Both the position numbers and the translations under genes were made by a program. Positions 1-64,000 of a stretch of DNA of 64,000 bases are shown here, piece by piece (within the stretch, counting starts at the first letter, position 1; each line of letters opens with the position of its first letter). This DNA is from Oscillospiraceae bacterium (GTDB taxonomy: Bacteria; Bacillota; Clostridia; Oscillospirales; Acutalibacteraceae): NCBI GenBank assembly GCA_015065845.1, contig SVPQ01000003.1, positions 62,001 to 126,000 on the forward strand, written 5' to 3'. The notes beneath the pieces were generated by a model that saw only the letters and a program-made list of their open reading frames with translations, was not told the origin of the DNA and did no database searches.

Positions 1-1206
1 TTTCACAACGCCGTTCTGGATGCTTTCCAGGAGATTGATTCTATGAGTAATAGCACAAAACTAATTAATAAAAATCGCGTATTAAAAGTAGTGGCTGTTG
101 CAGCGGTTTCTGGTATTCTTTTAAGTATCTCTGCATTTGCATACACAGAAATAAGTAACTGGCTTGAAAAAACAGGTAAATACTCTGCTACTATAAATAA
201 TTCAGAAGTTGATTACGCCCAGGCACCTGAAAATGCAAAAATCGAATTAGGATATTTACCTGATGAATTTACTGAATTTGAGCCACCGTATAAATACCAC
301 TACAATGGCGAAGCAGGACTTTCATTCAATATGTTCAGAATGGGTTCAGAACGCAAAAATGAATATAAAAATGTAATAAGTACAGAAAAAACTACTTTTG
401 GTGAAAATGAAGCGGAAATTCTTACACTCAATGAAAACAGAATGAGTCTTGCACTTATTTGTTTTGAAAAAGAGGGTGTGGTAGTTGAATGTTATTTTAA
501 CAACCATATTCCAAAAGATGAGCTTAATAAAATTTTAAGCAACTTAAAGGTTGTTGAAGCAACAGCAGACGATGCATTCACTTATGATTACGAAAGTGTT
601 CCTCATTCAGAGTTTTTTGTGCCTGATGCACCAGAAACAGAACAAATTATAAAACCTGGTGAAGTTTGTGAAAACGGTTGGGACTTTGAAACTGATGCCT
701 ATTACAGTATTAAAATTGTAAATGCAGAAATCCTTGATAATACAAATGGAATTGCTAAAAGTGATTTGTACAATGCCAAAGAATTCAACAATATAGTAAA
801 TAACGATGGCACATTAAAAGGTTACAACCGTGAAGAAATAACTTATGGTGACGGAGTAAACACAATTGATACAATTAAAGATGTCAGATTTGTAGAAAGA
901 AAACTTGTAGCAGTAACTATTGAAGCAACAAACATAAATAATACTGCTGGTTCTTTATTCTGTTCAACATACAGTTTGGTTGAGAATCAAAACAACATTT
1001 CAAATGAAGCCTTTGCACTGACTTCTGAAAATGACTCTAACCCACAATTCTACTTTGTTTCAGTTGATGCCAACGGTACACAGACAGTAACAATTTACTA
1101 TCTTGTAGATGGTGATGTTGATTTCAGTAATCTCTGTTTACAGGTAAATAATCTTTACACACAAAGCAAACGCGACACATATTCATTATTAGAATTAGGT
1201 TTATAA
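1..1206 (+). CDS. DUF4367-type anti-sigma-like membrane protein, 5' partial
   Basis: The frame is open from the first base of the window. The residues before the ATG at 43 (FHNAVLDAFQEIDS) look like the N-terminus of sigma-linked regulators, so the gene probably starts upstream. An AGGAG lies 9 bases before the ATG at 43, so a start there remains possible. One membrane segment follows (VVAVAAVSGILLSISAFAY). The outside part has a DUF4367-like stretch around residues 70-170 (LGYLPDEFTEFEPPY, then LALICFEKEGVVVECYF), followed by a second beta-rich domain. Members of this family usually sit beside an ECF sigma factor and act as anti-sigma factor or envelope sensor. The expected sigma gene would be off the left edge. 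The sensing role is inferred from family only. Confidence 0.6.
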   Translation, partial: FHNAVLDAFQEIDSMSNSTKLINKNRVLKVVAVAAVSGILLSISAFAYTEISNWLEKTGKYSATINNSEVDYAQAPENAKIELGYLPDEFTEFEPPYKYHYNGEAGLSFNMFRMGSERKNEYKNVISTEKTTFGENEAEILTLNENRMSLALICFEKEGVVVECYFNNHIPKDELNKILSNLKVVEATADDAFTYDYESVPHSEFFVPDAPETEQIIKPGEVCENGWDFETDAYYSIKIVNAEILDNTNGIAKSDLYNAKEFNNIVNNDGTLKGYNREEITYGDGVNTIDTIKDVRFVERKLVAVTIEATNINNTAGSLFCSTYSLVENQNNISNEAFALTSENDSNPQFYFVSVDANGTQTVTIYYLVDGDVDFSNLCLQVNNLYTQSKRDTYSLLELGL

Positions 1207-1213
1207 AAATGTA

Positions 1214-1251
1214 AAACGGTTGTAAAAAACAAATTGTTTTTACAACCGTTT
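1214..1251 (+). terminator. intrinsic terminator after the DUF4367 gene
   Basis: A perfect 15-bp stem (1214-1228 with 1237-1251) and 8-base loop begins 8 bases after the stop codon. It is A-rich at the 5' foot and T-rich at the 3' foot, so it could also stop transcription from the convergent PHP gene. Confidence 0.85.
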
Positions 1252-1313
1252 ATATTATGGGTGAAAAGGCGATACATTCGCCAAAATCAAACCGCTATCT
1301 TAAAATTATTTAC

Positions 1314-2819
1314 TTATGCAATCCATCCATAAATAGTGTCAAATATTGATAAACTTCCTAAAAGTCTTACAAGCGTATCAGGAATAATACTTGCTAATTG
1401 CCAAAGGTCTGTGTAATTTCCACTATCAGATTCCGGAACACCTTCATAATCAAGCATAAATGGTTGGGTGTAAACAATACCGCCTTCACCGAATATTTCT
1501 GCTCTTACATAGTTACCGAGTAACTTTTTGTGGTCGTCAAGGTCAATAGTATTGCCTATTTCAATTGTAACACCGTTTGCAATCCAACGCACATTTTTAT
1601 CGCCGGTTGCTACAATTGTGATAGAATCACTTTCCTGGTCAACAACAATTGCTGTAACCTTTGGTGCATCAACATCTTTTGGTGCTTCATATTTACCTTT
1701 AGGGTCTTCTGCCTGAATTGCCTGCAGTTTTTCACCAAGTGCAACTGCAGTAGGGTCAATGCTTTCAACTAAGCAGTTTGCAATTTCTGTAATTTCTTCA
1801 GGGTTACCTAAATTTTTACTGCAAGCAAAGAAAGCACCGCTTTCAAGACTCTTTCTGAAATTATCTTCAGTAAGAGATGGCATTAACATTTCAGTATAAC
1901 CTGTGTAAACTGCATCAGTTGAGTGAGCGTCAGATGTAGCAATTGCTAAAACATTTCTGCCAGTAGGAGTAACTTTCTGAAGAAGTATATCCCAGAGCTT
2001 TCTGTCGTAACGGGTTCTTGAGTCACCTTTACTGTTAATATCAATACCTATGCAAGAATCGTATTTTGTAAGAAGCCCTGCAAATTTATCAATATAATAT
2101 TTATACGCTGTGTCACTATAGTCGTAAGCATCTGCAGTTTCGTCTTCATCACGGGCATTTGTATATTCACCAGGGTGATTTATAACAGAAAGACCGCCCA
2201 TTTCGTGAACTGTTTTAATTGGTGTTTCGTAGTCACTTGTACCACCCAATAAACCATGGCCATAATCTACAAACCAACTGTTTACATGAGCGTTATTAAG
2301 TGAACTTGGGTTGTGTTCAATACCGCAAGGTACTCTCAATAATTTATGAAGTGCAACACCTTCAGTTGTTTTCTGGGAATAAAAACTACCTTTTTTTGTT
2401 ACTTCAAGAGTATATTTATTACCGTTTGCAGCCTCGCCACCTTTAGATTCAAGTGGAACAATATCACCTGCTCTGCCTTTGAATAAATCAATAAAGATTT
2501 CCATAGCAGGAATAACAGATTGTCGAGTCCAACCATAATCTACAACGCCGTGGTCAGTAACCGCTGCAATGTCAAATCCATAAGCGTACTGTTGCTCTAA
2601 CATATCTTTCAATGTATCAGTACCATCACTTGCAGTTGTGTGGTTATGAAGGTCGGCTTTGTATTGTTTGTATGTAAGCCAGTTTACATCTTCATAAGGG
2701 TCAATAATTGTATAATCAACACCTGTATCACTATCGCCTGCAAAAGCGAGAGTTGAGTAGCTTACCATCAAAAGACAAGCAACCATAAAAACAGCAATAA
2801 TTTTCTTTGCCTTTTTCAT
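1314..2819 (-). CDS. secreted PHP-domain phosphoesterase
   Basis: This 501-residue protein has a signal peptide (about residues 1-27, ending near LAFAGDS) and a PHP domain. The metal ligands are visible: ADLHNHTTASDG at about 55-66, TDHG at about 88-91, then INHPGEY and ATSDAHS further on. PHP enzymes are metal-dependent phosphoesterases. Exported stand-alone forms are thought to act on phosphate esters outside the cell, but the substrate is not predictable here. The ATG at 2819 is chosen because AAGGAG lies 8 bases before it. A GTG three codons upstream overlaps that ribosome binding site. The C-terminus is beta-rich and ends in a hydrophobic stretch. It is alone in its transcription unit. 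Confidence 0.8.
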   Translation of the reverse strand: MKKAKKIIAVFMVACLLMVSYSTLAFAGDSDTGVDYTIIDPYEDVNWLTYKQYKADLHNHTTASDGTDTLKDMLEQQYAYGFDIAAVTDHGVVDYGWTRQSVIPAMEIFIDLFKGRAGDIVPLESKGGEAANGNKYTLEVTKKGSFYSQKTTEGVALHKLLRVPCGIEHNPSSLNNAHVNSWFVDYGHGLLGGTSDYETPIKTVHEMGGLSVINHPGEYTNARDEDETADAYDYSDTAYKYYIDKFAGLLTKYDSCIGIDINSKGDSRTRYDRKLWDILLQKVTPTGRNVLAIATSDAHSTDAVYTGYTEMLMPSLTEDNFRKSLESGAFFACSKNLGNPEEITEIANCLVESIDPTAVALGEKLQAIQAEDPKGKYEAPKDVDAPKVTAIVVDQESDSITIVATGDKNVRWIANGVTIEIGNTIDLDDHKKLLGNYVRAEIFGEGGIVYTQPFMLDYEGVPESDSGNYTDLWQLASIIPDTLVRLLGSLSIFDTIYGWIA

Positions 2820-2881
2820 ATAAAACACTCCTTTTTGAAATAGAACGAAATCTAAAGATAACTATTTTATTATAATGCATT

Positions 2882-2910
2882 ATTATATAGCAAAATTTGT
2901 TAAATTTCAA
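2882..2910 (-). promoter_or_regulatory. sigma-A promoter of the PHP gene
   Basis: On the minus strand TTGAAA (2910-2905), a 17-base spacer and TATAAT (2887-2882) lie about 60 bases upstream of the start codon. Confidence 0.75.
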
Positions 2911-2950
2911 CGATAATATTGACTGAAATTACACCCCTCAATATGTGCAA

Positions 2951-2986
2951 AAAAGCGACTACCAGAATTTTCAGGTAGTCGCTTTT
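2951..2986 (-). terminator. terminator of the GPH transporter unit
   Basis: A 13-bp stem (2951-2963 with 2974-2986) is followed on the minus strand by a T run. It begins 12 bases after the transporter stop codon. Confidence 0.9.
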
Positions 2987-2998
2987 AAAATTAACTGA

Positions 2999-4441
2999 TT
3001 AAAATTCATCTCTTATAGAGATTTTTTCGAGCGCTTCTTCGCGTGAAATTTTGCCGTTGTTACAATCAATCATAACTTTAACATCTTCATCTTTAAGTTT
3101 ATAGAATTGCCAGAAGATACCTGCTAAAATAAGACCAATCGTCGGCACCATTACAAAAATAAACCACAGACCATTAAGTGTAAAGTCAGATTGTTGAACA
3201 TTTTGTTCAGCTAAATCTTTGAAACTTTCTGCATTAACCTCTTTCCAACCGAAGAAACCGAGCAGGAACATACCAAGAGTACCAGCAAGAGCAGACGCCA
3301 TTTTTGTAACAAATGTCTGAATAGCAAAAGTAATACCTTTTGCATCAATACCCGTTTTAAATCTACCATACTCTGCGCAGTCAGGAGTAAACATAAATAT
3401 CATAATACCCTGAATTCCCAAAGGAACTGCACGAAGCAATGTTAAAATCAGGAATACTATCATATTCTGATAACCACAAAGCCAACTGATTGTGCCGAAA
3501 ATCACTGCTGCCCAGTTACTTATAAGGAAGATTTTGCGTTTACCATATTTTTCAACTAATTTAGGTACAAAGAGTGATGCTATAAACACAGGCACACCTG
3601 CTAATGCGAGAACAACAAGACTTACAAGTTCATCATGGAATAAATAATATGATGTAAGAAGACTCATTGAAATCATAACATTGAAACCGCTTTGGAAAAA
3701 ATAACCAGCATAATAAATAAGCAAATATTTATTTGAAAACAAATATTTGAACATTTTTCTTACTGTAAATTGCTCTTCATCTTCAACATTTGTAAAACGT
3801 TCTTTACCATTGATACAAACAGGAATCATTGTAGCAAGTGCAACAACACTTACAATTGATGCAGCAACACCGAAGCTTAAGCCTATACCCTGACCTGTAA
3901 TAATTGTTGGTATAATTGTTGCAATACCGCTACCAACACCTGACCAGATGCTCTTATATGAAATGATTGATGTTCTCTCATCAAGGTTATCTGTCATAAC
4001 AGTAACCATACCATGAATAGGCACATCACAAAGAGTATAAACAGTATCCCAGATAAGATAAAAAATAGCAAACCAGAGAAGTTTTACCATTTCTGTTGCA
4101 CCATTTGGAATCATATACAAAAGTGCTGTTGCAAGTGGAATTACAGGCAAAGAAATTTTAAGCCAGGGTAAAAATTTCTGTTTACTTTTAAATTTTGCTT
4201 TGTCAAAAATACAACCAAATACAGCATCGTTTATTGCATCCCATATTTTAACTATGAGCATTACTGTACCGGATTTTACAGGGTCAACCCCCTGGAACAA
4301 AAGATATGTAGTCAGAAATGATGTTATCATAGTGTAAATCATATTCTGACCTGATAAATAAAGGTAATAACTTTTTCTTTCTTTGTTACTTGTACACCAA
4401 CTGTCAGGTGTATAAGTCAATTTGTTTAAAAGTTTTTTCAA
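2999..4441 (-). CDS. GPH-family (MelB/LacS-like) sugar:cation symporter
   Basis: This is a 480-residue polytopic protein with about 12 membrane segments. The opening motif (TYTPDSWCTSNKERKSYYLY, then SGQNMIY) and the cytoplasmic-loop pattern KIWDAINDAVFG followed by KFKSKQKFLPWL are typical of glycoside-pentoside-hexuronide:cation symporters. It should import a glycoside or oligosaccharide with a cation. The start is placed at TTG 4441, 8 bases after GAGAGGGG; a GTG at 4450 abuts that site and is less likely. It begins 14 bases after the stop of the phosphodiester glycosidase gene, so the two are co-transcribed, which suggests glycan-derived substrates. The exact sugar cannot be read from sequence. 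Confidence 0.85.
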   Translation of the reverse strand: MKKLLNKLTYTPDSWCTSNKERKSYYLYLSGQNMIYTMITSFLTTYLLFQGVDPVKSGTVMLIVKIWDAINDAVFGCIFDKAKFKSKQKFLPWLKISLPVIPLATALLYMIPNGATEMVKLLWFAIFYLIWDTVYTLCDVPIHGMVTVMTDNLDERTSIISYKSIWSGVGSGIATIIPTIITGQGIGLSFGVAASIVSVVALATMIPVCINGKERFTNVEDEEQFTVRKMFKYLFSNKYLLIYYAGYFFQSGFNVMISMSLLTSYYLFHDELVSLVVLALAGVPVFIASLFVPKLVEKYGKRKIFLISNWAAVIFGTISWLCGYQNMIVFLILTLLRAVPLGIQGIMIFMFTPDCAEYGRFKTGIDAKGITFAIQTFVTKMASALAGTLGMFLLGFFGWKEVNAESFKDLAEQNVQQSDFTLNGLWFIFVMVPTIGLILAGIFWQFYKLKDEDVKVMIDCNNGKISREEALEKISIRDEF

Positions 4442-4455
4442 ACAGAGCACCCCTC

Positions 4456-5883
4456 TCAATTTGTTGTTTGCGTTGAATCCGCTGTTTTTCTTGCCACTAC
4501 CCACGCATTAGGCAAATATCTGCCTGTAGGCATATCAGTTGACGGTTCGTTTAAAATCTCGCCTTCGTAAGCTAAAACTGAAGACGAACCACCATCACAC
4601 GCACCTGCATTTACTGCACCATACTCTTCTAAAACATCGGCACAGTCTCCCATAGTAGCACCAAGAGAATAACCAACCTGTCTGCCATCCACTACAAAAA
4701 ACATAACAACGCCATTTTCTGCCTGACCGATTACAGAGCGTGGTTGAAGTCCCCAACCGGAAGAACCCTCAATAACTTTTTCACCATTTATAATAAGTGC
4801 AGGGTGATACTGAAAAGCGTCACGCATATTATGTTCTTCCCAGTCAGAAAACTCACCGACTACAAGGCGGTCGTCCTTGTCAAAACCCACTGTTATATAT
4901 TTAGAAGAATAGTATCCCCAGTATTCACCTTGCGACATACATTGTGCGGTAACTACACCACCGACACTCGTTCCGCCCGGGTCGTGGAAACCAGATGCAT
5001 TCATACCGATTACCGCATCTTCTTTTTCGAGGTAATCACAAATAAATTCGCCTCTCGAATTTTTATAATCTGTAGCAGCTATATAAACTCTTGAAGGGTC
5101 ATCAATTAATACAAGTCTGCCGACATAGTTCGAAGTTTTAACTTTTAAAACAACAATTCCCTGTTCAATATCGTTTATCAAAACTTCGTTACCGTGAGAA
5201 TCAGGTTCGCCGACAACAAGGTCTTTCTGACCTAAAATATCAGGTTTTTCTTCCTTTTTCAAATCCGTTTTACCTATATCAGTAATATCAACTTGCGCGT
5301 TCATTACTTCATCTATTAAATATTTCGGGAAGAAACAAGTTGCAAGCCATTTGTGCTGATCAGTTGTCATAGCAGTTTCAATCCATATATTACGCCATTT
5401 TGTGACAAACGGAATATTCCCGAAAATAACTACAGCATACATCGAAATAAATAACGCAATTGAAATTACACAAGCAGTAAGAACTTTAATGAGTTTATTT
5501 GTCTTTGCTTCTTTTTCCTTTTCTTTTCGCTCGTTTTGTATTTTCTCAACTGTAGCAGTTGTATTTCTACGAGCAGGTGATGCGTTTTTTTGTTGCGGTC
5601 TGTTATTATTCACACTACGGTTTTCAGTAACAGATGAAGTATTTCTTTGCGCACTTCTCGTCTGAGTTACTTTTTCAGGTGAAGGTCTTGCGTTACTCGC
5701 AGGAGTTCTTCCGGACACAGTACGGTTATTTATAATCTGCCTGTTAGCATTCTGCAAAGAGTCTTTATCTTCATTAAAAGCATTACCGCCGAGATTCTGA
5801 ACATTTCTCGCTCTTCTGGCTTCAAAAGAATTGTTTACTAATTTCTCCGCCTGAAATTCTTCTTCACCATCAATACCTACCAT
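4456..5883 (-). CDS. membrane-anchored phosphodiester glycosidase (NAGPA-like)
   Basis: This 475-residue protein has three parts. Residues 1 to about 125 are disordered and rich in Asn, Gln, Arg and Ser. One membrane segment follows (LIKVLTACVISIALFISMYA, about 130-155). The rest is a C-terminal phosphodiester glycosidase domain, with GMNASGFHDPGG and NAGACDGGSSS as family motifs. The family (PF09992) includes the enzyme that uncovers mannose-6-phosphate and bacterial proteins linked to exopolysaccharide or wall-glycan phosphodiesters. The orientation suggests the catalytic domain faces outward. ATG 5883 is preceded by AAAGGTGG at good spacing; a TTG six codons upstream overlaps it. It shares an operon with the GPH symporter. 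Confidence 0.8.
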   Translation of the reverse strand: MVGIDGEEEFQAEKLVNNSFEARRARNVQNLGGNAFNEDKDSLQNANRQIINNRTVSGRTPASNARPSPEKVTQTRSAQRNTSSVTENRSVNNNRPQQKNASPARRNTTATVEKIQNERKEKEKEAKTNKLIKVLTACVISIALFISMYAVVIFGNIPFVTKWRNIWIETAMTTDQHKWLATCFFPKYLIDEVMNAQVDITDIGKTDLKKEEKPDILGQKDLVVGEPDSHGNEVLINDIEQGIVVLKVKTSNYVGRLVLIDDPSRVYIAATDYKNSRGEFICDYLEKEDAVIGMNASGFHDPGGTSVGGVVTAQCMSQGEYWGYYSSKYITVGFDKDDRLVVGEFSDWEEHNMRDAFQYHPALIINGEKVIEGSSGWGLQPRSVIGQAENGVVMFFVVDGRQVGYSLGATMGDCADVLEEYGAVNAGACDGGSSSVLAYEGEILNEPSTDMPTGRYLPNAWVVARKTADSTQTTN

Positions 5884-6085
5884 AACAACACCACCTTTCA
5901 AAAAACACTTTGTTTCCTTATTCTATCATAATTCTTTTTAATTTACTATACCTAATTTGAAATTTTATAGTTTATTAAACAATTTGTGAAATACTGTAAT
6001 TTAATTGATTTGAGTCATTTATGCTTTGTGCAACTACACTAACAAATACCACCTTTTTTTGTGTATCATCACTCTGCTTTTTGCA

Positions 6086-6115
6086 TTGTAAATATATTAC
6101 ATAATATGGTATAAT
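6086..6115 (+). promoter_or_regulatory. promoter of the tailed MFS transporter
   Basis: TTGTAA (6086-6091), an 18-base spacer and TATAAT (6110-6115) lie 33 bases before the start codon. Confidence 0.6.
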
Positions 6116-6148
6116 TGTTTTGTTATACTGAATACAGGAGTTGAAAAA

Positions 6149-8572
6149 ATGAATCTCAAAGAAAAAGCAACAGGGCTTATTTCTAATGTAAAAGAACATT
6201 GGAAAACCCCTGCCAAAGGCAGATATATGCCTTACAAAGAAATTGGTGCTTATTCCGGTGGTGGTATTGGCGCTTATATGATTATAACTATGGGTTCTGC
6301 TTGTCTTTTATCTGCAAATAATACATTGCTTTCAAGCACCTTAGGCGTTGACCCTTTGGATATGTATGTAATGTATGTTATTGCAGTACTTGCAAACATC
6401 CCTTTAACAGGTATTCGTGCAAATATTATAGATAACACCCGTAACAAAGCCGGTAAATATCGTCCATACATAGTTACAATGGCTCTTCCTGCCGCAATTA
6501 TATGTAACATTTTGGTTTGGTTCCCTTATGCAAAACTTTCAGACTGGTTAGGTACTGGAATGATTTTTGGAGAAACAAAAGCTTATGTTGCAAAATGTGC
6601 AATTATTATGGTTCTAAACCTTTTCCTTCATTTCTTTTATTATTTCTTCTATGATGCTTATGAAAATCTTATTCATGTACTCTCTCCAAACTCGCACGAA
6701 CGAAGCGATGTTGCTTCAATAAAGAGTGTTGTTTACTCATTTGCTCCAACAATAGTAAACCTTTTCACTCCTATTATTGCAGAAAACTTATTCCATTCAA
6801 ATACAACCGATATTCGCGTCTATAGATTTTTATACCCCATTCTTACAGTAGGCGGTTTACTTCTTTGTATGGTTGTTTACAAACATACAGAAGAAAAAAT
6901 TGTTCAGGCAAGAACACACATTGTTCAGATTAAGTTTATTGACGCTATTAAAGCAGTTGCAAAAAATAAATATTTCTGGATTATTTCACTTGCTGGTTGG
7001 ATTGGTTTCCTCGAAAGTGCTTACTCCAACATTATGTTCTGGCTTTATAATTATGGTGGTGCCTGTTCAGGTAATGCATATAGTTTACTTGTTACACTCT
7101 ATGGTAACGCTTCACTCTGGGGAATGCTTTTAGCACCTTTCTGTATAAGAAAATGGGGTAAAAAGAGTGTTCTTGTTGTAACCAATATCTTTAACATCAT
7201 CTTCATTTTAATGATGTTACCGTTTACTAATGAAATTCACAACTTGACAATCTGGCTTATTATGGGTTGTCTTTATCTTAATGCATTTATGGGTTCATTC
7301 GCTCATATTTTAAACCCTGCTATTCAGGCAGACATCCGTGACTATCAACAATATAAAACCGGTGAAAGAATTGATGGTGCTTTTGCAGTAGTTACAACTA
7401 TCGGTACTGTTATTGCACTCATTACATCTTCAGTTTTACCTGCTATTTACGAAAAAAACGGTCTTACAAAAAGCAATGCGGCAAAGATTACTTCTGACCC
7501 GGATATTCTTTCACGAGTTTTAGGTGATGGCAAAACAACAGTAGGTCAGATTCTTGCAGAACAATTAGAAAACGGTCAGGATAACTACAACAATGCACTT
7601 TCTGCACTTTACGACCCTGATATTCTTTTATCACTTATAAAAGTTCTTATTGTTGTTGCAGCTGTTGGTGCTTTAATGAATGTTATTCCTTATATCTGGT
7701 ACGATTTCAACGAAAAGAAACAAGAATCTGTTATTCGTGTACTAAAAATCAGAGCTATGTTTGAAGACTATGGCAATGGTATTCTTGATGATGAAAAACT
7801 TGTTGAAGGCATTGATATTATTCGTAATTCACAGGAAATGGCAGTTGCTACTCCTAAAGAAACAAACAAAAAGTCATATAAATCATTAAAAGATAAAGTT
7901 CAGAAAAAAGAAGCTAAAAAAGCTTATAAAGCAAATGTTAAATTCAATGATGAAATTGAAATTGCTCAGTTTGTTTGTGACGAGCTTAATAAATTCTCTA
8001 CACCTGCTTACAAACTTGCAGTAACAGAAAACACAAAAGTTTACTCCGCTGGTCTTAACAGTCTTTTAAGTTTTGATAAAGATGCAATAAAAGCAGAAAT
8101 TGCACAAGCAAAAGCTTTGCCAAAAACAAACAACGAAGAAAAAGAAACAAGAAAACTTGCTGTAGAAATTGCAAAGAAGAAAATGTCTTCTTACAAAACA
8201 ATCAAAAAATATTTTTCCGGTACAGGTAACCTCGTAGCTCCTGATTTTGAAGTTCTTGAAAAATGCTTTGATGATGAAGATGCTTGCGATGATAAACTCA
8301 AAGCACTTTATCTTGATTTGCAAAAATCTAAAAAAGAAAAAGATTCTGTTAAAGCAAAAGAATTAAAAGCAGAAATCAAAACAATGCAAGGCAAAAAGAG
8401 AGCCTGCAAAAAAGCAACAAAAGCAGAAACAGACAAACACGCTTACTTCAATCGTGCTGCAAAAGTTTATCTTGATGCTGAAAAGCTCATTAAACAACAA
8501 GAAAATTACAGTCACCTTGACGAAATTTTCAGTATGTATGATGAAGCAAAAGCAAGAGTTCAGGTTCAATAA
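6149..8572 (+). CDS. GPH/MFS transporter with a long charged C-terminal tail
   Basis: Residues 1 to about 520 form a 12-segment transporter of the MFS/GPH superfamily, with the loop motif NIIDNTRNKAGKYRPYI matching the first cytoplasmic loop of GPH symporters. Residues about 520-807 are an added cytoplasmic tail rich in Lys, Glu and Ala and predicted helical or coiled-coil (KDKVQKKEAKKAYKANVKF, later KSKKEKDSVKAKELKAEIK). This roughly 290-residue extension is not usual for the family and does not resemble the IIA domain fused to LacS. The ATG has AGGAG 9 bases upstream. It is transcribed alone between a promoter and a strong terminator. The substrate is unknown and the tail may be a regulatory or partner-binding region. 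Confidence 0.75.
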   Translation: MNLKEKATGLISNVKEHWKTPAKGRYMPYKEIGAYSGGGIGAYMIITMGSACLLSANNTLLSSTLGVDPLDMYVMYVIAVLANIPLTGIRANIIDNTRNKAGKYRPYIVTMALPAAIICNILVWFPYAKLSDWLGTGMIFGETKAYVAKCAIIMVLNLFLHFFYYFFYDAYENLIHVLSPNSHERSDVASIKSVVYSFAPTIVNLFTPIIAENLFHSNTTDIRVYRFLYPILTVGGLLLCMVVYKHTEEKIVQARTHIVQIKFIDAIKAVAKNKYFWIISLAGWIGFLESAYSNIMFWLYNYGGACSGNAYSLLVTLYGNASLWGMLLAPFCIRKWGKKSVLVVTNIFNIIFILMMLPFTNEIHNLTIWLIMGCLYLNAFMGSFAHILNPAIQADIRDYQQYKTGERIDGAFAVVTTIGTVIALITSSVLPAIYEKNGLTKSNAAKITSDPDILSRVLGDGKTTVGQILAEQLENGQDNYNNALSALYDPDILLSLIKVLIVVAAVGALMNVIPYIWYDFNEKKQESVIRVLKIRAMFEDYGNGILDDEKLVEGIDIIRNSQEMAVATPKETNKKSYKSLKDKVQKKEAKKAYKANVKFNDEIEIAQFVCDELNKFSTPAYKLAVTENTKVYSAGLNSLLSFDKDAIKAEIAQAKALPKTNNEEKETRKLAVEIAKKKMSSYKTIKKYFSGTGNLVAPDFEVLEKCFDDEDACDDKLKALYLDLQKSKKEKDSVKAKELKAEIKTMQGKKRACKKATKAETDKHAYFNRAAKVYLDAEKLIKQQENYSHLDEIFSMYDEAKARVQVQ

Positions 8573-8586
8573 ACTAATAGAAACAA

Positions 8587-8620
8587 CGGCTCGGTTTAAT
8601 CCATTGATTAAACCGAGCCG
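8587..8620 (+). terminator. terminator after the tailed transporter
   Basis: A perfect 15-bp GC-rich stem (8587-8601 with 8606-8620), a 4-base loop and then ATTTTTAATTT. The convergent Rrf2 gene ends 16 bases further on. Confidence 0.9.
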
Positions 8621-8636
8621 ATTTTTAATTTGATTT

Positions 8637-9062
8637 TTATAGTACTTCGACTATCTTTACATTCTTTTCAAGTAAATCCTGAACGGAAACACTTTTAAAG
8701 TAATTATTTAATAAATTATCTACATTAGTCCACATTTCTTTTGTGTAGCAAATCTCAGACCTGTTACAGAAATTTTCGCCACAGTTAATACAGGCAACAG
8801 GTGAAAGACTACCTTCTGTTAAATTGAATATATCATAAATTGAAATTTCTTTTGCATCTCTTGATAATCTGTAACCACCAGACATACCGCGCTGACTTCT
8901 TAAAAGACCGCCGCGGACAAGAGTTGCAACTATTGTTTCAAGATATTTTAAAGAAACATCCTGGCGCTTTGAAACCTCTGAAAGTGCAACATAACCATCG
9001 CCCTGATTCTGCGCTAAATCTATGAATATTCTGAGAGCATATCTACCTTTTGCAGATACCAT
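8637..9062 (-). CDS. Rrf2-family transcriptional regulator
   Basis: This 141-residue protein opens with the Rrf2 winged-helix sequence (MVSAKGRYALRIFIDLAQ, then YLETIVATLVRGGLLRSQRG). A cysteine group at about residues 90-105 has the pattern C-x2-C-x4-C-x6-C (CINCGENFCNRSEIC), where IscR/NsrR/CymR-type proteins place their cluster-ligand or sensing cysteines. It probably senses Fe-S status, redox or cysteine supply. No isc or suf genes are adjacent, so its targets are not evident. It lies directly downstream of, and on the same strand as, the secreted hydrolase gene, 31 bases from its 3' end on the other side. AAAGG lies 12 bases before the ATG. Confidence 0.85.
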   Translation of the reverse strand: MVSAKGRYALRIFIDLAQNQGDGYVALSEVSKRQDVSLKYLETIVATLVRGGLLRSQRGMSGGYRLSRDAKEISIYDIFNLTEGSLSPVACINCGENFCNRSEICYTKEMWTNVDNLLNNYFKSVSVQDLLEKNVKIVEVL

Positions 9063-9093
9063 ATAAAACTCAAACCTTTCAAGCAGATTTCAA

Positions 9094-10875
9094 TTACATA
9101 TCACTGAAACCTGCACCATCAAAGAAGTAATAAAGTAAATCGCTGATAAGTTTAAATATTGTTGCAAGATAGTCGTTGAAATCAAGACCACCTGTGTATT
9201 CTTTTTCTGCACCGTAAATTATTTCATCACGAGTGTCATAGAAATATGCTTTTGCCGCTTCAAACTCTGCTAAATCCACATTTGTTTGTTCAAGTGCTTC
9301 TTCGCCACGCTCAATAGCGTTCTGGAATCTCGCTCTTTCATCTTCTGTGAGATAAGACAAATCCAACTTCTTAGCTTCTTCAAGGTCTTTCATAAAACCT
9401 TTTGAATCTCTTGCAATGTTGAATTGTGGGAATCTATCAGGGTAACTGTAAACATCTGTAAAGTTTTCATCCACAAGAAGTTCAGAAACAAGTTTCATAA
9501 TAACATCGTTTGAAGCTGTTCTTTCGTGGTCCTGATTGTAGAAATAGAATGTTGTACACGGAAGAAGACCTGTATTTGCATCAACAATATTTCTTGGGTC
9601 ACTGTGGTCGTGATTTGGATTTGTGCAGTTATTTACTGTGCGTACATAATCTGCAGGAAGTTCTTTACTAACACCCACACTATATGCACCCATTGATGTT
9701 GAATCAAGTTGAATAATACCATCAGCATTAACATCATCCCATGAATCAACGATTTCATAAAGAGAAATGTTGTAGTCAACAATATCAAAGATGTCAACAC
9801 CCTGTGCTTTTGCATCTAAAATATTAGCATCAGAATTTTTCTGTGCATTATAGAACCAATCTGTCTGTTCACGGATTACTGCCATTGAGTCATCCATTAA
9901 ATACATTTCTCTGCAAGGCTCATAGTTAGCTGATGGAACTAAACCCCACATAAGAGTTGAGTACCTCATATAATCATTTACAAGATCAGTTACTACGGTG
10001 TCAAGAATTGCGTTAAGATCGGCATTAGGCATAATACGGAGAACTATATTCACAAGATAGCCAGTCATTTCACCAACACCCATAAGTGCAGGAAGCATTT
10101 TACTGTAAAGTTCTTCATCGTCATCAATAAGACCGTACTGATAAATTTCACCAATTAAAATTGAACCATCGAGCGCAGGAACAACATAAACTATTCTGTT
10201 AATATCTTCGCTATACGCTCTACCATTATCTTTATAAAGTTGCATAACAGCATTCATAACAGAACCGCCCTGACTTATCGGAACTACATTAACTTTGTCA
10301 GAGCCAGAATCTTCTTTAACAAACTGAATAAAATCATAAAGTTCCTGTGCGGTATCTTTCATATTGCCTAAAGAAGCGTATGAAAAAACATAAAGATTTT
10401 CTTCGCCTGCTAACTCGATATACTTATTAAGCGGTAACTGGTCAAGTATGTATTCCTGATCATACTCACTTAAATCTCTGAACGAATCATAATACTTTGT
10501 TGCTCTTACATCATTTATAAATTTACCGTTTTCATCACTTTTTGATTTACCCATAAGAGCTTCACCCAAAACTCCAGAAAGAGCTTTTGCTGCCTGCTGG
10601 TCTTTATCTTCTTGTGAAATAAGTAATTTACTTATAGGTACAAGTGCTTCTGTAAGTGCTACACTAGCAATTTCCATAGTGTCATCCATAAAGAAAGGTG
10701 GTTCTAAGTCAGTTGCTACACCATCTTCATAATACTTTGTTTCGCTCTGAAAAACGCCAGGAACAATTATACTTGGCGTTGGTTTGTAATTTGCAGCACT
10801 TGCCGCTACCATAAATGTGGTAGAAAGCATAACTACTGCTAAAACTAAAGATATAATTTTCTTTGATTTCTTCAT
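9094..10875 (-). CDS. secreted alpha/beta-hydrolase-like protein
   Basis: This 593-residue protein has a clear signal peptide (MKKSKKIISLVLAVVMLSTT, cut near ASAANY). The start of the mature protein (PTPSIIVPGVFQSETKYY) resembles the first strand and oxyanion region of lipases and esterases. VPISQGGSVMNAVMQLY supplies a nucleophile-elbow-like Ser at about residue 200, within an ISQGG pattern rather than strict GxSxG. HERTASNDVIMKLV may provide the catalytic His region. The C-terminus (about 490-570) is helical and acidic. I read it as an exported lipase/esterase-type hydrolase of unknown substrate. ATG 10875 follows AGGGGATAGG; the 13 codons upstream in frame lack a site. Confidence 0.6.
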   Translation of the reverse strand: MKKSKKIISLVLAVVMLSTTFMVAASAANYKPTPSIIVPGVFQSETKYYEDGVATDLEPPFFMDDTMEIASVALTEALVPISKLLISQEDKDQQAAKALSGVLGEALMGKSKSDENGKFINDVRATKYYDSFRDLSEYDQEYILDQLPLNKYIELAGEENLYVFSYASLGNMKDTAQELYDFIQFVKEDSGSDKVNVVPISQGGSVMNAVMQLYKDNGRAYSEDINRIVYVVPALDGSILIGEIYQYGLIDDDEELYSKMLPALMGVGEMTGYLVNIVLRIMPNADLNAILDTVVTDLVNDYMRYSTLMWGLVPSANYEPCREMYLMDDSMAVIREQTDWFYNAQKNSDANILDAKAQGVDIFDIVDYNISLYEIVDSWDDVNADGIIQLDSTSMGAYSVGVSKELPADYVRTVNNCTNPNHDHSDPRNIVDANTGLLPCTTFYFYNQDHERTASNDVIMKLVSELLVDENFTDVYSYPDRFPQFNIARDSKGFMKDLEEAKKLDLSYLTEDERARFQNAIERGEEALEQTNVDLAEFEAAKAYFYDTRDEIIYGAEKEYTGGLDFNDYLATIFKLISDLLYYFFDGAGFSDM

Positions 10876-10926
10876 TTTACCTATCCCCTTTTGGTATTTG
10901 AATTTAAGTTGCACTTAATCAAAAAT

Positions 10927-10955
10927 AGTATACCATATTTTCCTTAAATTTGCAA
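10927..10955 (-). promoter_or_regulatory. promoter of the secreted hydrolase
   Basis: On the minus strand TTGCAA (10955-10950), a 17-base spacer and TATACT (10932-10927) lie about 50 bases before the start codon. Confidence 0.7.
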
Positions 10956-10967
10956 GAGAAAAAATCA

Positions 10968-11116
10968 AGGAACCAGGAATCAGGAACCAGGAACTAGTTG
11001 AATTTTAAAATAAAATGCATTCTATCATTTAAAGTTCTTCGTAAACTAAATATGATAGAATGCATTAATTTTCATTCAACCTAGTTCCTAATTTCTAATT
11101 CCTAGTTCCTGATTTA
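10968..11116. repeat. heptamer-armed hairpin element (locus A)
   Basis: The left arm is AGGAACC, AGGAATC, AGGAACC, AGGAACT, AGTTGAA (10968-11002), five exact 7-base units. The right arm (11075-11116) has TTCAACC, TAGTTCC, TAATTTC, TAATTCC, TAGTTCC, TGATTTA, the reverse complement in style but with its own unit variants. Between them is a 13-bp stem (11015-11027 with 11053-11065) containing CTATCA, with inner AGTT/AACT (11033-11036 and 11044-11047). With the next hairpin this accounts for most of the 420-bp gap between the hydrolase and glpK. No gene is seen in the gap. Confidence 0.8.
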
Positions 11117-11215
11117 CCATTCAAGCGTAGCTTGATGTGCAAATTTGATGATAGTTGGCTTTTGCGAATCCCCGAAGCGTATCGCAACAAGATTGATGTG
11201 TTAGTTGTGATTTAG

Positions 11216-11277
11216 TTCGTGTTTTTTATGTCCCGAAGCGTACAAAGGTACGCGAGTTTGGGCATAAAAGGCACGAA
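11216..11277. repeat. large hairpin with GCGTACAAAGGTACGC loop, glpK 3' side
   Basis: An imperfect stem (11216-11238 with 11257-11277) closes on a loop containing the palindrome GCGTACAAAGGTACGC. The same loop sequence, slightly changed, sits in the big hairpin at 52054-52162. It lies just downstream of glpK on the coding strand, so it may work as its terminator. A related CCCCGAAGCGTATCGC occurs just before it at about 11170-11185. Confidence 0.65.
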
Positions 11278-11294
11278 ATAAACGCAAATAACCA

Positions 11295-12800
11295 TCAAGC
11301 TTCTTCCCAATTCATTGAACATTTGACTGCCTTATGCCATCCCTTAAGCATTTTTTCGCGTTTATCGGTGTTCACATTTGGAATAAAGATTCTGTCAACT
11401 TCACGGTCTGTTTCAATTTCTTCTAAACTATTCCAGAAACCTACTGCAAGACCTGCCATATAAGCAGCACCGAGGGCAGTTGTTTCAACAAGTTTTGGTC
11501 TGTTTACTTTAGCACCTGACATATCTGCCTGAATCTGAAGCATTACATTACTTACAGATGCACCACCGTCAACACGGATTTCTGAAATGAGAATTTCACT
11601 ATCCTTTGACATAGCTTCAATTAAATCTGTAACCTGATAGGTTATACTTTCAAGTACTGCTCTTGCAAAGTGTGCACGGTTTGTACCACGGGTAAGACCT
11701 ACAATACAACCACGGGCATACATATCCCAGTAAGGTGCACCAAGCCCTGTAAAAGCAGGTACTAAATAAATACCATTTGAATCAGGAACGCTTTCTGCTA
11801 AGAAGTCACATTCAGATGGTTCTGAAATCATACGAAGTTCATCACGAAGCCATTTAATAACTGAACCGGCATTAAATGCACTACCCTCTAAATCGTAAGT
11901 AACCTTACCGTTAAGTCCCCACGCAATACCTTCAATAAGTTGGTTTTTAGAGTGAATTCTCTTGTCACCTGTATTCATAAGAAGGAAGCAACCAGTACCA
12001 TAAGTGTTTTTTGCCTGACCTGCATTAAAACAAGCCTGACCAAAAAGTGCAGACTGCTGGTCACCGATAGCACCGCCAATAGGAATACCGGCGAGTGAAG
12101 AAAGCCCAGGTAAATTATCTGCAATTTCGCCATAAATAGCACTTGACTCTTTAACTTCAGGTAACATACTCATAGGAATGCCTAATTTATTGCAAAGGTT
12201 TTCATCCCATTGTAATTTCTCAATATCAAAAAGCATTGTTCTTGAAGCGTTACTGTAATCGGTAACATGCACCTGTTTATTTGTAAGATTCCATATAAGC
12301 CATGTTTCAACTGTACCGAAACAAAGTTTATTCTCATTAGCTAAAGTTCTTGCTTCAGGAACATTGTCTAAAATCCATTTGATTTTTGTTGCAGAGAAGT
12401 ATGCATCTATTAAAAGTCCTGTATGTTCTTTAACATAAGGCTCAAGACCCATTTCTTTTAATTTTTCACAAATAGGTGCAGTTCTTCTGCATTGCCATAC
12501 AATAGCATTATAAACAGGTTTACCTGTTTCTCTCTCCCAACAAATAGTTGTTTCACGCTGATTTGTAATACCGACAGCGGCAATCTCTTCAGGATTTATA
12601 TTACCATTCTGTAAAGCAACCTGTAATGAATGGAGCTGACTTTCCCAGATTTCATAAGGGTCGTGCTCAACCCAACCACTTTTTGGATAAATCTGTGTGA
12701 ATTCAAATTGTGCTTTTGAAACGATGTTACCTTTTTTATCAAAAACAATCGTTCTTGAAGAAGTAGTACCCTGGTCAAGTGCTAAAATATATTTCTTCAT
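11295..12800 (-). CDS. glpK: glycerol kinase
   Basis: This 501-residue protein phosphorylates glycerol to glycerol-3-phosphate with ATP in the cytoplasm. It matches glycerol kinase along its length: [16 protein letters not shown] at the N-terminus (FGGY ATP-binding motif), [40 protein letters not shown], and the C-terminal FGGY signature region ([17 protein letters not shown]). AAAGGTGATG precedes the ATG. The gene follows the dockerin protein by 19 bases and is probably the last gene of the malQ-HAD-dockerin-glpK unit. No glycerol facilitator or glpD is adjacent, which is unusual for glpK. Confidence 0.95.
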
Positions 12801-12819
12801 AATTCATCACCTTTTAATT

Positions 12820-13830
12820 TTAGTCGTAAATAAAATCGATGTAATCAACCTTATTTTCTGTCTTATAATTAAGATTTTCAAATGTATAAAGACTTCTTGA
12901 AGCATCTGCAATAAAAACATTAGTTTCATAAGAAGTTGAATAACTTACAGGGTAACCTGTATCTGCTTCAAATTCTGCAACTAAAACTGCATTTTTGTAG
13001 TGAACTACTTCTGTACCATCTGCAACCTTAGTAAGTATTGTATTAATTGCAGTTTCTGTTGCACCTAAAAGATTTTCTGAGTTAAATACTTTTATGTAAC
13101 TCGAGTCGTTTATATCAACTTTTTCTGTATCAGGAATTGCAATTGTTATAGTGATAACACCACCATTTTCAGGGTGACGGGTTGCATCATATTCGACCTT
13201 CATACCTAAAACATCCTGATTAGTAAGTCTTGTGACATAAGACTGACCTTCTACACTCATTTTATTTGTTGAACTTGTATTGTAGGCTACATAATATTCT
13301 TCGTCAGAGTCACTACCGATTGTATTCATAATACCTTCGATTAAAGTTGCAGTGTTTTGTGCTTCCTGACCTAACAATGTAATTTTATCTGCTTTGAATT
13401 CTTTCATTTCAACATCTGTCAATGCTGTAAAACCAAATTTTTCAGATTTTATTTTATTGAGATTTATATTGAAGAAAGTAAGAGCTTCTTCCTGCGAACC
13501 AAAAATCTGATTTCTATCTGTATAACCCTTGAATTTACCTGTTGGTGCAAGGTTTGTAAGACCTGCCGCTGCCCTTAAAATTCTTCTTGCATCGAAAAGT
13601 GAAATGTAACCATCACCGTCGATATCGCAAAGTGCTTTTGCTTCATCTGAAAGATTATCTTCTATCCCCGCAGCCGCTCTTAAAACAAGTAATGCGTCAT
13701 TTGATGTTACATCTCCGCTATTATCCGCATCACCTAAAACTGTACTCTGTGCACCTGTTGTAACTGTCAATGCAAACATTGTCATAATAAGTGACATCAC
13801 AAGCACTACTGCTAAAATCTTCTTTTTCAT
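12820..13830 (-). CDS. secreted dockerin-type-I-containing protein
   Basis: A signal peptide (MKKKILAVVLVMSLIMTMFA, cut near TGAQS) is followed at about residues 32-93 by two dockerin-like segments: GDADNSGDVTSNDALLVLRA and CDIDGDGYISLFDARRILRA. Each has the Asp/Asn-rich calcium loop (D-x-D-x-S/G-D) and paired helix of a type I dockerin. The remaining 240 residues are beta-rich and unrecognised. Placing the dockerin at the N-terminus is less common than at the C-terminus. Dockerins bind cohesins to assemble cellulosome-like complexes, but no cohesin is seen here; in many gut Clostridia isolated dockerins occur without a cellulosome. AAAGGA precedes the ATG. It lies between a HAD phosphatase and glpK on one strand. 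Confidence 0.7.
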   Translation of the reverse strand: MKKKILAVVLVMSLIMTMFALTVTTGAQSTVLGDADNSGDVTSNDALLVLRAAAGIEDNLSDEAKALCDIDGDGYISLFDARRILRAAAGLTNLAPTGKFKGYTDRNQIFGSQEEALTFFNINLNKIKSEKFGFTALTDVEMKEFKADKITLLGQEAQNTATLIEGIMNTIGSDSDEEYYVAYNTSSTNKMSVEGQSYVTRLTNQDVLGMKVEYDATRHPENGGVITITIAIPDTEKVDINDSSYIKVFNSENLLGATETAINTILTKVADGTEVVHYKNAVLVAEFEADTGYPVSYSTSYETNVFIADASRSLYTFENLNYKTENKVDYIDFIYD

Positions 13831-13865
13831 TTTTCTTTATCCTTTCATAAAACTAAAATTTCAGT

Positions 13866-14651
13866 TTATTTTATTTCATCAAAAATATTTTTTACTGAAT
13901 CAAATATATAAGTTGGTTCAACATCTGATGCCTTTAAAATCGCCTCATCTGTTTCACCTGACATAACAAGAATTGAAGTAACACCAGCGTTCACACCGGT
14001 TTTAACATCAGTATAAAGCCTGTCACCCACCATTGCGATATTTTCATAAGGAGTGCCAGTTTCTTTTTGTAAAATATCTATCATAGTTCTGTCGGGCTTA
14101 CCTAAAAAGATTGGTCTTCTTTTAACTGCATTTTCGAACATATCTGCAAAACTGCCACAATCCGGTAAATATCTTCCGTTTTCAATAGGGCAAACCATAT
14201 CTATGTTGGTTGCATAATACTCTGCCCCCGCATCCAAAAGGTCGCACACCTTGGTAATTTTTTTATAATCCAATTCTGTGTCATAACCTAAAAGAACTAA
14301 ATCGGCATCATCTTCTGAAATTTCAACACCATATTTTAAAAGCTCGTTTTTTAAGGATTCTGTACCACAAACATAAACTTTTTTACCCTTTTTGTTATCC
14401 CTTAAAAACATTCCTGCTGCCATACCGGAGGTGAAAACATTTTCTTTTTCACAAGGGAACCCGAGTTTTCTCATTTTTTCAACATAATCATTTGCATTCT
14501 TTGAAGAATTATTTGTTAAGAAAATGAATTTTTTGCCTTGCTTTAATAATGTTTCTAAAAATTCTTTTGCACCATCTATAGGGTCGAAACCTAAATTCAC
14601 AGTGCCATCCATATCAAGTAAAAAAAGTGTAATATCTTTTAAATTGCTCAT
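13866..14651 (-). CDS. HAD-IIA phosphatase (NagD-like)
   Basis: This 261-residue protein opens with the HAD nucleophile motif FLLDMDGTVNLG (about residues 10-21), then FLTNNSSKNANDYVEKMRKLG, the signature of the HAD-IIA subfamily (NagD, 4-nitrophenylphosphatase). The loading-lysine motif FLGKPDRTM and the acidic motif MVGDRLYTDVKTGVNAG follow. Such enzymes dephosphorylate small metabolites such as nucleotides or sugar phosphates in the cytoplasm. It starts 2 bases after the malQ stop codon, so the two are translationally coupled, suggesting a housekeeping role in sugar-phosphate turnover. Confidence 0.85.
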   Translation of the reverse strand: MSNLKDITLFLLDMDGTVNLGFDPIDGAKEFLETLLKQGKKFIFLTNNSSKNANDYVEKMRKLGFPCEKENVFTSGMAAGMFLRDNKKGKKVYVCGTESLKNELLKYGVEISEDDADLVLLGYDTELDYKKITKVCDLLDAGAEYYATNIDMVCPIENGRYLPDCGSFADMFENAVKRRPIFLGKPDRTMIDILQKETGTPYENIAMVGDRLYTDVKTGVNAGVTSILVMSGETDEAILKASDVEPTYIFDSVKNIFDEIK

Positions 14652-14653
14652 TT

Positions 14654-16096
14654 TTATACCCTGCCGAATAATTCGTTTAATTCTTTAAATTCTTGTTTAT
14701 TTATGTTGTCAACCTGCTCTTTTGTAGTTCTGTAAAGCCAGTTGCCCTCTGCTCTACCCGGTACATTAAGACGGGTGTCAGAGCCGTAGCCCAATAAATC
14801 CTGTATCGGGAATATTGTAAGACCCGCGTTACTCGCCATAATAGTTTTAATTATAGCTTTACAACCGTCTTCGTTCCAACGGTCGTAATTACAGGAGCAG
14901 TACTGCATAACTTTTCTTTTCATATCTTCAGGTGTTTCCCAGAGATAGCCTAAAAGCGTGTTATTGTCGTGCGTACCGGAGTAAGCAACACAGTTATTTA
15001 TGTAGTTATATGGTCTGTGTGGTGTATTCCACATTGAAAGGAAACCGAACTGGAATACTCTCATTCCGGGGAAACCGCTATCATTCACAAGTTTTACTAC
15101 ATCTTCTGTAATATCGCCCAGATCTTCTGCAATAATGAGTTTGTCGCCCTTGACTTCATTAAATACTTTTATGAGTTTCATTCCAGGACCTTTAACCCAT
15201 TTACCATTTTTTGCAGTTTTTTCTGTGCCTTTAACTGCCCAGAAACTTTCGAAACCTCTGAAATGGTCAATTCTTACACCGTCAAAAAGCTCTAATGCAA
15301 ATGAAATTCGTTCTTTCCACCAGGAAAAACCATCTTTTTCCATTTCTGCCCAGTCATAAAGTGGATTACCCCACAACTGACCATCTTCTGAAAAATAATC
15401 CGGTGGAACGCCCGCAACATCTGTAAGATGATTTTCTTCATCCATTAAAAACATTTTCTGGTTGAAACAAACATCTGCACTGTCAAATGAAACATAAATA
15501 GGAATATCACCGATTATGCTTATTCCGTTTTCATTTGCATACTTTTTAACCTTTGCCCACTGAGTAAAGAATTCATATTGAATAAAACACCAGCCAAAAT
15601 AAATTTCGTCTGAATATTCTTCTACTTCCCACTCTGTCCACTCTTTTTCATTGTTGGCAGTTTTAAGTGCCATAAATTTACAGAATTCTTTTATATGTGT
15701 ATTTTCTTCTATAAATTCATTTATTTTTGCTTTTAATTCTGCATCTGCTTTTTTTGATGCTTTAACCAAAAGCGGAACCCTTTCATTTTTCAAGCGGTCA
15801 AATTCACAGTAATAAGGTGTACCCTGTTTTGCTTTGTTTAAATCTTCCTGTGATAAAAGTCCGTCTTTAAAAAGCAATTCCAGATTCACAAAATACGGAT
15901 TACCGCCGAATGTAGAATATGATTTATAAGGGGAATTACACTCGTCAGGAATAACGAATGGCAACACCTGCCAATATGAAAAACCGCTATTTTTAAGAAA
16001 ATCTATAAATTCAAATGCTTCTTTACCGAAACTACCACTTGAATATTCGCCCCAGAGCGAAGAAATGTGCATTAACACACCGCTTTTTCTTTCCAA
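14654..16096 (-). CDS. malQ: 4-alpha-glucanotransferase (GH77)
   Basis: A GH77 enzyme of 480 residues that transfers maltooligosaccharide segments in glycogen or maltodextrin metabolism. It shows the family opening (ERKSGVLMHISSLWG), the substrate-site sequence GDIPIYVSFDSADVC, FDGVRIDHFRGFESFW with the nucleophile Asp, IIAEDLGDI with the acid/base Glu, and YSGTHDNNTLLGY. I place the start at TTG 16096: it is preceded by GGAG at 10 bases and fits the usual N-terminus of the family. An ATG seven codons upstream (16117) has no ribosome binding site and would leave a leader of only about 10 bases from the promoter. Confidence 0.92.
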   Translation of the reverse strand: MERKSGVLMHISSLWGEYSSGSFGKEAFEFIDFLKNSGFSYWQVLPFVIPDECNSPYKSYSTFGGNPYFVNLELLFKDGLLSQEDLNKAKQGTPYYCEFDRLKNERVPLLVKASKKADAELKAKINEFIEENTHIKEFCKFMALKTANNEKEWTEWEVEEYSDEIYFGWCFIQYEFFTQWAKVKKYANENGISIIGDIPIYVSFDSADVCFNQKMFLMDEENHLTDVAGVPPDYFSEDGQLWGNPLYDWAEMEKDGFSWWKERISFALELFDGVRIDHFRGFESFWAVKGTEKTAKNGKWVKGPGMKLIKVFNEVKGDKLIIAEDLGDITEDVVKLVNDSGFPGMRVFQFGFLSMWNTPHRPYNYINNCVAYSGTHDNNTLLGYLWETPEDMKRKVMQYCSCNYDRWNEDGCKAIIKTIMASNAGLTIFPIQDLLGYGSDTRLNVPGRAEGNWLYRTTKEQVDNINKQEFKELNELFGRV

Positions 16097-16132
16097 AAAG
16101 GATACACTCCAATACATAATTATACAAAATAT

Positions 16133-16162
16133 AGTATATCATAACAATTGCTTGTTTGTAAA
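16133..16162 (-). promoter_or_regulatory. promoter of the malQ unit
   Basis: On the minus strand TTTACA (16162-16157), an 18-base spacer and TATACT (16138-16133). The predicted transcript start lies about 30 bases from the TTG start. Confidence 0.65.
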
Positions 16163-16229
16163 GAAATAATAAACTTTTTAATAACTAAATTAGCACTGTT
16201 ATTTTAGGCGAAATAAACAAAAAATAAAA

Positions 16230-16263
16230 CACTCTGACTGAATTACAAAATCCTGTCAGAGTG
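16230..16263 (-). terminator. terminator of the radical SAM gene
   Basis: A 9-bp stem (16230-16238 with 16255-16263) is followed on the minus strand by a T-rich tract; it starts 8 bases after the stop codon. Confidence 0.85.
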
Positions 16264-16270
16264 AGAGTTA

Positions 16271-17668
16271 CTATTTCGCTTCATCTGAATCTCTGTAATA
16301 TTGTGTGAAAATTTTCGGATGCGGATTATTTTTCCACAATTCCTCGGCAACCGGTGCCCATTCTTTACTGAAATCTACACATTTATCACAAAGAGCGTCA
16401 ACATCTTCGTTTATTAAATGGTCGGTACTTTTAGCCCCTGTTTCTTTAATAATTCTTCTTAGAATATCAGGGTTTTCAAGCATCGGACAAGGCATTAAAT
16501 GGTTATCATTGAAAGGCTGACCTTTTCTGTACGCCTGAAAAAGTGGTCTCTGCAAAGACTCTAAAAGTGTAGTATTTCTTATATTTGAATCCGAATAGTG
16601 AACAAATACACAAGGTTCAATATCACCTTTTGAATTTATATGGAAGTAGTTTCTACCGCCTGCAATACAACCGCCGACATATTCACCGTCATCCTGAAAG
16701 TCCATAACAAATATTGGCTTACCTGTTTTACCATTTCTGATTCTTTTAAGCCACATATACATATATTTTCTTTGCATAGGCGAAGGAATAAGTTCTTTTT
16801 GTCCGTCACTACCAACAGGCATATAGTTGAAATAAAGTGCGTATTTTACACCTTTTTCAATCATATCGTCTAAGAACTCGTCACTTGTTACACTTTCAAC
16901 ATTTTTATTTGTGTAGCAAACAGAAATACCAAAAAGAATTTTATTTTGTTTTAAAAGTTCCATAGCCTTGACTGTTGTGTCATAAGCTCCATCACCACGG
17001 CGGAAGTCGTTGCTTTCTTTTGAACCTTCAATACTTAAAGCAAGTGTAATATTGCCACATTTTTTAATATCATCACAGAATTTCTGGTCAATTAAAGTAG
17101 CATTTGTGTAAATTAAAAATGTACACTCTTTATTTTCAGAAGCAAGAGTAACAATATCATTTTTTCTTATAAGTGGCTCGCCACCTGTAAGCATATAAAA
17201 ATGAGTGCCCATTTCTTTACCCTGACTTACAATGCTACGCATTTCATCAAGTGAAAGCTGGAAAGAATGACCATACTCTGCAGACCAGCAACCTTTGCAT
17301 TTCAAGTTACATGCAGAAGTCGGGTCAAAAAGAATTATCCACGGGATATTGCATTTATATTTTTCACGGTTTGCTCTTACAATTTTTGTTCCGTAAAAAC
17401 CTGCGTGAACACCTAAAGAAAGAAGAAGGCTTTTAATTAAACTGTGGTCAACATCTTTTAAAATATTTTTTGCTAAAATTGTGTGTGCATTACTGTCATC
17501 TAAAACAGCATTACGCATTTTAGCATAGTTTTCTTTTGGGTACATTTTAAAAGTTTTTTCAACAATCCCCAGAATTTTAAGAAGATTCTTCTGTGGCTCT
17601 TTGTCAATATATTTCAATATACTCGAAATAGTTTTATCCGCCGCAAAATGAACTAATTTATGCTCCAC
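16271..17668 (-). CDS. radical SAM/SPASM-type protein
   Basis: This 465-residue protein has the radical SAM cluster motif C-x3-C-x2-C at about residues 120, 124 and 127 (ACNLKCKGCW), and TGGEPLIR for S-adenosylmethionine binding. A C-terminal cysteine-rich region (GGCIAGGRNYFHINSKGDIE, CVFVHYSD, CPMLENPD, CDKCVDF) resembles SPASM/Twitch auxiliary-cluster domains. The N-terminal 100 residues are a helical extension. Such enzymes modify peptides, lipids or cofactors; no candidate peptide is adjacent, so the substrate is unknown. The start is GTG 17668, 8 bases after a full AAAGGAGG. It is a single-gene unit with its own promoter and terminator. Confidence 0.85.
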   Translation of the reverse strand: MEHKLVHFAADKTISSILKYIDKEPQKNLLKILGIVEKTFKMYPKENYAKMRNAVLDDSNAHTILAKNILKDVDHSLIKSLLLSLGVHAGFYGTKIVRANREKYKCNIPWIILFDPTSACNLKCKGCWSAEYGHSFQLSLDEMRSIVSQGKEMGTHFYMLTGGEPLIRKNDIVTLASENKECTFLIYTNATLIDQKFCDDIKKCGNITLALSIEGSKESNDFRRGDGAYDTTVKAMELLKQNKILFGISVCYTNKNVESVTSDEFLDDMIEKGVKYALYFNYMPVGSDGQKELIPSPMQRKYMYMWLKRIRNGKTGKPIFVMDFQDDGEYVGGCIAGGRNYFHINSKGDIEPCVFVHYSDSNIRNTTLLESLQRPLFQAYRKGQPFNDNHLMPCPMLENPDILRRIIKETGAKSTDHLINEDVDALCDKCVDFSKEWAPVAEELWKNNPHPKIFTQYYRDSDEAK

Positions 17669-17706
17669 AAGTTCTGCCTCCTTTCAAAAAATTCAACTGA
17701 ATAGAC

Positions 17707-17735
17707 ATTTTAACACACTTTACAAATTTTGTAAA
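17707..17735 (-). promoter_or_regulatory. promoter of the radical SAM gene
   Basis: On the minus strand TTTACA (17735-17730), a 17-base spacer and TAAAAT (17712-17707), about 40 bases from the GTG start. Confidence 0.7.
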
Positions 17736-17790
17736 CAACTATTTTCTTTAATTATTGTCACTTTTTACATTATTTATACACTCTATTTTC

Positions 17791-17819
17791 TTGACTTTAC
17801 TCTCATAGTCATTTATAAT
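17791..17819 (+). promoter_or_regulatory. promoter of the GH123/GH29 glycan operon
   Basis: TTGACT (17791-17796), a 17-base spacer and a consensus TATAAT (17814-17819). It drives the four genes from 17885 to 23408. No cre-like or other operator was recognised around it. Confidence 0.85.
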
Positions 17820-17884
17820 AAAATAGAAATAATTTGCAATGATAATTTGTGATTTTTGCAAAATAAAAACAAAGGAGTTTTCTT

Positions 17885-19294
17885 ATGAAAAAAGAAAAAA
17901 CAATCGCTCCAGGCTCTAAACTTTCTGGCAGAATCTGGTTCAATCTTTGCCTTTTTGGCTTTATAGGTCAAGTGGCCTGGAATCTTGAAAATATGTATTA
18001 CAACACATTTATGTACAACACCGTTTATGAGGGCGGAACGGCTACAGGCACACTTTCTTCTATGGATGCCATAACTTTAATGGTTAATCTCAGCGCCATT
18101 GTTGCTGTTCTCACAACATTTATTATGGGTAACCTCTCCGACAAAATGAATAAACGAAAAGTGTTTATCTCTGTTGGGTATCTCATCTGGGGTGTTATTA
18201 CTGCTGCTTTTGGGTTCCTTACAAAAGATAATATTTCAGGTGTATTCGGCATTACCGAACCTGCTTTAATTGTTACCGCAACTGCCGTTTCAATTATTGT
18301 TATGGACTGCATTATGACTTTCGTAGGTTCAACAAGTAACGACTCCGCTTTCAATGCATGGGTTACTGATGTTACAACTACTAAAAACCGTGCAACAGCT
18401 GAAAGTATTCTTGCTATTCTTCCTATAGCAGCAACTATTATTGTTACTGTTTCTGGTGGATTCATTGAGCCTTTGGGTGGTGGTGACATCCAGAAAGGCT
18501 ACACATATTATTTCCTCGGTCTTGGTGCTTTAGTTATTCTTTGCGGTATTATTGGTCTTTTCTCACTTAAAGATTCAAGAAGTGGTGAAAAGAAAGTCAA
18601 TTCAAACTACTGGAAAGATTTAGTTTACGGATTTAAGCCTTCAGTTGTAAAAGAAAACAGTAAACTTTATATTGCTCTTTCGGCAGTTGGTATTTACTCA
18701 ATTGCAGTTCAGATATTCTTCCCTTTCCTTCTTATTTACCTCGACCATGGTTTAGGATTTAAAATCGAAGCTCTTTTCGGTTATATAACAACACCTGTTC
18801 TTATTGCAGCGCCTTTTGTTCTTGTAGCTGTTGTGCTCGGTGTTATAGGCATAGGTAAATTCGCAGATAAAGTCGGCAAGAAAAATCTTGTATTTATTGC
18901 TGCAGGACTTTTCGTTGTAGGTTTAGTAGCGGCTTCATTTGCAAAAACAATTGGTCCTTTCGGAATTGCAGCAATTCCACTTCTTGCAGGTTATGGACTT
19001 TTAGGTATTCTCCTTAACTCAACTGTCCGCGACTATACACCAGAAGACAAAACAGGTCTTTTCCAGGGTATAAGAATGATTTTCTTCGTGCTTATTCCTA
19101 TGCTTGTAGGTCCACAAATAGGTAAATGGGTTTGTCAGGTAGCAGGTGCAGGTTCTTATGTTGACCAGAGCACAGGTCTTACCCAGGCAGAACCATGTGC
19201 TGAAATGTTCCTTGCTGCAGGTATAGTTGCAGTGTTTGTTTTCATTCCACTTGTAGTACTTCGCAAAAAAGGTATTGATAAAGTAGAAGACTAA
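17885..19294 (+). CDS. MFS sugar transporter of the glycan operon
   Basis: This 469-residue transporter has about 12 membrane segments. NLSDKMNKRKVFISVGYLIW (loop 2-3) and FADKVGKKNLVFIAAG (loop 8-9) are the paired MFS loop motifs. Its N-terminus (GRIWFNLCLFGFIGQVAWNL) and general make-up fit the SLC45/GPH-like MFS members found with glycosidase genes in gut Clostridia. It probably imports the disaccharide or monosaccharide released from the glycan attacked by the two glycosidases downstream. AAAGGAG lies before the ATG. It is first in the operon, 36 bases ahead of the GH123 gene. Confidence 0.8.
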   Translation: MKKEKTIAPGSKLSGRIWFNLCLFGFIGQVAWNLENMYYNTFMYNTVYEGGTATGTLSSMDAITLMVNLSAIVAVLTTFIMGNLSDKMNKRKVFISVGYLIWGVITAAFGFLTKDNISGVFGITEPALIVTATAVSIIVMDCIMTFVGSTSNDSAFNAWVTDVTTTKNRATAESILAILPIAATIIVTVSGGFIEPLGGGDIQKGYTYYFLGLGALVILCGIIGLFSLKDSRSGEKKVNSNYWKDLVYGFKPSVVKENSKLYIALSAVGIYSIAVQIFFPFLLIYLDHGLGFKIEALFGYITTPVLIAAPFVLVAVVLGVIGIGKFADKVGKKNLVFIAAGLFVVGLVAASFAKTIGPFGIAAIPLLAGYGLLGILLNSTVRDYTPEDKTGLFQGIRMIFFVLIPMLVGPQIGKWVCQVAGAGSYVDQSTGLTQAEPCAEMFLAAGIVAVFVFIPLVVLRKKGIDKVED

Positions 19295-19330
19295 AACAAT
19301 ACCCAAAACCAGAAAACCGAGGTGTGAACT

Positions 19331-20974
19331 ATGAAATCTATTTTACTTTCTTCTCTTACAAAAGTATTTAAAGATGTTGAACCGAACTTTGATGAATTCA
19401 CAGAATTTTCAGTTCTTCGTGGTGAAGTGTTTAACTTTCAGATAGCAATTTTCCCTCAGACTGACGAAGACTGCAACATTACAGTTGAAGTTGCTTCAAA
19501 TCTTCGTGATGGCATAAAAGTCTACAAGGTACTTAATGTTCCTTCAACTTATGCAGCACCCGAAGACCACGATGATTTTCACTACGACACAAAAAGAACT
19601 GAATACCCCGATTTATTACAACCAATAAACGAAGACAATACTGTTGAACTGGTAAAAGGTGAATGGAATTGTCTCTGGTTCAAATATACACCTGAAATGG
19701 ACTATATTGCAGGTACAAATGGTATTACTGTATTTCTTAAAAAAGGTTTGTATGATGAAAACAACAAACACATTTTTAATTTAAGAACAATACCAAGACA
19801 GTTGCCAATGCAGGATTTAATTTACACAAACTGGTTTCATAATGACTGCCTTTGCACACACTACAAAGTAGAACCTTTCAGTGAAGAATACTGGACGCTT
19901 TTAAGAAACTATGTAAAAAACGCAGTTGCACACGGTGTAAATATGATTTACACACCTGTCTTTACTCCACCGCTTGATACAGAAGTCGGTGGCGAAAGAC
20001 CTACTTTCCAGTTAGTTGAAGTCGATAAAATAGATGTCGGCTACCGTTTCAGTTTCCGTAATTTTGATAAATATGTAAGAATATGTACCGAATGTGGTAT
20101 TAAATATTTTGAGATTTCACACCTCTTTACACAATGGGGGGCAAAACATGCACCAAAAATTATGGCAAATGTAAAAGGAATACAGCGTCAGATTTTTGGT
20201 TGGGATACTGTTGCAAATGGCAAAGATTATGTTCAATTCCTCGCAGTATTTGCAAAAGCATTCACTAAAGAAGTTGAGCGTCTTGACATCAAGCAGAATT
20301 GCTATTTACATGTTTCTGACGAACCAAACGATGAACAAATAGAAGACTACAAAAACGCATCATATATTGTAAACCAGCTCTTTCCTGATTTTCACATTAT
20401 TGATGCACTTTCTGAAATTGAAATTTACAGACAAGGTCTTGTAAAAACTCCTATTTGTGGCGAAGATGTAGCAGATACTTTCAAAGCGGAAGTAAAAGAT
20501 TTCTGGACTTATTATTGTTGCTGTGAAACTCACGACTTTTTACCTAACAGAATGTTTGCAATGCCACCAACACGAAACAGAATTTTAGGTATGCTCCTTT
20601 ATAAATATGAAGCAAAAGGCTTTTTACAATGGGGTCATAACTTCTGGTACACACAATACTCGAAGAAACACATAAACCCATTTGAAGTTACAGATGCAGG
20701 TGGTGCTTTCCCGTCCGGTGACTCATTTGTTGTTTACCCCGGACCATATATGCAACCACTTAACTCTACTCGTCACGAAGTATTTTATGAAGGTCTTTGT
20801 GACTACCGTGCTATGAAATATTTAGAAAGACTTACAAGTAGAGAGCATGTTTTAAAAATCCTTACAAAAAATCTTGATACAGAACTCACATTTAAAAACT
20901 ACCCACATGACATTGAGTGGCTTTTAAACAAACGAGCAGAAATCAACAAAGAAATCGAGTTAGCTATAAGATGA
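19331..20974 (+). CDS. GH123/DUF4091 glycoside hydrolase
   Basis: This 547-residue protein has no signal peptide, so it acts in the cytoplasm. The C-terminal part has the DUF4091 signature (AGGAFPSGDSFVVYPGPY, LNSTRHEVFYEGLCDYRAMK, about 455-510). The middle is a TIM-barrel-like domain with adjacent D330-E331 in LHVSDEPND, matching the neighbouring Asp-Glu pair used by GH123 enzymes for substrate-assisted hydrolysis of beta-N-acetylgalactosaminides. A beta-GalNAc'ase activity is therefore reasonable, although DUF4091 proteins are diverse. GAGGTG precedes the ATG. Its stop overlaps the next gene's start (ATGA), so the operon genes are translationally coupled. Confidence 0.75.
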   Translation: MKSILLSSLTKVFKDVEPNFDEFTEFSVLRGEVFNFQIAIFPQTDEDCNITVEVASNLRDGIKVYKVLNVPSTYAAPEDHDDFHYDTKRTEYPDLLQPINEDNTVELVKGEWNCLWFKYTPEMDYIAGTNGITVFLKKGLYDENNKHIFNLRTIPRQLPMQDLIYTNWFHNDCLCTHYKVEPFSEEYWTLLRNYVKNAVAHGVNMIYTPVFTPPLDTEVGGERPTFQLVEVDKIDVGYRFSFRNFDKYVRICTECGIKYFEISHLFTQWGAKHAPKIMANVKGIQRQIFGWDTVANGKDYVQFLAVFAKAFTKEVERLDIKQNCYLHVSDEPNDEQIEDYKNASYIVNQLFPDFHIIDALSEIEIYRQGLVKTPICGEDVADTFKAEVKDFWTYYCCCETHDFLPNRMFAMPPTRNRILGMLLYKYEAKGFLQWGHNFWYTQYSKKHINPFEVTDAGGAFPSGDSFVVYPGPYMQPLNSTRHEVFYEGLCDYRAMKYLERLTSREHVLKILTKNLDTELTFKNYPHDIEWLLNKRAEINKEIELAIR

Positions 20975-22380
20975 CTTTAGCAGAAATTTTCAAAACAAAC
21001 TGTCGGGCAAGTGCAAAGCTTTGTGGTTTCAACCCCACACTTGCATTCAGCGATTTAACATCGGGAATAGGTGGTAAAAACAAAAACGGAGTTATTGCCC
21101 GACTTTCATTCAATGACTTTTTTATTGATTTATATTTTATAGAAAACGGACCCTTAGCTTACGCACCAAATACAATCTGGCTCAGCGTAGGCTTTGAGTC
21201 TGTTCCTTTTTTACCTTTTTCTGTTTATGATATTCTTGCGTTTTCAGAAATAAAGAATTATAAAAGTTACACTTACCCCTTTATTTACACCACAGAAATT
21301 ATGGTAGAAAGTTTCGGAGAAATAAATGATTTTTTAAAAACTTTCATACCGCTTATGCATGATATTACAAGTAATGGTGTTAAGAAAAACAGATTAATTA
21401 CATCCCAAAAAGAAACAATAAATAAGTTTATCGGTGATGACATTTTTCAGAAAGAAATAGAAATGCTTGACGCGAGTGTAAAAATAAGAGAAATGCTTAT
21501 AAGAAACTATGTTGAAGGCATTATAAGTCACACCGTTTTAGGTGGCGTAGCAGAATTTTTTAAAGGTGAACACCAGAAAGCAATAAAAAAATTAGAAAGG
21601 CAAAAAAACAGAACTCTTTATGAAGAAAATCTTCTGAATGCTTTAAAAACTGGCGAATTAAAGGATTATAACGCATCACCTTACAGAAATGAAAAATATA
21701 AAAACTACTCTAAAGTCGCAAAAAAATCGACTTATTCTCTCGGTATGGGTGGATTTTTTAAATTCTTTATAAAAGCACTTTTAATGACTCCTGTTTTCTT
21801 TCTTATTCTCGGTATTATTTATTTTTTGTTGTGTTATATAAAATATAATGATGCTCTTTTTTGTCTTAATACCGATTTGCTTTCATTTGCATCTTTACTT
21901 ATTGCAGGTTTTTCTATTGCAGAAGCAGTTCTCTTCAATTTTCCACTTAATTCAAAAAATCTTTTCAAAAAGAAAAAAGCTAAAGATGTTCCCCCTGTGA
22001 AAAAACCAAGCGTCGTAAAATACATAACTATTTTCACAGAAACAATTGTAATCATTTTACTTATGTCTTCTGTAAATAATGCTGTTGTTTTCACTGAAAA
22101 CAAAGTTTATTTCCCTGAAAATAAATATATTTCTTTAAGACAGGATGCAATGAGATACGAACATTTCCAAACTGTTTATAAAGCTCAAAAATATTATCAT
22201 TTTGGTGTGCAGGAGTTAGACCATCCTCACTACATTTTGGTTTCAAAAAATGGTGAAAAAATTGATTTGGCACTATACCCTGACAACACATCAGAAGAAT
22301 TTGAAAAAACAATTTTACCATTATTTACAGAAAATGGTTGTGAAATAATAGAAATTGAAAGTGAACGCGATATAAAATGA
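20971..22380 (+). CDS. unknown membrane protein in the glycan operon
   Basis: This 469-residue protein is not one I recognise. Its first 270 residues look soluble and mixed alpha/beta (SDLTSGIGGKNKNGVIARLS, FFIDLYFIENGP), with a charged helical stretch near 215-260. About residues 275-345 hold two or three membrane segments (FFIKALLMTPVFFLILGIIY, LLSFASLLIAGFSIAEAVLF), and another segment lies near 375-395 (YITIFTETIVIILLMS), before a C-terminal soluble part of about 80 residues. The ATG at 20971 overlaps the GH123 stop by 4 bases. The same 4-base overlap joins its end to the fucosidase gene. Tight coupling implies a role with the two glycosidases, but none can be named. Confidence 0.8.
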   Translation: MTLAEIFKTNCRASAKLCGFNPTLAFSDLTSGIGGKNKNGVIARLSFNDFFIDLYFIENGPLAYAPNTIWLSVGFESVPFLPFSVYDILAFSEIKNYKSYTYPFIYTTEIMVESFGEINDFLKTFIPLMHDITSNGVKKNRLITSQKETINKFIGDDIFQKEIEMLDASVKIREMLIRNYVEGIISHTVLGGVAEFFKGEHQKAIKKLERQKNRTLYEENLLNALKTGELKDYNASPYRNEKYKNYSKVAKKSTYSLGMGGFFKFFIKALLMTPVFFLILGIIYFLLCYIKYNDALFCLNTDLLSFASLLIAGFSIAEAVLFNFPLNSKNLFKKKKAKDVPPVKKPSVVKYITIFTETIVIILLMSSVNNAVVFTENKVYFPENKYISLRQDAMRYEHFQTVYKAQKYYHFGVQELDHPHYILVSKNGEKIDLALYPDNTSEEFEKTILPLFTENGCEIIEIESERDIK

Positions 22381-23408
22381 ACAACATAGAATTTTTTAAA
22401 AATGCGGGCTACGGAATGATGATGCATTTCGGACTTTACTCCATTTTAGGTGGCGAATACAAAGGTAAATTCGGTGATAATTATGCCGAATGGATTGGTT
22501 CACACTTTGCTATTCCTTTAAAAGAATATGAGCAACTTGCAAGTATATTTAACCCGATTTATTTTAATGCGGATGAAATTATTAAACTTGCAAAAGACTG
22601 CGGAATGAAATATTTTGTAGTAACCACAAAACACCACGATGGTTTTGCACTTTTTCACTCAAAAGTTGATAAATATAATGTTGTTGATGCAACACCTTAT
22701 AAACGCGATATTATTTACGATTTGGCAAACGCGTGTAACAAACACAATATAAAATTAGGTTTTTATTATTCACAGGACCTTGACTGGCACGAAAAACATG
22801 GTGGCGGATACCTTTCAAATCATTTAGGTTGCTCCGGTGTCACATGGGACAACAGTTGGGATTTCCCGAATCCCGAAGAAAAAGATTTTAATATCTGTTT
22901 CGAGAATAAAATATTGCCACAAATCAAAGAGATTATGACAAATTATGGTGATATTTTTACCGCGTGGTTTGATGTGCCAATGACTTTAACTGAAAAACAA
23001 AGCAAAATTATTTATGATACTGTAAAAGAATTACAACCCGATTGCCTTATAAATTCAAGGCTCGGTAACGGACTTTATGACTATGTTTCTTTAGGTGATA
23101 ACGAAATCCCCGAAACAAAAGAAGAATGGCAAAAACTTTCACAAGTAGATGAAAAAAATATTAACTACCAGAGTATTGACGGTTTTAAACCAAGTAAATA
23201 TAATCTTTATGAATCTGCTTGTACATTAAATAATTCGTGGGGATTTTCTTACCGTGACCACAACTGGATTTCACCAGAAAAATTAGCCCAGAACAGAAAA
23301 CACTTAAACTCACTCGGAATTAACTACCTTGTGAATGTCGGCCCTGACCATTTAGGAAGAATACCGGGACCGTCCATTGAAATTCTGAAGCAAGCTTCAG
23401 AATTATAA
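22377..23408 (+). CDS. GH29 alpha-L-fucosidase
   Basis: This 343-residue enzyme releases alpha-linked fucose by a retaining mechanism. GH29 features seen: MMMHFGLYSILGGEYKG (11-30), TTKHHDGFALFHS (83-95), FYYSQDLDWHEKHGG, and the nucleophile Asp in AWFDVP at about residue 199. It ends soon after the barrel (NYLVNVGPDHLGRIPG), so it lacks the C-terminal beta-sandwich of longer family members. There is no signal peptide, so it acts on imported oligosaccharide. It overlaps the upstream gene by ATGA. With GH123 next door, the operon could remove both fucose and GalNAc from host-type glycans; that pairing is an inference. Confidence 0.88.
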   Translation: MNNIEFFKNAGYGMMMHFGLYSILGGEYKGKFGDNYAEWIGSHFAIPLKEYEQLASIFNPIYFNADEIIKLAKDCGMKYFVVTTKHHDGFALFHSKVDKYNVVDATPYKRDIIYDLANACNKHNIKLGFYYSQDLDWHEKHGGGYLSNHLGCSGVTWDNSWDFPNPEEKDFNICFENKILPQIKEIMTNYGDIFTAWFDVPMTLTEKQSKIIYDTVKELQPDCLINSRLGNGLYDYVSLGDNEIPETKEEWQKLSQVDEKNINYQSIDGFKPSKYNLYESACTLNNSWGFSYRDHNWISPEKLAQNRKHLNSLGINYLVNVGPDHLGRIPGPSIEILKQASEL

Positions 23409-23652
23409 TTCGGAATGCGTAATTCGGAATTCGGAATTATAATTAAATATGGATAAAAACAACTACATTCTCTCATTTATGATTAAACCAAAAATGAAAG
23501 AATGTAGTTGTTTTTATTATATTAAAATCGCGTCGCAGACCCTTCAATTCCGAATTACGCATTACGCATTCCGAATTAAAAGCGAAACCCTGATTCCTAG
23601 TTCCTAATTTCTGTTTCCTATTTCCTTGCCACTTGCAACTTGCACACTTGCA
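23407..23652. repeat. heptamer-armed hairpin element (locus B)
   Basis: The left arm has five 7-base units (AATTCGG, AATGCGT, AATTCGG, AATTCGG, AATTATA; 23407-23441). Then comes a 24-bp stem with one mismatch (23455-23478 with 23492-23515), the spacer GCGTCGCAGACCC (23530-23542), and a right arm that reads in reverse complement AATTCGG, AATGCGT, AATGCGT, AATTCGG. Further heptamers of other words follow without losing phase: TTCCTAG, TTCCTAA, TTTCTGT, TTCCTAT, TTCCTTG and then CTTGCAA-type units to 23652. This fills the gap between the fucosidase and the convergent small membrane protein; no gene is seen in it. Confidence 0.8.
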
Positions 23653-23674
23653 ACTGAACTGACAACTCTAGTTC

Positions 23675-24085
23675 CTATTTCATAAGGTCATCTGTAAGAC
23701 TGATTATTTGCGGGGCGATTTTTTTGCGTTCTTTCTTTACAATGCGATTGTACACGGGGTGTGCAATACCCGCTAAAATAATACCCGCTACACCAAGAAC
23801 AATTCCAATAAACATATTATGATTTTTTATAAACTCACCAAGGTTTTCTGCTAAATCTGTCATTACAAGACTCATACCAGAACCTAAAATCAAAACACCG
23901 ATAATGCCTATGACAAGTGAAACACTTGTTGCTTTTTTTGTGACACTCTCATCAAGTTTTTTTAACTGCTCCAGCTTATTTTCCGTTTTTTCTTCGGGTA
24001 AATATTTTTCTCTTATCCTTTTAATTTCTGCCTGTTCTTTTGCAGAATAAGTAAATTCAAAGGTCTCTTTTTCGTTATTTGTCAT
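23675..24085 (-). CDS. small two-helix membrane protein, paralogue of 26807-27172
   Basis: This 136-residue protein has a charged N-terminal helix (EQAEIKRIREKYLPEEKTEN), two membrane segments (SVSLVIGIIGVLILGSGMSL and FIGIVLGVAGIILAGIAHPV), and a basic C-terminal tail. GSGMSLVMT and the DELTALD/KLDESV-type helix are shared with the protein at 26807-27172, so the two are paralogues flanking the two-component system. The start overlaps the upstream membrane gene by 11 bases. Function unknown; it is the last gene of the RR-HK-membrane-protein operon and could be part of its output or sensing. Confidence 0.8.
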   Translation of the reverse strand: MTNNEKETFEFTYSAKEQAEIKRIREKYLPEEKTENKLEQLKKLDESVTKKATSVSLVIGIIGVLILGSGMSLVMTDLAENLGEFIKNHNMFIGIVLGVAGIILAGIAHPVYNRIVKKERKKIAPQIISLTDDLMK

Positions 24086-24956
24086 TTTTTAACTCCTTAA
24101 TTTTTTTACCACCTGAAACAATCATATAAATTGCCATAGCAACAATAAAAATTGAAATTACGCCACCTGTTACACCCAGTAAAATTTGCCTTGTCAATAA
24201 ATCCATTGTGCCATCACCAAAGGTTGTAAGCATTGTTGACTCGAGTGTAAGCATTGACACACACGCCGCCGCTAAATTTATTGCTTTTGATGCCGAATAG
24301 ACAGGGCTTTCGTATTTTCTGAATTTCACAATACCCCTTATTGCTATTACAAGTGAAGTAAATGTATATAAAGCCATAGCAATAGTTGTTATTTCGTGAT
24401 GATTAAAGGTTCTGTTCCAATACACCTTAAAAAACACCATTACTGCAAGTGACAAATTCACCAAAAGGAATACTACTCCACAAGCACGATATTTTTTAAG
24501 CTCGATTATCATTTTTTCACCTGGCTGATATTTTCTTGTGTAACGAACCAAGAAAAACCGCATTAAAACAAGCGAAAAATAATACCCGGATAATGTTAAA
24601 AACCAGAATGTTTTATGATAGAACCCCAACCACAACATAAATATTGCATAAACTGTATTTAATATAAGCGACTTGTAAAGTGATACATTTACTCTTAAAC
24701 GGGTATCACTGTTCCAGCGAAGCAAATATTTATTTTCATTATTAAAATTTCTGAAAAACCTGATTGAATCTGGTATTTTAAAACACCAGATTGTCAATGT
24801 ATAAGCAGAAACCACATAAGAAATTATTGCAACAACTGAATCTGATTCAAGTTTAAGCATTGAATAAATCAGAAATGCTACTGCCACAGGAATTAAAATG
24901 AACATTACAGCAATATGCGGAAATAATAATACTCTAAAAATTTTTTTCCAATTCAT
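24075..24956 (-). CDS. multi-pass membrane protein linked to a two-component system
   Basis: This 293-residue protein has about eight hydrophobic segments (for example ILIPVAVAFLIYSMLKL, ISYVVSAYTLTIWCFKI, VVFLLVNLSLAVMVFFKVYW, ILLGVTGGVISIFIVAMAIY) and short charged loops. I do not recognise the family. It begins one base after the histidine kinase stop codon, and its end overlaps the 136-residue protein gene. It is either the sensor partner of the kinase or its regulated target. The paired organisation (regulator, kinase, polytopic protein, two-helix protein) argues for one functional module. Confidence 0.8.
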   Translation of the reverse strand: MNWKKIFRVLLFPHIAVMFILIPVAVAFLIYSMLKLESDSVVAIISYVVSAYTLTIWCFKIPDSIRFFRNFNNENKYLLRWNSDTRLRVNVSLYKSLILNTVYAIFMLWLGFYHKTFWFLTLSGYYFSLVLMRFFLVRYTRKYQPGEKMIIELKKYRACGVVFLLVNLSLAVMVFFKVYWNRTFNHHEITTIAMALYTFTSLVIAIRGIVKFRKYESPVYSASKAINLAAACVSMLTLESTMLTTFGDGTMDLLTRQILLGVTGGVISIFIVAMAIYMIVSGGKKIKELKNDK

Positions 24957-24957
24957 T

Positions 24958-26031
24958 TTACATTCTCCGTATTTTTACTGTAAATGTTGAACCCACACCG
25001 AGAGTGCTTTCTACACTTATTTCACCCTGCATAATATCCACCACTCTTTTTACAAGTGCAAGACCTAAACCGTTTCCTTGTGAAGAATGAGAAGTATCTC
25101 CCTGATAAAATTTTTCAAAAATATGCTTTCCTACTTCTTTTGACATACCACAACCGGTATCCTGCACCTTAACAACTGCGAAACTTTCAGTTGTTTTTAA
25201 CGATACACTTACTTTACCGCCTGGTTTTGTAAATTTGAATGCATTTGAAAACAAGTTATTCCACACAAGGCTTAAAAGCTCTGCATCGGCTTTTACTTTT
25301 ACATCTTCTTCTATATCCGTATCAATCTCTATTTCTGATTTTTCCCAGATGTTTTCAAACTGTAAAAAGCACTCGCAAAGCTGCTCTCCGAGGTCATATT
25401 CAGTAATTTCAGGATAAATCTGCTGATTTTCAAGTCGGTTGAGTTTTAATATATTTGTCATCATTTCTGCAAGACGTCGTGAACCATCTGTAACGCCTTT
25501 TGCATACTCAATTCTTTTTTCTTCTGATAAATCCGGTGCTTGTAAAAGTGTTCCGTAATTTCTCATTACTGCAAGTGGTGTTTTCATTTCGTGAGAAACA
25601 TTTGCAATAAAATCTGTTCTTAATGTTTCTACACTACCGAGCTCTTCTGTCATTTTATTAAAGCAATCAATAATCTCAGAAAATTTTTCATCTACACCAA
25701 GATTTTTAACAGGCTCAATTCTTACAGAAAAATCTCCTTCAACCACTTTTTTTGCTGCATCTACAATATGCTTTGTGATTTTTTCGGTTGTGAGCTTACG
25801 ACGAATTGCATCAATGACAGTAAATAAAATACTGAGAAGAATTACGTTTAAAAAAGTAACTTTTGCCGCCGCTTCAATATTTTCTGTTGTTAACTCAAAG
25901 TTTAACGTACTTGAAAAGATACTTATAAAAAGTGAGGTTGTGCAAGTAACAAGGAATGCAACAAGGAGAAAAAACATTAAATAATTATAAACTGCACGCG
26001 ATATTTTATGAAAAATATTACTGTGTTTCAC
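24958..26031 (-). CDS. sensor histidine kinase
   Basis: A 357-residue kinase with two N-terminal membrane segments (about 15-38 and 57-75) and a very short outside loop, which suggests sensing within the membrane or through a partner. A HAMP linker (about 76-135) comes next. The HisKA phospho-acceptor is H147 in NVSHEMKTPL. The HATPase domain has the N box (LVWNNLFSNAFKFTKPGG), G1 (VQDTGCGM) and G2 (GNGLGLALVKRVVDIM). It passes phosphate to the regulator encoded just upstream, with which it overlaps by 4 bases. Confidence 0.95.
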   Translation of the reverse strand: MKHSNIFHKISRAVYNYLMFFLLVAFLVTCTTSLFISIFSSTLNFELTTENIEAAAKVTFLNVILLSILFTVIDAIRRKLTTEKITKHIVDAAKKVVEGDFSVRIEPVKNLGVDEKFSEIIDCFNKMTEELGSVETLRTDFIANVSHEMKTPLAVMRNYGTLLQAPDLSEEKRIEYAKGVTDGSRRLAEMMTNILKLNRLENQQIYPEITEYDLGEQLCECFLQFENIWEKSEIEIDTDIEEDVKVKADAELLSLVWNNLFSNAFKFTKPGGKVSVSLKTTESFAVVKVQDTGCGMSKEVGKHIFEKFYQGDTSHSSQGNGLGLALVKRVVDIMQGEISVESTLGVGSTFTVKIRRM

Positions 26032-26699
26032 TTAATCACCGCCTTGTAACCCAAACCATGAACTGTAACAATCTGAAAAGATTCGCAAGAAGAAAGTTTG
26101 GTGCGGAGTTTTGTCATATAAACATCAACTGCCCTTGGTGCTGTGTCAGTATCAGCATCCCAGAATTCATCCATAAGCTGAGTTCTGGTGAATGTCTTTT
26201 TGGGGTATGAAAGCAGTTTATATAAGATGTTGAATTCTCTGTGTGTTAAAGATATTTCTTCACCATCGATGTATGCAGTACGTTCATCTGCATCCATTGA
26301 AAAATTGCCAATTTCAAGTTTTCTGCTTGAAGCGATTTTTGCGCGTCTTAAAAGTGCACCAATTCTTAAAAATAATTCGTCAAGGTCAATAGGTTTCACC
26401 ATATAATCATCAACACCTATACGGAAACCCCTCTCTTTTGAAGCAATATCATCACGGGCAGTCATAAAAAGAATTGGAATATTATCGTTTAAATCTCTTA
26501 CATTTTTTGCGAATTCAAAACCATCAACACCTGGCATCATTATGTCTGAAATAATTGCATCAAAGATATTTTCGTAAAGAGCATCATACGCTTCATTGGC
26601 ATCAAGACAACCAACCGCTTCATAACCGCTGTGATTTAAAAACGAACAGACTGTTTTATTAAGTTCTTTATCATCTTCAACAACTAAAATTTTAAACAT
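26028..26699 (-). CDS. OmpR/PhoB-family response regulator
   Basis: This 223-residue regulator has a receiver domain with acidic residues near 9-10 (VVEDDKEL), the phospho-acceptor Asp at about 52 (SDIMMPG), Thr at 80 (FMTARD) and Lys at about 102 (MVKPID). A winged-helix DNA-binding domain follows (LEIGNFSMDADERTAYIDGE, LTHREFNILYKLLSYP, DVYMTKLRTKL, VTVHGLGYKAV). It is first in the operon with the kinase, the polytopic membrane protein and the two-helix protein. AGGTA-type binding sequence precedes the ATG. Targets are unknown, but the unit at 26807-27408 directly upstream, carrying a paralogue of its fourth gene, is a natural candidate. Confidence 0.95.
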   Translation of the reverse strand: MFKILVVEDDKELNKTVCSFLNHSGYEAVGCLDANEAYDALYENIFDAIISDIMMPGVDGFEFAKNVRDLNDNIPILFMTARDDIASKERGFRIGVDDYMVKPIDLDELFLRIGALLRRAKIASSRKLEIGNFSMDADERTAYIDGEEISLTHREFNILYKLLSYPKKTFTRTQLMDEFWDADTDTAPRAVDVYMTKLRTKLSSCESFQIVTVHGLGYKAVIK

Positions 26700-26770
26700 A
26701 AAATACCTCCGTGCACTATCATTTTATTATATAATAACACACAAATGTTAAAGTTTTGTTTCTGTTTTAA

Positions 26771-26804
26771 AAAAGTGAGATGATTTTTTCATCATCTCAC
26801 TTTT
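26771..26804 (-). terminator. terminator between small-protein unit and two-component operon
   Basis: A perfect 14-bp stem (26771-26784 with 26791-26804) with T-rich minus-strand tail lies 3 bases after the 121-residue gene, separating it from the response regulator unit. Confidence 0.9.
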
Positions 26805-26806
26805 CT

Positions 26807-27172
26807 TCAGGCTTTCATAATTTCGTCGCTTAATTCAATAATTTGCTTTGAATATTTTTTGCGTCTTTTGTAAAGTATTTTTTTGTAACTCGGATAGTTA
26901 ATAATTGCCATTAACATACCAACTACACCAATTATAATTCCTGACATCATTCCGTTTTCAATTCCTAAAACAGAACCGATTTCTGTCATAACAAGACTCA
27001 TACCACTACCCATAATAAGTGCTGAAATGCTACCGAAAGTGTAACCAAATATGTTAGCAGTTTTTTTCACTTTACGGTCTAACGCTGTTAATTCATCGAG
27101 TTTTGTGTTTTCTTTTTCTGTGTACTGTGTGCGGATTTTCTGCACGAGAAATTCTTTATCGTTTTTATTCAT
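26807..27172 (-). CDS. small two-helix membrane protein, paralogue of 23675-24085
   Basis: This 121-residue protein has a charged N-terminal helix (KDKEFLV-like, then YTEKENTKLDELTALDRKVK), two membrane segments (NIFGYTFGSISALIMGSGMS and MMSGIIIGVVGMLMAIINYP), and a basic tail (RRKKYSKQIIELSDEIMKA). It shares GSGMSLVMT and the C-terminal SL(T/S)D(D/E)(L/I)MK ending with the protein at 23675-24085. It follows the 71-residue helical protein by 20 bases. Function unknown. Confidence 0.8.
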   Translation of the reverse strand: MNKNDKEFLVQKIRTQYTEKENTKLDELTALDRKVKKTANIFGYTFGSISALIMGSGMSLVMTEIGSVLGIENGMMSGIIIGVVGMLMAIINYPSYKKILYKRRKKYSKQIIELSDEIMKA

Positions 27173-27192
27173 TTTAATCTTCCTTTCTGTTT

Positions 27193-27408
27193 TCAGATGT
27201 TTTTTGAAAGTCTTTGTTTTGCTTCTTCGACTGTTTCATTTTCTTTTTTGAAAAGTTTTTCAACGCATTTATCAGCTACTTTTTCAAAACCTTCAACAGC
27301 ACCATTTTCGATTTTTTTGTAGCCGTTCACTACACCGTCTTCGATTTTCTGATAACCTGCTACTACCTTTTCTGCGATTTTTTCATTTGCTTCTATAAAT
27401 TTTGACAT
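27193..27408 (-). CDS. small amphipathic-repeat protein
   Basis: This 71-residue protein consists of an imperfect 11-residue repeat: KVVAGYQKIED, GVVNGYKKIEN, GAVEGFEKVAD, then a helical end (KENETVEEAKQRL). The pattern G-x-V-x-G-Y/F-x-K-I/V-E-D/N gives an amphipathic helix that could lie along a membrane or pair with similar helices. Small proteins of this type are common in gut Clostridia and have no assigned role that I know of. GAAGGGAG precedes the ATG. It is first in a two-gene unit with the two-helix membrane protein. Confidence 0.8.
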   Translation of the reverse strand: MSKFIEANEKIAEKVVAGYQKIEDGVVNGYKKIENGAVEGFEKVADKCVEKLFKKENETVEEAKQRLSKNI

Positions 27409-27501
27409 TTTGAAAACTCCCTTCGTGTTTTGTTATGTCTGCATTATATCTTCGTGTTGTTTTTGAGTTTTTTACAAAATGTTTCTGTTTTATTAAAAAA
27501 T

Positions 27502-27541
27502 AAAAATCACTGTCTGAATTTCAATCCAAACAATGATTTTT
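27502..27541 (-). terminator. terminator of the metallophosphoesterase operon
   Basis: A 12-bp stem with one mismatch (27502-27513 with 27530-27541) and T-rich minus-strand tail, 11 bases beyond the gene end. Confidence 0.75.
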
Positions 27542-27552
27542 TTGTCATTTAT

Positions 27553-28800
27553 TTATTCTTCAGGAATCTCAGCAAGTTGTGTCATTTCTTCCATATTAAC
27601 TACTTCTTTCTCGAATTGAGAAATATATTTGTCCTGATAATAGTTTTCATTCTGACTTGTGAAACTGCCATCTGGTGAATATGTAATGACTTTACAACCG
27701 CGTTGTGCGCCTACTTTTGAAATACCAATGTACGCGAGATAGTCAATACTCATTCCGTATGATAATTGAATACCCTTATACTCAATACTGAAATTATTTT
27801 CGTGGTCGTGACCACAGAAAATACCTTTTGTTGACCCTAACTCAAGCATAGTTTCAAAAAGAGCATCTTCACCCTCTCCTGTGAAAACAATTACGCCATC
27901 TTCACCTGCAACACCATGAATAAACTTTACATTTTCGGTGTCTTTAAAATCGTTTTTTACATATTCGTACCATGCATCCCGATATTCTGTTAACGGAATA
28001 TGGAAAAATGCAGTTGAACTTGGAACAGGATTTTTCATATCTGAAACCGATTTATTATATGCAGTTAATTCTTCCACACAATTTCTGTACCACTCAACCT
28101 GACTTTCACGGATATTTTCGTAACCATGGCCAAAACCTAAAATATCGTGTCTTAAATATGAATGACTGTCAAATGTAAAAATTGACTGGGTAATTTCGCC
28201 TTTGGAATTCTTAATATTTATAATATTGTTGCCATAACCGTCTACATCTTCAAGACCGCTTTTGAAAAGGCAATATTTAAAGCCTCCATTTTCATAAAAC
28301 TCTGCGATTTCTGCCCTGTCGTAATCGCTGTATATTTCTGTGTCGTGGTTACCAAAAGTAACTGTCCAGTAAATGCCGAGTTTTTCCATAAGACTTGCAA
28401 ACATCTTTGCAGAAGCCAAGTTATCATCTGTACCCGCCTGAGGTGGTACCGGGTAAGCAATGTCACCTGTAACAATTACCAAATCAGGTTTTTCTGCAGT
28501 TACCATTGCCGCAACTGCATTGAGCGCTTTCAAGTCTTTAAAATGAGACATAAATCCCGCACCAATGTGAACATCTGTAAGTTGAACTACTTTAAAATCT
28601 CTGTCCGTTGTAAAAGTCCAGTAACCGTTTTCATCTTCAACCGGCACTATCCTGTTTTCAATTTTTACCTGTTCAAAACTTTCAATTTTTTTCATATTGC
28701 TGTTCTTGCCCACAGTAGTTATCAATGAAGTTACTGCAAAAAACAATACAACAACTGCAAGAATAATTCCAACAATTTTAAAAAACAATTTCCCTTTCAT
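27553..28800 (-). CDS. membrane-anchored calcineurin-like metallophosphoesterase
   Basis: This 415-residue protein has an N-terminal signal anchor (FFKIVGIILAVVVLFFAVTS). The phosphoesterase motifs run in order: QLTDVHIGAG (D-x-H), VTGDIAYP (GD), TFGNHDTE (GNHD), FHIPLTEY, and FCGHDHENNF (GHDH). All metal ligands appear present, so it should be active outside the membrane on a phosphate ester or nucleotide. AGAGGTG precedes the ATG. It is the third gene of an operon with a HAD phosphatase and a DUF1349 protein, 24 bases behind the latter. The substrate is not known. Confidence 0.88.
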   Translation of the reverse strand: MKGKLFFKIVGIILAVVVLFFAVTSLITTVGKNSNMKKIESFEQVKIENRIVPVEDENGYWTFTTDRDFKVVQLTDVHIGAGFMSHFKDLKALNAVAAMVTAEKPDLVIVTGDIAYPVPPQAGTDDNLASAKMFASLMEKLGIYWTVTFGNHDTEIYSDYDRAEIAEFYENGGFKYCLFKSGLEDVDGYGNNIINIKNSKGEITQSIFTFDSHSYLRHDILGFGHGYENIRESQVEWYRNCVEELTAYNKSVSDMKNPVPSSTAFFHIPLTEYRDAWYEYVKNDFKDTENVKFIHGVAGEDGVIVFTGEGEDALFETMLELGSTKGIFCGHDHENNFSIEYKGIQLSYGMSIDYLAYIGISKVGAQRGCKVITYSPDGSFTSQNENYYQDKYISQFEKEVVNMEEMTQLAEIPEE

Positions 28801-28824
28801 ATAGCACCTCTGATATTATTAAAA

Positions 28825-29433
28825 CTATTCTTCATCTGGTTGTTGCCCGTCGTGAGCAAGCCATTTACATTCGGTTATTTCCATATTTGTAAATGTTGCT
28901 TTGAATGATGAATTTTCAGGACTGCAAGCATAAATACCAAATTGAATTTTATCTTTAACATTAAATATATGACAAATTCTCATTTGCTTATAAGTTACAC
29001 CGTCTTCTGAACACTCAATGCAAAAATCATTTTCTCTTCTGCTGAATCTGTACCACATTGATTTTATTGAAGCATCAATTTCGGTTGTTGCCCAGTCAGA
29101 GTACCCATTATTTGTAACAACACTGCCTAAATGCTGAAACTTTTCATTCTCGTATTCAATAGAACCTTTGAGCCAGTTTTCACTATCAAGGTACATTACA
29201 ACACCGCACTGGTCAAAACGATTTTTGCTCTCAAATTCAGTTTTTACAATAAAAGAAAAAAACTTTTCATCTGTTTCCATCTGCAAAACAGGTGCATTGT
29301 CGTTTCTGAAATGATAGTATGTTCTCTGCCATAAATCTGTATGTGGCTCTGTTATAATTTCGATTTTGTCCTGTGTTACTGTGTAATCTTTCGGTTCTCT
29401 TATCCACTTTAATTTGTTTACATCAAAAATCAT
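28825..29433 (-). CDS. DUF1349 concanavalin-like protein
   Basis: This 202-residue protein has a single beta-sandwich of the DUF1349 type: an aromatic opening (KLKWIREPKDYTV), the central strands FFSFIVKTEFESKNRFDQCG and VVMYLDSENWLKGSIEYENE, and a closing FGIYACSPENSSFKATFTNM. It has no signal peptide. The family is thought to bind carbohydrate or act in sugar metabolism, but activity is unproven. It lies 10 bases after the HAD gene and 24 before the metallophosphoesterase, so it probably serves the same pathway. Confidence 0.8.
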   Translation of the reverse strand: MIFDVNKLKWIREPKDYTVTQDKIEIITEPHTDLWQRTYYHFRNDNAPVLQMETDEKFFSFIVKTEFESKNRFDQCGVVMYLDSENWLKGSIEYENEKFQHLGSVVTNNGYSDWATTEIDASIKSMWYRFSRRENDFCIECSEDGVTYKQMRICHIFNVKDKIQFGIYACSPENSSFKATFTNMEITECKWLAHDGQQPDEE

Positions 29434-29443
29434 TTTTTAACCT

Positions 29444-30082
29444 CTATATATCAAGCTCACTATAATTATGAATATATATATCCACAAGATTTTTCAATTC
29501 TTCCTGACAAGGTTCACTTTTGTCATATATACCTACAACATTATAACCTGCTTTTTTTGCGGTTTTTGCGGCATATAACGCATCTTCAAAAATCCAGGTA
29601 GTCTGCTTTTCTGTACCCAATTCATTCAAAACAACATCGTAGACCTTTGGTTCTGTTTTAGAAGCGCCGACTGTGTATGTTGAATAAATTTCTTCGAAAT
29701 AGTGAAGCATATTGAATTTTTCAAGAACAGCAATAAGTGCAGGTTCACCTGTCGCGGTGGCAATACCCATTTTTACACCTTTAGATTTTAATTTTTCTAA
29801 AAATTCAATAATATCATTTTTAGGTTCTGTATCAGCAAGATATTTTTCTTTTATCAAACTGAAAAACTCGTTAAAAAGTTCTTTATCAGTCATTTTTAAA
29901 TCAAATCGTGTTTTTGCAACTTCTATTGCCTCTAAAAGAAAAAGGTTTTTAAATTCTTCTCTTTGTTCTTCTGAAAGTACAAGACCGATTCTGTCAAAAA
30001 ACTGGAATTTTACGCCTTTCCATATATGCATAGAGTCAAAAACTGTTCCGTCAAAATCAAAAATTGCGCCTGTAATGTTCAT
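29444..30082 (-). CDS. HAD phosphatase/phosphoglucomutase-like
   Basis: This 212-residue HAD subfamily IA protein has the nucleophile motif IFDFDGTVFDSMHIW, a helical cap (residues about 15-85), the Thr motif MGIATATGEP, Lys in GASKTEPKVY, and the acidic motif TWIFEDALYAAKTAKKAG. This pattern fits beta-phosphoglucomutase-like and sugar-phosphatase members. The ATG at 30082 has GGAG 6 bases before it; a TTG four codons upstream overlaps that site. It heads the operon with the DUF1349 and metallophosphoesterase genes, and its upstream region is the double cloverleaf repeat. Confidence 0.85.
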   Translation of the reverse strand: MNITGAIFDFDGTVFDSMHIWKGVKFQFFDRIGLVLSEEQREEFKNLFLLEAIEVAKTRFDLKMTDKELFNEFFSLIKEKYLADTEPKNDIIEFLEKLKSKGVKMGIATATGEPALIAVLEKFNMLHYFEEIYSTYTVGASKTEPKVYDVVLNELGTEKQTTWIFEDALYAAKTAKKAGYNVVGIYDKSEPCQEELKNLVDIYIHNYSELDI

Positions 30083-30138
30083 TGTGTTCTCCAATCGTAT
30101 TTATCTTTCATAACATCTAATTCAACACCATTTATAAC

Positions 30139-30232
30139 GATTATAGTTAGTCGAAACAGTGTAAAATTACACTGTTTCGATACCAAATCATATATTTGGT
30201 ATCGAATTTTCTTTGAAAATTCGACTATAATC
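30139..30232. repeat. cloverleaf 1: outer stem enclosing three adjacent hairpins
   Basis: The outer stem GATTATAGT (30139-30147) pairs exactly with ACTATAATC (30224-30232). Inside, three hairpins abut: 30152-30179 (13-bp arms, CGAAACAGTGTAA), 30180-30202 (9-bp arms, ATACCAAAT) and 30203-30223 (9-bp arms, CGAATTTTC). Only the four bases TAGT after the outer 5' arm are unpaired. It has no anticodon arm or T loop of a tRNA. Confidence 0.8.
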
Positions 30233-30237
30233 CTTTC

Positions 30238-30341
30238 AATGACTGTAATGCAAAATTGTGTTTATGAAAAACAATTTTGCTAAAAGCCGATAAAATCGGC
30301 TTTTACGAAACGCAACTGCGTTTCAACTAATTACAATCATT
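30238..30341. repeat. cloverleaf 2: outer stem enclosing three adjacent hairpins
   Basis: The outer stem AATGACTGTAAT (30238-30249) pairs with ATTACAATCATT (30330-30341) with one mismatch. It encloses hairpins 30250-30280 (GCAAAATTGT arms), 30281-30305 (TAAAAGCCGAT arms) and 30307-30324 (GAAACGCA arms). The right end overlaps the last codons and the stop of the DUF5412-like gene. It starts 5 bases after cloverleaf 1 and has the same plan with unrelated stem sequences. Confidence 0.8.
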
Positions 30342-30655
30342 ATTCTGGCAGTATCTTCATCAATCCATTCTATTTCTGCTTTTTCACATTTATAATTCCA
30401 ATAAAGATTTCTATCTCTGCCAGTTTCGTTATCTGTAGCAGTACAAAGCACGGCATAATCAGTTGTCGCACCACCATTATTAAGATATGCGGTAACTGTA
30501 TACCGACCATCCGGTGATGTACTCTTACTTAAAAAATCCTGCCCGTCAATTCTTTGAATATAAAAAAACGCACAGTGTATAATATAAACAATTAATGTTA
30601 TTAGTAATATTGGTATAAAAATTATTTTTACCTTTTTTCTTTTACATTTTTTCAC
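30323..30655 (-). CDS. DUF5412-like membrane-anchored protein
   Basis: This 110-residue protein has one N-terminal membrane segment (IIFIPILLITLIVYIIHCAF) and an outside domain: STSPDGRYTVTAYLNNGG, ATTDYAVLCTATDN, NLYWNYKCEKAEIEWIDEDT. This matches the DUF5412 pattern of small Firmicutes surface proteins of unknown role. The start is set at GTG 30655, 8 bases after AGAGGA; a GTG eight codons upstream is also in frame. The stop codon lies within the outer stem of cloverleaf 2, so the repeat reaches into the coding end. Confidence 0.7.
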   Translation of the reverse strand: MKKCKRKKVKIIFIPILLITLIVYIIHCAFFYIQRIDGQDFLSKSTSPDGRYTVTAYLNNGGATTDYAVLCTATDNETGRDRNLYWNYKCEKAEIEWIDEDTARIMIVIS

Positions 30656-30697
30656 TATATTGATTCCTCTATCATCCACGAATTATTACTTATATCA

Positions 30698-31237
30698 TCA
30701 ACCGAAATGTAGGGTTTCATCTGTTTTTTTATAGTGAATAATACCAATAATAAATGGTACAAATCCTAAACAAGAAAGCATTGATGCAACAATAAAACCT
30801 ACTTTATCATCATCTTTGTGAACTATGAGATAGTCTTCGTAAGACCATATATAATCATCACCATAAAATAATGAATACAAATAAGCTTTATCCGATATAC
30901 TTACTGTGATTTTATCACCACTTCTTAAAGATAATAACTCACTCTCTTTTATTGACTGAAAAACCATCTCATCTATTTCCAATGGTTCTTCGTATTCTTC
31001 AACATATATGTAGTAATGATTATAAACGCTTCCTCTTGCACCTTTTTTCTGTTCAAATTCATATTTTACAAATGTACAATTTTCATAAACAAGTGTTTCT
31101 GCTGGTGGAGGGTCATCAATCATAAAGTAAATTAAACTCACTAAAAAGAGCATACCAACACCAGCAAAAAATAAGCTTTGTACAAAAAACATTACTTTAT
31201 TTAATTTCGGTGAAATTACTCTGTATTTTTTTGCCAT
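30698..31237 (-). CDS. DUF3592-like membrane protein
   Basis: This 179-residue protein has membrane segments near both ends (VMFFVQSLFFAGVGMLFLVS and FIVASMLSCLGFVPFIIGII). A beta-rich domain lies between them (CTFVKYEFEQKKGARGSVYN, RSGDKITVSISDKAY). The architecture resembles DUF3592 proteins, with a small beta domain between two helices. Function unknown. It is 42 bases upstream of the DUF5412-like gene on the same strand and may be co-transcribed. Confidence 0.65.
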   Translation of the reverse strand: MAKKYRVISPKLNKVMFFVQSLFFAGVGMLFLVSLIYFMIDDPPPAETLVYENCTFVKYEFEQKKGARGSVYNHYYIYVEEYEEPLEIDEMVFQSIKESELLSLRSGDKITVSISDKAYLYSLFYGDDYIWSYEDYLIVHKDDDKVGFIVASMLSCLGFVPFIIGIIHYKKTDETLHFG

Positions 31238-31315
31238 ATCAACACCATATTTAAAAAATTTGTTATTTTGATTGATTATATCATAAAAAGAAAAGAAAGT
31301 AAATTTTAAAAAAAC

Positions 31316-31723
31316 TTACTCCTTTTCTCCCACATACAAATCAATATCAATTTCCGTTCTTGTTTCGTGACAAAAACCGATTACTTTCATTGACGGTGCA
31401 AGGCACGGAGTCGCATTTTCTGAATAAACTGTCGGAACAATTTCCAATACAAAAACTACATCAGATTCTTTTCGTATTTCATTGAGAATTGCGGTTTTAC
31501 TGAATAATGGTTCAAGTGTTTTTTGCATTTGTTTTTCTGTTACAACATCATATTCATCACAGAACCCAAATTCCCAGTATGAAAAATCATACTCAGTGCC
31601 ATTATCACTTTTATCTCCTGCTTCCCACACTTTTGAAGGCTTCAACCTTAATCTTCTGGTTATATCATCAGGATTAAATTCGCCTTTAATTGCAAAATAT
31701 GTATAACAACTGTTTTTGGGCAT
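31316..31723 (-). CDS. DUF4279 domain protein
   Basis: This 135-residue soluble protein matches the DUF4279 pattern: YTYFAIKGEFNPDDITRRLR, LKPSKVWEAGDKSDNG, SYWEFGFCDEYD, and a C-terminal IDIDLYVGE. Family members are often found near immunity genes of polymorphic toxin loci, but no toxin is seen here. ATG 31723 has GGAG at good spacing; in-frame codons further upstream lack a site. Function unknown. Confidence 0.8.
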   Translation of the reverse strand: MPKNSCYTYFAIKGEFNPDDITRRLRLKPSKVWEAGDKSDNGTEYDFSYWEFGFCDEYDVVTEKQMQKTLEPLFSKTAILNEIRKESDVVFVLEIVPTVYSENATPCLAPSMKVIGFCHETRTEIDIDLYVGEKE

Positions 31724-31843
31724 TTTTGTTCTCCTTTTACGATAATTTTTAAGTTTCAATTTCTTTGATTATAGCATTAAAACACTTCAAAATCAATTAT
31801 TAATGATTCATTGAAAATCCGTTTTAATGAATGACAAAAAAGT

Positions 31844-31872
31844 AAAAATCCCCGTATAGTACGAGGATTTTT
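31844..31872 (-). terminator. terminator of the XRE regulator at 31896
   Basis: Stem AAAAATCC (31844-31851) with GGATTTTT (31865-31872), plus inner CGTA/TACG, with T-rich minus-strand tail. Confidence 0.8.
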
Positions 31873-31895
31873 GGTCTAATTATTACTAACAAATT

Positions 31896-32303
31896 TTATA
31901 AATTCAAATTACAAACACCATGTATTTTATAAACTTCACCATAGTCAAAATGAACATTTATTTTATTTGTTCCGTTTTCAAGTTGATATGTTGATTGTTG
32001 CGTAAGTTTTTTACCATGATAAATAGCAAACCTTATTTTCCTGTCATCGTCCCACGGAACATTATCAACTAAATTAAACATGGGTTCCCTATCAACTTTC
32101 TTTCCAAACAATTCATCTATACTGATGTTGAAAATACTTGCAAGTTCCGGCAAAATCATAATATCAGGTGAAGAAAGTTTTTGTTCCCATTTTGAAACGG
32201 CTTGAGTAGAAATATTTAACTTTCCGGCAAGTTCCTCCTGTGTCATTGCATTCATTTTTCTATAGTAGGCAATTCTTTCACCTATACTGGTTTTCGTGTT
32301 CAT
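31896..32303 (-). CDS. XRE-family regulator with short C-terminal beta domain
   Basis: Residues 1-65 are a helix-turn-helix of the Cro/CI type (IAYYRKMNAMTQEELAGKLN, ISTQAVSKWEQKLSSPDI, FNISIDELFG). The remaining 70 residues begin with a linker (NLVDNVPWDDDRKIRFAIYH) and form a short beta domain (INVHFDYGEVYKIHGVCNLN). This C-terminal arrangement is seen in Firmicutes regulators where a longer bactofilin-like or adhesin-like repeat domain follows, so the protein may be a shortened version. The gene is alone, with terminator below and a hairpin array above. Confidence 0.8.
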   Translation of the reverse strand: MNTKTSIGERIAYYRKMNAMTQEELAGKLNISTQAVSKWEQKLSSPDIMILPELASIFNISIDELFGKKVDREPMFNLVDNVPWDDDRKIRFAIYHGKKLTQQSTYQLENGTNKINVHFDYGEVYKIHGVCNLNL

Positions 32304-32468
32304 ATTTTTCTTTACTGCATCCTTTCATTAAGTTTTTTGATAATTAAATTATACATAGGTAGGTGAAAAAATAAAAGGTATTGTTTGGATTATTATTATC
32401 ATTGTTGGTTGATATTATCATTAACTTTTCTATAAAATCAATTTCGTTTGTCAAAAGAGTACCATAAT

Positions 32469-32690
32469 CACGGCGTAGCCGTGGATATCATCAATTCCGT
32501 AAGGAATTGCATATCATCAAAGCAACGCTTTGTATATCATCATTGCGAAAGCAATTTTGATACACACCTAAAGGTGTGATGATATACAGTCCTGACGGAC
32601 TGATGAGATACAACGATAGCTTTGCTATCGTTGATGATATGCCATTGCTTTCGCAATGGATAAAAAAAGAACTAAGCTTTCGCTTAGTTC
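32469..32690. repeat. hairpin array 1: nine hairpins with complementary linkers
   Basis: Hairpins lie at 32469-32483, 32492-32509, 32518-32532, 32542-32555, 32563-32578, 32587-32602, 32611-32633, 32642-32659 and 32669-32690. Linkers in the left half read ATATCAT (three times) and in the right half ATGATAT or ATGAGAT (three times), so left linkers can pair with right linkers to make a nested, branched fold. The last hairpin, with flanking A and T runs, is the terminator-like unit also found beside tRNA-Tyr at 35049-35070. This and the next terminator account for most of the gap between 32304 and 32806. Confidence 0.85.
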
Positions 32691-32734
32691 TTTTTTGTCT
32701 GTTACGAACAATTTAGATGCCACTTTGTTTTTGA

Positions 32735-32761
32735 AAAAAGAGCTAAAATTAGCTACTTTTT
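32735..32761 (-). terminator. terminator of the nucleotidyltransferase cassette
   Basis: Stem of 12 bp with one bulge around AGCTAA/TTAGCT, flanked by A and T runs, about 45 bases beyond the gene end on the minus strand. Confidence 0.65.
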
Positions 32762-32806
32762 ATTATTTTTTAAAAAATATTATCTATTCGATAAATTGGA
32801 ATTGGC

Positions 32807-33466
32807 TTAACTGTTTTCTGAAATCCATTTCTTTGACCAAGTAAACAATGTTTCGGACATCAAATCGAAATCTACCGTTCCACCATTTTTCAAATTCAAA
32901 AATGTTTCGACAATGACCTGTTCATTGGAAGACACAACTTGAAGCAATTCTTTTTGATGGCTGATATAGTTTCCCGTTTCCTTGAAAGCAATTGCCTGCA
33001 CAACAAAAGAAGCAGATTTATACAATCCTCGTAAAATATCTTCGCTTTTTTCATGGAGCATATTGTGAACACACCCGTGGTATATGTTACAGGCACCGAT
33101 TTTGATTGCTCTGTTAACAGCATTGTCGTCAACAACAGCCAACACCTCGCCAAGACTTCCCTTTATTGGTGTGGTGTCATGACAAAACCGGAACAGGTCA
33201 GATGGCTCCCAATTCAAAATTTCATTTTTACCTGAAAGGAAACCGCAAATCAGTTCCCTATGAGACATTGTGTCCAGCATGTTATTATAAGTTTGAATGT
33301 CCATAGCAGATAATTCATCAAAAATTACAACAATATCAATGTCGCTTGTTTCTGTTGCTTCACCACGGCCATAACTGCCTTGCAAACCAACAAACCATAC
33401 ACGGTTTGCGAAGGTTTCATTTAATGTCTGCAAGAAATTTTTCGTCCAAGCAGTAATATCTATCAT
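32807..33466 (-). CDS. nucleotidyltransferase-domain protein (aminoglycoside nucleotidyltransferase-like)
   Basis: This 219-residue protein carries the polymerase-beta-type core at about residues 28-50: GLQGSYGRGEATETSDIDIV, that is GS-x10-D-x-D. The rest is helical, as in ANT-like and kanamycin-nucleotidyltransferase relatives. It may adenylylate a small molecule; resistance function is unproven. The ATG at 33466 follows GAGGTG. It is the third gene of a minus-strand cassette (phosphatidyltransferase, GNAT, nucleotidyltransferase) lying between two hairpin arrays. The cassette's base composition looks a little less AT-rich than its neighbours. Confidence 0.8.
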   Translation of the reverse strand: MIDITAWTKNFLQTLNETFANRVWFVGLQGSYGRGEATETSDIDIVVIFDELSAMDIQTYNNMLDTMSHRELICGFLSGKNEILNWEPSDLFRFCHDTTPIKGSLGEVLAVVDDNAVNRAIKIGACNIYHGCVHNMLHEKSEDILRGLYKSASFVVQAIAFKETGNYISHQKELLQVVSSNEQVIVETFLNLKNGGTVDFDLMSETLFTWSKKWISENS

Positions 33467-33491
33467 CTTAATCACCTCGTCAAATTGGAAT

Positions 33492-34010
33492 TTACAGGTT
33501 AGCCCATTCTTCTCTCGTTATTGCAAAAACCTTTGTGATTTCATTCGTATCATCCTTATATTCACCAACCTGCTTACATCCGTAAGAAATTGCCGTTTTA
33601 TACGACGGCTCATTTGTATGTTTCATATAGGAATAAATAACATTAAACGGTGTGTTATTAAAAGTCCAATCTCTGACAGCAATCGAAGCTTCTTTTGCAA
33701 ATCCGTTTCTTTGCTTGTCAGCTCTGATATGGTATCCGAGTTCAGGCTTTATTTCACCGTTGATAAGTTGCATAGTTAATCCGCAGTCACCTATCATTTC
33801 ACCCGTCTCTTTTAAGCATACGGCCCACAAGCCAAAACCAAATACCCTATATCGTTCAATATTTCGCTCAATCCAATTTCTTACCCTGTTACCATCAAAA
33901 GCATAGGGATAATGATGCATTATATCCGAATCTGCTAACACCTTATAAAGTGCGTGAAAATCTTCATCCGTCATTTCTCTTAAGTATAACCGCTCTGTTT
34001 CAACAACCAT
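33492..34010 (-). CDS. GNAT-family N-acetyltransferase (RimJ/RimL type)
   Basis: This 172-residue acetyltransferase has the RimJ/RimL opening (ETERLYLREMTDEDFHALYK), WAVCLKETGEMIGDCGLTMQ, the acetyl-CoA binding loop (IRADKQRNGFAKEASIAVRD), and IYSYMKHTNEPSYKTAISYG. It acetylates an amine on a protein N-terminus or small molecule. AGAGGT lies before the ATG. It is 25 bases upstream of the nucleotidyltransferase gene, so the two could both modify small molecules such as antibiotics; this is inference. Confidence 0.88.
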   Translation of the reverse strand: MVVETERLYLREMTDEDFHALYKVLADSDIMHHYPYAFDGNRVRNWIERNIERYRVFGFGLWAVCLKETGEMIGDCGLTMQLINGEIKPELGYHIRADKQRNGFAKEASIAVRDWTFNNTPFNVIYSYMKHTNEPSYKTAISYGCKQVGEYKDDTNEITKVFAITREEWANL

Positions 34011-34049
34011 TGTTTTACCTCTACGAATTCTTATTTGTCGCTCTAAAAA

Positions 34050-34556
34050 CTAGACAAATACTCGTCCTTTTATAATATAGTATCCTTCTTGAATTGCAGA
34101 AAGTGTTGCAAGGAAACACACAACTATGGCAGTGTATTTTAATTCCACTAAGGATACTGTCAAAGGCAACAGGAACAGCAGTAATCCCGTTATTTTATTC
34201 ATAACCGTATGCAGGGATACAAACTGTTTTTCAGTAACATATCCTAATATGATATTGCTGATTTTAATAGCCGCAATCACACCGCCCCATATCCACAACC
34301 ATCCCGGGATATGAATTGCCGGCACCAACTTAAACAAGGATACCACTACAAAAATAAGGTCGGCAACAGTGTCCAGTCGGCTTCCGAATTTGCTGATACT
34401 GTTTGTTTTTCTGGCAATGCTACCGTCTATCATATCACTAAAACCGCAGATGAGATATGTGATATAAAAAGCTAAGGAAAAAGTAGGAAAGAACAGTAAC
34501 AGAATACTGCCGATAATACGGCAACCGGTAATTATATTTGCAATATGTTTTGTCAT
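34050..34556 (-). CDS. CDP-alcohol phosphatidyltransferase
   Basis: This 168-residue integral membrane enzyme has the full family motif at about residues 40-68: D-x2-DG-x2-AR-x8-G-x3-D-x3-D, read in GFSDMIDGSIARKT and then GSRLDTVAD. Four to six membrane segments surround it. Family enzymes join an alcohol (glycerol phosphate, inositol and others) to a CDP-diacylglycerol-type donor. The alcohol cannot be told. AGGTG precedes the ATG. It heads the three-gene cassette, with its own promoter and a TTGTTTAAACAA palindrome just upstream. Confidence 0.9.
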   Translation of the reverse strand: MTKHIANIITGCRIIGSILLLFFPTFSLAFYITYLICGFSDMIDGSIARKTNSISKFGSRLDTVADLIFVVVSLFKLVPAIHIPGWLWIWGGVIAAIKISNIILGYVTEKQFVSLHTVMNKITGLLLFLLPLTVSLVELKYTAIVVCFLATLSAIQEGYYIIKGRVFV

Positions 34557-34589
34557 TTGTTCACCTACAAATTTTTATTTGTTTAAACA

Positions 34590-34619
34590 ATTATAACATA
34601 TACCATTAAAACAAATCAA
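34590..34619 (-). promoter_or_regulatory. promoter of the three-gene cassette
   Basis: On the minus strand TTGATT (34619-34614), an 18-base spacer and TATAAT (34595-34590). The palindrome TTGTTTAAACAA (34580-34591) overlaps the -10 box and start region and may be an operator. In 34620-34847 I see only a terminator-like stem (CCTCGTG/CACAAGG near 34634) and no gene. Confidence 0.65.
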
Positions 34620-34847
34620 CCTGAATGCATATCCTCGTGTAATCACAAGGATTTTATATCACAAAATTTAAAGTAAAAATATTTAATCTAACTGTTTTGA
34701 ATTTGGAAAATAGTGTTGCTTGGTGCTTTAATGCTTTGACACAACAATGCGATATCAGTTGCAAGTTATTCTGAATAAATAAACAAATAGTTTTTCGGCA
34801 TAGTACCACTCCCTGTTTACGAGTATACTATGAATTATCAATAAAAT

Positions 34848-35070
34848 CAACGGCTTTGCCGTTGTATATCATCAATTCCGTAAGGAATTGCATATCATCA
34901 AAGCAACGCTTTGTATATCATCATTGCGAAAGCTTTTTTTATTTATACACGCTACGCGTGATGAGATACAACAACGGCTCTGCCGGTGTTGATGATATAC
35001 AGCCTGACGGCTGATGATATGCCATTGCTTTCGCAATGGATAAAAAAAGAACTAAGCTTTCGCTTAGTTC
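34848..35070. repeat. hairpin array 2, abutting tRNA-Tyr
   Basis: This array has the same plan as array 1. Hairpins sit at 34848-34864, 34873-34890, 34899-34913, a broken one at about 34923-34940, then 34948-34960, 34969-34991, 35000-35013, 35022-35039 and 35049-35070, with ATATCAT linkers to the left and ATGATAT linkers to the right. Hairpins 2, 3, 8 and 9 are identical to array 1. Hairpins 1, 5, 6 and 7 have different stem bases that still pair. Hairpin 4 has lost its right arm. The last hairpin is the tRNA terminator. Confidence 0.85.
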
Positions 35071-35076
35071 TTTTTT
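35042..35076 (-). terminator. terminator of the tRNA-Thr/tRNA-Tyr transcript
   Basis: GAACTAAGC (35049-35057) pairs with GCTTAGTTC (35062-35070). On the minus strand it follows directly on the tRNA-Tyr CCA and ends in seven Ts. Confidence 0.9.
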
Positions 35077-35160
35077 GGTGGGAGCGGGTGGATTCGAACC
35101 ACCGAAGGCGGTGCCAACAGATTTACAGTCTGCCCCCTTTGGCCACTCGGGAACACTCCC
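35076..35160 (-). tRNA. tRNA-Tyr (GTA)
   Basis: An 85-base class II tRNA with encoded CCA. The acceptor GGGAGTG pairs with CGCTCCC, the anticodon loop reads CTGTAAA (anticodon GTA), a long variable arm is present, and the T loop is GGTTCGAATCC. It lies 20 bases downstream of tRNA-Thr in the same transcript. Confidence 0.97.
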
Positions 35161-35180
35161 ATATTTAATTTGCAAAAAAA

Positions 35181-35256
35181 TGGAGCTGGTGGACGGACTC
35201 GAACCCCCGACCTGCTGATTACAAATCAGCTGCTCTACCAACTGAGCTACACCAGC
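35181..35256 (-). tRNA. tRNA-Thr (TGT)
   Basis: A 76-base tRNA with encoded CCA. The acceptor GCTGGTG pairs with CACCAGC, the D arm is GCTCAGTTGGTAGAGC, the anticodon stem-loop is CTGATTTGTAATCAG (anticodon TGT), and the T arm carries GGTTCGAGTCC. It is first in the pair. Confidence 0.97.
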
Positions 35257-35272
35257 ACTTTAATGCTTGAAC

Positions 35273-35301
35273 AATATAACACAATTCTTTTTGGTTGTCA
35301 A
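35273..35301 (-). promoter_or_regulatory. promoter of the tRNA pair
   Basis: On the minus strand TTGACA (35301-35296), a 17-base spacer and TATATT (35278-35273), 17 bases before mature tRNA-Thr. Confidence 0.85.
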
Positions 35302-35329
35302 GCATATTTTTCAATTTTTTTAAAAATTT

Positions 35330-36043
35330 TTATTTTGCCATAATAAATTTCATAAATTTTTCTTTAAATTCTTTATATTTTCGTTGTGACATATATGTTT
35401 CAACTGTTTCTTTTTCGCTCTTCTGCAGTGTAACAATTGTCTTGTCAAAATTCACTACACTCTGCAAATTAACCACAATACTGTTATGAGAGTGAACAAA
35501 AACATCAGGCTGATTTATAAGTGTCAGGCAATCATCAAGTTTTTCTTTCACTTCAAATTCACCATTTACTGTAATAATAGCAGTACCGCCTGATTTCCTT
35601 TCCATATAAAGTATATCGTTTGTATTCACCACAATAAAACTGTCGTTACTTTTAAGTGTGAGTTTTTTATTCGTTTTGTAATATTCTTCAACCGCTTCTT
35701 CAAGATTTCTAATAAATCTGTTGCGGTCAATTGGTTTTGAAAGATACCTGAACACCTGAATTTTCATAGCATAATCAAGATAATTATCAAATGCTGTGAG
35801 TATCATTATGCAGATTTTAGGATTTATTTCTTTTAACTTCTGTGAAAGCTCTATACCGCTGATACCCGGCATTTCAACATCTACAATTGCAATGTCGTAA
35901 CTGTTCTTTTCGGTCAATATAAAATCACCTGAAAGTCTTGTGTCTTTCTCAAATTCTATATTATATTTCTTTTCAAAAAGTTCAACAAGGAACAAAACTA
36001 AATCTATATTTATCTGACTGTCATCACAAATAAGTAATTTCAT
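35330..36043 (-). CDS. LytTR-family response regulator (AgrA-like)
   Basis: This 237-residue regulator has a receiver domain (ICDDSQINIDLVL; phospho-acceptor Asp at about 55 in IVDVEMPG; Thr in ILTAFDN; Lys in YLSKPID). A C-terminal LytTR DNA-binding domain follows (VVNTNDILYMERKSGGTAII, FVHSHNSIVVNLQSVVNF, YMSQRKYKEFKEKF). Such proteins often control peptide signalling, bacteriocin or exporter genes. It starts 3 bases after the stop of the XRE gene, and the pair is divergent from an ABC exporter, which is the likely target. No histidine kinase is adjacent. Confidence 0.9.
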   Translation of the reverse strand: MKLLICDDSQINIDLVLFLVELFEKKYNIEFEKDTRLSGDFILTEKNSYDIAIVDVEMPGISGIELSQKLKEINPKICIMILTAFDNYLDYAMKIQVFRYLSKPIDRNRFIRNLEEAVEEYYKTNKKLTLKSNDSFIVVNTNDILYMERKSGGTAIITVNGEFEVKEKLDDCLTLINQPDVFVHSHNSIVVNLQSVVNFDKTIVTLQKSEKETVETYMSQRKYKEFKEKFMKFIMAK

Positions 36044-36046
36044 ATT

Positions 36047-36382
36047 TTAATTTTTCTCCTTGCTCCTGTTTTCTAAAATACATCTTATAATTCCATCTAT
36101 AAGTTGCAGTTCTTCGTTTGTACAAAGTTTTAAGTTGTCCTTTATATTTTCAGGAATGTTATCCACCCTTATTACACCTAAAAGCAATAAATCGGGCGTA
36201 ATTTTAAGTTTAATACAAATATCTGAAAACACTTCAAGACTTGGTATTGAGTGACCATTTTCAATATTTGAAAGGTAATTATTTGAAATTTTCATCATTT
36301 CAGCAAGTTCATTCTGTTTTAAACCCAACTCGCGTCTTCTTTTTTTGATTCTTAATCCTAGTTCATCGAAATCAATATGCAT
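36047..36382 (-). CDS. XRE-family regulator
   Basis: This 111-residue protein has a Cro/CI-type helix-turn-helix at about residues 7-62 (GLRIKKRRRELGLKQNELAE, MMKISNNYLSNIENGHSIPS), then a helical tail (NIKDNLKLCTNEELQLIDGI) that may mediate dimer formation. GGGGTGAG precedes the ATG. It is co-transcribed with the LytTR regulator, and both promoters of the divergent region are close enough to be co-regulated. Confidence 0.88.
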   Translation of the reverse strand: MHIDFDELGLRIKKRRRELGLKQNELAEMMKISNNYLSNIENGHSIPSLEVFSDICIKLKITPDLLLLGVIRVDNIPENIKDNLKLCTNEELQLIDGIIRCILENRSKEKN

Positions 36383-36408
36383 TTTCTCACCCCATATATA
36401 TTGAGAAT

Positions 36409-36437
36409 ATTATACACATTTATTTCTTGTTTTGCAA
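36409..36437 (-). promoter_or_regulatory. promoter of the XRE/LytTR pair
   Basis: On the minus strand TTGCAA (36437-36432), a 17-base spacer and TATAAT (36414-36409). Confidence 0.75.
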
Positions 36438-36506
36438 TATATTAAAACAAATACACTCACAACAAACAATTTTTATGCAAATCATTAATTTGTTTCTCCT
36501 TTTTTC

Positions 36507-36535
36507 TTGACTATTATTGTTTGAAAGTGTAAAAT
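36507..36535 (+). promoter_or_regulatory. promoter of the ABC exporter
   Basis: TTGACT (36507-36512), a 17-base spacer and TAAAAT (36530-36535). It lies 70 bases from the divergent XRE promoter. Confidence 0.75.
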
Positions 36536-36576
36536 ATATAGTTAGTTTAATTATTGTAAAATATAAAGGTGATTTA

Positions 36577-37281
36577 ATGAGCGAGAAAATTATCGAAGTT
36601 AATAATCTCTCAAAGTCTTACGGCGACCACCTTGTGCTTAATGATATTTCATTTTCATTACCAAAAGGTGAAGTTATAGGTCTTTTCGGCCCTAACGGTT
36701 GCGGTAAATCTACACTTATGAAGATTTTAACAGGTCTTATTCACGATTATAAAGGTTCTGTTTTGATTGAGGGTAATACTCCCGGTGACAAGACAAAAGC
36801 AATTACTGCTTATTTGCCCGAACAGACTTTTATCCATGAATGGATGAGAAACATTGACGCAATAGATTATTTCAATGACTTTTTCAAAGATTTTGACAAA
36901 AACAAAGCATTGGAAATGTTAAAGCGTTTTTCATTACCGGAAAAGCAAAAATGTAAAACTATGTCAAAAGGTATGCAGGAAAAACTGCTTCTTTCTCTTA
37001 CTATGTCAAGAGAAGCAGGGCTTTACATTCTTGACGAACCAATGGGTGGTGTTGACCCTGCTACAAGAGAGTCTATTTTAAAATTCATAATGGACAACTA
37101 CACAGACAAGTCTACAATGCTTATTTCAACACATCTTATAAATGATTTACAAACTGTATTTACCCACGCTTTGTTTTTAGGTGGCGGTAAAGTTCTTCTT
37201 AATAAATCTTCAGAAGAAATAACAAAAGACGGTAAATCACTTGATGATGTTTTTAAGGAGGTTTTTTCAAATGTTTGGTAA
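36577..37281 (+). CDS. ABC transporter ATP-binding protein
   Basis: This 234-residue ATPase has Walker A GPNGCGKS at 38-45, a Q loop (AYLPEQTFIHEW), signature MSKGMQEKLLLSL, Walker B YILDEPMGG and an H-loop His in STHLI. It resembles the YtrB/bacitracin-type exporter ATPases with a single ATPase and a separate permease. The start is ATG 36577, 8 bases after AAAGGTGA. It overlaps the permease gene by 11 bases. Divergent regulators suggest induction by an envelope or peptide signal. Confidence 0.92.
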   Translation: MSEKIIEVNNLSKSYGDHLVLNDISFSLPKGEVIGLFGPNGCGKSTLMKILTGLIHDYKGSVLIEGNTPGDKTKAITAYLPEQTFIHEWMRNIDAIDYFNDFFKDFDKNKALEMLKRFSLPEKQKCKTMSKGMQEKLLLSLTMSREAGLYILDEPMGGVDPATRESILKFIMDNYTDKSTMLISTHLINDLQTVFTHALFLGGGKVLLNKSSEEITKDGKSLDDVFKEVFSNVW

Positions 37282-38080
37282 ACTTTTAAAAAATGACCTT
37301 AAAGCACAGTGGTTTTCAGTTTCTGCAATTTATTTTTGTGCTCTTATTGCAGTTGTAGTTTGCGAAATAGGTGCAAATGTTTTAGATGATCAGAAACAGG
37401 TTGTTCTTTGTGGTGGCGGCGTTTGCCTTGCACTTTTAGTTGCAAGTGTCACAACACTTATAACTGTTGCTATTATGTTCAAAAACACAATGTTTGGAAG
37501 AGCTGGTTATTTAACCCTTACATTACCTGTAAAAACCGGTTCTTTGCTTATTTCAAAAACAATTTCAGGACTTATATGGATTTTTACAGTTTATGCACTT
37601 CTTGTAGGTTCACTCATTTTGTGGCTTTACCAGATTAAAATTATTTTAGGCGACCAGATGACAGACACTATAAATAATCTTTTAGCAATTTTTGGTGTAC
37701 CGACTGTTAAAACGATTTCACTCGGTGTTATTATCGCCTGTGTTTTATTTGCGGCTATAATTCTTCTTACAGTTCAGTGTATGTATTTATCACTTACACT
37801 TTCACAGATAAAACCAATAAGTTCATTCGGCAAATTCGGAACTATTGTTTTGTTCTTTGTTTTAGCGGGCGGACTTTTAAGTTTAAGTGGTACTGTTTCA
37901 AATATGTTCCCACTCAATGTGGTGGTTTCAGACACCGCAATCCGCTTTACTTCAAGTGCGGAATTGACTGAAACTGCTATGAGTTACAGACTTACAGGTG
38001 CATTTTTCAATATTATTGCTTCAATTGCACTTCATTTCCCTATGAAATTTTTGGTAAGCAAAAAAATCAATCTTAAATAG
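37271..38080 (+). CDS. ABC transporter permease
   Basis: This 269-residue permease has about six membrane segments (FSVSAIYFCALIAVVVCEIG, ALLVASVTTLITVAIMF, ISGLIWIFTVYALLVGSLIL, TISLGVIIACVLFAAIILLT, FGTIVLFFVLAGGLLSLSG, FNIIASIALHFPM). Start ATG 37271 follows AAGGAGG. It forms the membrane half of the exporter with the ATPase at 36577. Substrate unknown. Confidence 0.88.
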   Translation: MFGKLLKNDLKAQWFSVSAIYFCALIAVVVCEIGANVLDDQKQVVLCGGGVCLALLVASVTTLITVAIMFKNTMFGRAGYLTLTLPVKTGSLLISKTISGLIWIFTVYALLVGSLILWLYQIKIILGDQMTDTINNLLAIFGVPTVKTISLGVIIACVLFAAIILLTVQCMYLSLTLSQIKPISSFGKFGTIVLFFVLAGGLLSLSGTVSNMFPLNVVVSDTAIRFTSSAELTETAMSYRLTGAFFNIIASIALHFPMKFLVSKKINLK

Positions 38081-38141
38081 GGTAAGATATGATTTAATAC
38101 ACTCACCCTATAAAGCTAAAACCCGAAAGGAATTTTAATAT

Positions 38142-39929
38142 ATGGATAATATGACAGGACTTAAAAGAACTCACTACTGTGGGGACCTTCGTAGTGAAAA
38201 TATCGGTGAAGAAGTAACCGTTTCAGGTTGGGTTGCAAAGCAACGCGACTTAGGTTCACTTATTTTTATTGACCTTCGTGACAGAACAGGTATTGTTCAA
38301 CTTGCATTTGACGAGAACACAGATAAAGAAATTTTCGAAAAGGCTTTTTCTACGAGAAATGAATTTGTTCTTATGGCAAAAGGTGTTGTAAAAGAGCGTT
38401 CTTCTAAAAACCCTGATTTACCAACAGGTGATATTGAAATTGATGTAAAAGATTTACGAGTTCTCTCAAAGAGTGAAACACCACCTTTTGATATTGTTGA
38501 AAATTGCAAAACAGGTGAAAGCACCCGTCTTAAATATCGTTATCTCGATTTAAGAAGACCTGATTTACAAAGCAATATTTTATTCCGTCACAAAGTTACA
38601 AAAATCACCCGTGACTATTTTGACGAAAACGGATTTATTGAAATTGAAACTCCGATGCTTATAAAATCTACTCCTGAAGGCGCTCGTGACTTCTTGGTTC
38701 CAAGCAGAATTCACAATGGTAGTTTCTATGCATTACCACAGTCACCTCAACTTTACAAACAACTTTCAATGGTTGCAGGCTTTGACCGCTATATGCAGAT
38801 TGCGCGTTGCTTCCGTGACGAAGATTTAAGAGCAGACAGACAACCTGAATTTACTCAGATTGACCTTGAAATGTCTTTTGTTGATATGGAAGATGTTCTT
38901 TCTATCGGCGAGGGATATATGGCAAGAATTTTCAAAGACACTTTAGGAATTGATATTCCGCTCCCACTCCCAAGACTCACTTATAAAGAGGCTATGGAGC
39001 GTTACGGTTCAGACAAGCCTGACACCCGTTTCGGTATGGAAATCTTTGACCTTACAGAAGAGGTTAAAAACTGCGAATTTTCAGTATTTACTTCTGCAAT
39101 TTCAGGCGGTGGCTCTGTAAGAGGTGTAACTGCGAAAAATGCGGTAAATGTTTACACAAGAAAAGAAGTTGACAAATTAACAGAATTTGTTAAAGGTATA
39201 GGCGCTAAAGGTCTTGCGTGGATTCGTCTTACAGATGATGGTATTGCTTCATCTTTCGCTAAATTTATGACAGAAGATGAAATGAACGCAATTCTTAAAA
39301 AAGCAGGCGCAGAAAAAGGCGACGTTGTATTTATTATTGCTGACACAAAAAATAATGCTGTTCTTTCTACTCTCGGTGCAGTAAGATGTGAGGCAGCTAA
39401 GAAGTTAGATATTATCGGTGACGGTTTCAATCTTTTATGGATTGTTGAATTCCCATTCTTTGACTGGGATGAAGAAACACAGCAATTTGTTGCTATGCAC
39501 CACCCATTCACCGCTCCGCTTGATGAATGTTTAGATTACCTTGAAACAGACAAAGGTTCAGTTCGTGCTAAAGCCTACGACCTTGTTCTTAATGGTATTG
39601 AACTTTCATCTGGTTCTATAAGAATTACTGACTCTGACCTTCAGAGCAGAATCTTCAAACTTTTAGGTCTTTCCAATGAAGAAGCACATCAGAAATTCGG
39701 TTATCTTCTTGACGCATTCAAATTCGGACCACCACCACACGGTGGTATGGGTATTGGTCTTGACAGACTTATTATGCAACTCTTGAAAGCAGAAAGTCTT
39801 CGTGACGTTATTGCATTCCCTAAAGTTCAGAATGCTTCAGAACCTATGACAGAATGTCCGTCACCAGTAGATGGTGTTCAACTTACAGAACTCGGTATTC
39901 AATTATTGGATATAAAAACAGAAGAATAA
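38142..39929 (+). CDS. aspS: aspartate-tRNA ligase
   Basis: A 595-residue bacterial-type class IIb synthetase that charges tRNA-Asp. It has an N-terminal OB-fold anticodon-binding domain (EEVTVSGWVAKQRDLGSLIF), motif 1 (ENGFIEIETPMLIKSTPEGA), motif 2 (QIARCFRDEDLRADRQPEFT), the inserted GAD domain (about 285-420), and motif 3 (GGMGIGLDRLIMQLL). All are intact and length is normal. AAAGGA precedes the ATG. It lies 61 bases after the ABC permease; no T-box leader is visible. Confidence 0.98.
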   Translation: MDNMTGLKRTHYCGDLRSENIGEEVTVSGWVAKQRDLGSLIFIDLRDRTGIVQLAFDENTDKEIFEKAFSTRNEFVLMAKGVVKERSSKNPDLPTGDIEIDVKDLRVLSKSETPPFDIVENCKTGESTRLKYRYLDLRRPDLQSNILFRHKVTKITRDYFDENGFIEIETPMLIKSTPEGARDFLVPSRIHNGSFYALPQSPQLYKQLSMVAGFDRYMQIARCFRDEDLRADRQPEFTQIDLEMSFVDMEDVLSIGEGYMARIFKDTLGIDIPLPLPRLTYKEAMERYGSDKPDTRFGMEIFDLTEEVKNCEFSVFTSAISGGGSVRGVTAKNAVNVYTRKEVDKLTEFVKGIGAKGLAWIRLTDDGIASSFAKFMTEDEMNAILKKAGAEKGDVVFIIADTKNNAVLSTLGAVRCEAAKKLDIIGDGFNLLWIVEFPFFDWDEETQQFVAMHHPFTAPLDECLDYLETDKGSVRAKAYDLVLNGIELSSGSIRITDSDLQSRIFKLLGLSNEEAHQKFGYLLDAFKFGPPPHGGMGIGLDRLIMQLLKAESLRDVIAFPKVQNASEPMTECPSPVDGVQLTELGIQLLDIKTEE

Positions 39930-39973
39930 TTTACACTTTTTACCTGTATTTTCATTAAAATATGCAAAAGCAC

Positions 39974-40002
39974 TTGAAAATACAACGAAATTAGTGTAAA
40001 AT
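39974..40002 (+). promoter_or_regulatory. promoter of efp
   Basis: TTGAAA (39974-39979), a 17-base spacer and TAAAAT (39997-40002), 44 bases before the start codon. Confidence 0.8.
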
Positions 40003-40045
40003 TAATGTGTATGAAATAAATAAAATTTTTCGGAGGAAAATATTT

Positions 40046-40603
40046 ATGGTAACAGCAGGCGATTTTAAAAACGGCGTAACATTCGAAATGGATGGAAAAG
40101 TTTATTCTATTATCGAATTCCAACACGTTAAACCTGGTAAAGGTGCGGCTTTCGTTCGTACAAAAATCAGAGATGTAATCAACGGTAGTGTTGTTGAAAA
40201 AACATTCAGCCCTACTGACAAATTCCCAACTGCTTTCATTGAAAGAAAAGAAATGGAATATTCTTACGAAGATGGTGGTCTTTACTACTTTATGGACCAG
40301 GAAACTTACGATATGGTTCCGGTTGACGCTGCAAATCTTGACGACAACTTCAAATTCGTAAAAGAAAATATGGTTTGTAAAATCCTTTCTTACAAAGGTA
40401 ATGTTTTCGGTGTTGAACCACCAACATTCGTAACTCTTCAGGTTACACAGACTGACCCTGGTTTCAAAGGCGATACTGCTACTAACGCTACAAAACCAGC
40501 TACTCTTGAAACAGGTGCTGAAATTAAAGTTCCTCTTTTCATTGATGAAGGCGAAAGCATCAATATTGATACAAGAACTGGCGAATATCTCTCAAGAGCA
40601 TAA
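40046..40603 (+). CDS. efp: elongation factor P
   Basis: This 185-residue protein relieves ribosome stalling at proline runs. It has the three-domain layout: the KOW-like N-terminal domain with the modified-tip region [13 protein letters not shown] (tip Lys at about 32), the middle OB domain ([20 protein letters not shown]), and the C-terminal OB domain with the signature [19 protein letters not shown] 40046 follows CGGAGGAAAA; the 13 in-frame codons upstream lack a site. Confidence 0.97.
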
Positions 40604-40666
40604 TTAAATTTTTGTCTACAATAATACTTTATTATATAGTATTATATATTCAAGGAGGTTTTTACT

Positions 40667-41116
40667 ATGACACTTACAGAAAAAGTTGCTTACCTTAAAG
40701 GTCTTGCAGAAGGTTTAAATCTTGATAAGGATGCAAAAGAAACAAAACTTTTTGAAGCTATGTTTGACATTTTAGAAGATATGGCTCTTACAGTTAACGA
40801 CATAGATGAGGACCTTGCAGCCGTTGAGGAATTAGTTGATTGCATCGATGAAGACCTTGACGAGCTTGAAGACATCATTTATGATGACGATTGTGACTGC
40901 GATTGTGGTTGCGGTTGTGATGATGATTTCGACTGCGACTGTGGCGATGAACTTTACGAAGTTGAATGTCCATCTTGCGGTGAAGCAATTTATCTTGACG
41001 AGAGTATGTTCGATGAAGAATATATTGAATGCCCTGAATGTGGCGAAAAATTAGAACTCGACATCGATTTTGAAGATTGTGATTGCGACTGCGATTGCTG
41101 TGATGACGAAGACTAA
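40667..41116 (+). CDS. CD1247-type N-terminal domain protein with zinc ribbon and Asp/Cys-rich tracts
   Basis: This 149-residue acidic protein has a conserved N-terminal helical domain (LTEKVAYLKGLAEGLNLDKD, KLFEAMFDILEDMALTVNDI) that I recognise from proteins found beside efp in many Clostridia (CD1247-type). A single zinc ribbon (CPSCGEAIYLDE, then CPECGEKLEL) sits between two Asp/Cys repeats (DCDCDCGCGCD and DCDCDCDCCDDED). The Cys/Asp tracts could bind metal. Function is not established. AAGGAGG precedes the ATG. It is 63 bases after efp. Confidence 0.85.
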   Translation: MTLTEKVAYLKGLAEGLNLDKDAKETKLFEAMFDILEDMALTVNDIDEDLAAVEELVDCIDEDLDELEDIIYDDDCDCDCGCGCDDDFDCDCGDELYEVECPSCGEAIYLDESMFDEEYIECPECGEKLELDIDFEDCDCDCDCCDDED

Positions 41117-41147
41117 TTAAAAACATTTAAATTTATTAAAATTGTTC

Positions 41148-41176
41148 TTTACAAATGAAAACATTTGTGATAGAAT
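41148..41176 (+). promoter_or_regulatory. promoter of rpsO
   Basis: TTTACA (41148-41153), a 17-base spacer and TAGAAT (41171-41176), about 100 bases before the start codon. Confidence 0.8.
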
Positions 41177-41182
41177 AACACA

Positions 41183-41270
41183 GTCCTTTTGACACGGTGC
41201 AAGGAGTAAACTCTTTTGGGGTATTTCACCTACCTTACACTGAGTCGATTGGTATAAAAATTATGAGGTG
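41183..41270 (+). promoter_or_regulatory. putative S15 autoregulatory leader
   Basis: The long rpsO leader can fold into a junction: GACACGGTG with CACTGAGTC (outer, two mismatches), GTGCAAGG with CCTTACAC (one mismatch), and an inner GAGTAAACTC hairpin. S15 represses its own messenger through such leaders in several bacterial groups. The pairing was found by eye and not by a covariance model. Confidence 0.5.
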
Positions 41271-41276
41271 AAAAAA

Positions 41277-41540
41277 ATGACACAGGCAGAAAAACAAGCA
41301 ATTATTAAAGAGTATGCTACTCACGAAGGAGATACAGGTTCTCCAGAAGTACAAATCGCTGTTCTTACAAAAAGAATCAACGATTTAAACGAACATCTTA
41401 AAGCAAACCACAAAGACCACCACTCACGCCGCGGTCTTCTTAAAATGGTAGGTCACAGAAGAAACCTTCTTGCTTACCTTCAGAAGAATGACATTGAACG
41501 CTACCGTTCAATCGTTGCTCGTCTTGGTCTTCGTAAATAA
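41277..41540 (+). CDS. rpsO: 30S ribosomal protein S15
   Basis: This 87-residue protein binds the 16S rRNA central domain and is complete: [40 protein letters not shown] and ending [14 protein letters not shown] 41277 follows GAGGTG at 6 bases; a GTG three codons upstream lies inside the binding site. pnp follows, the usual rpsO-pnp order. Confidence 0.98.
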
Positions 41541-41550
41541 TTGCACTATT

Positions 41551-41578
41551 CGGGGCAAACGGTTTTCCGTTTGTCCCG
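41551..41578 (+). terminator. hairpin between rpsO and pnp
   Basis: Stem of about 11 bp (CGGGG-CAAACGG with CCGTTTGTCCCG), but only a weak T tract some bases later. It may be a partial terminator or an RNase processing site controlling pnp, as in other rpsO-pnp operons. Confidence 0.65.
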
Positions 41579-41742
41579 TTCGTAGTTTTTTTATGTTGTT
41601 ATTAACCTACTGTTTTGGGTATTAGCGATAAAGAAAAGTTTAAATATTTTTATATAAATTTGAATTTTTCTTTGTTGCTAAACCTCAGAAAACAAGTAGG
41701 AAAGAATAGAAAAAGACAGAAAAAAGAAAGAGGTAAAAGTTT

Positions 41743-43917
41743 ATGTTTAATGAATTCAGAACATTCGAAACAGAAGTTGCTGGTAGAAAACTCGTAATTG
41801 AAACCGGCAAAATGGCAGGCCTTGCAAATGGCGCTTGTCTTGTTCGTTACGGCGAAACAGAAGTACTTTGTACAGCTACAATGGCTCCAAAGCCAAGAGA
41901 AGGCGTTGACTTCTTCCCACTCTCAGTTGACTTTGAAGAAAAACTTTATTCAGTAGGTAAAATCCCAGGTTCTTTCGGCAGACGCGAAGGTAAAGCATCT
42001 GACAAAGCAGTTCTTACTTCCCGTGTTATTGACAGACCAATTCGTCCACTCTTCCCAAAAGATATGAGAAACGATGTTTCTGTTGTTGCAACAGTTATGT
42101 CTGTTGACCCTGACTGCTCACCTGAAATTGCAGCTCTCTGGGGTGTTTCTACCGCTATTGCTATTTCAGAAATTCCGTGGGATGGCCCTGTTTCAAGCGT
42201 TTCTCTCGGTCTTGTTGATGGTAAATATGTTATCAACCCAAATCTTGAAGAAAGAGCAAAAACAGAAATGACTGTTACAGTTGCTTCTACTGACTCTCTC
42301 GTTGCTATGATTGAAGCAGGTGCAAACGAAATTTCAAACGAAGTTATGTTTGATGGTATTATGTTTGCTCACGAAGAAAATAAAAAGATTGTTGAATTTA
42401 TCAAAGGAATTGTTAAAGAAATCGGTAAAGAAAAAATTCCTTTTGAATCAAACGACCCATCTGAAGAACTTTACGAAGCAGTTAAAGCATTCGCTATTGA
42501 AGATGTTAAAGTTGCTCTTGATACAGATGACAAGAGAATCCGTGACGAAAGACTTCAACCAATTTATGACAGAGTTCACGCTGAATTTGATGAAAAATTC
42601 CCTGAAGAAGCTGCAAAAATTGATGATTGTCTTTACAAACTCCAGAAATTCATTGTTCGCCGTTGGCTTCTTGATGAAGGAAAACGCGTTGACGGCAGAG
42701 GCATTGATGAAATCCGTCCACTTAATGCACAGGTTGACCTTTTAAGCCGTGTTCACGGTTCAGGTATGTTTACCCGTGGTCAGACTCAGGTTCTTTCAAT
42801 TGCTACTCTCGGTACTGCTCGTGATGCTCAGATTCTTGACGGTATTGATGAAGAAGTTGAAAAAAGATATATCCACCACTACAATTTCCCATCTTACTCA
42901 GTTGGTGAAACAAAGCCATCTCGTGGCCCTGGCAGACGCGAAATTGGTCACGGTGCTTTAGCAGAGCGTTCACTCGTTCCAGTTATTCCATCAGTAGAAG
43001 AATTCCCATACACAATCCGTGTTGTTTCAGAAGTTCTTTCTTCAAATGGTTCAACTTCACAGGGTTCAGTTTGTGGTTCTACACTTGCTCTTATGGCTGC
43101 TGGTGTTCCTATTAAAGCACCTGTTGCTGGTATTTCTTGCGGTCTTGTTTCTGAAGGCGACCGTTTCATGACAATGGTTGACATTCAGGGTCTTGAAGAC
43201 TTCTTCGGCGATATGGACTTTAAAGTTGCTGGTACTAAAAAAGGTATTACAGCAATTCAGATGGACTTAAAAGTTCACGGTCTTACACCTGAAATTATTA
43301 AAGAAGCATTTGAAAAAACATATAAAGCTCGTTGCTATATTCTTGATGAAATTATGCTTCCTTGTATTGCAGAACCAAGAAAAGAACTTTCTAAATATGC
43401 ACCAAAACTCCTTTCAACAAAAATTGATGTTGAAAAAATCGGTGATGTTATTGGTAAACAAGGTAAAGTTATTCAGAAAATTTGTGCTGAATGTAACTGT
43501 AAAGTTGATGTTGAAGAAGACGGTACAGTTTATGTTACAGCTATTGATATTGACGATGCACATCGCGCACTCGACATTATCAACACAATCGCAAATGACC
43601 CGGAAGTTGGCGCAATTTATAAAGGTGTTGTTACTCGCCTTATGTCATTCGGCGCATTCGTTGAAATTGCTCCTGGTAAAGAAGGTCTTGTTCACATTTC
43701 AAAACTCGATGTAAAGAGAGTTGAAAAGGTTGAAGATTGTGTAAATGTTGGTGACGAAGTTATCGTTAAGGTTTCAGAAATTGACGACCAGGGCAGAATT
43801 AACCTTTCTCGCCGCGATGCTCTTATTGAAGTTGAAGGTCTTGTTCCTGAAAATGATGTTGAAGAAGAAAGACCAAGAAGAAACTTCAACAGAGATAGAA
43901 GACCGAGAAGAGACTAA
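41743..43917 (+). CDS. pnp: polyribonucleotide nucleotidyltransferase
   Basis: This 724-residue 3'-5' phosphorolytic exoribonuclease is complete. It has two RNase PH domains (LVIETGKMAGLANGACLVRY near the start; VHGSGMFTRGQTQVLSIATL in the second), an alpha-helical linker (about 210-310), a KH domain (IDVEKIGDVIGKQGKVIQKI) and an S1 domain (GVVTRLMSFGAFVEIAPGKE). A short Arg/Asp-rich tail (RRNFNRDRRPRRD) ends it. AAGAGGT precedes the ATG. Confidence 0.98.
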   Translation: MFNEFRTFETEVAGRKLVIETGKMAGLANGACLVRYGETEVLCTATMAPKPREGVDFFPLSVDFEEKLYSVGKIPGSFGRREGKASDKAVLTSRVIDRPIRPLFPKDMRNDVSVVATVMSVDPDCSPEIAALWGVSTAIAISEIPWDGPVSSVSLGLVDGKYVINPNLEERAKTEMTVTVASTDSLVAMIEAGANEISNEVMFDGIMFAHEENKKIVEFIKGIVKEIGKEKIPFESNDPSEELYEAVKAFAIEDVKVALDTDDKRIRDERLQPIYDRVHAEFDEKFPEEAAKIDDCLYKLQKFIVRRWLLDEGKRVDGRGIDEIRPLNAQVDLLSRVHGSGMFTRGQTQVLSIATLGTARDAQILDGIDEEVEKRYIHHYNFPSYSVGETKPSRGPGRREIGHGALAERSLVPVIPSVEEFPYTIRVVSEVLSSNGSTSQGSVCGSTLALMAAGVPIKAPVAGISCGLVSEGDRFMTMVDIQGLEDFFGDMDFKVAGTKKGITAIQMDLKVHGLTPEIIKEAFEKTYKARCYILDEIMLPCIAEPRKELSKYAPKLLSTKIDVEKIGDVIGKQGKVIQKICAECNCKVDVEEDGTVYVTAIDIDDAHRALDIINTIANDPEVGAIYKGVVTRLMSFGAFVEIAPGKEGLVHISKLDVKRVEKVEDCVNVGDEVIVKVSEIDDQGRINLSRRDALIEVEGLVPENDVEEERPRRNFNRDRRPRRD

Positions 43918-43934
43918 TATTTCGCTTCGCTCAA

Positions 43935-44030
43935 GTGAAGAGTGAATAGTGAATAATAAATAGTTTCGGGTCTGCGACGCTATTATAAAAAGACAAAAAC
44001 AGGTGCCGTAACTTTCAGTTACTGGCACCT
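43935..44030. repeat. heptamer element with terminator-like hairpin (locus F)
   Basis: Units GTGAAGA, GTGAATA, GTGAATA, ATAAATA (43935-43962) are followed by GGGTCTGCGACGC (43968-43980), the exact reverse complement of the spacer in locus B. Then comes an AT-rich stretch and a hairpin (44001-44012 with 44018-44030, one bulge) that probably terminates pnp. Only one heptamer arm is present. Confidence 0.7.
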
Positions 44031-44055
44031 TGTATTTATTAAGAGTAGGTATTTT

Positions 44056-45411
44056 ATGCAACATAATTCACAAATCAAAGATTTTACTAAAGGTAGTATA
44101 ACAAAAAACTTAATAATCTTCGCTTTGCCACTGTTCTTTGCGAATCTTTTGCAGGTTGTTTACAATATGGCAGATATGGCGGTTGTAGGTCACGTTTTAG
44201 GTAAAACTGGTATTTCTGCCGTTTCTGTCGGTGGTGATGTTACCCACCTTTTAACATTTATTGCAATGGGACTCTCTAACGCGGGGCAAGTATTAATTGC
44301 CCGTTACATAGGCGCAAAAGAAAAGCATAAAATCGGCAAATTTGTAGGCACAATGAGTGGTTTTTTAGTTATAAGTGCTTTTGTTCTGACCGCCTTAGGA
44401 CTAATTTTTCAGACAGAACTTTTAACGCTTATGAACACGCCCGAAGAAGCTTTTAAGGGTGCAGTAAGTTACTCAACTGTAAGTATGGCAGGACTTATTT
44501 TTATTTATGGTTATAACACAGTAAGTGCTATACTTCGCGGTATGGGTGACTCTAAGCATCCATTTATATTTATTGCAATTGCCGCAGTGTTAAATGTTTT
44601 TTTAGACTTATTGTTTGTTATAAAATTCAATATGGGAGAAATGGGGGCGGCACTTGCTACTATTATAAGTCAGACAGTAAGTTTTATTTCTTGTGTTGTA
44701 TTCCTTATTAAAAGGCGAAAAGAATTTGAACTTACAATGAAATTAAAAGATTTCATTTTCTGGGATAAAGAAATGCTTTCTGCTCTTTTAAAATTAGGTA
44801 TTCCTATGGCAATAAAAACAGCATCTATTCAGATTTCAAAACTCTTTGTAAACTCTTATATTAACTCTTACGGTGTTGCAGTTTCTGCATTCTCAGGAAT
44901 CGCAAATAAAATTGCGAGTGTTGCAAACTTAATTTCAATGGCTATGAACACCGCAGGTAGCACTGTTGTCGGTCAAAATCTCGCCGCAGGTGAATTTAAG
45001 CGGGTTAAAAAAGTCTTGAAAAGTCTCGCAGAAATTACGCTTACAGTTTCAACATTTTTCTCAGTTCTGATTATTCTTTTCCCTGAGGAGATTTTCTCGT
45101 TATTTATAAGCACAAATGAAACCGACGTTTTAAGCATTGCTAAAAACTATATTCCGATTGCGATTCTTCTCTTTTATGGTGCTGCCGCAAGAGCTATTAT
45201 GAATGCACTTCTTAATGGTAGCGGTAACTATAAAATAAATTTTGCAACTGCTATTTTTGACGGAATTATTATGAGAATTGGTCTCGCACTTCTCTTTGGT
45301 CTTGCACTCAATATGCAATACTACGGTTTCTGGCTCGGTGATGCCCTTGCAGGATTCACACCGTTCTTTATTGGGGTAGTTTTTTATGTAAGTGGACGTT
45401 GGAAAAAATAA
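44056..45411 (+). CDS. MATE-family multidrug/cation exporter
   Basis: This 451-residue protein has about 12 membrane segments in two related halves. The N-terminal half has IIFALPLFFANLLQVVYNMA followed by DMAVVGHVLGKTGISAVSVG, and the second half LGIPMAIKTASIQISKLFVN. These are the NorM/DinF-type MATE patterns. It exports organic cations or drugs using a Na+ or H+ gradient. Its neighbours are unrelated; substrate unknown. Confidence 0.9.
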   Translation: MQHNSQIKDFTKGSITKNLIIFALPLFFANLLQVVYNMADMAVVGHVLGKTGISAVSVGGDVTHLLTFIAMGLSNAGQVLIARYIGAKEKHKIGKFVGTMSGFLVISAFVLTALGLIFQTELLTLMNTPEEAFKGAVSYSTVSMAGLIFIYGYNTVSAILRGMGDSKHPFIFIAIAAVLNVFLDLLFVIKFNMGEMGAALATIISQTVSFISCVVFLIKRRKEFELTMKLKDFIFWDKEMLSALLKLGIPMAIKTASIQISKLFVNSYINSYGVAVSAFSGIANKIASVANLISMAMNTAGSTVVGQNLAAGEFKRVKKVLKSLAEITLTVSTFFSVLIILFPEEIFSLFISTNETDVLSIAKNYIPIAILLFYGAAARAIMNALLNGSGNYKINFATAIFDGIIMRIGLALLFGLALNMQYYGFWLGDALAGFTPFFIGVVFYVSGRWKK

Positions 45412-45480
45412 TTAAAAAGTTTGTAAGATTTTCATTTTTGCTTAGTCTTATAAGTGAAAAGAGACGAAAGGGGTGATAAA

Positions 45481-45984
45481 GTGACCGATTTCGAGAAAGT
45501 TTATAAAGAATATTTTAATGATGTTTATCTTTATATAAAACGACTTTCGGGTGATGAACATATAGCGGAAGAAATAACGAGTGAAACATTTTTTAAAGCA
45601 CTCAAATCCATTGACAGTTTTCGTGGCGAATGTGAAATAAGAGTGTGGCTGTGTCAGATAGCAAAGAATAGTTTCTACACTTATATAAAGAAGAACTCTA
45701 AAATACAGAATATAGAAGAATCCGAGCTTATAAATCTACCCGACAGTAAAAACAATGTAGCAGATGAAGTTCAGAGTAAGTTACAAGCATTTGAAATACA
45801 AAGGATACTACACGAAATAGATGAACCATACAGAGAGGTTTTTATGTGGCGTGTTTATGCTGATTTGAGTTTCAAGGAGATTGCCGGAATCTTCAATAAA
45901 AATGAAAACTGGGCGTGCGTCACTTATCACCGTGCCAGAAACCAAATCAAAAAAAGACTGGAGGAAAAGCAAAATGAAAAATGA
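45481..45984 (+). CDS. ECF-type RNA polymerase sigma factor
   Basis: This 167-residue protein has region 2 (FEKVYKEYFNDVYLYIKRLS, EEITSETFFKALKSIDSFRG, WLCQIAKNSFYTYIKK) and region 4 (PYREVFMWRVYADLSFKEIA, NWACVTYHRARNQIKKRLEE). It directs RNA polymerase to envelope-type promoters. Start GTG 45481 has AAAGGGGTG at 6 bases; a GTG nine codons upstream is less well placed. It overlaps the anti-sigma gene by 11 bases, the usual arrangement. Confidence 0.9.
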   Translation: MTDFEKVYKEYFNDVYLYIKRLSGDEHIAEEITSETFFKALKSIDSFRGECEIRVWLCQIAKNSFYTYIKKNSKIQNIEESELINLPDSKNNVADEVQSKLQAFEIQRILHEIDEPYREVFMWRVYADLSFKEIAGIFNKNENWACVTYHRARNQIKKRLEEKQNEK

Positions 45985-46525
45985 ATGTAAAATAATTTCA
46001 GACCTTTTGCCATTGTATCTGGAAGATATGGTATGCGAAGAAACCGCGAAATTTATTAAAAATCATTTAGCTGAATGTGAAAATTGCAAAAACGATTTTG
46101 AAGCACTCAAAAATGGCGATGACATAAAAGAAGTTTTTAAAGAAGAAAATATAAAACCAGCAGAAGACATCAAACCATTTAAAAAGATAATGAAAAAAAT
46201 GAATTTACAAGTTCACAGCATTTCTTATCTGTTAATTGTATTCTTTATATTTTTCGGCTTTCTTTCAATGGATAGTGGCGATGTTTTTTACAACAGTTTA
46301 ATAATGCCGATTGTAGGTGTTTTTGGTTATATAATTTTCAGATTTAAGGCATTTTACAAGTTGCCTGTTTTACTTCTGGTAATTAACCTTTTAGCGTGTC
46401 TTTTCAATTTTGCAGATGTTGAATTTATAGATATATTCTTCTGGACTGCAATATTTACTGCATTTGTATTTGCAGGAATTTTAATAGCATTCTTAATCCA
46501 CTTTGCTCTCAGAAAGGAGAAATAA
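45974..46525 (+). CDS. zf-HC2 anti-sigma factor
   Basis: This 183-residue protein has a zinc-finger anti-sigma domain at about residues 4-45 (CKIISDLLPLYLEDMVCEET, FIKNHLAECENCKNDF, with the H-x3-C-x2-C signature). Three or four membrane segments follow (SISYLLIVFFIFFGFLS, LIMPIVGVFGYIIFRF, LPVLLLVINLLACLFNF, WTAIFTAFVFAGILIAFLIH). It holds the sigma factor at the membrane until a signal arrives. ATG 45974 has GGAGG before it. The gene after it may be the regulated or co-sensing partner. Confidence 0.88.
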   Translation: MKNECKIISDLLPLYLEDMVCEETAKFIKNHLAECENCKNDFEALKNGDDIKEVFKEENIKPAEDIKPFKKIMKKMNLQVHSISYLLIVFFIFFGFLSMDSGDVFYNSLIMPIVGVFGYIIFRFKAFYKLPVLLLVINLLACLFNFADVEFIDIFFWTAIFTAFVFAGILIAFLIHFALRKEK

Positions 46526-46527
46526 AT

Positions 46528-47367
46528 ATGAAAAAGAAGATTTTAAAAGTTTTAGCGTTAGTAGTAGCAATAATTTTAATAATTGGTATCGGAATTTTCG
46601 CAAATGGATTGGTTGGCAACCCTGTTTCGAAATATTTAGCAACAAAAAGTGCGAATGAATATTTAGAAAAAACTTACAGCGATAAAGATTTTGTAATCGA
46701 AGAAGTAAATTATGACTTTAAAACAGGTGGATATTATGCAAGAGTTACTTCCCCTACAAGCATTGACAGTCATTTTTCGTTGTCATTCGATTTGATGGGC
46801 AAACTCGTTCTTGATGCTTATGACGATGTTACAAGTGGTTGGAACACTGCAATGAGACTTGAAGACGATTACAGAAATGCAGTGAAAGCAATTACTGAAT
46901 CGAAAGATTTCAGTGAAAAATATTTTATTGCTTATGGTGAAATCCCCTGTATTTTAAGTGATTACCCAATAGATGAGGAACATCCAGAATATGCTTTACA
47001 AAAAGAGGAACTTGTTATAGACAAAATTTATGATATAAAAGAAGTTGCTTCCCAGCACGGTAAACTTGTTCTTTACGCTTATGATGATGAAGTAACACAC
47101 GAAAGACTCGCTGAATTACTTTTAGATGTAAAAAATAAATTTGATAATTCCGGTGTTACTTTTAAAGCAGTTGACTTTGTACTTGAGCCACCAAAGGTAG
47201 AAGGTGAGCCTTATATGAGTGATGAACAAATATCAATCAGGAATTTCTATTACAGCGATATTTATGAAGATGGTTTAGTCGAAAGAGTTAAAAAAGCTAA
47301 TCAGGAAACGATTGAATATTACGAGGAACAGGATAAGATAAAAGAGCAGGAAATTAGTGGTCAGTGA
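46528..47367 (+). CDS. YfjL-like membrane-anchored protein
   Basis: This 279-residue protein has one N-terminal anchor (ILKVLALVVAIILIIGIGIF). The outside part begins GNPVSKYLATKSANEYLEKT and continues FKTGGYYARVTSPTSIDSHF, the pattern of YfjL-like proteins, which commonly sit behind sigma/anti-sigma pairs in Firmicutes. It starts 2 bases after the anti-sigma gene. Role unknown; probably part of the same envelope response. Its last codons overlap the first units of the locus C repeat. Confidence 0.78.
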   Translation: MKKKILKVLALVVAIILIIGIGIFANGLVGNPVSKYLATKSANEYLEKTYSDKDFVIEEVNYDFKTGGYYARVTSPTSIDSHFSLSFDLMGKLVLDAYDDVTSGWNTAMRLEDDYRNAVKAITESKDFSEKYFIAYGEIPCILSDYPIDEEHPEYALQKEELVIDKIYDIKEVASQHGKLVLYAYDDEVTHERLAELLLDVKNKFDNSGVTFKAVDFVLEPPKVEGEPYMSDEQISIRNFYYSDIYEDGLVERVKKANQETIEYYEEQDKIKEQEISGQ

Positions 47368-47370
47368 GTC

Positions 47371-47510
47371 GGTGGTCAGTTGCTAGTATGGCTAGTGTGG
47401 CTAGTTGCTAGTATGTGAATAAAAATAGTTTATCCTATCATTTAAAGTTAGTATCAACTGAAAATGATAGGATTTTTTTATTATAATACTACTAGCCACA
47501 CTATCCGCTA
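47371..47510. repeat. heptamer-armed hairpin element (locus C)
   Basis: The left side has GCTAGTATG, GCTAGTGTG, GCTAGTT and GCTAGTATG units (about 47381-47416), less strictly 7-base than other loci. The core is ATCCTATCATTT (47432-47443) with AAATGATAGGAT (47462-47473) and inner AGTT/AACT. The right side (47487-47510) carries CTACTAGCCACACT, the reverse complement in style. The T run after the core would also make it a terminator for the sigma operon. Confidence 0.75.
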
Positions 47511-49091
47511 TTAAAGTTCCACCGCTGCTCTTTCAACCTTAAGTCCTTTTGTGTAACGAACCATAAAGTTATTGAAACTTTCTTTAAGTTTATTATCCGC
47601 AGTAGAAGTTACCATTTTTTGTGAAGCGAAAACATCGTCCTCAAGGAATTCTGCAAGTGATTTTTCGCCTTTATTCATCATATACGAAGCGAGTACAGCA
47701 ATACCCCAGGCACCGCCTTCACCTGCAGTTTCCATAACAGAAACTGGTGTATCCATAACTGCAGAGAGTACATTCTGACCAACGAGTGGAGTTTTAAAGA
47801 AACCACCATGACCTAAAATTTTATCAATTGCAACATTCTCTTTCTTTAAAATGTCAAGACCTGTTCTTAAAGCACCAAAGCAAGTAAAGAGTTGAACTCT
47901 CATAAAGTTTGCTAAATTAAAGTTACTGTCAGGCTCTCTGAAGAGAAGTGGTCTACCACTTTCGAAACCTGTAATATGTTCACCTGAGAAATAGTTGTAA
48001 GAAAGAATATTGCCTAAATCATCATCTGCTTCAAGGCTCTTTTTAAAGAGTGCAGTGAAAATATCACCCATATTAAGTGAAACGCCCATTGTATCTGCAA
48101 AATCTTTAAAAAGATTTGCCCATGCATTTATATCTGAAGTACAGTTGTTACAATGCACCATAGCAACTGCATCACCTGCAGGGGTAGTTACAAGGTCAAT
48201 TTCTTCATATCTTTTTGAAAGCATTTTTTCAAGAACAATCATAGCAAAAACAGAAGTACCCGCAGAAACGTTACCTGTTCTTACACCTACTGAGTTTGTT
48301 GCTACCATACCAGTACCTGCGTCACCTTCTGGTGGGCACATAGGAATTCCTGCTTCTAAATCGCCTTCTTCGTCAAGTAAAAGTGCACCTTCTTTTGTTA
48401 ATGTACCAGCACTCTCACCAGCAGAAAGAACTGTTGGAAGAATATCTTGTAATTTCCAAGGGAATTTTTTAACTTCGTCTAACGCATTGAATTTTTCAAT
48501 GTAATCTTCATTGAATTTTCTTGTATCATCGTCAATAGGGAACATACCAGATGCTTCGCCTACACCTAACACTTTTTCGCCTGTTAATTTCCAATGAATG
48601 AAACCTGCAAGTGTTGTGAAGAATGTAATATCTTTAACATGTGGTTCATCAATTAAAATTGCTCTGTATAAATGAGCAATGCTCCAGCGTTGCGGAATAT
48701 TAAACCCAAATAAATCTGAAAGCTTTGTTGCGGCTTCGCCTGTAATAGTATTTCTCCAAGTTCTGAAATGAACGAGTAAATCACCATTATCGTTAAATGG
48801 CATATAACCGTGCATCATACCACTGATGCCAATTGCTTTTAATTTTTTAAGTGTTACACCATACTCGTCTTTTACATTCTTTTTAAGTGATGCGTAAGCG
48901 CCTTTCATTCCTGCGTAAATTTCATCGAGTGAATAAGTCCAGATGTTATCGAGAAAACTATTCTCCCAATCGTAAGCACCAGAAGCAATTGGTGCATTTT
49001 TTTCATCAATAAGCACTGCTTTGATTCTTGTTGAACCGAATTCAATACCTAAAACGGCTTGACCATTTAAAATAAGTTCTTTTACTGACAT
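47511..49091 (-). CDS. FGGY-family carbohydrate kinase
   Basis: This 526-residue kinase begins with the ATP-binding motif [15 protein letters not shown]. It also has [16 protein letters not shown] (the catalytic-Asp region of xylulokinase/ribulokinase-type enzymes), [20 protein letters not shown], and the C-terminal [20 protein letters not shown]. It phosphorylates a ketose, polyol or related sugar. I cannot separate ribulokinase-like from other specificities. AAAGGGG precedes the ATG. It is alone in its unit but on the same strand as the split transketolase cluster 3 kb upstream, with which it could share a pathway. Confidence 0.82.
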
Positions 49092-49145
49092 AATTATTCC
49101 CCTTTGTCAATTAATAAAATAATTTTACCATATTATAAAAGAAAT

Positions 49146-49715
49146 TTAAAGATTTATTTCTAACTCTTTAATTTTTTCTCTTAAATTCTGAAAATCAGAA
49201 AGTGCATCTGCCTTTTGTGCTTCATTTCTTAAAAGTGCGGCTGGATGAAAAGTGCCCATAAATAAAATATTTCCTTTTTTAATAAATTGCCCGTGTTGTC
49301 TTGTTATTTTAAAATCGGGCGAAATAAGTCTTGTTGCCGCAATTCTACCAAGGCACACAATGATTTTTGGCTTTATAAGTCTTGTTTGCTCACGAAGCCA
49401 GTTTATACACGCTTCCTGCTCGTCTTCTTTGGGGTCGCGGTTTTGTGGCGGTCTGCATTTAACAATATTTGCAATATAGATGTTTTTGTTTCTATCTAAA
49501 CCTATAACTTCCAAATATTTATCTAAAAGTTTGCCCGCTTTCCCTACAAATGGCTCGCCTTGTAAATCTTCATTTTCACCAGGGCCTTCGCCAACAAATA
49601 ATATATCTGCATTTTCGTTACCTACACCAAACACAAGATTTGTTCTTGTGCTTCCCAATGGACATTTCTGACAAGCAAAGCAATCTTTTCTTAATTCAGT
49701 AAAATTTTCGTACAT
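49146..49715 (-). CDS. type-4 uracil-DNA glycosylase (4Fe-4S)
   Basis: This 189-residue enzyme removes uracil from DNA. Cluster cysteines are C15, C18, C87 and C103 (FACQKC, VKCRPP, EACINW). The active-site loop is VGEGPGENEDLQGEPFVGKA, and the FMGTFHPAALLRN motif provides the catalytic-His loop. Length is normal. It overlaps the M24 peptidase stop by one base (TAATG), so the two are co-transcribed. Confidence 0.93.
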   Translation of the reverse strand: MYENFTELRKDCFACQKCPLGSTRTNLVFGVGNENADILFVGEGPGENEDLQGEPFVGKAGKLLDKYLEVIGLDRNKNIYIANIVKCRPPQNRDPKEDEQEACINWLREQTRLIKPKIIVCLGRIAATRLISPDFKITRQHGQFIKKGNILFMGTFHPAALLRNEAQKADALSDFQNLREKIKELEINL

Positions 49716-50791
49716 TATAAAATTATCAACTCTTTTTCGCAGTTTGTTAAATTTATATATCCGTTTTCTGTTATGAGTGCCATATCTTCAATTCTTACAC
49801 CAAATTCATCAGGAATATAAATACCGGGCTCTACAGTTACAATATTACCTGTTTCTAATATTGCTTTACTGTATGGTGAAAGATTTGGAGACTCGTGAAT
49901 TTCTATACCGACGCCGTGACCAGTTCCGTGACCAAAATTTTCTTTATAACCTTTTGCTTCTATAATATCTCTTGCGGCTTTGTCAGCATCAACACCAGAA
50001 ACTCCTGCCTTTAATACTGCGAGTGCTTCAGTTTGTGCCTTTAAAACAGTTTCGTAAACTTCTTTTTGTTTTTCTGTAGGCTCACCCACAATTACAGTTC
50101 TTGTCATATCACTATGGTAACCATTATAAACTGCACCGAAATCCATTGTTATAAAATCGCCATTTTCTATTCTTTTGTCGGTTGGCACACCGTGTGGCAT
50201 AGAAGAATTTTTGCCACTTACGGCAATAGTTTCAAATGAAACTGCCTCAGCACCGTGACTTAGCATATAAAAGTCAAGTTTAAGTGCAATCTCTTTTTCA
50301 GTTACACCTACTTTTATAAATTTTAATATATGTTTAAATGCATCTTCTGCAATTTGTTGCGCTTTTTTAATATATTCAACTTCTTTTTCTGTTTTAACTG
50401 AGCGAAGTTTATTTATAATTTCATCTACTTCTTCTTTTGCTTCTACTTTGCAAAAATCAAATACTTTTTTAAGTGAATTAAGTTCTGCAACAGTAAGTCG
50501 CTCTGTTTCGAGATATATATTCTCTATATTCTTTTCTTTTAAATAAGGTGCTATTGTTTCAGAAACACGCTTTAAAAGAACAGATTTACACACTGTAACC
50601 TGATTTTGTGCCGCTTCAATATAACGGCTATCTGTAAAAAATATCGTTTCATTACCTGTTATTACTAAAAATCCATCAGATGAATTAAACGAAGTAAAAT
50701 ATCTGCGATTTTGGGGTGAAGTAATAATAACACAATCGTTTTTTGATTTTAAAATTTCAGAAAATTTATTTTGCAAATTGAACACACTCAC
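49715..50791 (-). CDS. M24-family Xaa-Pro aminopeptidase/dipeptidase
   Basis: This 358-residue peptidase has the two-domain creatinase layout: an N-terminal domain (residues 1-125) and the metal-binding pita-bread domain with all ligands: MDFGAVYNGYHSDMTRT (two Asp), FGHGTGHGVGIEIHE (His), IVTVEPGIY (Glu) and VRIEDMALI (Glu). It cleaves Xaa-Pro bonds in the cytoplasm. GTG 50791 is the likely start although no strong binding site is visible; another GTG lies two codons on. Confidence 0.92.
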   Translation of the reverse strand: MSVFNLQNKFSEILKSKNDCVIITSPQNRRYFTSFNSSDGFLVITGNETIFFTDSRYIEAAQNQVTVCKSVLLKRVSETIAPYLKEKNIENIYLETERLTVAELNSLKKVFDFCKVEAKEEVDEIINKLRSVKTEKEVEYIKKAQQIAEDAFKHILKFIKVGVTEKEIALKLDFYMLSHGAEAVSFETIAVSGKNSSMPHGVPTDKRIENGDFITMDFGAVYNGYHSDMTRTVIVGEPTEKQKEVYETVLKAQTEALAVLKAGVSGVDADKAARDIIEAKGYKENFGHGTGHGVGIEIHESPNLSPYSKAILETGNIVTVEPGIYIPDEFGVRIEDMALITENGYINLTNCEKELIIL

Positions 50792-50815
50792 TCTAAAAAT
50801 AATTAAGCTAAAATA

Positions 50816-50847
50816 AAAGAGATGATACCAAAAGGCATCATCTCTTT
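50816..50847 (-). terminator. terminator of rpsU
   Basis: An 11-bp stem (50816-50826 with 50837-50847) extended by CC/GG, with T-rich minus-strand tail, directly after the rpsU stop. Confidence 0.88.
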
Positions 50848-50852
50848 ACATT

Positions 50853-51029
50853 TTAATAATATTTGCGTTTACGAGCAGCCTCGGATTTTTTCTTTCTCTT
50901 TACAGAGGGTTTTTCATAATGCTCTCTTTTACGAACTTCTTGGATAACACCGTCTCTTGATGTTTGTCTTTTGAATCTACGAAGAGCACTGTCTAAGGAC
51001 TCGTTTTCTTTAACTTTTACCTGACTCAT
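50853..51029 (-). CDS. rpsU: 30S ribosomal protein S21
   Basis: This 58-residue protein binds near the anti-Shine-Dalgarno end of 16S rRNA. The translation begins [20 protein letters not shown], continues [20 protein letters not shown], and ends in the basic [27 protein letters not shown] lies 8 bases before the ATG. It has its own consensus promoter and terminator. Confidence 0.97.
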
Positions 51030-51088
51030 TTAACATTCCCTCCCTCCGTTGTTACCAACAAAGGTATAATTATCATAATACATATGCC

Positions 51089-51117
51089 ATTATACAAGAA
51101 ATCAAGCAATGTGTCAA
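51089..51117 (-). promoter_or_regulatory. promoter of rpsU
   Basis: On the minus strand TTGACA (51117-51112), a 17-base spacer and TATAAT (51094-51089): full consensus, 60 bases before the start codon. Confidence 0.92.
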
Positions 51118-51158
51118 GTAAAATTTTTTAAGAATTTGTTAAAATCAAATTTTCTTGA

Positions 51159-51974
51159 TTATTTTGCGTAATTTCCGACCATAATCATATATTCACCGAT
51201 TTGTGCACCGAATTCAGGAGCACCATCCATAATGAGTTTACCTTTTTGTACTGATTCCAACATATCATCAATAGACATTAAAATACCTAATGCACTATCG
51301 AGATTGTCAAAACGCATTGTAAAGAATGGTAATGCTCTCTTATATTCGCCACGACCTGCTTTACTTTTACCTGCCTTTATTCTTATGTAAGCAGAAACTG
51401 TTGGTTCGTCATTAACTTTCCATGCATAAACACGGTCAGGGCTTTTACTGGTCCAGTCGTGAATTGTTTCGTGACCCATTTTATTGAGTGCGCTTATACC
51501 CGCAGAAAGAAGGTAGAAATAGCATTTTACAAGAAGTCTTTTATCTTCTTCCTTTTCCGGTGGTGTTTCAAGACCTAAAAGATTTGCCATTTTAAGAAGT
51601 GCCATCATAAATACGCCGAATTCATAAACGAAATTTACACCTTTCATTTTAGGAAGTGTTGCCGGACCAATTTTGCCTTTGAAAAATGCGTTCATTGTTT
51701 CAACACTCTTGAATTCAAGTTCAACAAATTTTTGTTTATCTACCCTCTGGGCAACTTTATTTGCATGAATAAGCCATTCATCACCATTTACAACAAAATG
51801 TGTAGCCCATTTGCCATCAGGTGCTTCTGCGTCACGACAACTAACCTGAAAAACACAATGCACTTTTTCAAATTTTTTCTTGAGTGACGGAACATCCTGG
51901 ACAATTGTTTTTAAAAGCGGTAAAGCACCACATAAGAATATTTTATTGGTATAAAGTTGTTCTTTATCTGCCAA
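51159..51974 (-). CDS. SCP2-like (sterol-carrier-fold) protein, larger
   Basis: This roughly 271-residue soluble protein has mixed alpha/beta character (VHCVFQVSCRDAEAPDGKWA, HFVVNGDEWLIHANKVAQRV, LEFKSVETMNAFFKGKIGPA). It ends RFDNLDSALGILMSIDDMLE and KLIMDGAPEFGAQIGEYMIM. The pattern resembles two loosely repeated SCP2-type folds and echoes the protein at 55364-56131. SCP2 folds bind hydrophobic or amphipathic ligands. I prefer TTG 51974 (AAGGGA 9 bases upstream) to TTG 51992, whose upstream is repeat sequence. It lies downstream of the transketolase genes, separated by the locus G hairpin. Assignment is tentative. Confidence 0.6.
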   Translation of the reverse strand: MADKEQLYTNKIFLCGALPLLKTIVQDVPSLKKKFEKVHCVFQVSCRDAEAPDGKWATHFVVNGDEWLIHANKVAQRVDKQKFVELEFKSVETMNAFFKGKIGPATLPKMKGVNFVYEFGVFMMALLKMANLLGLETPPEKEEDKRLLVKCYFYLLSAGISALNKMGHETIHDWTSKSPDRVYAWKVNDEPTVSAYIRIKAGKSKAGRGEYKRALPFFTMRFDNLDSALGILMSIDDMLESVQKGKLIMDGAPEFGAQIGEYMIMVGNYAK

Positions 51975-51995
51975 AAATCTCAGTCCCTTCAAATT

Positions 51996-52162
51996 AATTC
52001 GGAATGCGGAATGCTTAATTCGGAATTATCACATTCTGCCCGATATACCCTATAATTTTGTTCAGAAGTGCTCAGGTTTGGTTTTTAGCGACCCCGAAGC
52101 GTACAAAAGGTACATGAGTTCGGGTCGATAAAAGCCAAAGATGAGTGCTTATGAGCAAAATT
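51996..52162. repeat. heptamer run plus 44-bp imperfect hairpin (locus G)
   Basis: Units AATTCGG, AATGCGG, AATGCTT, AATTCGG, AATTATC (51996-52030), the same words as locus B, then a large stem (52054-52098 with 52119-52162, roughly four in five bases paired) closing on GCGTACAAAAGGTACATG, the loop seen at 11239-11256. It covers the end of the transketolase gene and would act as a terminator or attenuator in the cluster. Confidence 0.78.
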
Positions 52163-53171
52163 AAAATTCATCGTCCCAGTCGTTATCTTCTTCAAAGTCC
52201 GCTTTCATTACTTCACGAACTGCAGCAATAATACCGTTTGAGTCGATACCGAGAGTTGACATAATATCTTCGTGAAGACCTATTGGAGCGAATTCGTCCT
52301 GAATACCAAGTTTTTTGAATGCACAACCTTTACCTGATTCAACAACTACTTCTGCAACTGCTGAACCAAGACCGCCGATTACTGTGTGGTCTTCAACAGT
52401 AATAATACGACGAGTTTCTGTAACTGCCTTTAAAATTGCTTCTTTATCAATTGGTTTTATTGTGTGCATATCCAACACACGAACTTTAAGACCATCTGCA
52501 TTGTCAAGGAATTCTGCTGCCTGTAAAGCCTGGAATACGCAGGAACCACAAGCAATAATTGTAAGGTCTGTACCCTCGTGAACTTCTACTGCTTTACCAA
52601 GTTCAAAACCATAGTTTGCATCTTTATAAAGAACACGGTCAAAACCACGGTTAATTCTTATATAGAATGGGCCTGGTGTGTTGTAAGCCGCCATAACTGC
52701 GTTGTATGTTTCGTAACCATCTGCAGGGCAGATAACTGTAAGATTAGGAATTGAACGGGTAAGAGCCAAATCACAGATAGCGTGGTGAGTAGAACCTGCC
52801 TGACCGAAAGATGTACCTGAGTGAGTTGCAATAACTTTTGCATTTACATTCTGGTAGCAAAGGTCTGTGTGGAGTTGGTCTGCAGAACGGAATGATGCAA
52901 ATTGTGAGAATGTTGAAAGGAATGGTACAAGACCTGCTTTTGCCATACCTGCCGCAACACCGAACATATTTTGCTCTGCAATACCTACATTGAAAAATCT
53001 GTCAGGGAATTTCTTCTGGAAATCACCTATTTTTGTTGATTTTGCAAGGTCAGCTGTTAAAGCAACAACCTCAGGATGTGCTTCTGCTAATTCAACAAGA
53101 GCCTGACCATAAATTTCAGCAGTTGAAAGAGATGTTGATTGTTCTGCTGTGTAAGATAATCCGCCAGCCAT
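52161..53171 (-). CDS. transketolase, C-terminal subunit
   Basis: This 336-residue protein holds the pyrimidine-binding and C-terminal domains of transketolase: EVVALTADLAKSTKIGDFQK, RFFNVGIAEQNMFGVAAGMA (the Glu that activates thiamine diphosphate), THSGTSFGQAGSTHHAICDL and VEDHTVIGGLGSAVAEVVVE. It works with the N-terminal subunit encoded just upstream. ATG 53171 follows AAGGAGG; eight more in-frame codons lie upstream but overlap the partner gene. Split transketolases in catabolic clusters often act on unusual ketose phosphates. Confidence 0.93.
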   Translation of the reverse strand: MAGGLSYTAEQSTSLSTAEIYGQALVELAEAHPEVVALTADLAKSTKIGDFQKKFPDRFFNVGIAEQNMFGVAAGMAKAGLVPFLSTFSQFASFRSADQLHTDLCYQNVNAKVIATHSGTSFGQAGSTHHAICDLALTRSIPNLTVICPADGYETYNAVMAAYNTPGPFYIRINRGFDRVLYKDANYGFELGKAVEVHEGTDLTIIACGSCVFQALQAAEFLDNADGLKVRVLDMHTIKPIDKEAILKAVTETRRIITVEDHTVIGGLGSAVAEVVVESGKGCAFKKLGIQDEFAPIGLHEDIMSTLGIDSNGIIAAVREVMKADFEEDNDWDDEF

Positions 53172-53172
53172 A

Positions 53173-54045
53173 TTATTCTGCCTCCTTCTCAACACGCTCT
53201 ACGCGTTTTTTGTATGTTTCTTCAAGAGCTTTTTTACCGTTTTCATATTTAGCATCGTCAAATGCACCATAGTGCCATCTGAAATCGCCTTCAATGAAAT
53301 CAATACCGCAACCCTTTATTGTATCGCAAAGAATTAAAACAGGTTTGTCTGTTTCGTTATTGTATGCAAAGTCAATTGCTTCACAAAGTTCTTTAATGTT
53401 ATTACCATCAACCTTTTTAACAATAAAACCGAATGCTTCCCACTTATCTGCAAGTGGTTCAAGTGCCATAACTTCTTCTGTTGGTCCGTCAATCATATTG
53501 TGGTTACGGTCAACGAAAGTAATAAGGTTTGTAAGTTTGTAGTGAGCCGCAGACATTGCTGCTTCCCAGTTTGAACCTTCGTCCAATTCACCGTCACCGA
53601 GAACTACGAATGTTTTGAAATCTTTCTTTAAAAGACGAGCCGCAAGAGCAGTACCAACACCAATTGAAAGTCCGTGACCGAGTGAACCTGTTGAAGCGTC
53701 AACACCTACAACTTTATTTGAGTCAAGGTGCATACCCATTTTTGAACCTGAAAGGTTAAAAGTTTTGAGCATTTCTTTATCATTGAAACCTAAATCGCAA
53801 AGAACAGGTGCATAAGCAATACCTGCGTGACCTTTACTTAAAATAAATCTGTCGCGGTCTTCCCAATTTGGTTCTTCAACTTTAATGTGCATATATTTGT
53901 GGTAGCACACTGTCATAATATCCATAACACTCATACCACCACCGATATGACCGCTACCTGCCCAGTATGTAGTATCAAGGCAGAGGTTACGAAGCTCGTG
54001 TGCTTTCTTTTCAAGACTTAACCACTCTTGTTTTGTTAATGCCAT
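53173..54045 (-). CDS. transketolase, N-terminal subunit
   Basis: This 290-residue thiamine-diphosphate-binding half has GSGHIGGGMSVMDIMTVCYH, RDRFILSKGHAGIAYAPVL, STGSLGHGLSIGVGTALAAR, VVLGDGELDEGSNWEAAMSA (GDG metal motif) and FVDRNHNMIDGPTEEVM. Length is normal for the split form. GGGAGGT precedes the ATG. It is followed after one base by the C-terminal subunit gene, so this is a natural two-gene enzyme and not a frameshift. Confidence 0.93.
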   Translation of the reverse strand: MALTKQEWLSLEKKAHELRNLCLDTTYWAGSGHIGGGMSVMDIMTVCYHKYMHIKVEEPNWEDRDRFILSKGHAGIAYAPVLCDLGFNDKEMLKTFNLSGSKMGMHLDSNKVVGVDASTGSLGHGLSIGVGTALAARLLKKDFKTFVVLGDGELDEGSNWEAAMSAAHYKLTNLITFVDRNHNMIDGPTEEVMALEPLADKWEAFGFIVKKVDGNNIKELCEAIDFAYNNETDKPVLILCDTIKGCGIDFIEGDFRWHYGAFDDAKYENGKKALEETYKKRVERVEKEAE

Positions 54046-54084
54046 AAGAATTACCTCCCGTTTATCCTTTAATTTTTATTTTAA

Positions 54085-55350
54085 TTATTTAAAAAGTTCC
54101 GGATGATTATTTTTAACTACCTTAAATGCTTCATCAGCAATTTCAATAGTTCTGTTGATATCTTCATGAGTCAATGCCGCATTTATGAAATGGTTGTGGT
54201 GAGATGCAAAGAATACACCTCTGTTAACACATTCTGCAATCCAGTCCTGATGGAGAAGCATCGAGTCATCATTTGCAATTCTCAAATAGAAAAGTGCCGG
54301 TGGGCCTGATGTAACTAAATCAAATCCGTTTTCTGCACCCGCTTTTTTAAGACCTGTTAAAAGTTCAGTACCAAGGTCATTGAAAAGTTTTGGTGCATTT
54401 ATTGCTTTTAATTTATTAATACAAGCAATACAAGCGGCGAATGGCACTGCACTCATCCAGTAAGAACCTGTGTAAGAAAGTGATGAAGCGGCACTTCTTA
54501 AAAATTCTTTACCACAGAATGCAGACATATTGTAACCATTTGCAAGTGCTTTACAGAAACAGATTATATCTGCTTCAAAGCCAAAGAAATGGTCAGAACC
54601 CGCTAAATCGAGACGGAAACCTGCACGAACATCGTCTATAATAAGAACAATATCTTTTTCTGTACAAATTTTTCTTACTTCCTGCCAGAAACCATCTATA
54701 GGGAAAGCGTTGTCAAAGAAGTTACCGTGGTTATATGGTTGAGCAATGATTGCCGCAACTTCGCCTTCATTTTCTTCTAAAGTCTTTTTAAGACCTTCAA
54801 TATCATCCCATTTGCAATATAAGTTGTTTGCAACATCTTCAGGAGTAACGCCAGGGTAGTCAATTTTTTGCACCATTGGTGAAACACCGTGATAGAAGCC
54901 GTTAAAGAAAATGAGTTTCTTTCTGTGTGTGTAAGCACGAGCAGTTAAAATAGCACCTTGTGTTGCATCGTTACCATTCTTTGCAAAAAATGCCCAGTCT
55001 GCAGTGTTTACTGTATCAACTAAAAGTTCTGCACATTCAACCATAACTTTGTCAGGTGAAGAGGTACAGTTACCCTTTTTAATCTGCTCAATAGCGGCGT
55101 TGTCAACATCTTCATCGCAATAACCTAAAATGTTAGGACCATAAGCACACATATAGTCAATATATTTGTTGCCGTCAACATCCCAGAAGTAACTGCCTTG
55201 TGCTTTTTCTGAAAAACGGGGCCATCTGTTAACAGGAATAAACTGACCTTCTGCAGGGCCTAAATGCCCGTAAACACCTGATGGAATAACTTTAGAAGCT
55301 CTGTCGTACCATTCATCAGATTTTGTAGTTGTATATAATGGAAAAGACAT
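54085..55350 (-). CDS. class III aminotransferase, glutamate-1-semialdehyde-mutase-like (1)
   Basis: This 421-residue PLP enzyme has FWDVDGNKYIDYMCAYGPNI, FFAKNGNDATQGAILTARAY, FFNGFYHGVSPMVQKIDYPG, the cofactor Asp in VLIIDDVRAGFRLD (DDVRAG where most relatives have DEV-x-TG), and the PLP lysine at about 267 (CFCKALANGYNMSAF). It moves an amino group to or from an aldehyde or ketone, or between carbons of one molecule. GGGAGGG precedes the ATG. It sits 13 bases after the SCP2-like gene and ahead of the transketolase subunits. Confidence 0.85.
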   Translation of the reverse strand: MSFPLYTTTKSDEWYDRASKVIPSGVYGHLGPAEGQFIPVNRWPRFSEKAQGSYFWDVDGNKYIDYMCAYGPNILGYCDEDVDNAAIEQIKKGNCTSSPDKVMVECAELLVDTVNTADWAFFAKNGNDATQGAILTARAYTHRKKLIFFNGFYHGVSPMVQKIDYPGVTPEDVANNLYCKWDDIEGLKKTLEENEGEVAAIIAQPYNHGNFFDNAFPIDGFWQEVRKICTEKDIVLIIDDVRAGFRLDLAGSDHFFGFEADIICFCKALANGYNMSAFCGKEFLRSAASSLSYTGSYWMSAVPFAACIACINKLKAINAPKLFNDLGTELLTGLKKAGAENGFDLVTSGPPALFYLRIANDDSMLLHQDWIAECVNRGVFFASHHNHFINAALTHEDINRTIEIADEAFKVVKNNHPELFK

Positions 55351-55363
55351 TTTTTACCCTCCC

Positions 55364-56131
55364 TTATGCCAAATATAATGCTACACGGTCTAAAATACGG
55401 TTGACATTGTCAAGCATATTAACCATACCGTGCATTTCGATTTTACCAGTACCAATGCAAGTAAGAGCATTAACTTTGCCATCAAACAAAGCTCTTGCTG
55501 TTTCAATTGAGTCAAAAATCATAGCCGCTCTGTATTTTTCAGGCGGTTTCTTGACTGTAACAAGACGATTATCTTTACAGATAAGTTCAACACCTATATC
55601 GTTTTTAATTCCTATGTAAACGCTACCATCAATAATATGTGATGCACTGAATTTACCGATTTCATCATTATTACCAATCTGTGCAATTGCAACACCTATT
55701 GTGTAAAGCATAAGACGGGTACTTCTCTCAAAAAATACAGGGTCTTTCAAATCTTCTTCAGTTGCTCTCATATATTTAGAAAGCACATCTGTAAGTGGTG
55801 TGAATTTTTTAAGTAAAAAGTTAATGTGTGTAAAACCTTTTGATGGAATCGGTGTGACTGTACCATCTATAAGTCCATTAAACTTTTCTGGTGATGAAAA
55901 TGGTAATTTAACATCACAAGCACCACAACCCTGTTCCATACGGCATTTGCCATTTTTAAAGAACAATGTTGCAGCAGGACCACCTTTTACATCAAAGCCT
56001 ATTGAAATAGGTTTCTGGTCTTTAATAATTTCATTAGCTTCAGGTACTAATTCGCAAAGATTTTCTAAAGTACCCAAAACTCCGAACATATTGATATATG
56101 CAAGTGTTTTTGCATCCATCATATTCTGCAT
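55364..56131 (-). CDS. SCP2 sterol-binding-domain protein
   Basis: This 255-residue protein has an SCP2-type segment near its middle (ISIGFDVKGGPAATLFFKNG, CDVKLPFSSPEKFNGLIDGT, PIPSKGFTHINFLLKKFTPL) and a second similar stretch (GSVYIGIKNDIGVELICKDN, ALFDGKVNALTCIGTGKIEM). SCP2 folds hold acyl or other amphipathic ligands. GGGAG precedes the ATG. It heads the minus-strand metabolic operon and is divergent from the second aminotransferase. Confidence 0.75.
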   Translation of the reverse strand: MQNMMDAKTLAYINMFGVLGTLENLCELVPEANEIIKDQKPISIGFDVKGGPAATLFFKNGKCRMEQGCGACDVKLPFSSPEKFNGLIDGTVTPIPSKGFTHINFLLKKFTPLTDVLSKYMRATEEDLKDPVFFERSTRLMLYTIGVAIAQIGNNDEIGKFSASHIIDGSVYIGIKNDIGVELICKDNRLVTVKKPPEKYRAAMIFDSIETARALFDGKVNALTCIGTGKIEMHGMVNMLDNVNRILDRVALYLA

Positions 56132-56177
56132 AAGTTTTTCTCCCTTCCGAGGTTTTTGTTCATAACAATACTATTTT

Positions 56178-56206
56178 ATTTTACCAAATTATATCAGTAA
56201 AGTCAA
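56178..56206 (-). promoter_or_regulatory. promoter of the SCP2-aminotransferase-transketolase operon
   Basis: On the minus strand TTGACT (56206-56201), a 17-base spacer and TAAAAT (56183-56178). Confidence 0.75.
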
Positions 56207-56249
56207 CAAATCTTTATGTATAAAACACAAATTTTTTATAGAAAATTAC

Positions 56250-56300
56250 TTGACATTTTGTCTTATAATAGTATAATTATAAGTGAACACATATTCACTT
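56250..56300 (+). promoter_or_regulatory. promoter and inverted repeat before the second aminotransferase
   Basis: TTGACA (56250-56255), a 16-base spacer and TATAAT (56272-56277). Just downstream AAGTGAA (56281-56287) and TTCACTT (56294-56300) form an inverted repeat at the likely transcript start, a candidate operator. An 18-base stretch across the -10 box and this repeat recurs at 59189-59206. Confidence 0.8.
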
Positions 56301-56340
56301 TTTCGGAAGTGTTTGAATTTACTTTTCAGGAGGTTTTATA

Positions 56341-57822
56341 ATGGACACAAGATTCGCTATCACAGAGTACCATGATGCTCAAGAGGTTACAAAACAACTC
56401 GACAACCTCATAAAACAACCAATTTACACAATTAAGCCAGATGTTCTTAAAAAATATGAAGAAGAATATTATGGCAAAAAATGTGCAAAAAGTAAAGAAA
56501 TGATTGAAGAAGCAAAACAGGTTATCCCAGGTGGTGTGCAGCACAACCTTGCTTTTAACTATCCTTTCCCACTCGTTTTCACAAAAGCTGATGGTATGAT
56601 GCTTTATGATATTGATGGTAATGAATATTTTGACTTCCTCCAGGCAGGTGGCCCTACTGTTCTCGGTTCTAACCCTAAAGAAGTAAGAGACCAGGTTATC
56701 GACCTTCTTAATACTTGCGGTCCTTCAACAGGTCTTTTCCACGAATTTGAATATAAATTAGCAAAGAAAATTTCTGACAGTGTTGAATCTGTAGATATGT
56801 TCCGTATGCTTGGTTCAGGTACAGAAGCATGTATGGCAGCAATTCGTGTTGCAAGACTTGCTACAAAGAAAAAAAATATAGTTAAAATGGGTGGCGCTTA
56901 CCACGGTTGGTCTGACCAACTCGGTTACAGTATCCGCGTTCCTGGTTCAAAATTCACACAAGCTCACGGTGTTCCGCTTTACCTCTTTAAACATACTCAA
57001 GAATTCTTCCCAAATGACCTTGATTCACTTGAAAGAGTTCTTCGTAAAAACCAATTAAAAGGCGGTACTGCTGCAGTATTTATGGAACCAATCGGTCCTG
57101 AAAGCGGTACAAGACCTCTTGACAAAGACTTCAATAAGGGTGTTGAAAGACTTTGCCGTAAATATGGCGCACTTCTTATCTTTGATGAAGTTGTTACAGG
57201 TTTCCGAATTGGTATGGCTGGTGCACAAGGTTACTACGGTGTTTCACCTGACCTTACAATCTTCGGTAAAGTTATTGCTGGTGGTTATCCGGGTGCCGGC
57301 GGTATCGGTGGTAAGAAAGAATATATGAAATACCTCGGTGCTGGTCTTGACGCAAGTGGCGAAAAAGTTAAGAAAGCATTTATGGGTGGTACAATGGCTG
57401 CTACTCCACTTTCTTGCGTTGCTGGTTACTATACACTTGAAGAAATCGACAGACAAAACGCTTGTCAGAAAGCAGGTCAGATGGGTGACAGACTTACTAA
57501 AGGTCTTCAGGAACTCATTAAAAAATACAACCTTCCATTCGTAGCTTTCAACCAGGGTTCTGTTTGTCATATTGATACAGTTGGTACAATGCATTACTCA
57601 ATCAACTGGTCTAAACCTTGGGAAATCCCGGGCGTTCTTTCAGCTACAAGCGAAAGAAAGAAAGAAATGCAACATATGGGTGCAGCGTACATGGCAGAAG
57701 GTCTTGTTACTCTTGCAGGTAGCCGTCTTTACACAAATGCTCAGTACACACCTGAACTTATTGACGAAGCTCTCGTAAGATTTGACAGAGTATTCCAGAA
57801 TGTTGATAAAAAAGAAGGCTAA
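56341..57822 (+). CDS. class III aminotransferase, glutamate-1-semialdehyde-mutase-like (2)
   Basis: This 493-residue PLP enzyme has an N-terminal extension of about 55 residues, then EAKQVIPGGVQHNLAFNYPF, MLYDIDGNEYFDFLQAGGPT, FRMLGSGTEACMAAIRVARL, KMGGAYHGWSDQLGYSIRVP, the cofactor Asp in LLIFDEVVTGFRIGM, and PLP lysine K310 in TIFGKVIAGGYPGAGG. These motifs resemble glutamate-1-semialdehyde aminomutase, yet no haem genes are near. It is likely a 1,2-aminomutase or aminotransferase on a pathway-specific substrate. AGGAGG precedes the ATG. The class II aldolase gene follows. Confidence 0.85.
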   Translation: MDTRFAITEYHDAQEVTKQLDNLIKQPIYTIKPDVLKKYEEEYYGKKCAKSKEMIEEAKQVIPGGVQHNLAFNYPFPLVFTKADGMMLYDIDGNEYFDFLQAGGPTVLGSNPKEVRDQVIDLLNTCGPSTGLFHEFEYKLAKKISDSVESVDMFRMLGSGTEACMAAIRVARLATKKKNIVKMGGAYHGWSDQLGYSIRVPGSKFTQAHGVPLYLFKHTQEFFPNDLDSLERVLRKNQLKGGTAAVFMEPIGPESGTRPLDKDFNKGVERLCRKYGALLIFDEVVTGFRIGMAGAQGYYGVSPDLTIFGKVIAGGYPGAGGIGGKKEYMKYLGAGLDASGEKVKKAFMGGTMAATPLSCVAGYYTLEEIDRQNACQKAGQMGDRLTKGLQELIKKYNLPFVAFNQGSVCHIDTVGTMHYSINWSKPWEIPGVLSATSERKKEMQHMGAAYMAEGLVTLAGSRLYTNAQYTPELIDEALVRFDRVFQNVDKKEG

Positions 57823-57836
57823 TTAAAACATTTTAT

Positions 57837-57860
57837 AAAGCACGGATTTTTCCGTGCTTT
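57837..57860 (+). terminator. hairpin between aminotransferase 2 and aldolase
   Basis: A 10-bp stem (57837-57846 with 57851-57860), 4-base loop, no clear T run after it. It may reduce read-through into the aldolase or act as a processing site. Confidence 0.55.
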
Positions 57861-57885
57861 ATTAGTAGATAAAGGAGAAAAACTT

Positions 57886-59106
57886 ATGGATATTCTCGAA
57901 GCAAAACAAATAGTTATTAAAGCTGGTCACGAATTATTAAAAGCAGGGCTTATTGTGCGTACATGGGGTAATATCAGTTGCAGGGTAAGTGACACACAGT
58001 TTGTCATTACACCAAGCGGCAGAGCTTATGAAGATTTGACACCAGATGATATTGTTCTCGTTAATATTTCTGACCTTTCTTATGAGGGTGAAGTTAAACC
58101 ATCTTCTGAAAAAGGTATTCACGCATCTTGTTATGAGTTAAGACCTGACTGTAATTTTGTTATTCATACACATCAGGCAAATGCTTCTATTGTAAGTGCT
58201 TTAGGATACGATATAAATTCGCTTACAGAAGAACATTCAGCTATCATCGGTAGCGATGTTCCTTGCGCTAGTTATGGTCTTCCCGGTACCGGAAAATTAA
58301 GACAGGGCGTTATTGATGCACTTAATCGTTCAAAGTCAAAAGCAATTATTTTGGCACACCACGGTGCAGTTTGTGTAGGTACTGACTATGATGATGCATT
58401 TAAAGTAGCAAGTACTTTAGAAGATGTTTGTGAAAAATATATTGCTGACCGTTGCAGTGAAGTTTCTGGCAAAGCAGTTGGCACTCTTTTAAGTGTTAAA
58501 GATTATATTGCCGGTGTATTTACATCTGATTCAAATTACAAAGCAGAAAAAGAATTTGCTCCGTTTGACAGTGAAAGAAACGGCGACACTATGAGCATTT
58601 TTGCAGAAGACAAAGACCCTGTAAAAATCGATATTAAATCTGGTGCTTTAGTCGGTGGCGGAGAAATCCCTGAAAATGCAGATTTACACCTTGCTATTTA
58701 TAAAAAGCGAGAAGATGTAAACTTCATTCATCACTCTCACAATGAATATGTTAAAGCAATTTCAAAACAAGGTAAAAAGATGAAACCTCTTCTTGATGAC
58801 TTTGCTCAGCTCATTGGTCCAACAGTTAAATGTGCAATTTTCGATACAAATTCAACATTAAAATCCGCTAAAAAAGTTACAAAAGCACTCGGCAATAAAA
58901 ATGCAGTTCTTATTAAAGATAATGGTGCTATTTGCGTAGCAGGTACAAAATATGACGCAGAAGCAATCGAAATTGTTATGGATAAGGGTTGCAAAACTTT
59001 AGTTGGTGCAAATCTTTACAGTGGTGTTAAAACAATAAACGCAATTGAAGCAAATCTTATGAGAATTATTTATAAGATGAAATATTCTAAAAAAGCAGGG
59101 AAGTAA
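57886..59106 (+). CDS. tandem class II aldolase/adducin-domain protein
   Basis: This 406-residue protein contains two class II aldolase domains. Domain 1 (about 1-200) has all catalytic features: TWGNISCRVSD, TPSGRAYEDL, Glu at 75 (PSSEKGIHASCY), the zinc pair H94/H96 (VIHTHQANAS) and H158/H159 (LAHHGAV). Domain 2 (about 205-406) keeps IHHSHNEYVKAI at 281-292 but has LIKDNGAICVAG where HHGA should be, so its metal site looks incomplete. Domain 1 should cleave or epimerise a phosphorylated sugar; domain 2 may be structural. AAAGGAG precedes the ATG. Confidence 0.85.
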   Translation: MDILEAKQIVIKAGHELLKAGLIVRTWGNISCRVSDTQFVITPSGRAYEDLTPDDIVLVNISDLSYEGEVKPSSEKGIHASCYELRPDCNFVIHTHQANASIVSALGYDINSLTEEHSAIIGSDVPCASYGLPGTGKLRQGVIDALNRSKSKAIILAHHGAVCVGTDYDDAFKVASTLEDVCEKYIADRCSEVSGKAVGTLLSVKDYIAGVFTSDSNYKAEKEFAPFDSERNGDTMSIFAEDKDPVKIDIKSGALVGGGEIPENADLHLAIYKKREDVNFIHHSHNEYVKAISKQGKKMKPLLDDFAQLIGPTVKCAIFDTNSTLKSAKKVTKALGNKNAVLIKDNGAICVAGTKYDAEAIEIVMDKGCKTLVGANLYSGVKTINAIEANLMRIIYKMKYSKKAGK

Positions 59107-59133
59107 AAAATGGTCGCTTACGCGACCATTTTT
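59106..59133 (+). terminator. terminator of the aldolase gene
   Basis: AAAAATGGTCGC (59106-59117) pairs with GCGACCATTTTT (59122-59133), loop TTAC. It overlaps the last base of the stop codon and ends one base before the inverted-repeat element. Confidence 0.92.
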
Positions 59134-59262
59134 TAATGCAAAATTCAAAATGCAAAATGCAGAATTTCGGAAACGCTTCGCGTTTGATTATAATTATAAG
59201 TGAACAGAAACAAAAATATCCTATCATTTTTCAGTTTTTAACTAAAAATGATAGGATATCTA

Positions 59263-59502
59263 TTACTTTGAAAGCTCTTCAAAAGTGATATTAAAAACTC
59301 GTGTAAAAGCTTTTATCTCAATATCAGTAACAAATCTTTTACCACATTCTATTCGTTGTATTGCATTTTTATCTATATCAAGACCTACTAATTGCAATTT
59401 GTCTGCAAGTTCTCTTTGAGATATTTTCATTTTATTACGATAGAAAGCAATATTTTTACCACAAATGTTATTTAAACCATCTTGAGTTTTATTTATGAAC
59501 AT
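59263..59502 (-). CDS. XRE-family regulator of the inverted-repeat element
   Basis: This 79-residue protein is a compact Cro/CI-type helix-turn-helix: NICGKNIAFYRNKMKISQRE, LADKLQLVGLDIDKNAIQRI, ECGKRFVTDIEIKAFTRVFN. ATG 59502 follows AAAAGGATGG; twelve in-frame codons further up run through a candidate operator. It is divergent from the acidic gene at 59709. Two copies of the palindrome TTGACA-N9-TGTCAA lie between them, so it probably represses itself and its partner. The hairpin just beyond its stop codon doubles as a terminator. Confidence 0.85.
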   Translation of the reverse strand: MFINKTQDGLNNICGKNIAFYRNKMKISQRELADKLQLVGLDIDKNAIQRIECGKRFVTDIEIKAFTRVFNITFEELSK

Positions 59503-59514
59503 ATAACCATCCTT

Positions 59515-59588
59515 TTGACATTTAGTGCTTGTCAACAAAAAGATTATATGTTATTATTTAGATGTTATTGACACTCACTAAATGTCAA
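59515..59588. promoter_or_regulatory. paired operator sites TTGACA-N9-TGTCAA
   Basis: Site 1 (59515-59535) and site 2 (59568-59588) are 21-bp palindromes, TTGACA-N9-TGTCAA. The N9 (AG or CT followed by CACTAAA) places the two sites in opposite orientation, centres 53 bp apart, about five helical turns. Site 2 contains a TTGACA that can serve as -35 for the acidic gene, with TATGTA (59591-59596) as a weak -10. Site 1 lies just upstream of the XRE start codon. Confidence 0.7.
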
Positions 59589-59708
59589 TATATGTAAAAT
59601 TAGATAAAGTAGTAAAATTATGTTTTTTACGAATAAGGTTTGCTTTTAAATTCAGCTGTTTTTATACCCATATTATGAAAATGTGATTACTTTAAGAGGA
59701 GAATATAG

Positions 59709-59960
59709 ATGAACATATTTGAGATTTATTATAATGCAGTTGCAAATAGTTACGATACCGACCTTGATGGTGCAAAAGAAATCATTGAAAAATTTATTAA
59801 AGAACTGAAAAAAGAATTAGACGAGTCCGATGACGAAAAAGTAAAAACTTTGTGGTATGAAGAATTCGCGGGTAAAGAATACCCCGATGCAGAAGAATTT
59901 CTCGCAACAATTTTTATGTTTGGTAAAAACCCATTTATACCCAAAAAGAGAAATGAATAA
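59709..59960 (+). CDS. small acidic helical protein, unknown
   Basis: This 83-residue protein (IFEIYYNAVANSYDTDLDGA, KEIIEKFIKELKKELDESDD, EFAGKEYPDAEEFLATIFMF) has a strongly charged helical middle and no membrane segment. I do not recognise a family. GAGGAG lies 6 bases before the ATG. It is the divergent partner of the XRE gene, and the second CTATCATTT hairpin follows it. It could be the cargo, a DNA mimic, or one half of a toxin-antitoxin-like pair; none of these can be supported from sequence alone. Confidence 0.75.
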   Translation: MNIFEIYYNAVANSYDTDLDGAKEIIEKFIKELKKELDESDDEKVKTLWYEEFAGKEYPDAEEFLATIFMFGKNPFIPKKRNE

Positions 59961-60099
59961 AATAACACAAAAAACATCCTATCATTTAGGTTTACAAAAA
60001 ACTTTAAATGATAGGATGAACTTATTTTATTGAATTGTAATTACAATCAAACGCGAAGCGTTTCCGAAATTCTGCATTTTGCATTTTGCATTCTGCATT

Positions 60100-60126
60100 C
60101 AGTAAAAAGGTTTTACCTTTTTACTG
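60100..60126 (-). terminator. hairpin at the end of the giant surface protein gene
   Basis: CAGTAAAAAGGT (60100-60111) pairs with ACCTTTTTACTG (60115-60126), loop of three bases. It covers the stop codon, and its outer arm abuts the inverted-repeat element. Confidence 0.7.
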
Positions 60127-63100
60127 AATTGCTTGCTTCATAAGAACTCTTATATTTACCATTGACTGCGCAGACTGTGTAGCGGTATTCTTTTCCTGAT
60201 TCTACAGTTTTATCTGTATAAGAATTTTCTGTTGCTTTAGCTGTAGTTAAAGACTCCCACTTACTCCATGCACCATCAGTCATTTCCTGACGATAAATGA
60301 TGTAACTCTCGGTTCCTGCGGATTTTGTCCACTTAACTACTATACCACTTGTAGTTTTTGCCGCTGTAGCAATCGGTTGTGCAAGGTAAATAAGGTGTGA
60401 ACTTGAAGTAAAAGTACTCTTGAAACTACCACTTATCGCTTTTACAGTATATTTATATTTCACACCACTTGTAACATTCTTATCTGTCCAGGAAGTTTTC
60501 AAAGAATCTACCGTTTGTTTCTTTGACCAACCTGACCACTTCTTTGTTTTTGCGTTATATTCTGAACGATATATTATATATTTTGTAGCACCTGCGCTCT
60601 CAAGCCAGGTTACTTTAATACCACTAGAAGCGTTCACTACACTAGCTGTTGGCATAGCAAGGAACATAAGGCTTTCTGTTGCAGTATAAGAACTTAAATA
60701 CTTACCATTTTTTGCTCTTACCGCGTAACGATAAGTTGCTCCACTTTCTACTTTTGTATCTGTCCAGGAAGTTTTACTTGATTTAGCGGTATCTAAACTC
60801 TCCCACTTACTCCATTTTCCATTTACAAGTTCCTGACGATAAATTTTGTAACCGGTTGTTCCTGTTATTTTATTCCATTTAACTGTAATACCTGTCTTTG
60901 TATTCGAAATTTTTACAGTCGGTTGTAAAAGTCTTACAAGTGATGCAGAAGAAGTAAATGTACTCTTGATTTTACCATTAACTGCTTTTACAGTATACTT
61001 ATATTTCACACCGCTTGTTACATTCTTATCTGTAAACGAAGTTTTTGTAGAATCAGGTGTTCCTATACTCTTCCAAGAAGACCATTTTTTAGTAGAAGCG
61101 TTATACTGTGCACGATAAACTATGTAGTTCTTTGCACCTTCTGATTTTGTCCATTTAACAACAACGCCTGATTTTGCATTGCTAATTGTAACCGTTGGTT
61201 CTGCTAAATAAAGCAATGTATTACTTGCAGTATAAAGGCTCTTATTATCCCCATTTACCGCTTTTACTGTGTAACGGTATGTTTTACCCGAAACAGCAGT
61301 TTTATCTGTAAATGATTTTGTTGTAGCCTTAGCTGTACCTAAATTAGTCCAGGCAGACCACTTGCCATTTGAAAATTCTGAACGATAAACAATATAACCC
61401 TCAGCACCTGTAACTGCATTCCAGCTACCTTTTACGCCACCTTTTGCATTTGCAATTTTAACTGCTGGTGTAGTAAGGTAAACTAATATAGGTGTACCTT
61501 CATAAGCACTTGCAACACCACCACTTGCCAGCGCACGAACTGTATATTTATATACACCTCCCGCTTTTACAGTTTTATCTGCAAAAGAAGTAACAGAAGC
61601 TTTCTGGTCAGTTAATTTATTCCAATTTGACCATTTTCCATTCGCATATTCTGCTCGATAAATTCTGTAAGTTGAAGCACCATCAACTTTTGTCCATTTA
61701 ACAGCGTAACCTGATTTACCCAGAACTACAGTTGTTTTTGGCATTGCTAAATATGAAACTGTCTTTGCACCACCAAAATTACCAGTATTGGTAGAATTGA
61801 TACCACGAACTTTGTAAGTGTATGTATTACCTGAAACTACTGTTTTATCAACAAATTCAAGTTCAGCTGAAGTACCGACTTTTTCATATTTTCCACCATT
61901 GGTACTACGATAAATTTCATATTCTGTTGCATTTTCTGATGCAGAAAAAGTAACCTTGACACCATATTTTGCATTTTCTGCATTGATTGTTTTAATAGTG
62001 CCACAAGCCCCCGTTACAAATGAAATTGACTCTATGTAGCCAGTATCAGCTAAAACTACTGCAACAGGTGTAGTATTATCTGTAAATTCAGAAACCCAAT
62101 CTGCTGTATAAACAAATTTACCATTTAAATATTCTAATTTTTCATCGCTGATAAATCCCTCTGCATAACGGATAAAGTACACTTTAATCTCTTTAGCAGC
62201 AGCATTATACATAGGTGATGTTGTAATATCAACTTTTGCAGGGTCAAAATACCTCTTTAATAAAGTTTTTGCTTCCTCCAACGAAAGAATTGCAAATTGA
62301 CCTTTTTCATCTTCTCCCCAATTTTCATAGTCTTTGTAGAATTCTTCAGCTGTACACATTGTAAGCGCATCATCAACCAGATAATCTTTGATAGTACCTT
62401 TTATACCATTAAAGTCACGATTATAATAACGCTTTGAGTAACCGTCTGCATAAGTTGGTGCAATATACGCAATATTATCTACGCAAAGCGCGATATCAAG
62501 CCATTTGTTTGAAGCAAGTGTATTACTGTTTAAAGCACTTTCTTTTTCACCTGATGTAACTGAAATATTTTGTAAAGATGTACCATCTTTATTTAATTCA
62601 TAATTAACTACAATTTCAATTACTCCATTCTCAGCTTCAAGGAATACGCCTAACTGACCTTCGCCCATTCCGATAATATCCAACGACTCAGCAGTATAAA
62701 CAACTTTTGAATTATCCTGTTTTATAAATGTTACAACGAAGTTATTATCACCACTGATTTCAATTGCTTTATAATCATTCTTTACTACTTCTACAGAGAA
62801 TGTACAAGTAGCATTTTTATAGTAAGCAACACCTGTGTTGTTTTTGCCGACTGTAAATCTGTTGTCATAAGAATGACAATCAAAATCAATCTTAAAATCC
62901 GCACCATCTATTTCCTGATAAGGAGAGATATTTTTCAATGTTTTTGTTGTTCCGTCAGAATATTTTATTGTTACATTATATTTTAAAGCATAAGGGTAAT
63001 AAATAAAGAACTCTTCGTCTTCGTTTTCATAATCAATGTAACCGTTGGTGTTTTCTATAAGTTTACCCTGTGGAACAACTGAAATTGAAGTAACAGTTTT

Positions 63101-64000
63101 CTCTGCTTTTTTTACATTGAATGTGTAGTCGCACTCCTTATTATTTACAGAAAGAGTTGTTTTGTGTGCACCTGCTTTTATCTGTGATGTACTGTCCTGA
63201 GAGTCATCAATATTCAAACTAAAATCTCCATATCTTCTGATTTCATCATAAGTATATGTTTTTGAAGTACCATCTTTATAATTTATTGTTACAGTCGGAT
63301 GTGTTCTGTATAAATCATAACAGAAGAAATATTTACCGTCAGAACCCTCCATATTATAACCATCTTCATATTCGGTTAAATCTCTTGTAGGAACAGCAAC
63401 AATATTTTTAACAGGGTCTTCTGTAATTTTAAATGTAAACTCACATTTTATGCCTGCAAACTCAACAATACCAGTGTTTGTACCCGGTTTGAGAGGGTTG
63501 TCAGCACTCTGCTGAGCATAAACAGAAAACTCTTCACCAAGATTACTTATCTCCTGATAACTATAAGTTTTAACTTTTCCATCTTTATAAGTAACCGTAA
63601 CATCCGGCTCGGTATTTGAAATGTAATACTTGAAGTATTCTTCACCAAAATCCTCACCATTTAGAGAACCGTCTTTATTTTCTGCTAAATCTTTTGTTGC
63701 TCTGGCAGAAATTGATTTTACAGGGTTTTCTACAATTTCAAATGTAAATTCTGCTTTAACACCTAATACTAAAACCTCTGCAACATTATCTTTACCAATC
63801 TTATATGGATTCGCATGGTCATTATTATCTGCTACCATTAAATCATAACCTGTTTCATCCGAAATGTTACTGTAAAGATATGTTTTTGTCTCACCGTTTT
63901 TATAGTTAATTGTTATAGTCGGCTCTGTTTCGGTAACATCATAAAAGAATGTTTGACCTACTACAACTTCGTCGCCGTTTTCATCTGTTTCTATTTCGTC
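60113..64000 (-). CDS. giant Ig-like/FN3 repeat surface protein, 5' partial
   Basis: The frame stays open to the right edge, so the 1295 residues seen are the C-terminal part. Order: at least four Ig-like repeats of about 85-100 residues, each with TVTYKDGKVKTYSYQEI or TVNYKDGTSKTYTYDEI-type strands and a closing CEFTFKITEDPVK-like strand. A unique region of about 250 residues follows (CVDNIAYIAPTYADGYSKRY). Seven fibronectin-type-III-like repeats of about 90 residues complete it (YIVYRSEFSNGKWSAWTNLG, SFTDKTAVSGKTYRYTVKAV). It ends without an LPxTG or other anchor. Such proteins are exported adhesins or enzyme carriers; the anchor or catalytic part could lie off-window. Confidence 0.85.
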   Translation of the reverse strand, partial: DEIETDENGDEVVVGQTFFYDVTETEPTITINYKNGETKTYLYSNISDETGYDLMVADNNDHANPYKIGKDNVAEVLVLGVKAEFTFEIVENPVKSISARATKDLAENKDGSLNGEDFGEEYFKYYISNTEPDVTVTYKDGKVKTYSYQEISNLGEEFSVYAQQSADNPLKPGTNTGIVEFAGIKCEFTFKITEDPVKNIVAVPTRDLTEYEDGYNMEGSDGKYFFCYDLYRTHPTVTINYKDGTSKTYTYDEIRRYGDFSLNIDDSQDSTSQIKAGAHKTTLSVNNKECDYTFNVKKAEKTVTSISVVPQGKLIENTNGYIDYENEDEEFFIYYPYALKYNVTIKYSDGTTKTLKNISPYQEIDGADFKIDFDCHSYDNRFTVGKNNTGVAYYKNATCTFSVEVVKNDYKAIEISGDNNFVVTFIKQDNSKVVYTAESLDIIGMGEGQLGVFLEAENGVIEIVVNYELNKDGTSLQNISVTSGEKESALNSNTLASNKWLDIALCVDNIAYIAPTYADGYSKRYYNRDFNGIKGTIKDYLVDDALTMCTAEEFYKDYENWGEDEKGQFAILSLEEAKTLLKRYFDPAKVDITTSPMYNAAAKEIKVYFIRYAEGFISDEKLEYLNGKFVYTADWVSEFTDNTTPVAVVLADTGYIESISFVTGACGTIKTINAENAKYGVKVTFSASENATEYEIYRSTNGGKYEKVGTSAELEFVDKTVVSGNTYTYKVRGINSTNTGNFGGAKTVSYLAMPKTTVVLGKSGYAVKWTKVDGASTYRIYRAEYANGKWSNWNKLTDQKASVTSFADKTVKAGGVYKYTVRALASGGVASAYEGTPILVYLTTPAVKIANAKGGVKGSWNAVTGAEGYIVYRSEFSNGKWSAWTNLGTAKATTKSFTDKTAVSGKTYRYTVKAVNGDNKSLYTASNTLLYLAEPTVTISNAKSGVVVKWTKSEGAKNYIVYRAQYNASTKKWSSWKSIGTPDSTKTSFTDKNVTSGVKYKYTVKAVNGKIKSTFTSSASLVRLLQPTVKISNTKTGITVKWNKITGTTGYKIYRQELVNGKWSKWESLDTAKSSKTSWTDTKVESGATYRYAVRAKNGKYLSSYTATESLMFLAMPTASVVNASSGIKVTWLESAGATKYIIYRSEYNAKTKKWSGWSKKQTVDSLKTSWTDKNVTSGVKYKYTVKAISGSFKSTFTSSSHLIYLAQPIATAAKTTSGIVVKWTKSAGTESYIIYRQEMTDGAWSKWESLTTAKATENSYTDKTVESGKEYRYTVCAVNGKYKSSYEASNSVKR

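Follow-up and report, generated by a model that had tools for sequence, protein, structure and literature searches.

The DNA analysed here, referred to as the window, is a stretch of 64,000 nt of contig SVPQ01000003.1, to which window coordinates refer; the genome that contains it is designated G000. An element named Locus A (10968–11110), in which opposed arms of 7-base units flank a hairpin, as a sequence-only reading of the window had described, separates the 3' end of the glycerol kinase gene (glpK, FGGY family; 11295–12800, minus strand) from the promoter-like pair of the gene that comes next on that strand. The left arm (10968–10997, plus strand) has AGGAAYY units in the order AGGAACC AGGAATC AGGAACC AGGAACT AG, with the G-rich strand running toward the core. 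The right arm (11080–11110, minus strand), which faces the 3' end of glpK, reads AGGAACT AGGAATT AGAAATT AGGAACT AGG as its reverse complement. That reading named the unit variants of the two arms correctly, but its count of five units on the left and six on the right needs revision: each arm holds four complete units plus part of a fifth. The core hairpin (family A, 11014–11066; ATGCATTCTATCATTTAAAGTT...AAATATGATAGAATGCAT) has homologues that recur intergenically throughout the genome. Folding of Locus A gave energies of -64.0 kcal/mol on the plus strand and -76.1 kcal/mol on the minus strand, compared with -21 and -28 kcal/mol for shuffled sequences, none of which folded equally well. On the far side of the left arm is an open reading frame of 606 codons (9094–10914, minus strand; likely start ATG at 10875) with a signal-peptide-like N-terminus and no match in Pfam; its 5' side faces the arm. 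The promoter-like pair of this frame, TTGCAA-17-TATACT (10927–10955, minus strand), is conserved in the sister species G018 and in genome G021, and the left arm begins 13 bp upstream of it. The hairpin and its T-rich flanks form a putative terminator; the terminator scan flagged none. A search of Rfam gave no family above the gathering score, only sub-threshold matches to microRNA precursors of the sort that long hairpins give. Locus A is not peculiar, being one instance of a genome-wide feature.

A sister element in the window is built in the same manner. Its left arm (23407–23438, plus strand) reads AATTCGG AATGCGT AATTCGG AATTCGG AATT, an order of units that recurs nearly identically at several loci; its core is a hairpin of family C (23453–23517), and its right arm (23546–23577) is of the AATTCGG type on the minus strand. 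Outward of that arm lie AGGAAYY (23592–23626) and TTGCAAG (23625–23655) tracts, likewise of C-rich polarity. The window also holds, on the plus strand, an AGTGAAT-type array 3' of a stop codon (43934–43964) and an AATTCGG-type array (51996–52027), together with two AATGCAR arrays, one on the plus strand (59135–59165) adjoining a core hairpin at 59216–59259 and one on the minus strand (60069–60100) adjoining a core hairpin at 59975–60018. Arms and cores are combined as a mosaic within G000: one core occurs with differing arms and one arm type with differing cores, and homology between loci frequently stops inside the heptamer tracts. G+C-rich triloop hairpin modules are common to several G000 loci. 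In the window they lie between heptamers and core at 11132–11270, 23515–23545, 43965–43985, 52090–52115, 59165–59190 and 60040–60065, with sequences such as GTCTGCGAC and ACGCTTCGCGT (GACCTGCGGTC and GTTCGCGTAGCGAAC in relatives); the few that we inspected have a GNA loop on the strand that leads away from the centre. A second dispersed palindromic module, TTTCTCGTTTGCG...ATATCGC...GGATTTATATCGC, was seen in L018 (5264–5355 and 5818–5909) and L016 (18874–18968 and 19439–19533), one pair being 100% identical over 92 nt.

We examined period and array length in 427 kb of G000, comprising the window and 20 further stretches, with 41.7 kb assigned as intergenic by simple ORF calls. Most of the stretches had been picked at AGGAACY matches, a choice that inflates the AGGAA family and not the others; the unselected window agrees with the whole. 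The period-7 check proposed in the sequence-only reading returned 75 intergenic arrays, where dinucleotide shuffles averaged 0.3, and autocorrelation concurred, with strong self-match positions almost exclusively at 7, 14, 21, 28 and 35. Seven was the sole strongly enriched period in the sampled intergenic DNA; periods 4, 5, 6, 8 and 10–13 gave 0–2 arrays each and period 9 gave 7. The pattern AGGAACYAGGAAYY, allowing at most one mismatch, was found in 181 places and the reversed pattern in none. More than ten unrelated unit families are present in G000 alone (AGGAAYY, AATGCAR, AATTCGG, AATTGAA, TTGCAAG, CTAACAC, ACTCAGC and AGTGAAT among them), a handful of which recur at dozens of loci. The mode of array length lies at 30–33 nt, i.e., four units and 2–5 nt, into which fall 42 of the 108 arrays in G000, 24 of 51 in genus relatives and, at loci of other phyla among the matches listed and with the searched-for arrays removed, 51 of 179. 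Arrays of period 6, 8, 9 or 12 lack this mode. The longest G000 arrays reach 157 nt, with about 20 units in L016 and 22 in L018, and units shift gradually along individual arrays. A search pattern with a spacer of 30–60 nt between the arms found nothing, because the arms in G000 are about 80 nt or more apart.

The arms obey a polarity rule. Where G-rich and C-rich arrays share a gap, the G-rich array came first in 76 of 79 cases and the reverse order was seen in 3, so that the G-rich strand points inward; the split was 25:1 in G000, 14:1 in relatives and 37:1 in other phyla among the matches listed. Inverted pairs of a single family were G-rich inward in 65 cases and C-rich inward in 1, with 1 tied. 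Neighbouring same-family pairs in G000 were inverted in 24 of 27 cases, and in all 24 the purine-rich strand ran toward the core. The rule is the same in tandem, convergent and divergent gaps, which excludes transcription direction as its cause, and it is symmetrical about the gap centre, so replication direction cannot produce it either. Quadruplex formation as a common feature was ruled out by families that have no GG runs. A 7-nt mini-hairpin with a 2-bp stem and a 3-nt loop, tried by hand as a rule for the unit, fits AGGAACT, AATGCAA, AATTCGG, AATTGAA and TTGCAAG but not AGGAAAC, AGTGAAT or CTAACAC, and was rejected. The sequence-only reading had further held that period and pairing are kept while sequence is not. 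Period is kept, as are arm length and polarity; conserved pairing of arm with arm is weakly supported at best, and we dropped it. Compared unit by unit, the two arms of a locus resemble each other slightly more than they do arms from elsewhere (p = 0.07 when units are counted from the inner end and 0.026 from the outer end, n = 12), and the differences between arms show a bias in favor of G-U pairing in the sense strand, one that is not decisive across loci.

Comparison with G018 revealed changes at these sites. The G018 genome is 97% complete, most aligned blocks are about 86–93% identical to G000 at the DNA level (∼90%), and a GlpK fragment is 98% identical. Ten orthologous sites in these species-level genomes were judged by eye: six carry another heptamer family in G018 (two of these six calls rely on short G018 arrays), two differ by presence or absence, and two retain the same family. 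At Locus A the arm family is kept around different cores (A in G000, B in G018 and G021), and at L015:13742 a TTGCAAG arm and its core are retained in G018 and the right side is replaced. Site 23407 has AATTCGG in G000 versus AATTGAA in G018; site 43934, AGTGAAT versus opposed AGGAAYY arms with core A; site 51996, AATTCGG versus AATTGAT/AATTAAG-type and AGTGAAG-type tracts; L015:19874, AGGAAYT versus degenerate GCTGAAT-like units; L028:6077, AGGAAYY with core A versus AATTGAA with core C; and L028:10122, AATGCAR versus two AATTGAG-type units. The AATGCAR array at 59135 corresponds to no array in G018, and the full opposed element at L015:5989–6148 to a plain spacer. Heptamer elements in G018 are likewise numerous and dispersed. 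The family of heptamers changes while the flanking genes stay intact to their ends. At L015:5989, the single case of a present/absent site examined for insertion marks, we found no target duplication, and ∼40 nt of spacer had been replaced. Comparison of L015 5985–6000 with G018:C29 (L220) places the left border of the element over the last codons of the gene, where native G018 AAAGAATTGGGA resembles the unit AAGGAATTAGGA and the G000 stop codon lies inside the array. Several heptamer sites, in few cases overall, are synteny breakpoints. Separately, ∼4.1 kb of G000 (window 23407–27554) corresponds to ∼170 nt in G018 at a heptamer site, and further gene insertions adjoin the heptamer sites at 43919 and 59109. 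In G018:C13 (59290–59730; L179), a conserved terminator hairpin contains, relative to window 31840–31880, an inserted cluster of palindromes with ATATCACT/CAGTTTTAT between them.

The arrays extend well beyond the genus. In the genome collection, at least 118 stretches hold four consecutive AGGAAYT units, several of these stretches coming from one and the same genome, and the matches listed include Bacillota, Bacteroidota, Cyanobacteria, Acidobacteriota, Patescibacteria, Verrucomicrobiota, Planctomycetota, Spirochaetota, Chloroflexota, Pseudomonadota, Campylobacterota and others. The loci among those matches held 234 period-7 arrays and, multiples of 7 aside, no more than 22 at any single period, with additional heptamer families nearby; their cores are unlike the genus hairpin or consist of few bases (many gaps of 2–30 nt). 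Triples of AGGAAYY were present in 6 of 22 genus genomes, G000 included, and in 1 of 38 more distant relatives. Viral carriage was rejected as a candidate, the 2.9 million contigs of IMG/VR yielding 10 stretches with four AGGAAYT units.

The anatomy of the elements, their period, preferred length and polarity, and the swaps and mosaics at their loci are observed features. To explain them we favor, with about an even chance of its being right, a reading in which the elements are modular and intergenic, copies from dispersed relatives take the place of existing arms and cores, and the hairpin serves as a transcription boundary. Each element would comprise two opposed tracts of ∼31 nt (four degenerate heptamers and a partial one) around a core that, in the genus, is usually a member of a dispersed hairpin family and probably acts as a terminator or boundary between neighboring transcription units. 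Arms and cores would be exchangeable modules, acquired from other loci where cores and arms in common allow non-allelic recombination or conversion, or else moved by a mobilizing factor, and the outcome would be a genome-specific set of heptamers in which the type at a site changes and the flanking genes remain intact. Copying as the route of turnover is suggested by sequence comparison of species-level genomes, in which no donor-recipient event was seen directly. Growth out of a local seed would account as well for the L015 element, with no target duplication and a border on unit-like native sequence. Module copying explains the swaps and the mosaics; it does not explain period 7, the number of about four units or the inward G-rich polarity in unrelated phyla, and since cores in other phyla are unrelated or nearly absent, copying through shared cores cannot be the whole story. 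Tentatively, and at well below even chances, we consider that a general process common to several phyla, with no need of the reverse transcriptase, Ku or Y1 transposase looked for here, may lay down opposed ∼31-nt tracts, G-rich strand inward, and repeatedly rewrite gaps while sparing genes.

Several other explanations were weighed against these two. Polymerase slippage alone, in which a local 7-nt duplication grows and shrinks and the polymerase footprint favors seven, is in our estimation unlikely. Slippage does act on some arrays, as the very long arrays in L016 and L018 and the gradual change of units indicate; the L015 border resembles a native seed, and the footprint idea would yield period 7 in every phylum. 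Nevertheless, slippage cannot set a length mode near 31 nt in place of a steady fall-off, a strand polarity around the gap centre or family swaps at orthologous sites, and the same few families at dozens of loci per genome also speak against it. The view of the sequence-only reading that simple slippage is insufficient is thereby borne out. Polarity for every gene orientation is what synthesis centred on a break would give, if heptamers, whether templated or slipped, were added to both 3' ends over ∼31 nt, with the strand toward the break G-rich, and the ends were rejoined around filler. Such synthesis would permit a different family on each side (e.g., L035, L065 and L132), and fits both rewriting up to a stop codon and arrays at several synteny breakpoints. 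Set against it, Ku was undetected in G000 and G018 and was present in 1 of 22 genus genomes, so that Ku end joining was discarded as a candidate; a reverse transcriptase domain (RVT_1) was undetected in G000, G018, G021 and G011 and present in 4 of 22 genus genomes; and the cores in the genus are homologous and hence not random filler. These absences weigh little for G000, which like G021 is about 82% complete, and more for G018. We regard break-centred synthesis as improbable, to the same degree as slippage alone.

The RVT_1 result bears most heavily on a telomerase-like reverse transcription that writes heptamers off an RNA template, an origin that is largely refuted for Pfam-detectable reverse transcriptases and that we consider scarcely credible. 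Its attraction is that polarity recalls telomere G-strands and that the DRT10 reverse transcriptase system produces short tandem-repeat DNA from an RNA template (PMC12632851). The DRT10 products, however, are not genomic arrays; they are cDNA, mostly single-stranded and linked to protein, and the repeat of the system studied is 9 nt long (PMC12632851); no reverse transcriptase domain was detected in the array carriers, and more than ten unit families per genome would require equally many templates. The arms might instead be Chi-like DNA sites read by a host factor and oriented toward a centre that is fragile or undergoes recombination, with four repeats as the minimum. This would accommodate polarity and the four-unit mode, both independent of gene direction, but more than ten unrelated families in one genome, with no factor identified, make it quite doubtful. 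REPINs are inverted pairs of short dispersed intergenic modules, made of paired REP sequences and associated with RAYT transposases, and REPIN- or MITE-like elements mobilized by a Y1 (RAYT) transposase would match the small, intergenic, inverted, dispersed and hairpin-bearing form seen here. The arms here, however, are heptamer tracts, and Y1_Tnp was undetected in G000 and G021 (each about 82% complete), with no associated RAYT detected in the former. G018 does have a RAYT-like Y1 transposase gene (L208, G018:C32, 962–1711, minus strand), but its own flanking repeats are CATAGAACCGTCCCCTG and not heptamers; Y1/RAYT mobility was set aside as the probable driver. The single empty site showed neither a target-site duplication nor a clean empty site of the MITE kind, and we judge such mobilization highly unlikely. 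A RAYT-like relative occurs in G011 (L209), and long Y1 matches were seen in G020 and G006.

The elements, with degenerate 7-bp tandem units that are mainly intergenic and dispersed, belong with the heptameric intergenic SSR/STRR class. Cyanobacterial STRRs, as cited in PMC4692102, are also degenerate 7-bp intergenic tandem repeats, with three heptanucleotides in Calothrix, and the same source cites a 2007 study for over-representation of heptamers in bacteria and for the polymerase-footprint idea. We found no opposed polarity across families, fixed arm length or hairpin core in the heptamer papers compared here, in which the original STRR work figures by citation. The GGGAATC heptamers of Xanthomonas and the GGGGA(T/C)T heptamers of Nostoc have period 7, are degenerate and intergenic, and mostly form four units; there are 70–75 close convergent pairs, with arrays near the 5' neighboring ORF, i.e., with the G-rich strand inward (PMC4692102). 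The G000 arrays resemble these pairs in being opposed and G-rich inward with a four-unit mode. They differ in that the earlier study treated a single G-rich family per genus as G-quadruplexes, whereas G000 has many families, of which AGGAAYY and AATTCGG have GG only and AATGCAR and AATTGAA no GG run, short of the G-tracts for three-tetrad quadruplexes. Nor is the repeat preserved site by site between close species, as it would be in the Xanthomonas type: the family changed at 6 of 10 G000/G018 sites. TAACTGA heptamers of Beggiatoaceae, Cyanobacteria and Bacteroidetes are intergenic and common to distant phyla by an unknown mechanism, but are mostly direct repeats before start codons, with one indirect repeat in the main genome (PMC4679880), whereas the G000 arms are opposed. 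The heptamer class, the four-unit mode and convergent pairs are thus already known for one unit family. Relative to PMC4692102 and PMC4679880, what appears to be new is that many families share a single rule of polarity, that the feature spreads so widely and its length mode holds in other phyla too, that cores form hairpin families, and that orthologous sites exchange one heptamer family for another.

Intergenic heptamers have been noted in bacteria since the cyanobacterial STRRs with no accepted origin. A fixed period, a preferred length, a fixed polarity and family exchange are together hard to square with slippage, and this combination of rules points to an unrecognized way of rewriting intergenic DNA. 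The rules of size and polarity make the question testable in culturable strains.

Follow-up and report, generated by a model that had tools for sequence, protein, structure and literature searches.

The locus and its double-cloverleaf fold

The window, by which we mean the whole stretch of 64,000 nucleotides of Oscillospiraceae DNA that was analysed, holds at 30132-30343 a short segment that runs into the end of a DUF5412 gene and has a HAD-family hydrolase gene on its other side. Only spurious ORFs lie inside this segment, whose parts and neighbours are as follows.

29444-30094, minus strand: HAD-family hydrolase gene, downstream of the DUF5412 gene; its start overlaps the DUF5412 stop (ATGA) in G018, a relative without the element
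30132-30343, plus strand: whole element, TTAT-[AACG...CATT]-AT, with boundaries common to dozens of dispersed copies
30134-30135, plus strand: left AT core of the target TT-AT-AA; AT in 46/47 complete copies, flanking TT variable, and the TT at 30132-30133 is host sequence
30136-30343, plus strand: net insertion of 208 bp, defined by empty sites and by the reading frame restored on removing 208 bp
30136-30157, plus strand: left bipartite terminal inverted repeat, AACGATTATAGTTAGTCGAAAC; ungapped consensus of 15 distant members
30139-30232, plus strand: cloverleaf 1; outer stem 30139-30147/30224-30232, hairpins 30151-30180, 30182-30200 and 30203-30223
30232-30241, plus strand: inner junction between the two units, CCTT-TC-AATG; most relatives have CATT-GC-AATG, and an AT core never occurs
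30238-30341, plus strand: cloverleaf 2; outer stem 30238-30249/30330-30341, hairpins 30250-30280, 30281-30305 and 30307-30324
30320-30341, minus strand: right terminal inverted repeat, AATGATTGTAATTAGTTGAAAC as read on this strand; ungapped consensus of 15 distant members
30323-30679, minus strand: DUF5412 gene truncated by the element (PF17428, E 1.6e-34); the element provides the stop and last 5 codons
30342-30343, plus strand: right AT core, host sequence resuming at 30344 (empty sites, core counts, frame test)

Free folding of 30139-30341 returns two units, each with an outer stem closing three hairpins and few bases left unpaired, and so bears out the two side-by-side cloverleaves that a sequence-only reading had proposed here. 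The minimum free energy is -80.9 kcal/mol for the RNA (z -14.3) and -59.8 kcal/mol for the DNA (z -16.0), with 0/200 shuffles as good, and the opposite strand gives the same two-unit picture (z -16.6). That reading had called the stem sequences of the two units unrelated, which is right for the hairpin stems and wrong for the outer arms, as the latter are variants of one motif, AATGRTTRTAG...GTCGAAA. Its observation that the second unit reaches the stop codon of the DUF5412-like gene holds, the element itself supplying the stop and the last codons. Of its repeated structural element in tandem the structural element stands, while the tandem is not its essence, both cloverleaves being parts of one mobile element. 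Whole elements do occasionally lie in tandem sharing a TTAT, also within long contigs.

Two hairpin arrays elsewhere in the window (32462-32700 and 34845-35077, with hairpins linked by ATATCATCA/TGATGATAT) form a dispersed repeat family present in 14/40 relatives, including G034 from another family of the order. Both arrays end in the same terminator-like hairpin, and the DNA fold of the first has a z of -14.7. Our cloverleaf model R1 recognises neither; the proposed relation to the arrays at 32.5 and 34.9 kb thus survives in concept only, these being a different dispersed hairpin family.

Dispersal, empty sites and the interrupted gene

Searching the region 29900-30700 against 40 related genomes recovered exactly the stretch 30132-30343 many times at unrelated places, which makes it a dispersed repeat and not a local tandem. 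Complete copies are present in the host genome G000 (five) and in G001, G018, G012 and G008, with many partial copies at contig ends, and searches with the end pattern gave the same copy counts as the focused sequence search. Several species of the genus carry about 5-15 copies per genome, G034 at least 12 (about 64-76% identity) and G489, from another order, at least 7; all genomes are draft metagenome assemblies with many copies at contig ends, and these copy numbers are lower bounds. With a covariance model the family was found in 11/295 sampled genomes of the order, one of them the host, and outside the order in G489. Scanning 84,980 species genomes with a pattern yielded 47 matching stretches, all in Clostridia/Oscillospiraceae metagenome assemblies and most of them labelled ruminant gut. 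Among viral contigs there were two pattern matches only, in apparent coding sequence and without the fold, which we attribute to chance, and the plasmid and phage records searched contained no match. The copies are mostly intergenic, many of them just upstream of genes, and lie on either strand relative to their neighbours.

Not all copies are full length. Seven shortened ones with intact ends (L066, L069, L088, L098, L110, L112, L176) are reduced to a single cloverleaf or one long hairpin, suggesting that a unit, or even the ends alone, may suffice to occupy a site. Three others (L139, L155 and L158, in G206 and G264) have the second hairpin enlarged to about 60 nt, giving elements of 252-254 bp with the same overall fold.

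Empty sites give the exact length of the insertion. For the insertion at G001:C9, five relatives with the same flanking genes (G000, G011, G015, G018 and G021) have an empty site with a single TTAT, and the filled site is exactly 208 bp longer than theirs. At the window locus, taking out 208 bp (30136-30343) brings the DUF5412 frame back to ...DTARINGVELDVMKDKYDWRTQ, as in relatives, whose proteins end ...INGVELDVMKDKYDWRTQ; with the element in place the protein ends ...DTARIMIVIS and the original C-terminus is lost. Since the DUF5412 stop overlaps the HAD start in G018, the element here probably separates a formerly coupled DUF5412-HAD gene pair. The orthologous locus of G018 (L002, G018:C13) is without the element and keeps 15 bp of its end (TTATAACGATTATAG) with two extra in-frame codons, a scar that reads as loss of the same insertion by imprecise deletion.

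Ends and target

Both ends carry a 22-bp bipartite inverted repeat, AAYGRTTRTAGNNNGTCGAAA, with fixed spacing and no gaps in 15/15 distant members; by inspection the element ends read AAYG...GTCGAAA. About 50 insertions give TT-AT-AA as the target: the central AT is present in 46/47 complete copies, TT on the left in 39/52 and AA on the right in 31/49. The element's right-hand TT is constant and the left-hand dinucleotide varies (GT, CT, TA, TC, AG), so that any target duplication amounts to AT at most; an AT crossover would look alike in the empty sites, the core counts and the reading frame. When the element ends are joined they make a 46-bp palindrome, GTTTCGACTAATTACAATCATT-AT-AACGATTATAGTTAGTCGAAAC, similar in appearance to an attachment site whose crossover lies at AT. 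The sequence where the two units meet is like this end junction, with GC, TC, GA or CA at the position of AT (18/18). Several insertions (e.g. L023, L025, L036, L044) lie in a -10-like TTATAAT or immediately before a ribosome-binding site, and since TTATAA is part of the ends, the junctions recreate a -10-like box.

The fold is conserved across bacterial families

Folded without constraint, 14/14 representatives from at least ten genera form exactly two four-way junctions, each with three hairpins (z -7.5 to -15.9), an architecture that about 2% (0-7%) of shuffles give, and they do so at 56-75% identity to the window copy, against a shuffled baseline of about 49%. When 29 copies from two families are aligned, 92.7% of cells fit the pairing of the named structure, and 21 pairs have changed on both sides, a number reached by 0/500 shuffles and set against 6-11 pairs in slid controls. 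The sequence-only reading had spoken of a topology kept without sequence, suggested a search for similar four-way junctions in relatives, and held that single-sided mutations breaking most stems would count against it. The relatives agree with the first in all 14 folds, conserved ends excepted, and supply two such junctions per element; in place of broken stems we find the paired cells and two-sided compensations just given. The idea that the element is recognised by structure alone is weakened by the discovery of the conserved 22-bp ends.

What the element is and how it might move

With its dispersal, boundaries, empty sites, target, inverted repeats, conserved topology and compensatory changes observed, 30132-30343 is very probably one copy of a dispersed, gene-less, non-autonomous (MITE-like) mobile element; the class of its enzyme and the role of its fold we infer. 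If the fold worked as a structured non-coding or cis-regulatory RNA carried between genes, the very stable RNA fold and the many copies just upstream of genes would be accounted for, but the copies stand on either strand relative to those genes and an Rfam covariance-model search returned no family at threshold. The best weak match, EF3314_EF3315, scored 24 bits against a cut-off of 100 and is a low-score hairpin alignment. Selection on an RNA should moreover leave more G.U than A.C intermediates on the modelled strand. The G.T and A.C intermediates in distinct columns number 12:12 in the genus and 7:10 in G034, and with no such excess the fold is more likely a property of DNA than of RNA. A stable transcript, which the sequence-only reading had proposed to look for by RNA-seq, is not indicated by the Rfam result and the unfavoured G.U, and we consider an RNA function highly improbable. 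The balance of G.T and A.C is also what would be expected if replication template-switching copied arm onto arm, so that the palindromes maintained themselves and stems stayed paired without selection. The process is known for imperfect palindromes and described in PMC7202029 and PMC8604942, hairpin-deleted copies exist, and compensatory changes alone can arise by such correction without selection. Template-switching explains paired arms, yet not the exact 3+3 hairpins, the two four-way junctions and the fixed ends in every lineage, and we think it unlikely to be the whole account.

As to the enzyme, the element could possibly be an ordinary MITE whose 22-bp terminal inverted repeats are recognised by a DDE transposase that duplicates 2 bp (AT), with the cloverleaves as by-products. 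Bipartite repeats with fixed spacing at both ends, copies that are dispersed and mostly intergenic and a symmetrical TTATAA target all suit such an enzyme, but 2-bp duplications do not usually have so strict a core as this AT, and such an enzyme does not on its own account for the invariant double cloverleaf. The symmetrical TA duplication of IS630-type MITEs (e.g. RUP) is contradicted by the empty sites and the reading frame, and eight draft genomes yielded no IS that has such ends. We judge it improbable that a Y1 transposase (IS200/IS605 or RAYT) reads the hairpins and inserts the element as a single strand 3′ of TTAT. A cut after TTAT would suit the left flank, which is NNAT with a preference for TT, and the lack of a larger duplication, and REPINs likewise show compensated hairpins (PMC3116915); such a cut would not, however, need the preference for AA on the right, which is almost as strong as that for TT on the left. 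Strong Y1 matches occur in 8/16 element-positive against 0/12 chosen element-negative genomes (p 0.008, Fisher, phylogeny uncorrected), but in the larger sample of 295 genomes the counts are 6/11 against 73/284 (p 0.07, Fisher, phylogeny uncorrected), and none occur in G000, G008 and G151, several element-rich genomes being without any. The single multi-copy IS200-like element inspected, in G132, has neither cloverleaf ends nor TTAT flanks. An R1 match beside a Y1 gene of G034 turned out to be only a terminator-like hairpin.

We tentatively favour a recombinase-type, serine-recombinase-like exchange, which we hold to be slightly likelier than a DDE transposase with a 2-bp duplication, since the joined ends form a palindrome with a putative AT crossover. 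Serine recombinases need a strictly identical central dinucleotide and have relaxed flanks. The AT of 46/47 complete copies agrees with this and is also compatible with a 2-bp duplication; the core is strict, its flanks are degenerate, and the inner junction has AT in 0/18 cases. Among large serine recombinases a multi-targeting one has been reported whose core is TT and whose flanks are T/A-rich (PMC10083194), and bipartite 25-bp attP half-sites are known (PMC3783163). Serine recombinases of PF00239 do not track the element, with none in G008, a fragment in G034 and many in element-free genomes, and no end-like half-sites lie beside the PF00239 genes; G008 and G034 may have lost a cognate recombinase. 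Among the candidate families in which the mobilising enzyme was sought none was identified as a partner, and a search of eight draft genomes, allowing up to 3 mismatches in the ends, found no larger or autonomous element and no parent IS that shares them.

In the recombinase-type model an enzyme supplied in trans would read the 22-bp inverted repeats, and an exchange of strands within the AT of a TTATAA-like site would join the element to its target, leaving AT at both element ends. The internal cloverleaves would act as folded DNA, either in the single strands of replication or transposition or as extruded cruciforms. The fold may serve such single-stranded intermediates or may persist by template-switch correction of palindromes, and the two are not mutually exclusive. 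It is doubtful, though conceivable, that mobility depends on folding into two DNA four-way junctions, a class previously undescribed in Clostridia; the mobilising enzyme or the replication fork would then read the fold rather than most of the sequence, and a putative recombinase would exchange strands at AT.

Significance and comparison with known systems

Few repeats keep their fold from one bacterial family to the next through changes in most of their sequence. The anatomy of this one is sharp, with two four-way junctions, a 22-bp bipartite end, a candidate AT crossover, solo-unit variants and empty sites. The mobile DNA of gut Clostridia gains with it a little-described class that breaks assemblies and truncates genes, and the question arises which enzyme moves cloverleaf-folded DNA. 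We regard the element as MITE-like, with REPINs its nearest counterpart in concept, and its fold as undescribed; a full-text search of the literature open without subscription found no description of a double-cloverleaf mobile element.

Like bacterial MITEs the element is short, gene-less, AT-rich and mostly intergenic with a stable fold, and it is multi-copy, dispersed, without a transposase of its own and flanked by terminal inverted repeats. It differs from them in that no parent IS was found, in a duplication of at most AT and in an internal architecture, two four-way junctions, that stays fixed from family to family. The ends of IS200/IS605 elements and integron attC sites are folded single-stranded DNA with structure conserved more than sequence. 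Here the likeness is one of working; in our element the whole length is folded, and the ends have a conserved double-stranded inverted repeat. With the attachment sites of large serine recombinases of the multi-targeting class (PMC10083194) it shares a strict central dinucleotide, an AT-rich relaxed target and a palindromic bipartite end junction, but there is no recombinase gene inside and no association in the tested genomes, and the comparison is one of likeness. From the REPIN/RAYT system it is set apart by its 22-bp bipartite ends, by six hairpins in two cloverleaves with no REP hairpin pairs by inspection, and by a weak Y1/RAYT association. What it has in common with REPINs is to be a non-autonomous inverted-repeat element, to occur in tandem clusters and to show the compensatory hairpin changes reported in REPINs with RAYT transposases (PMC3116915).
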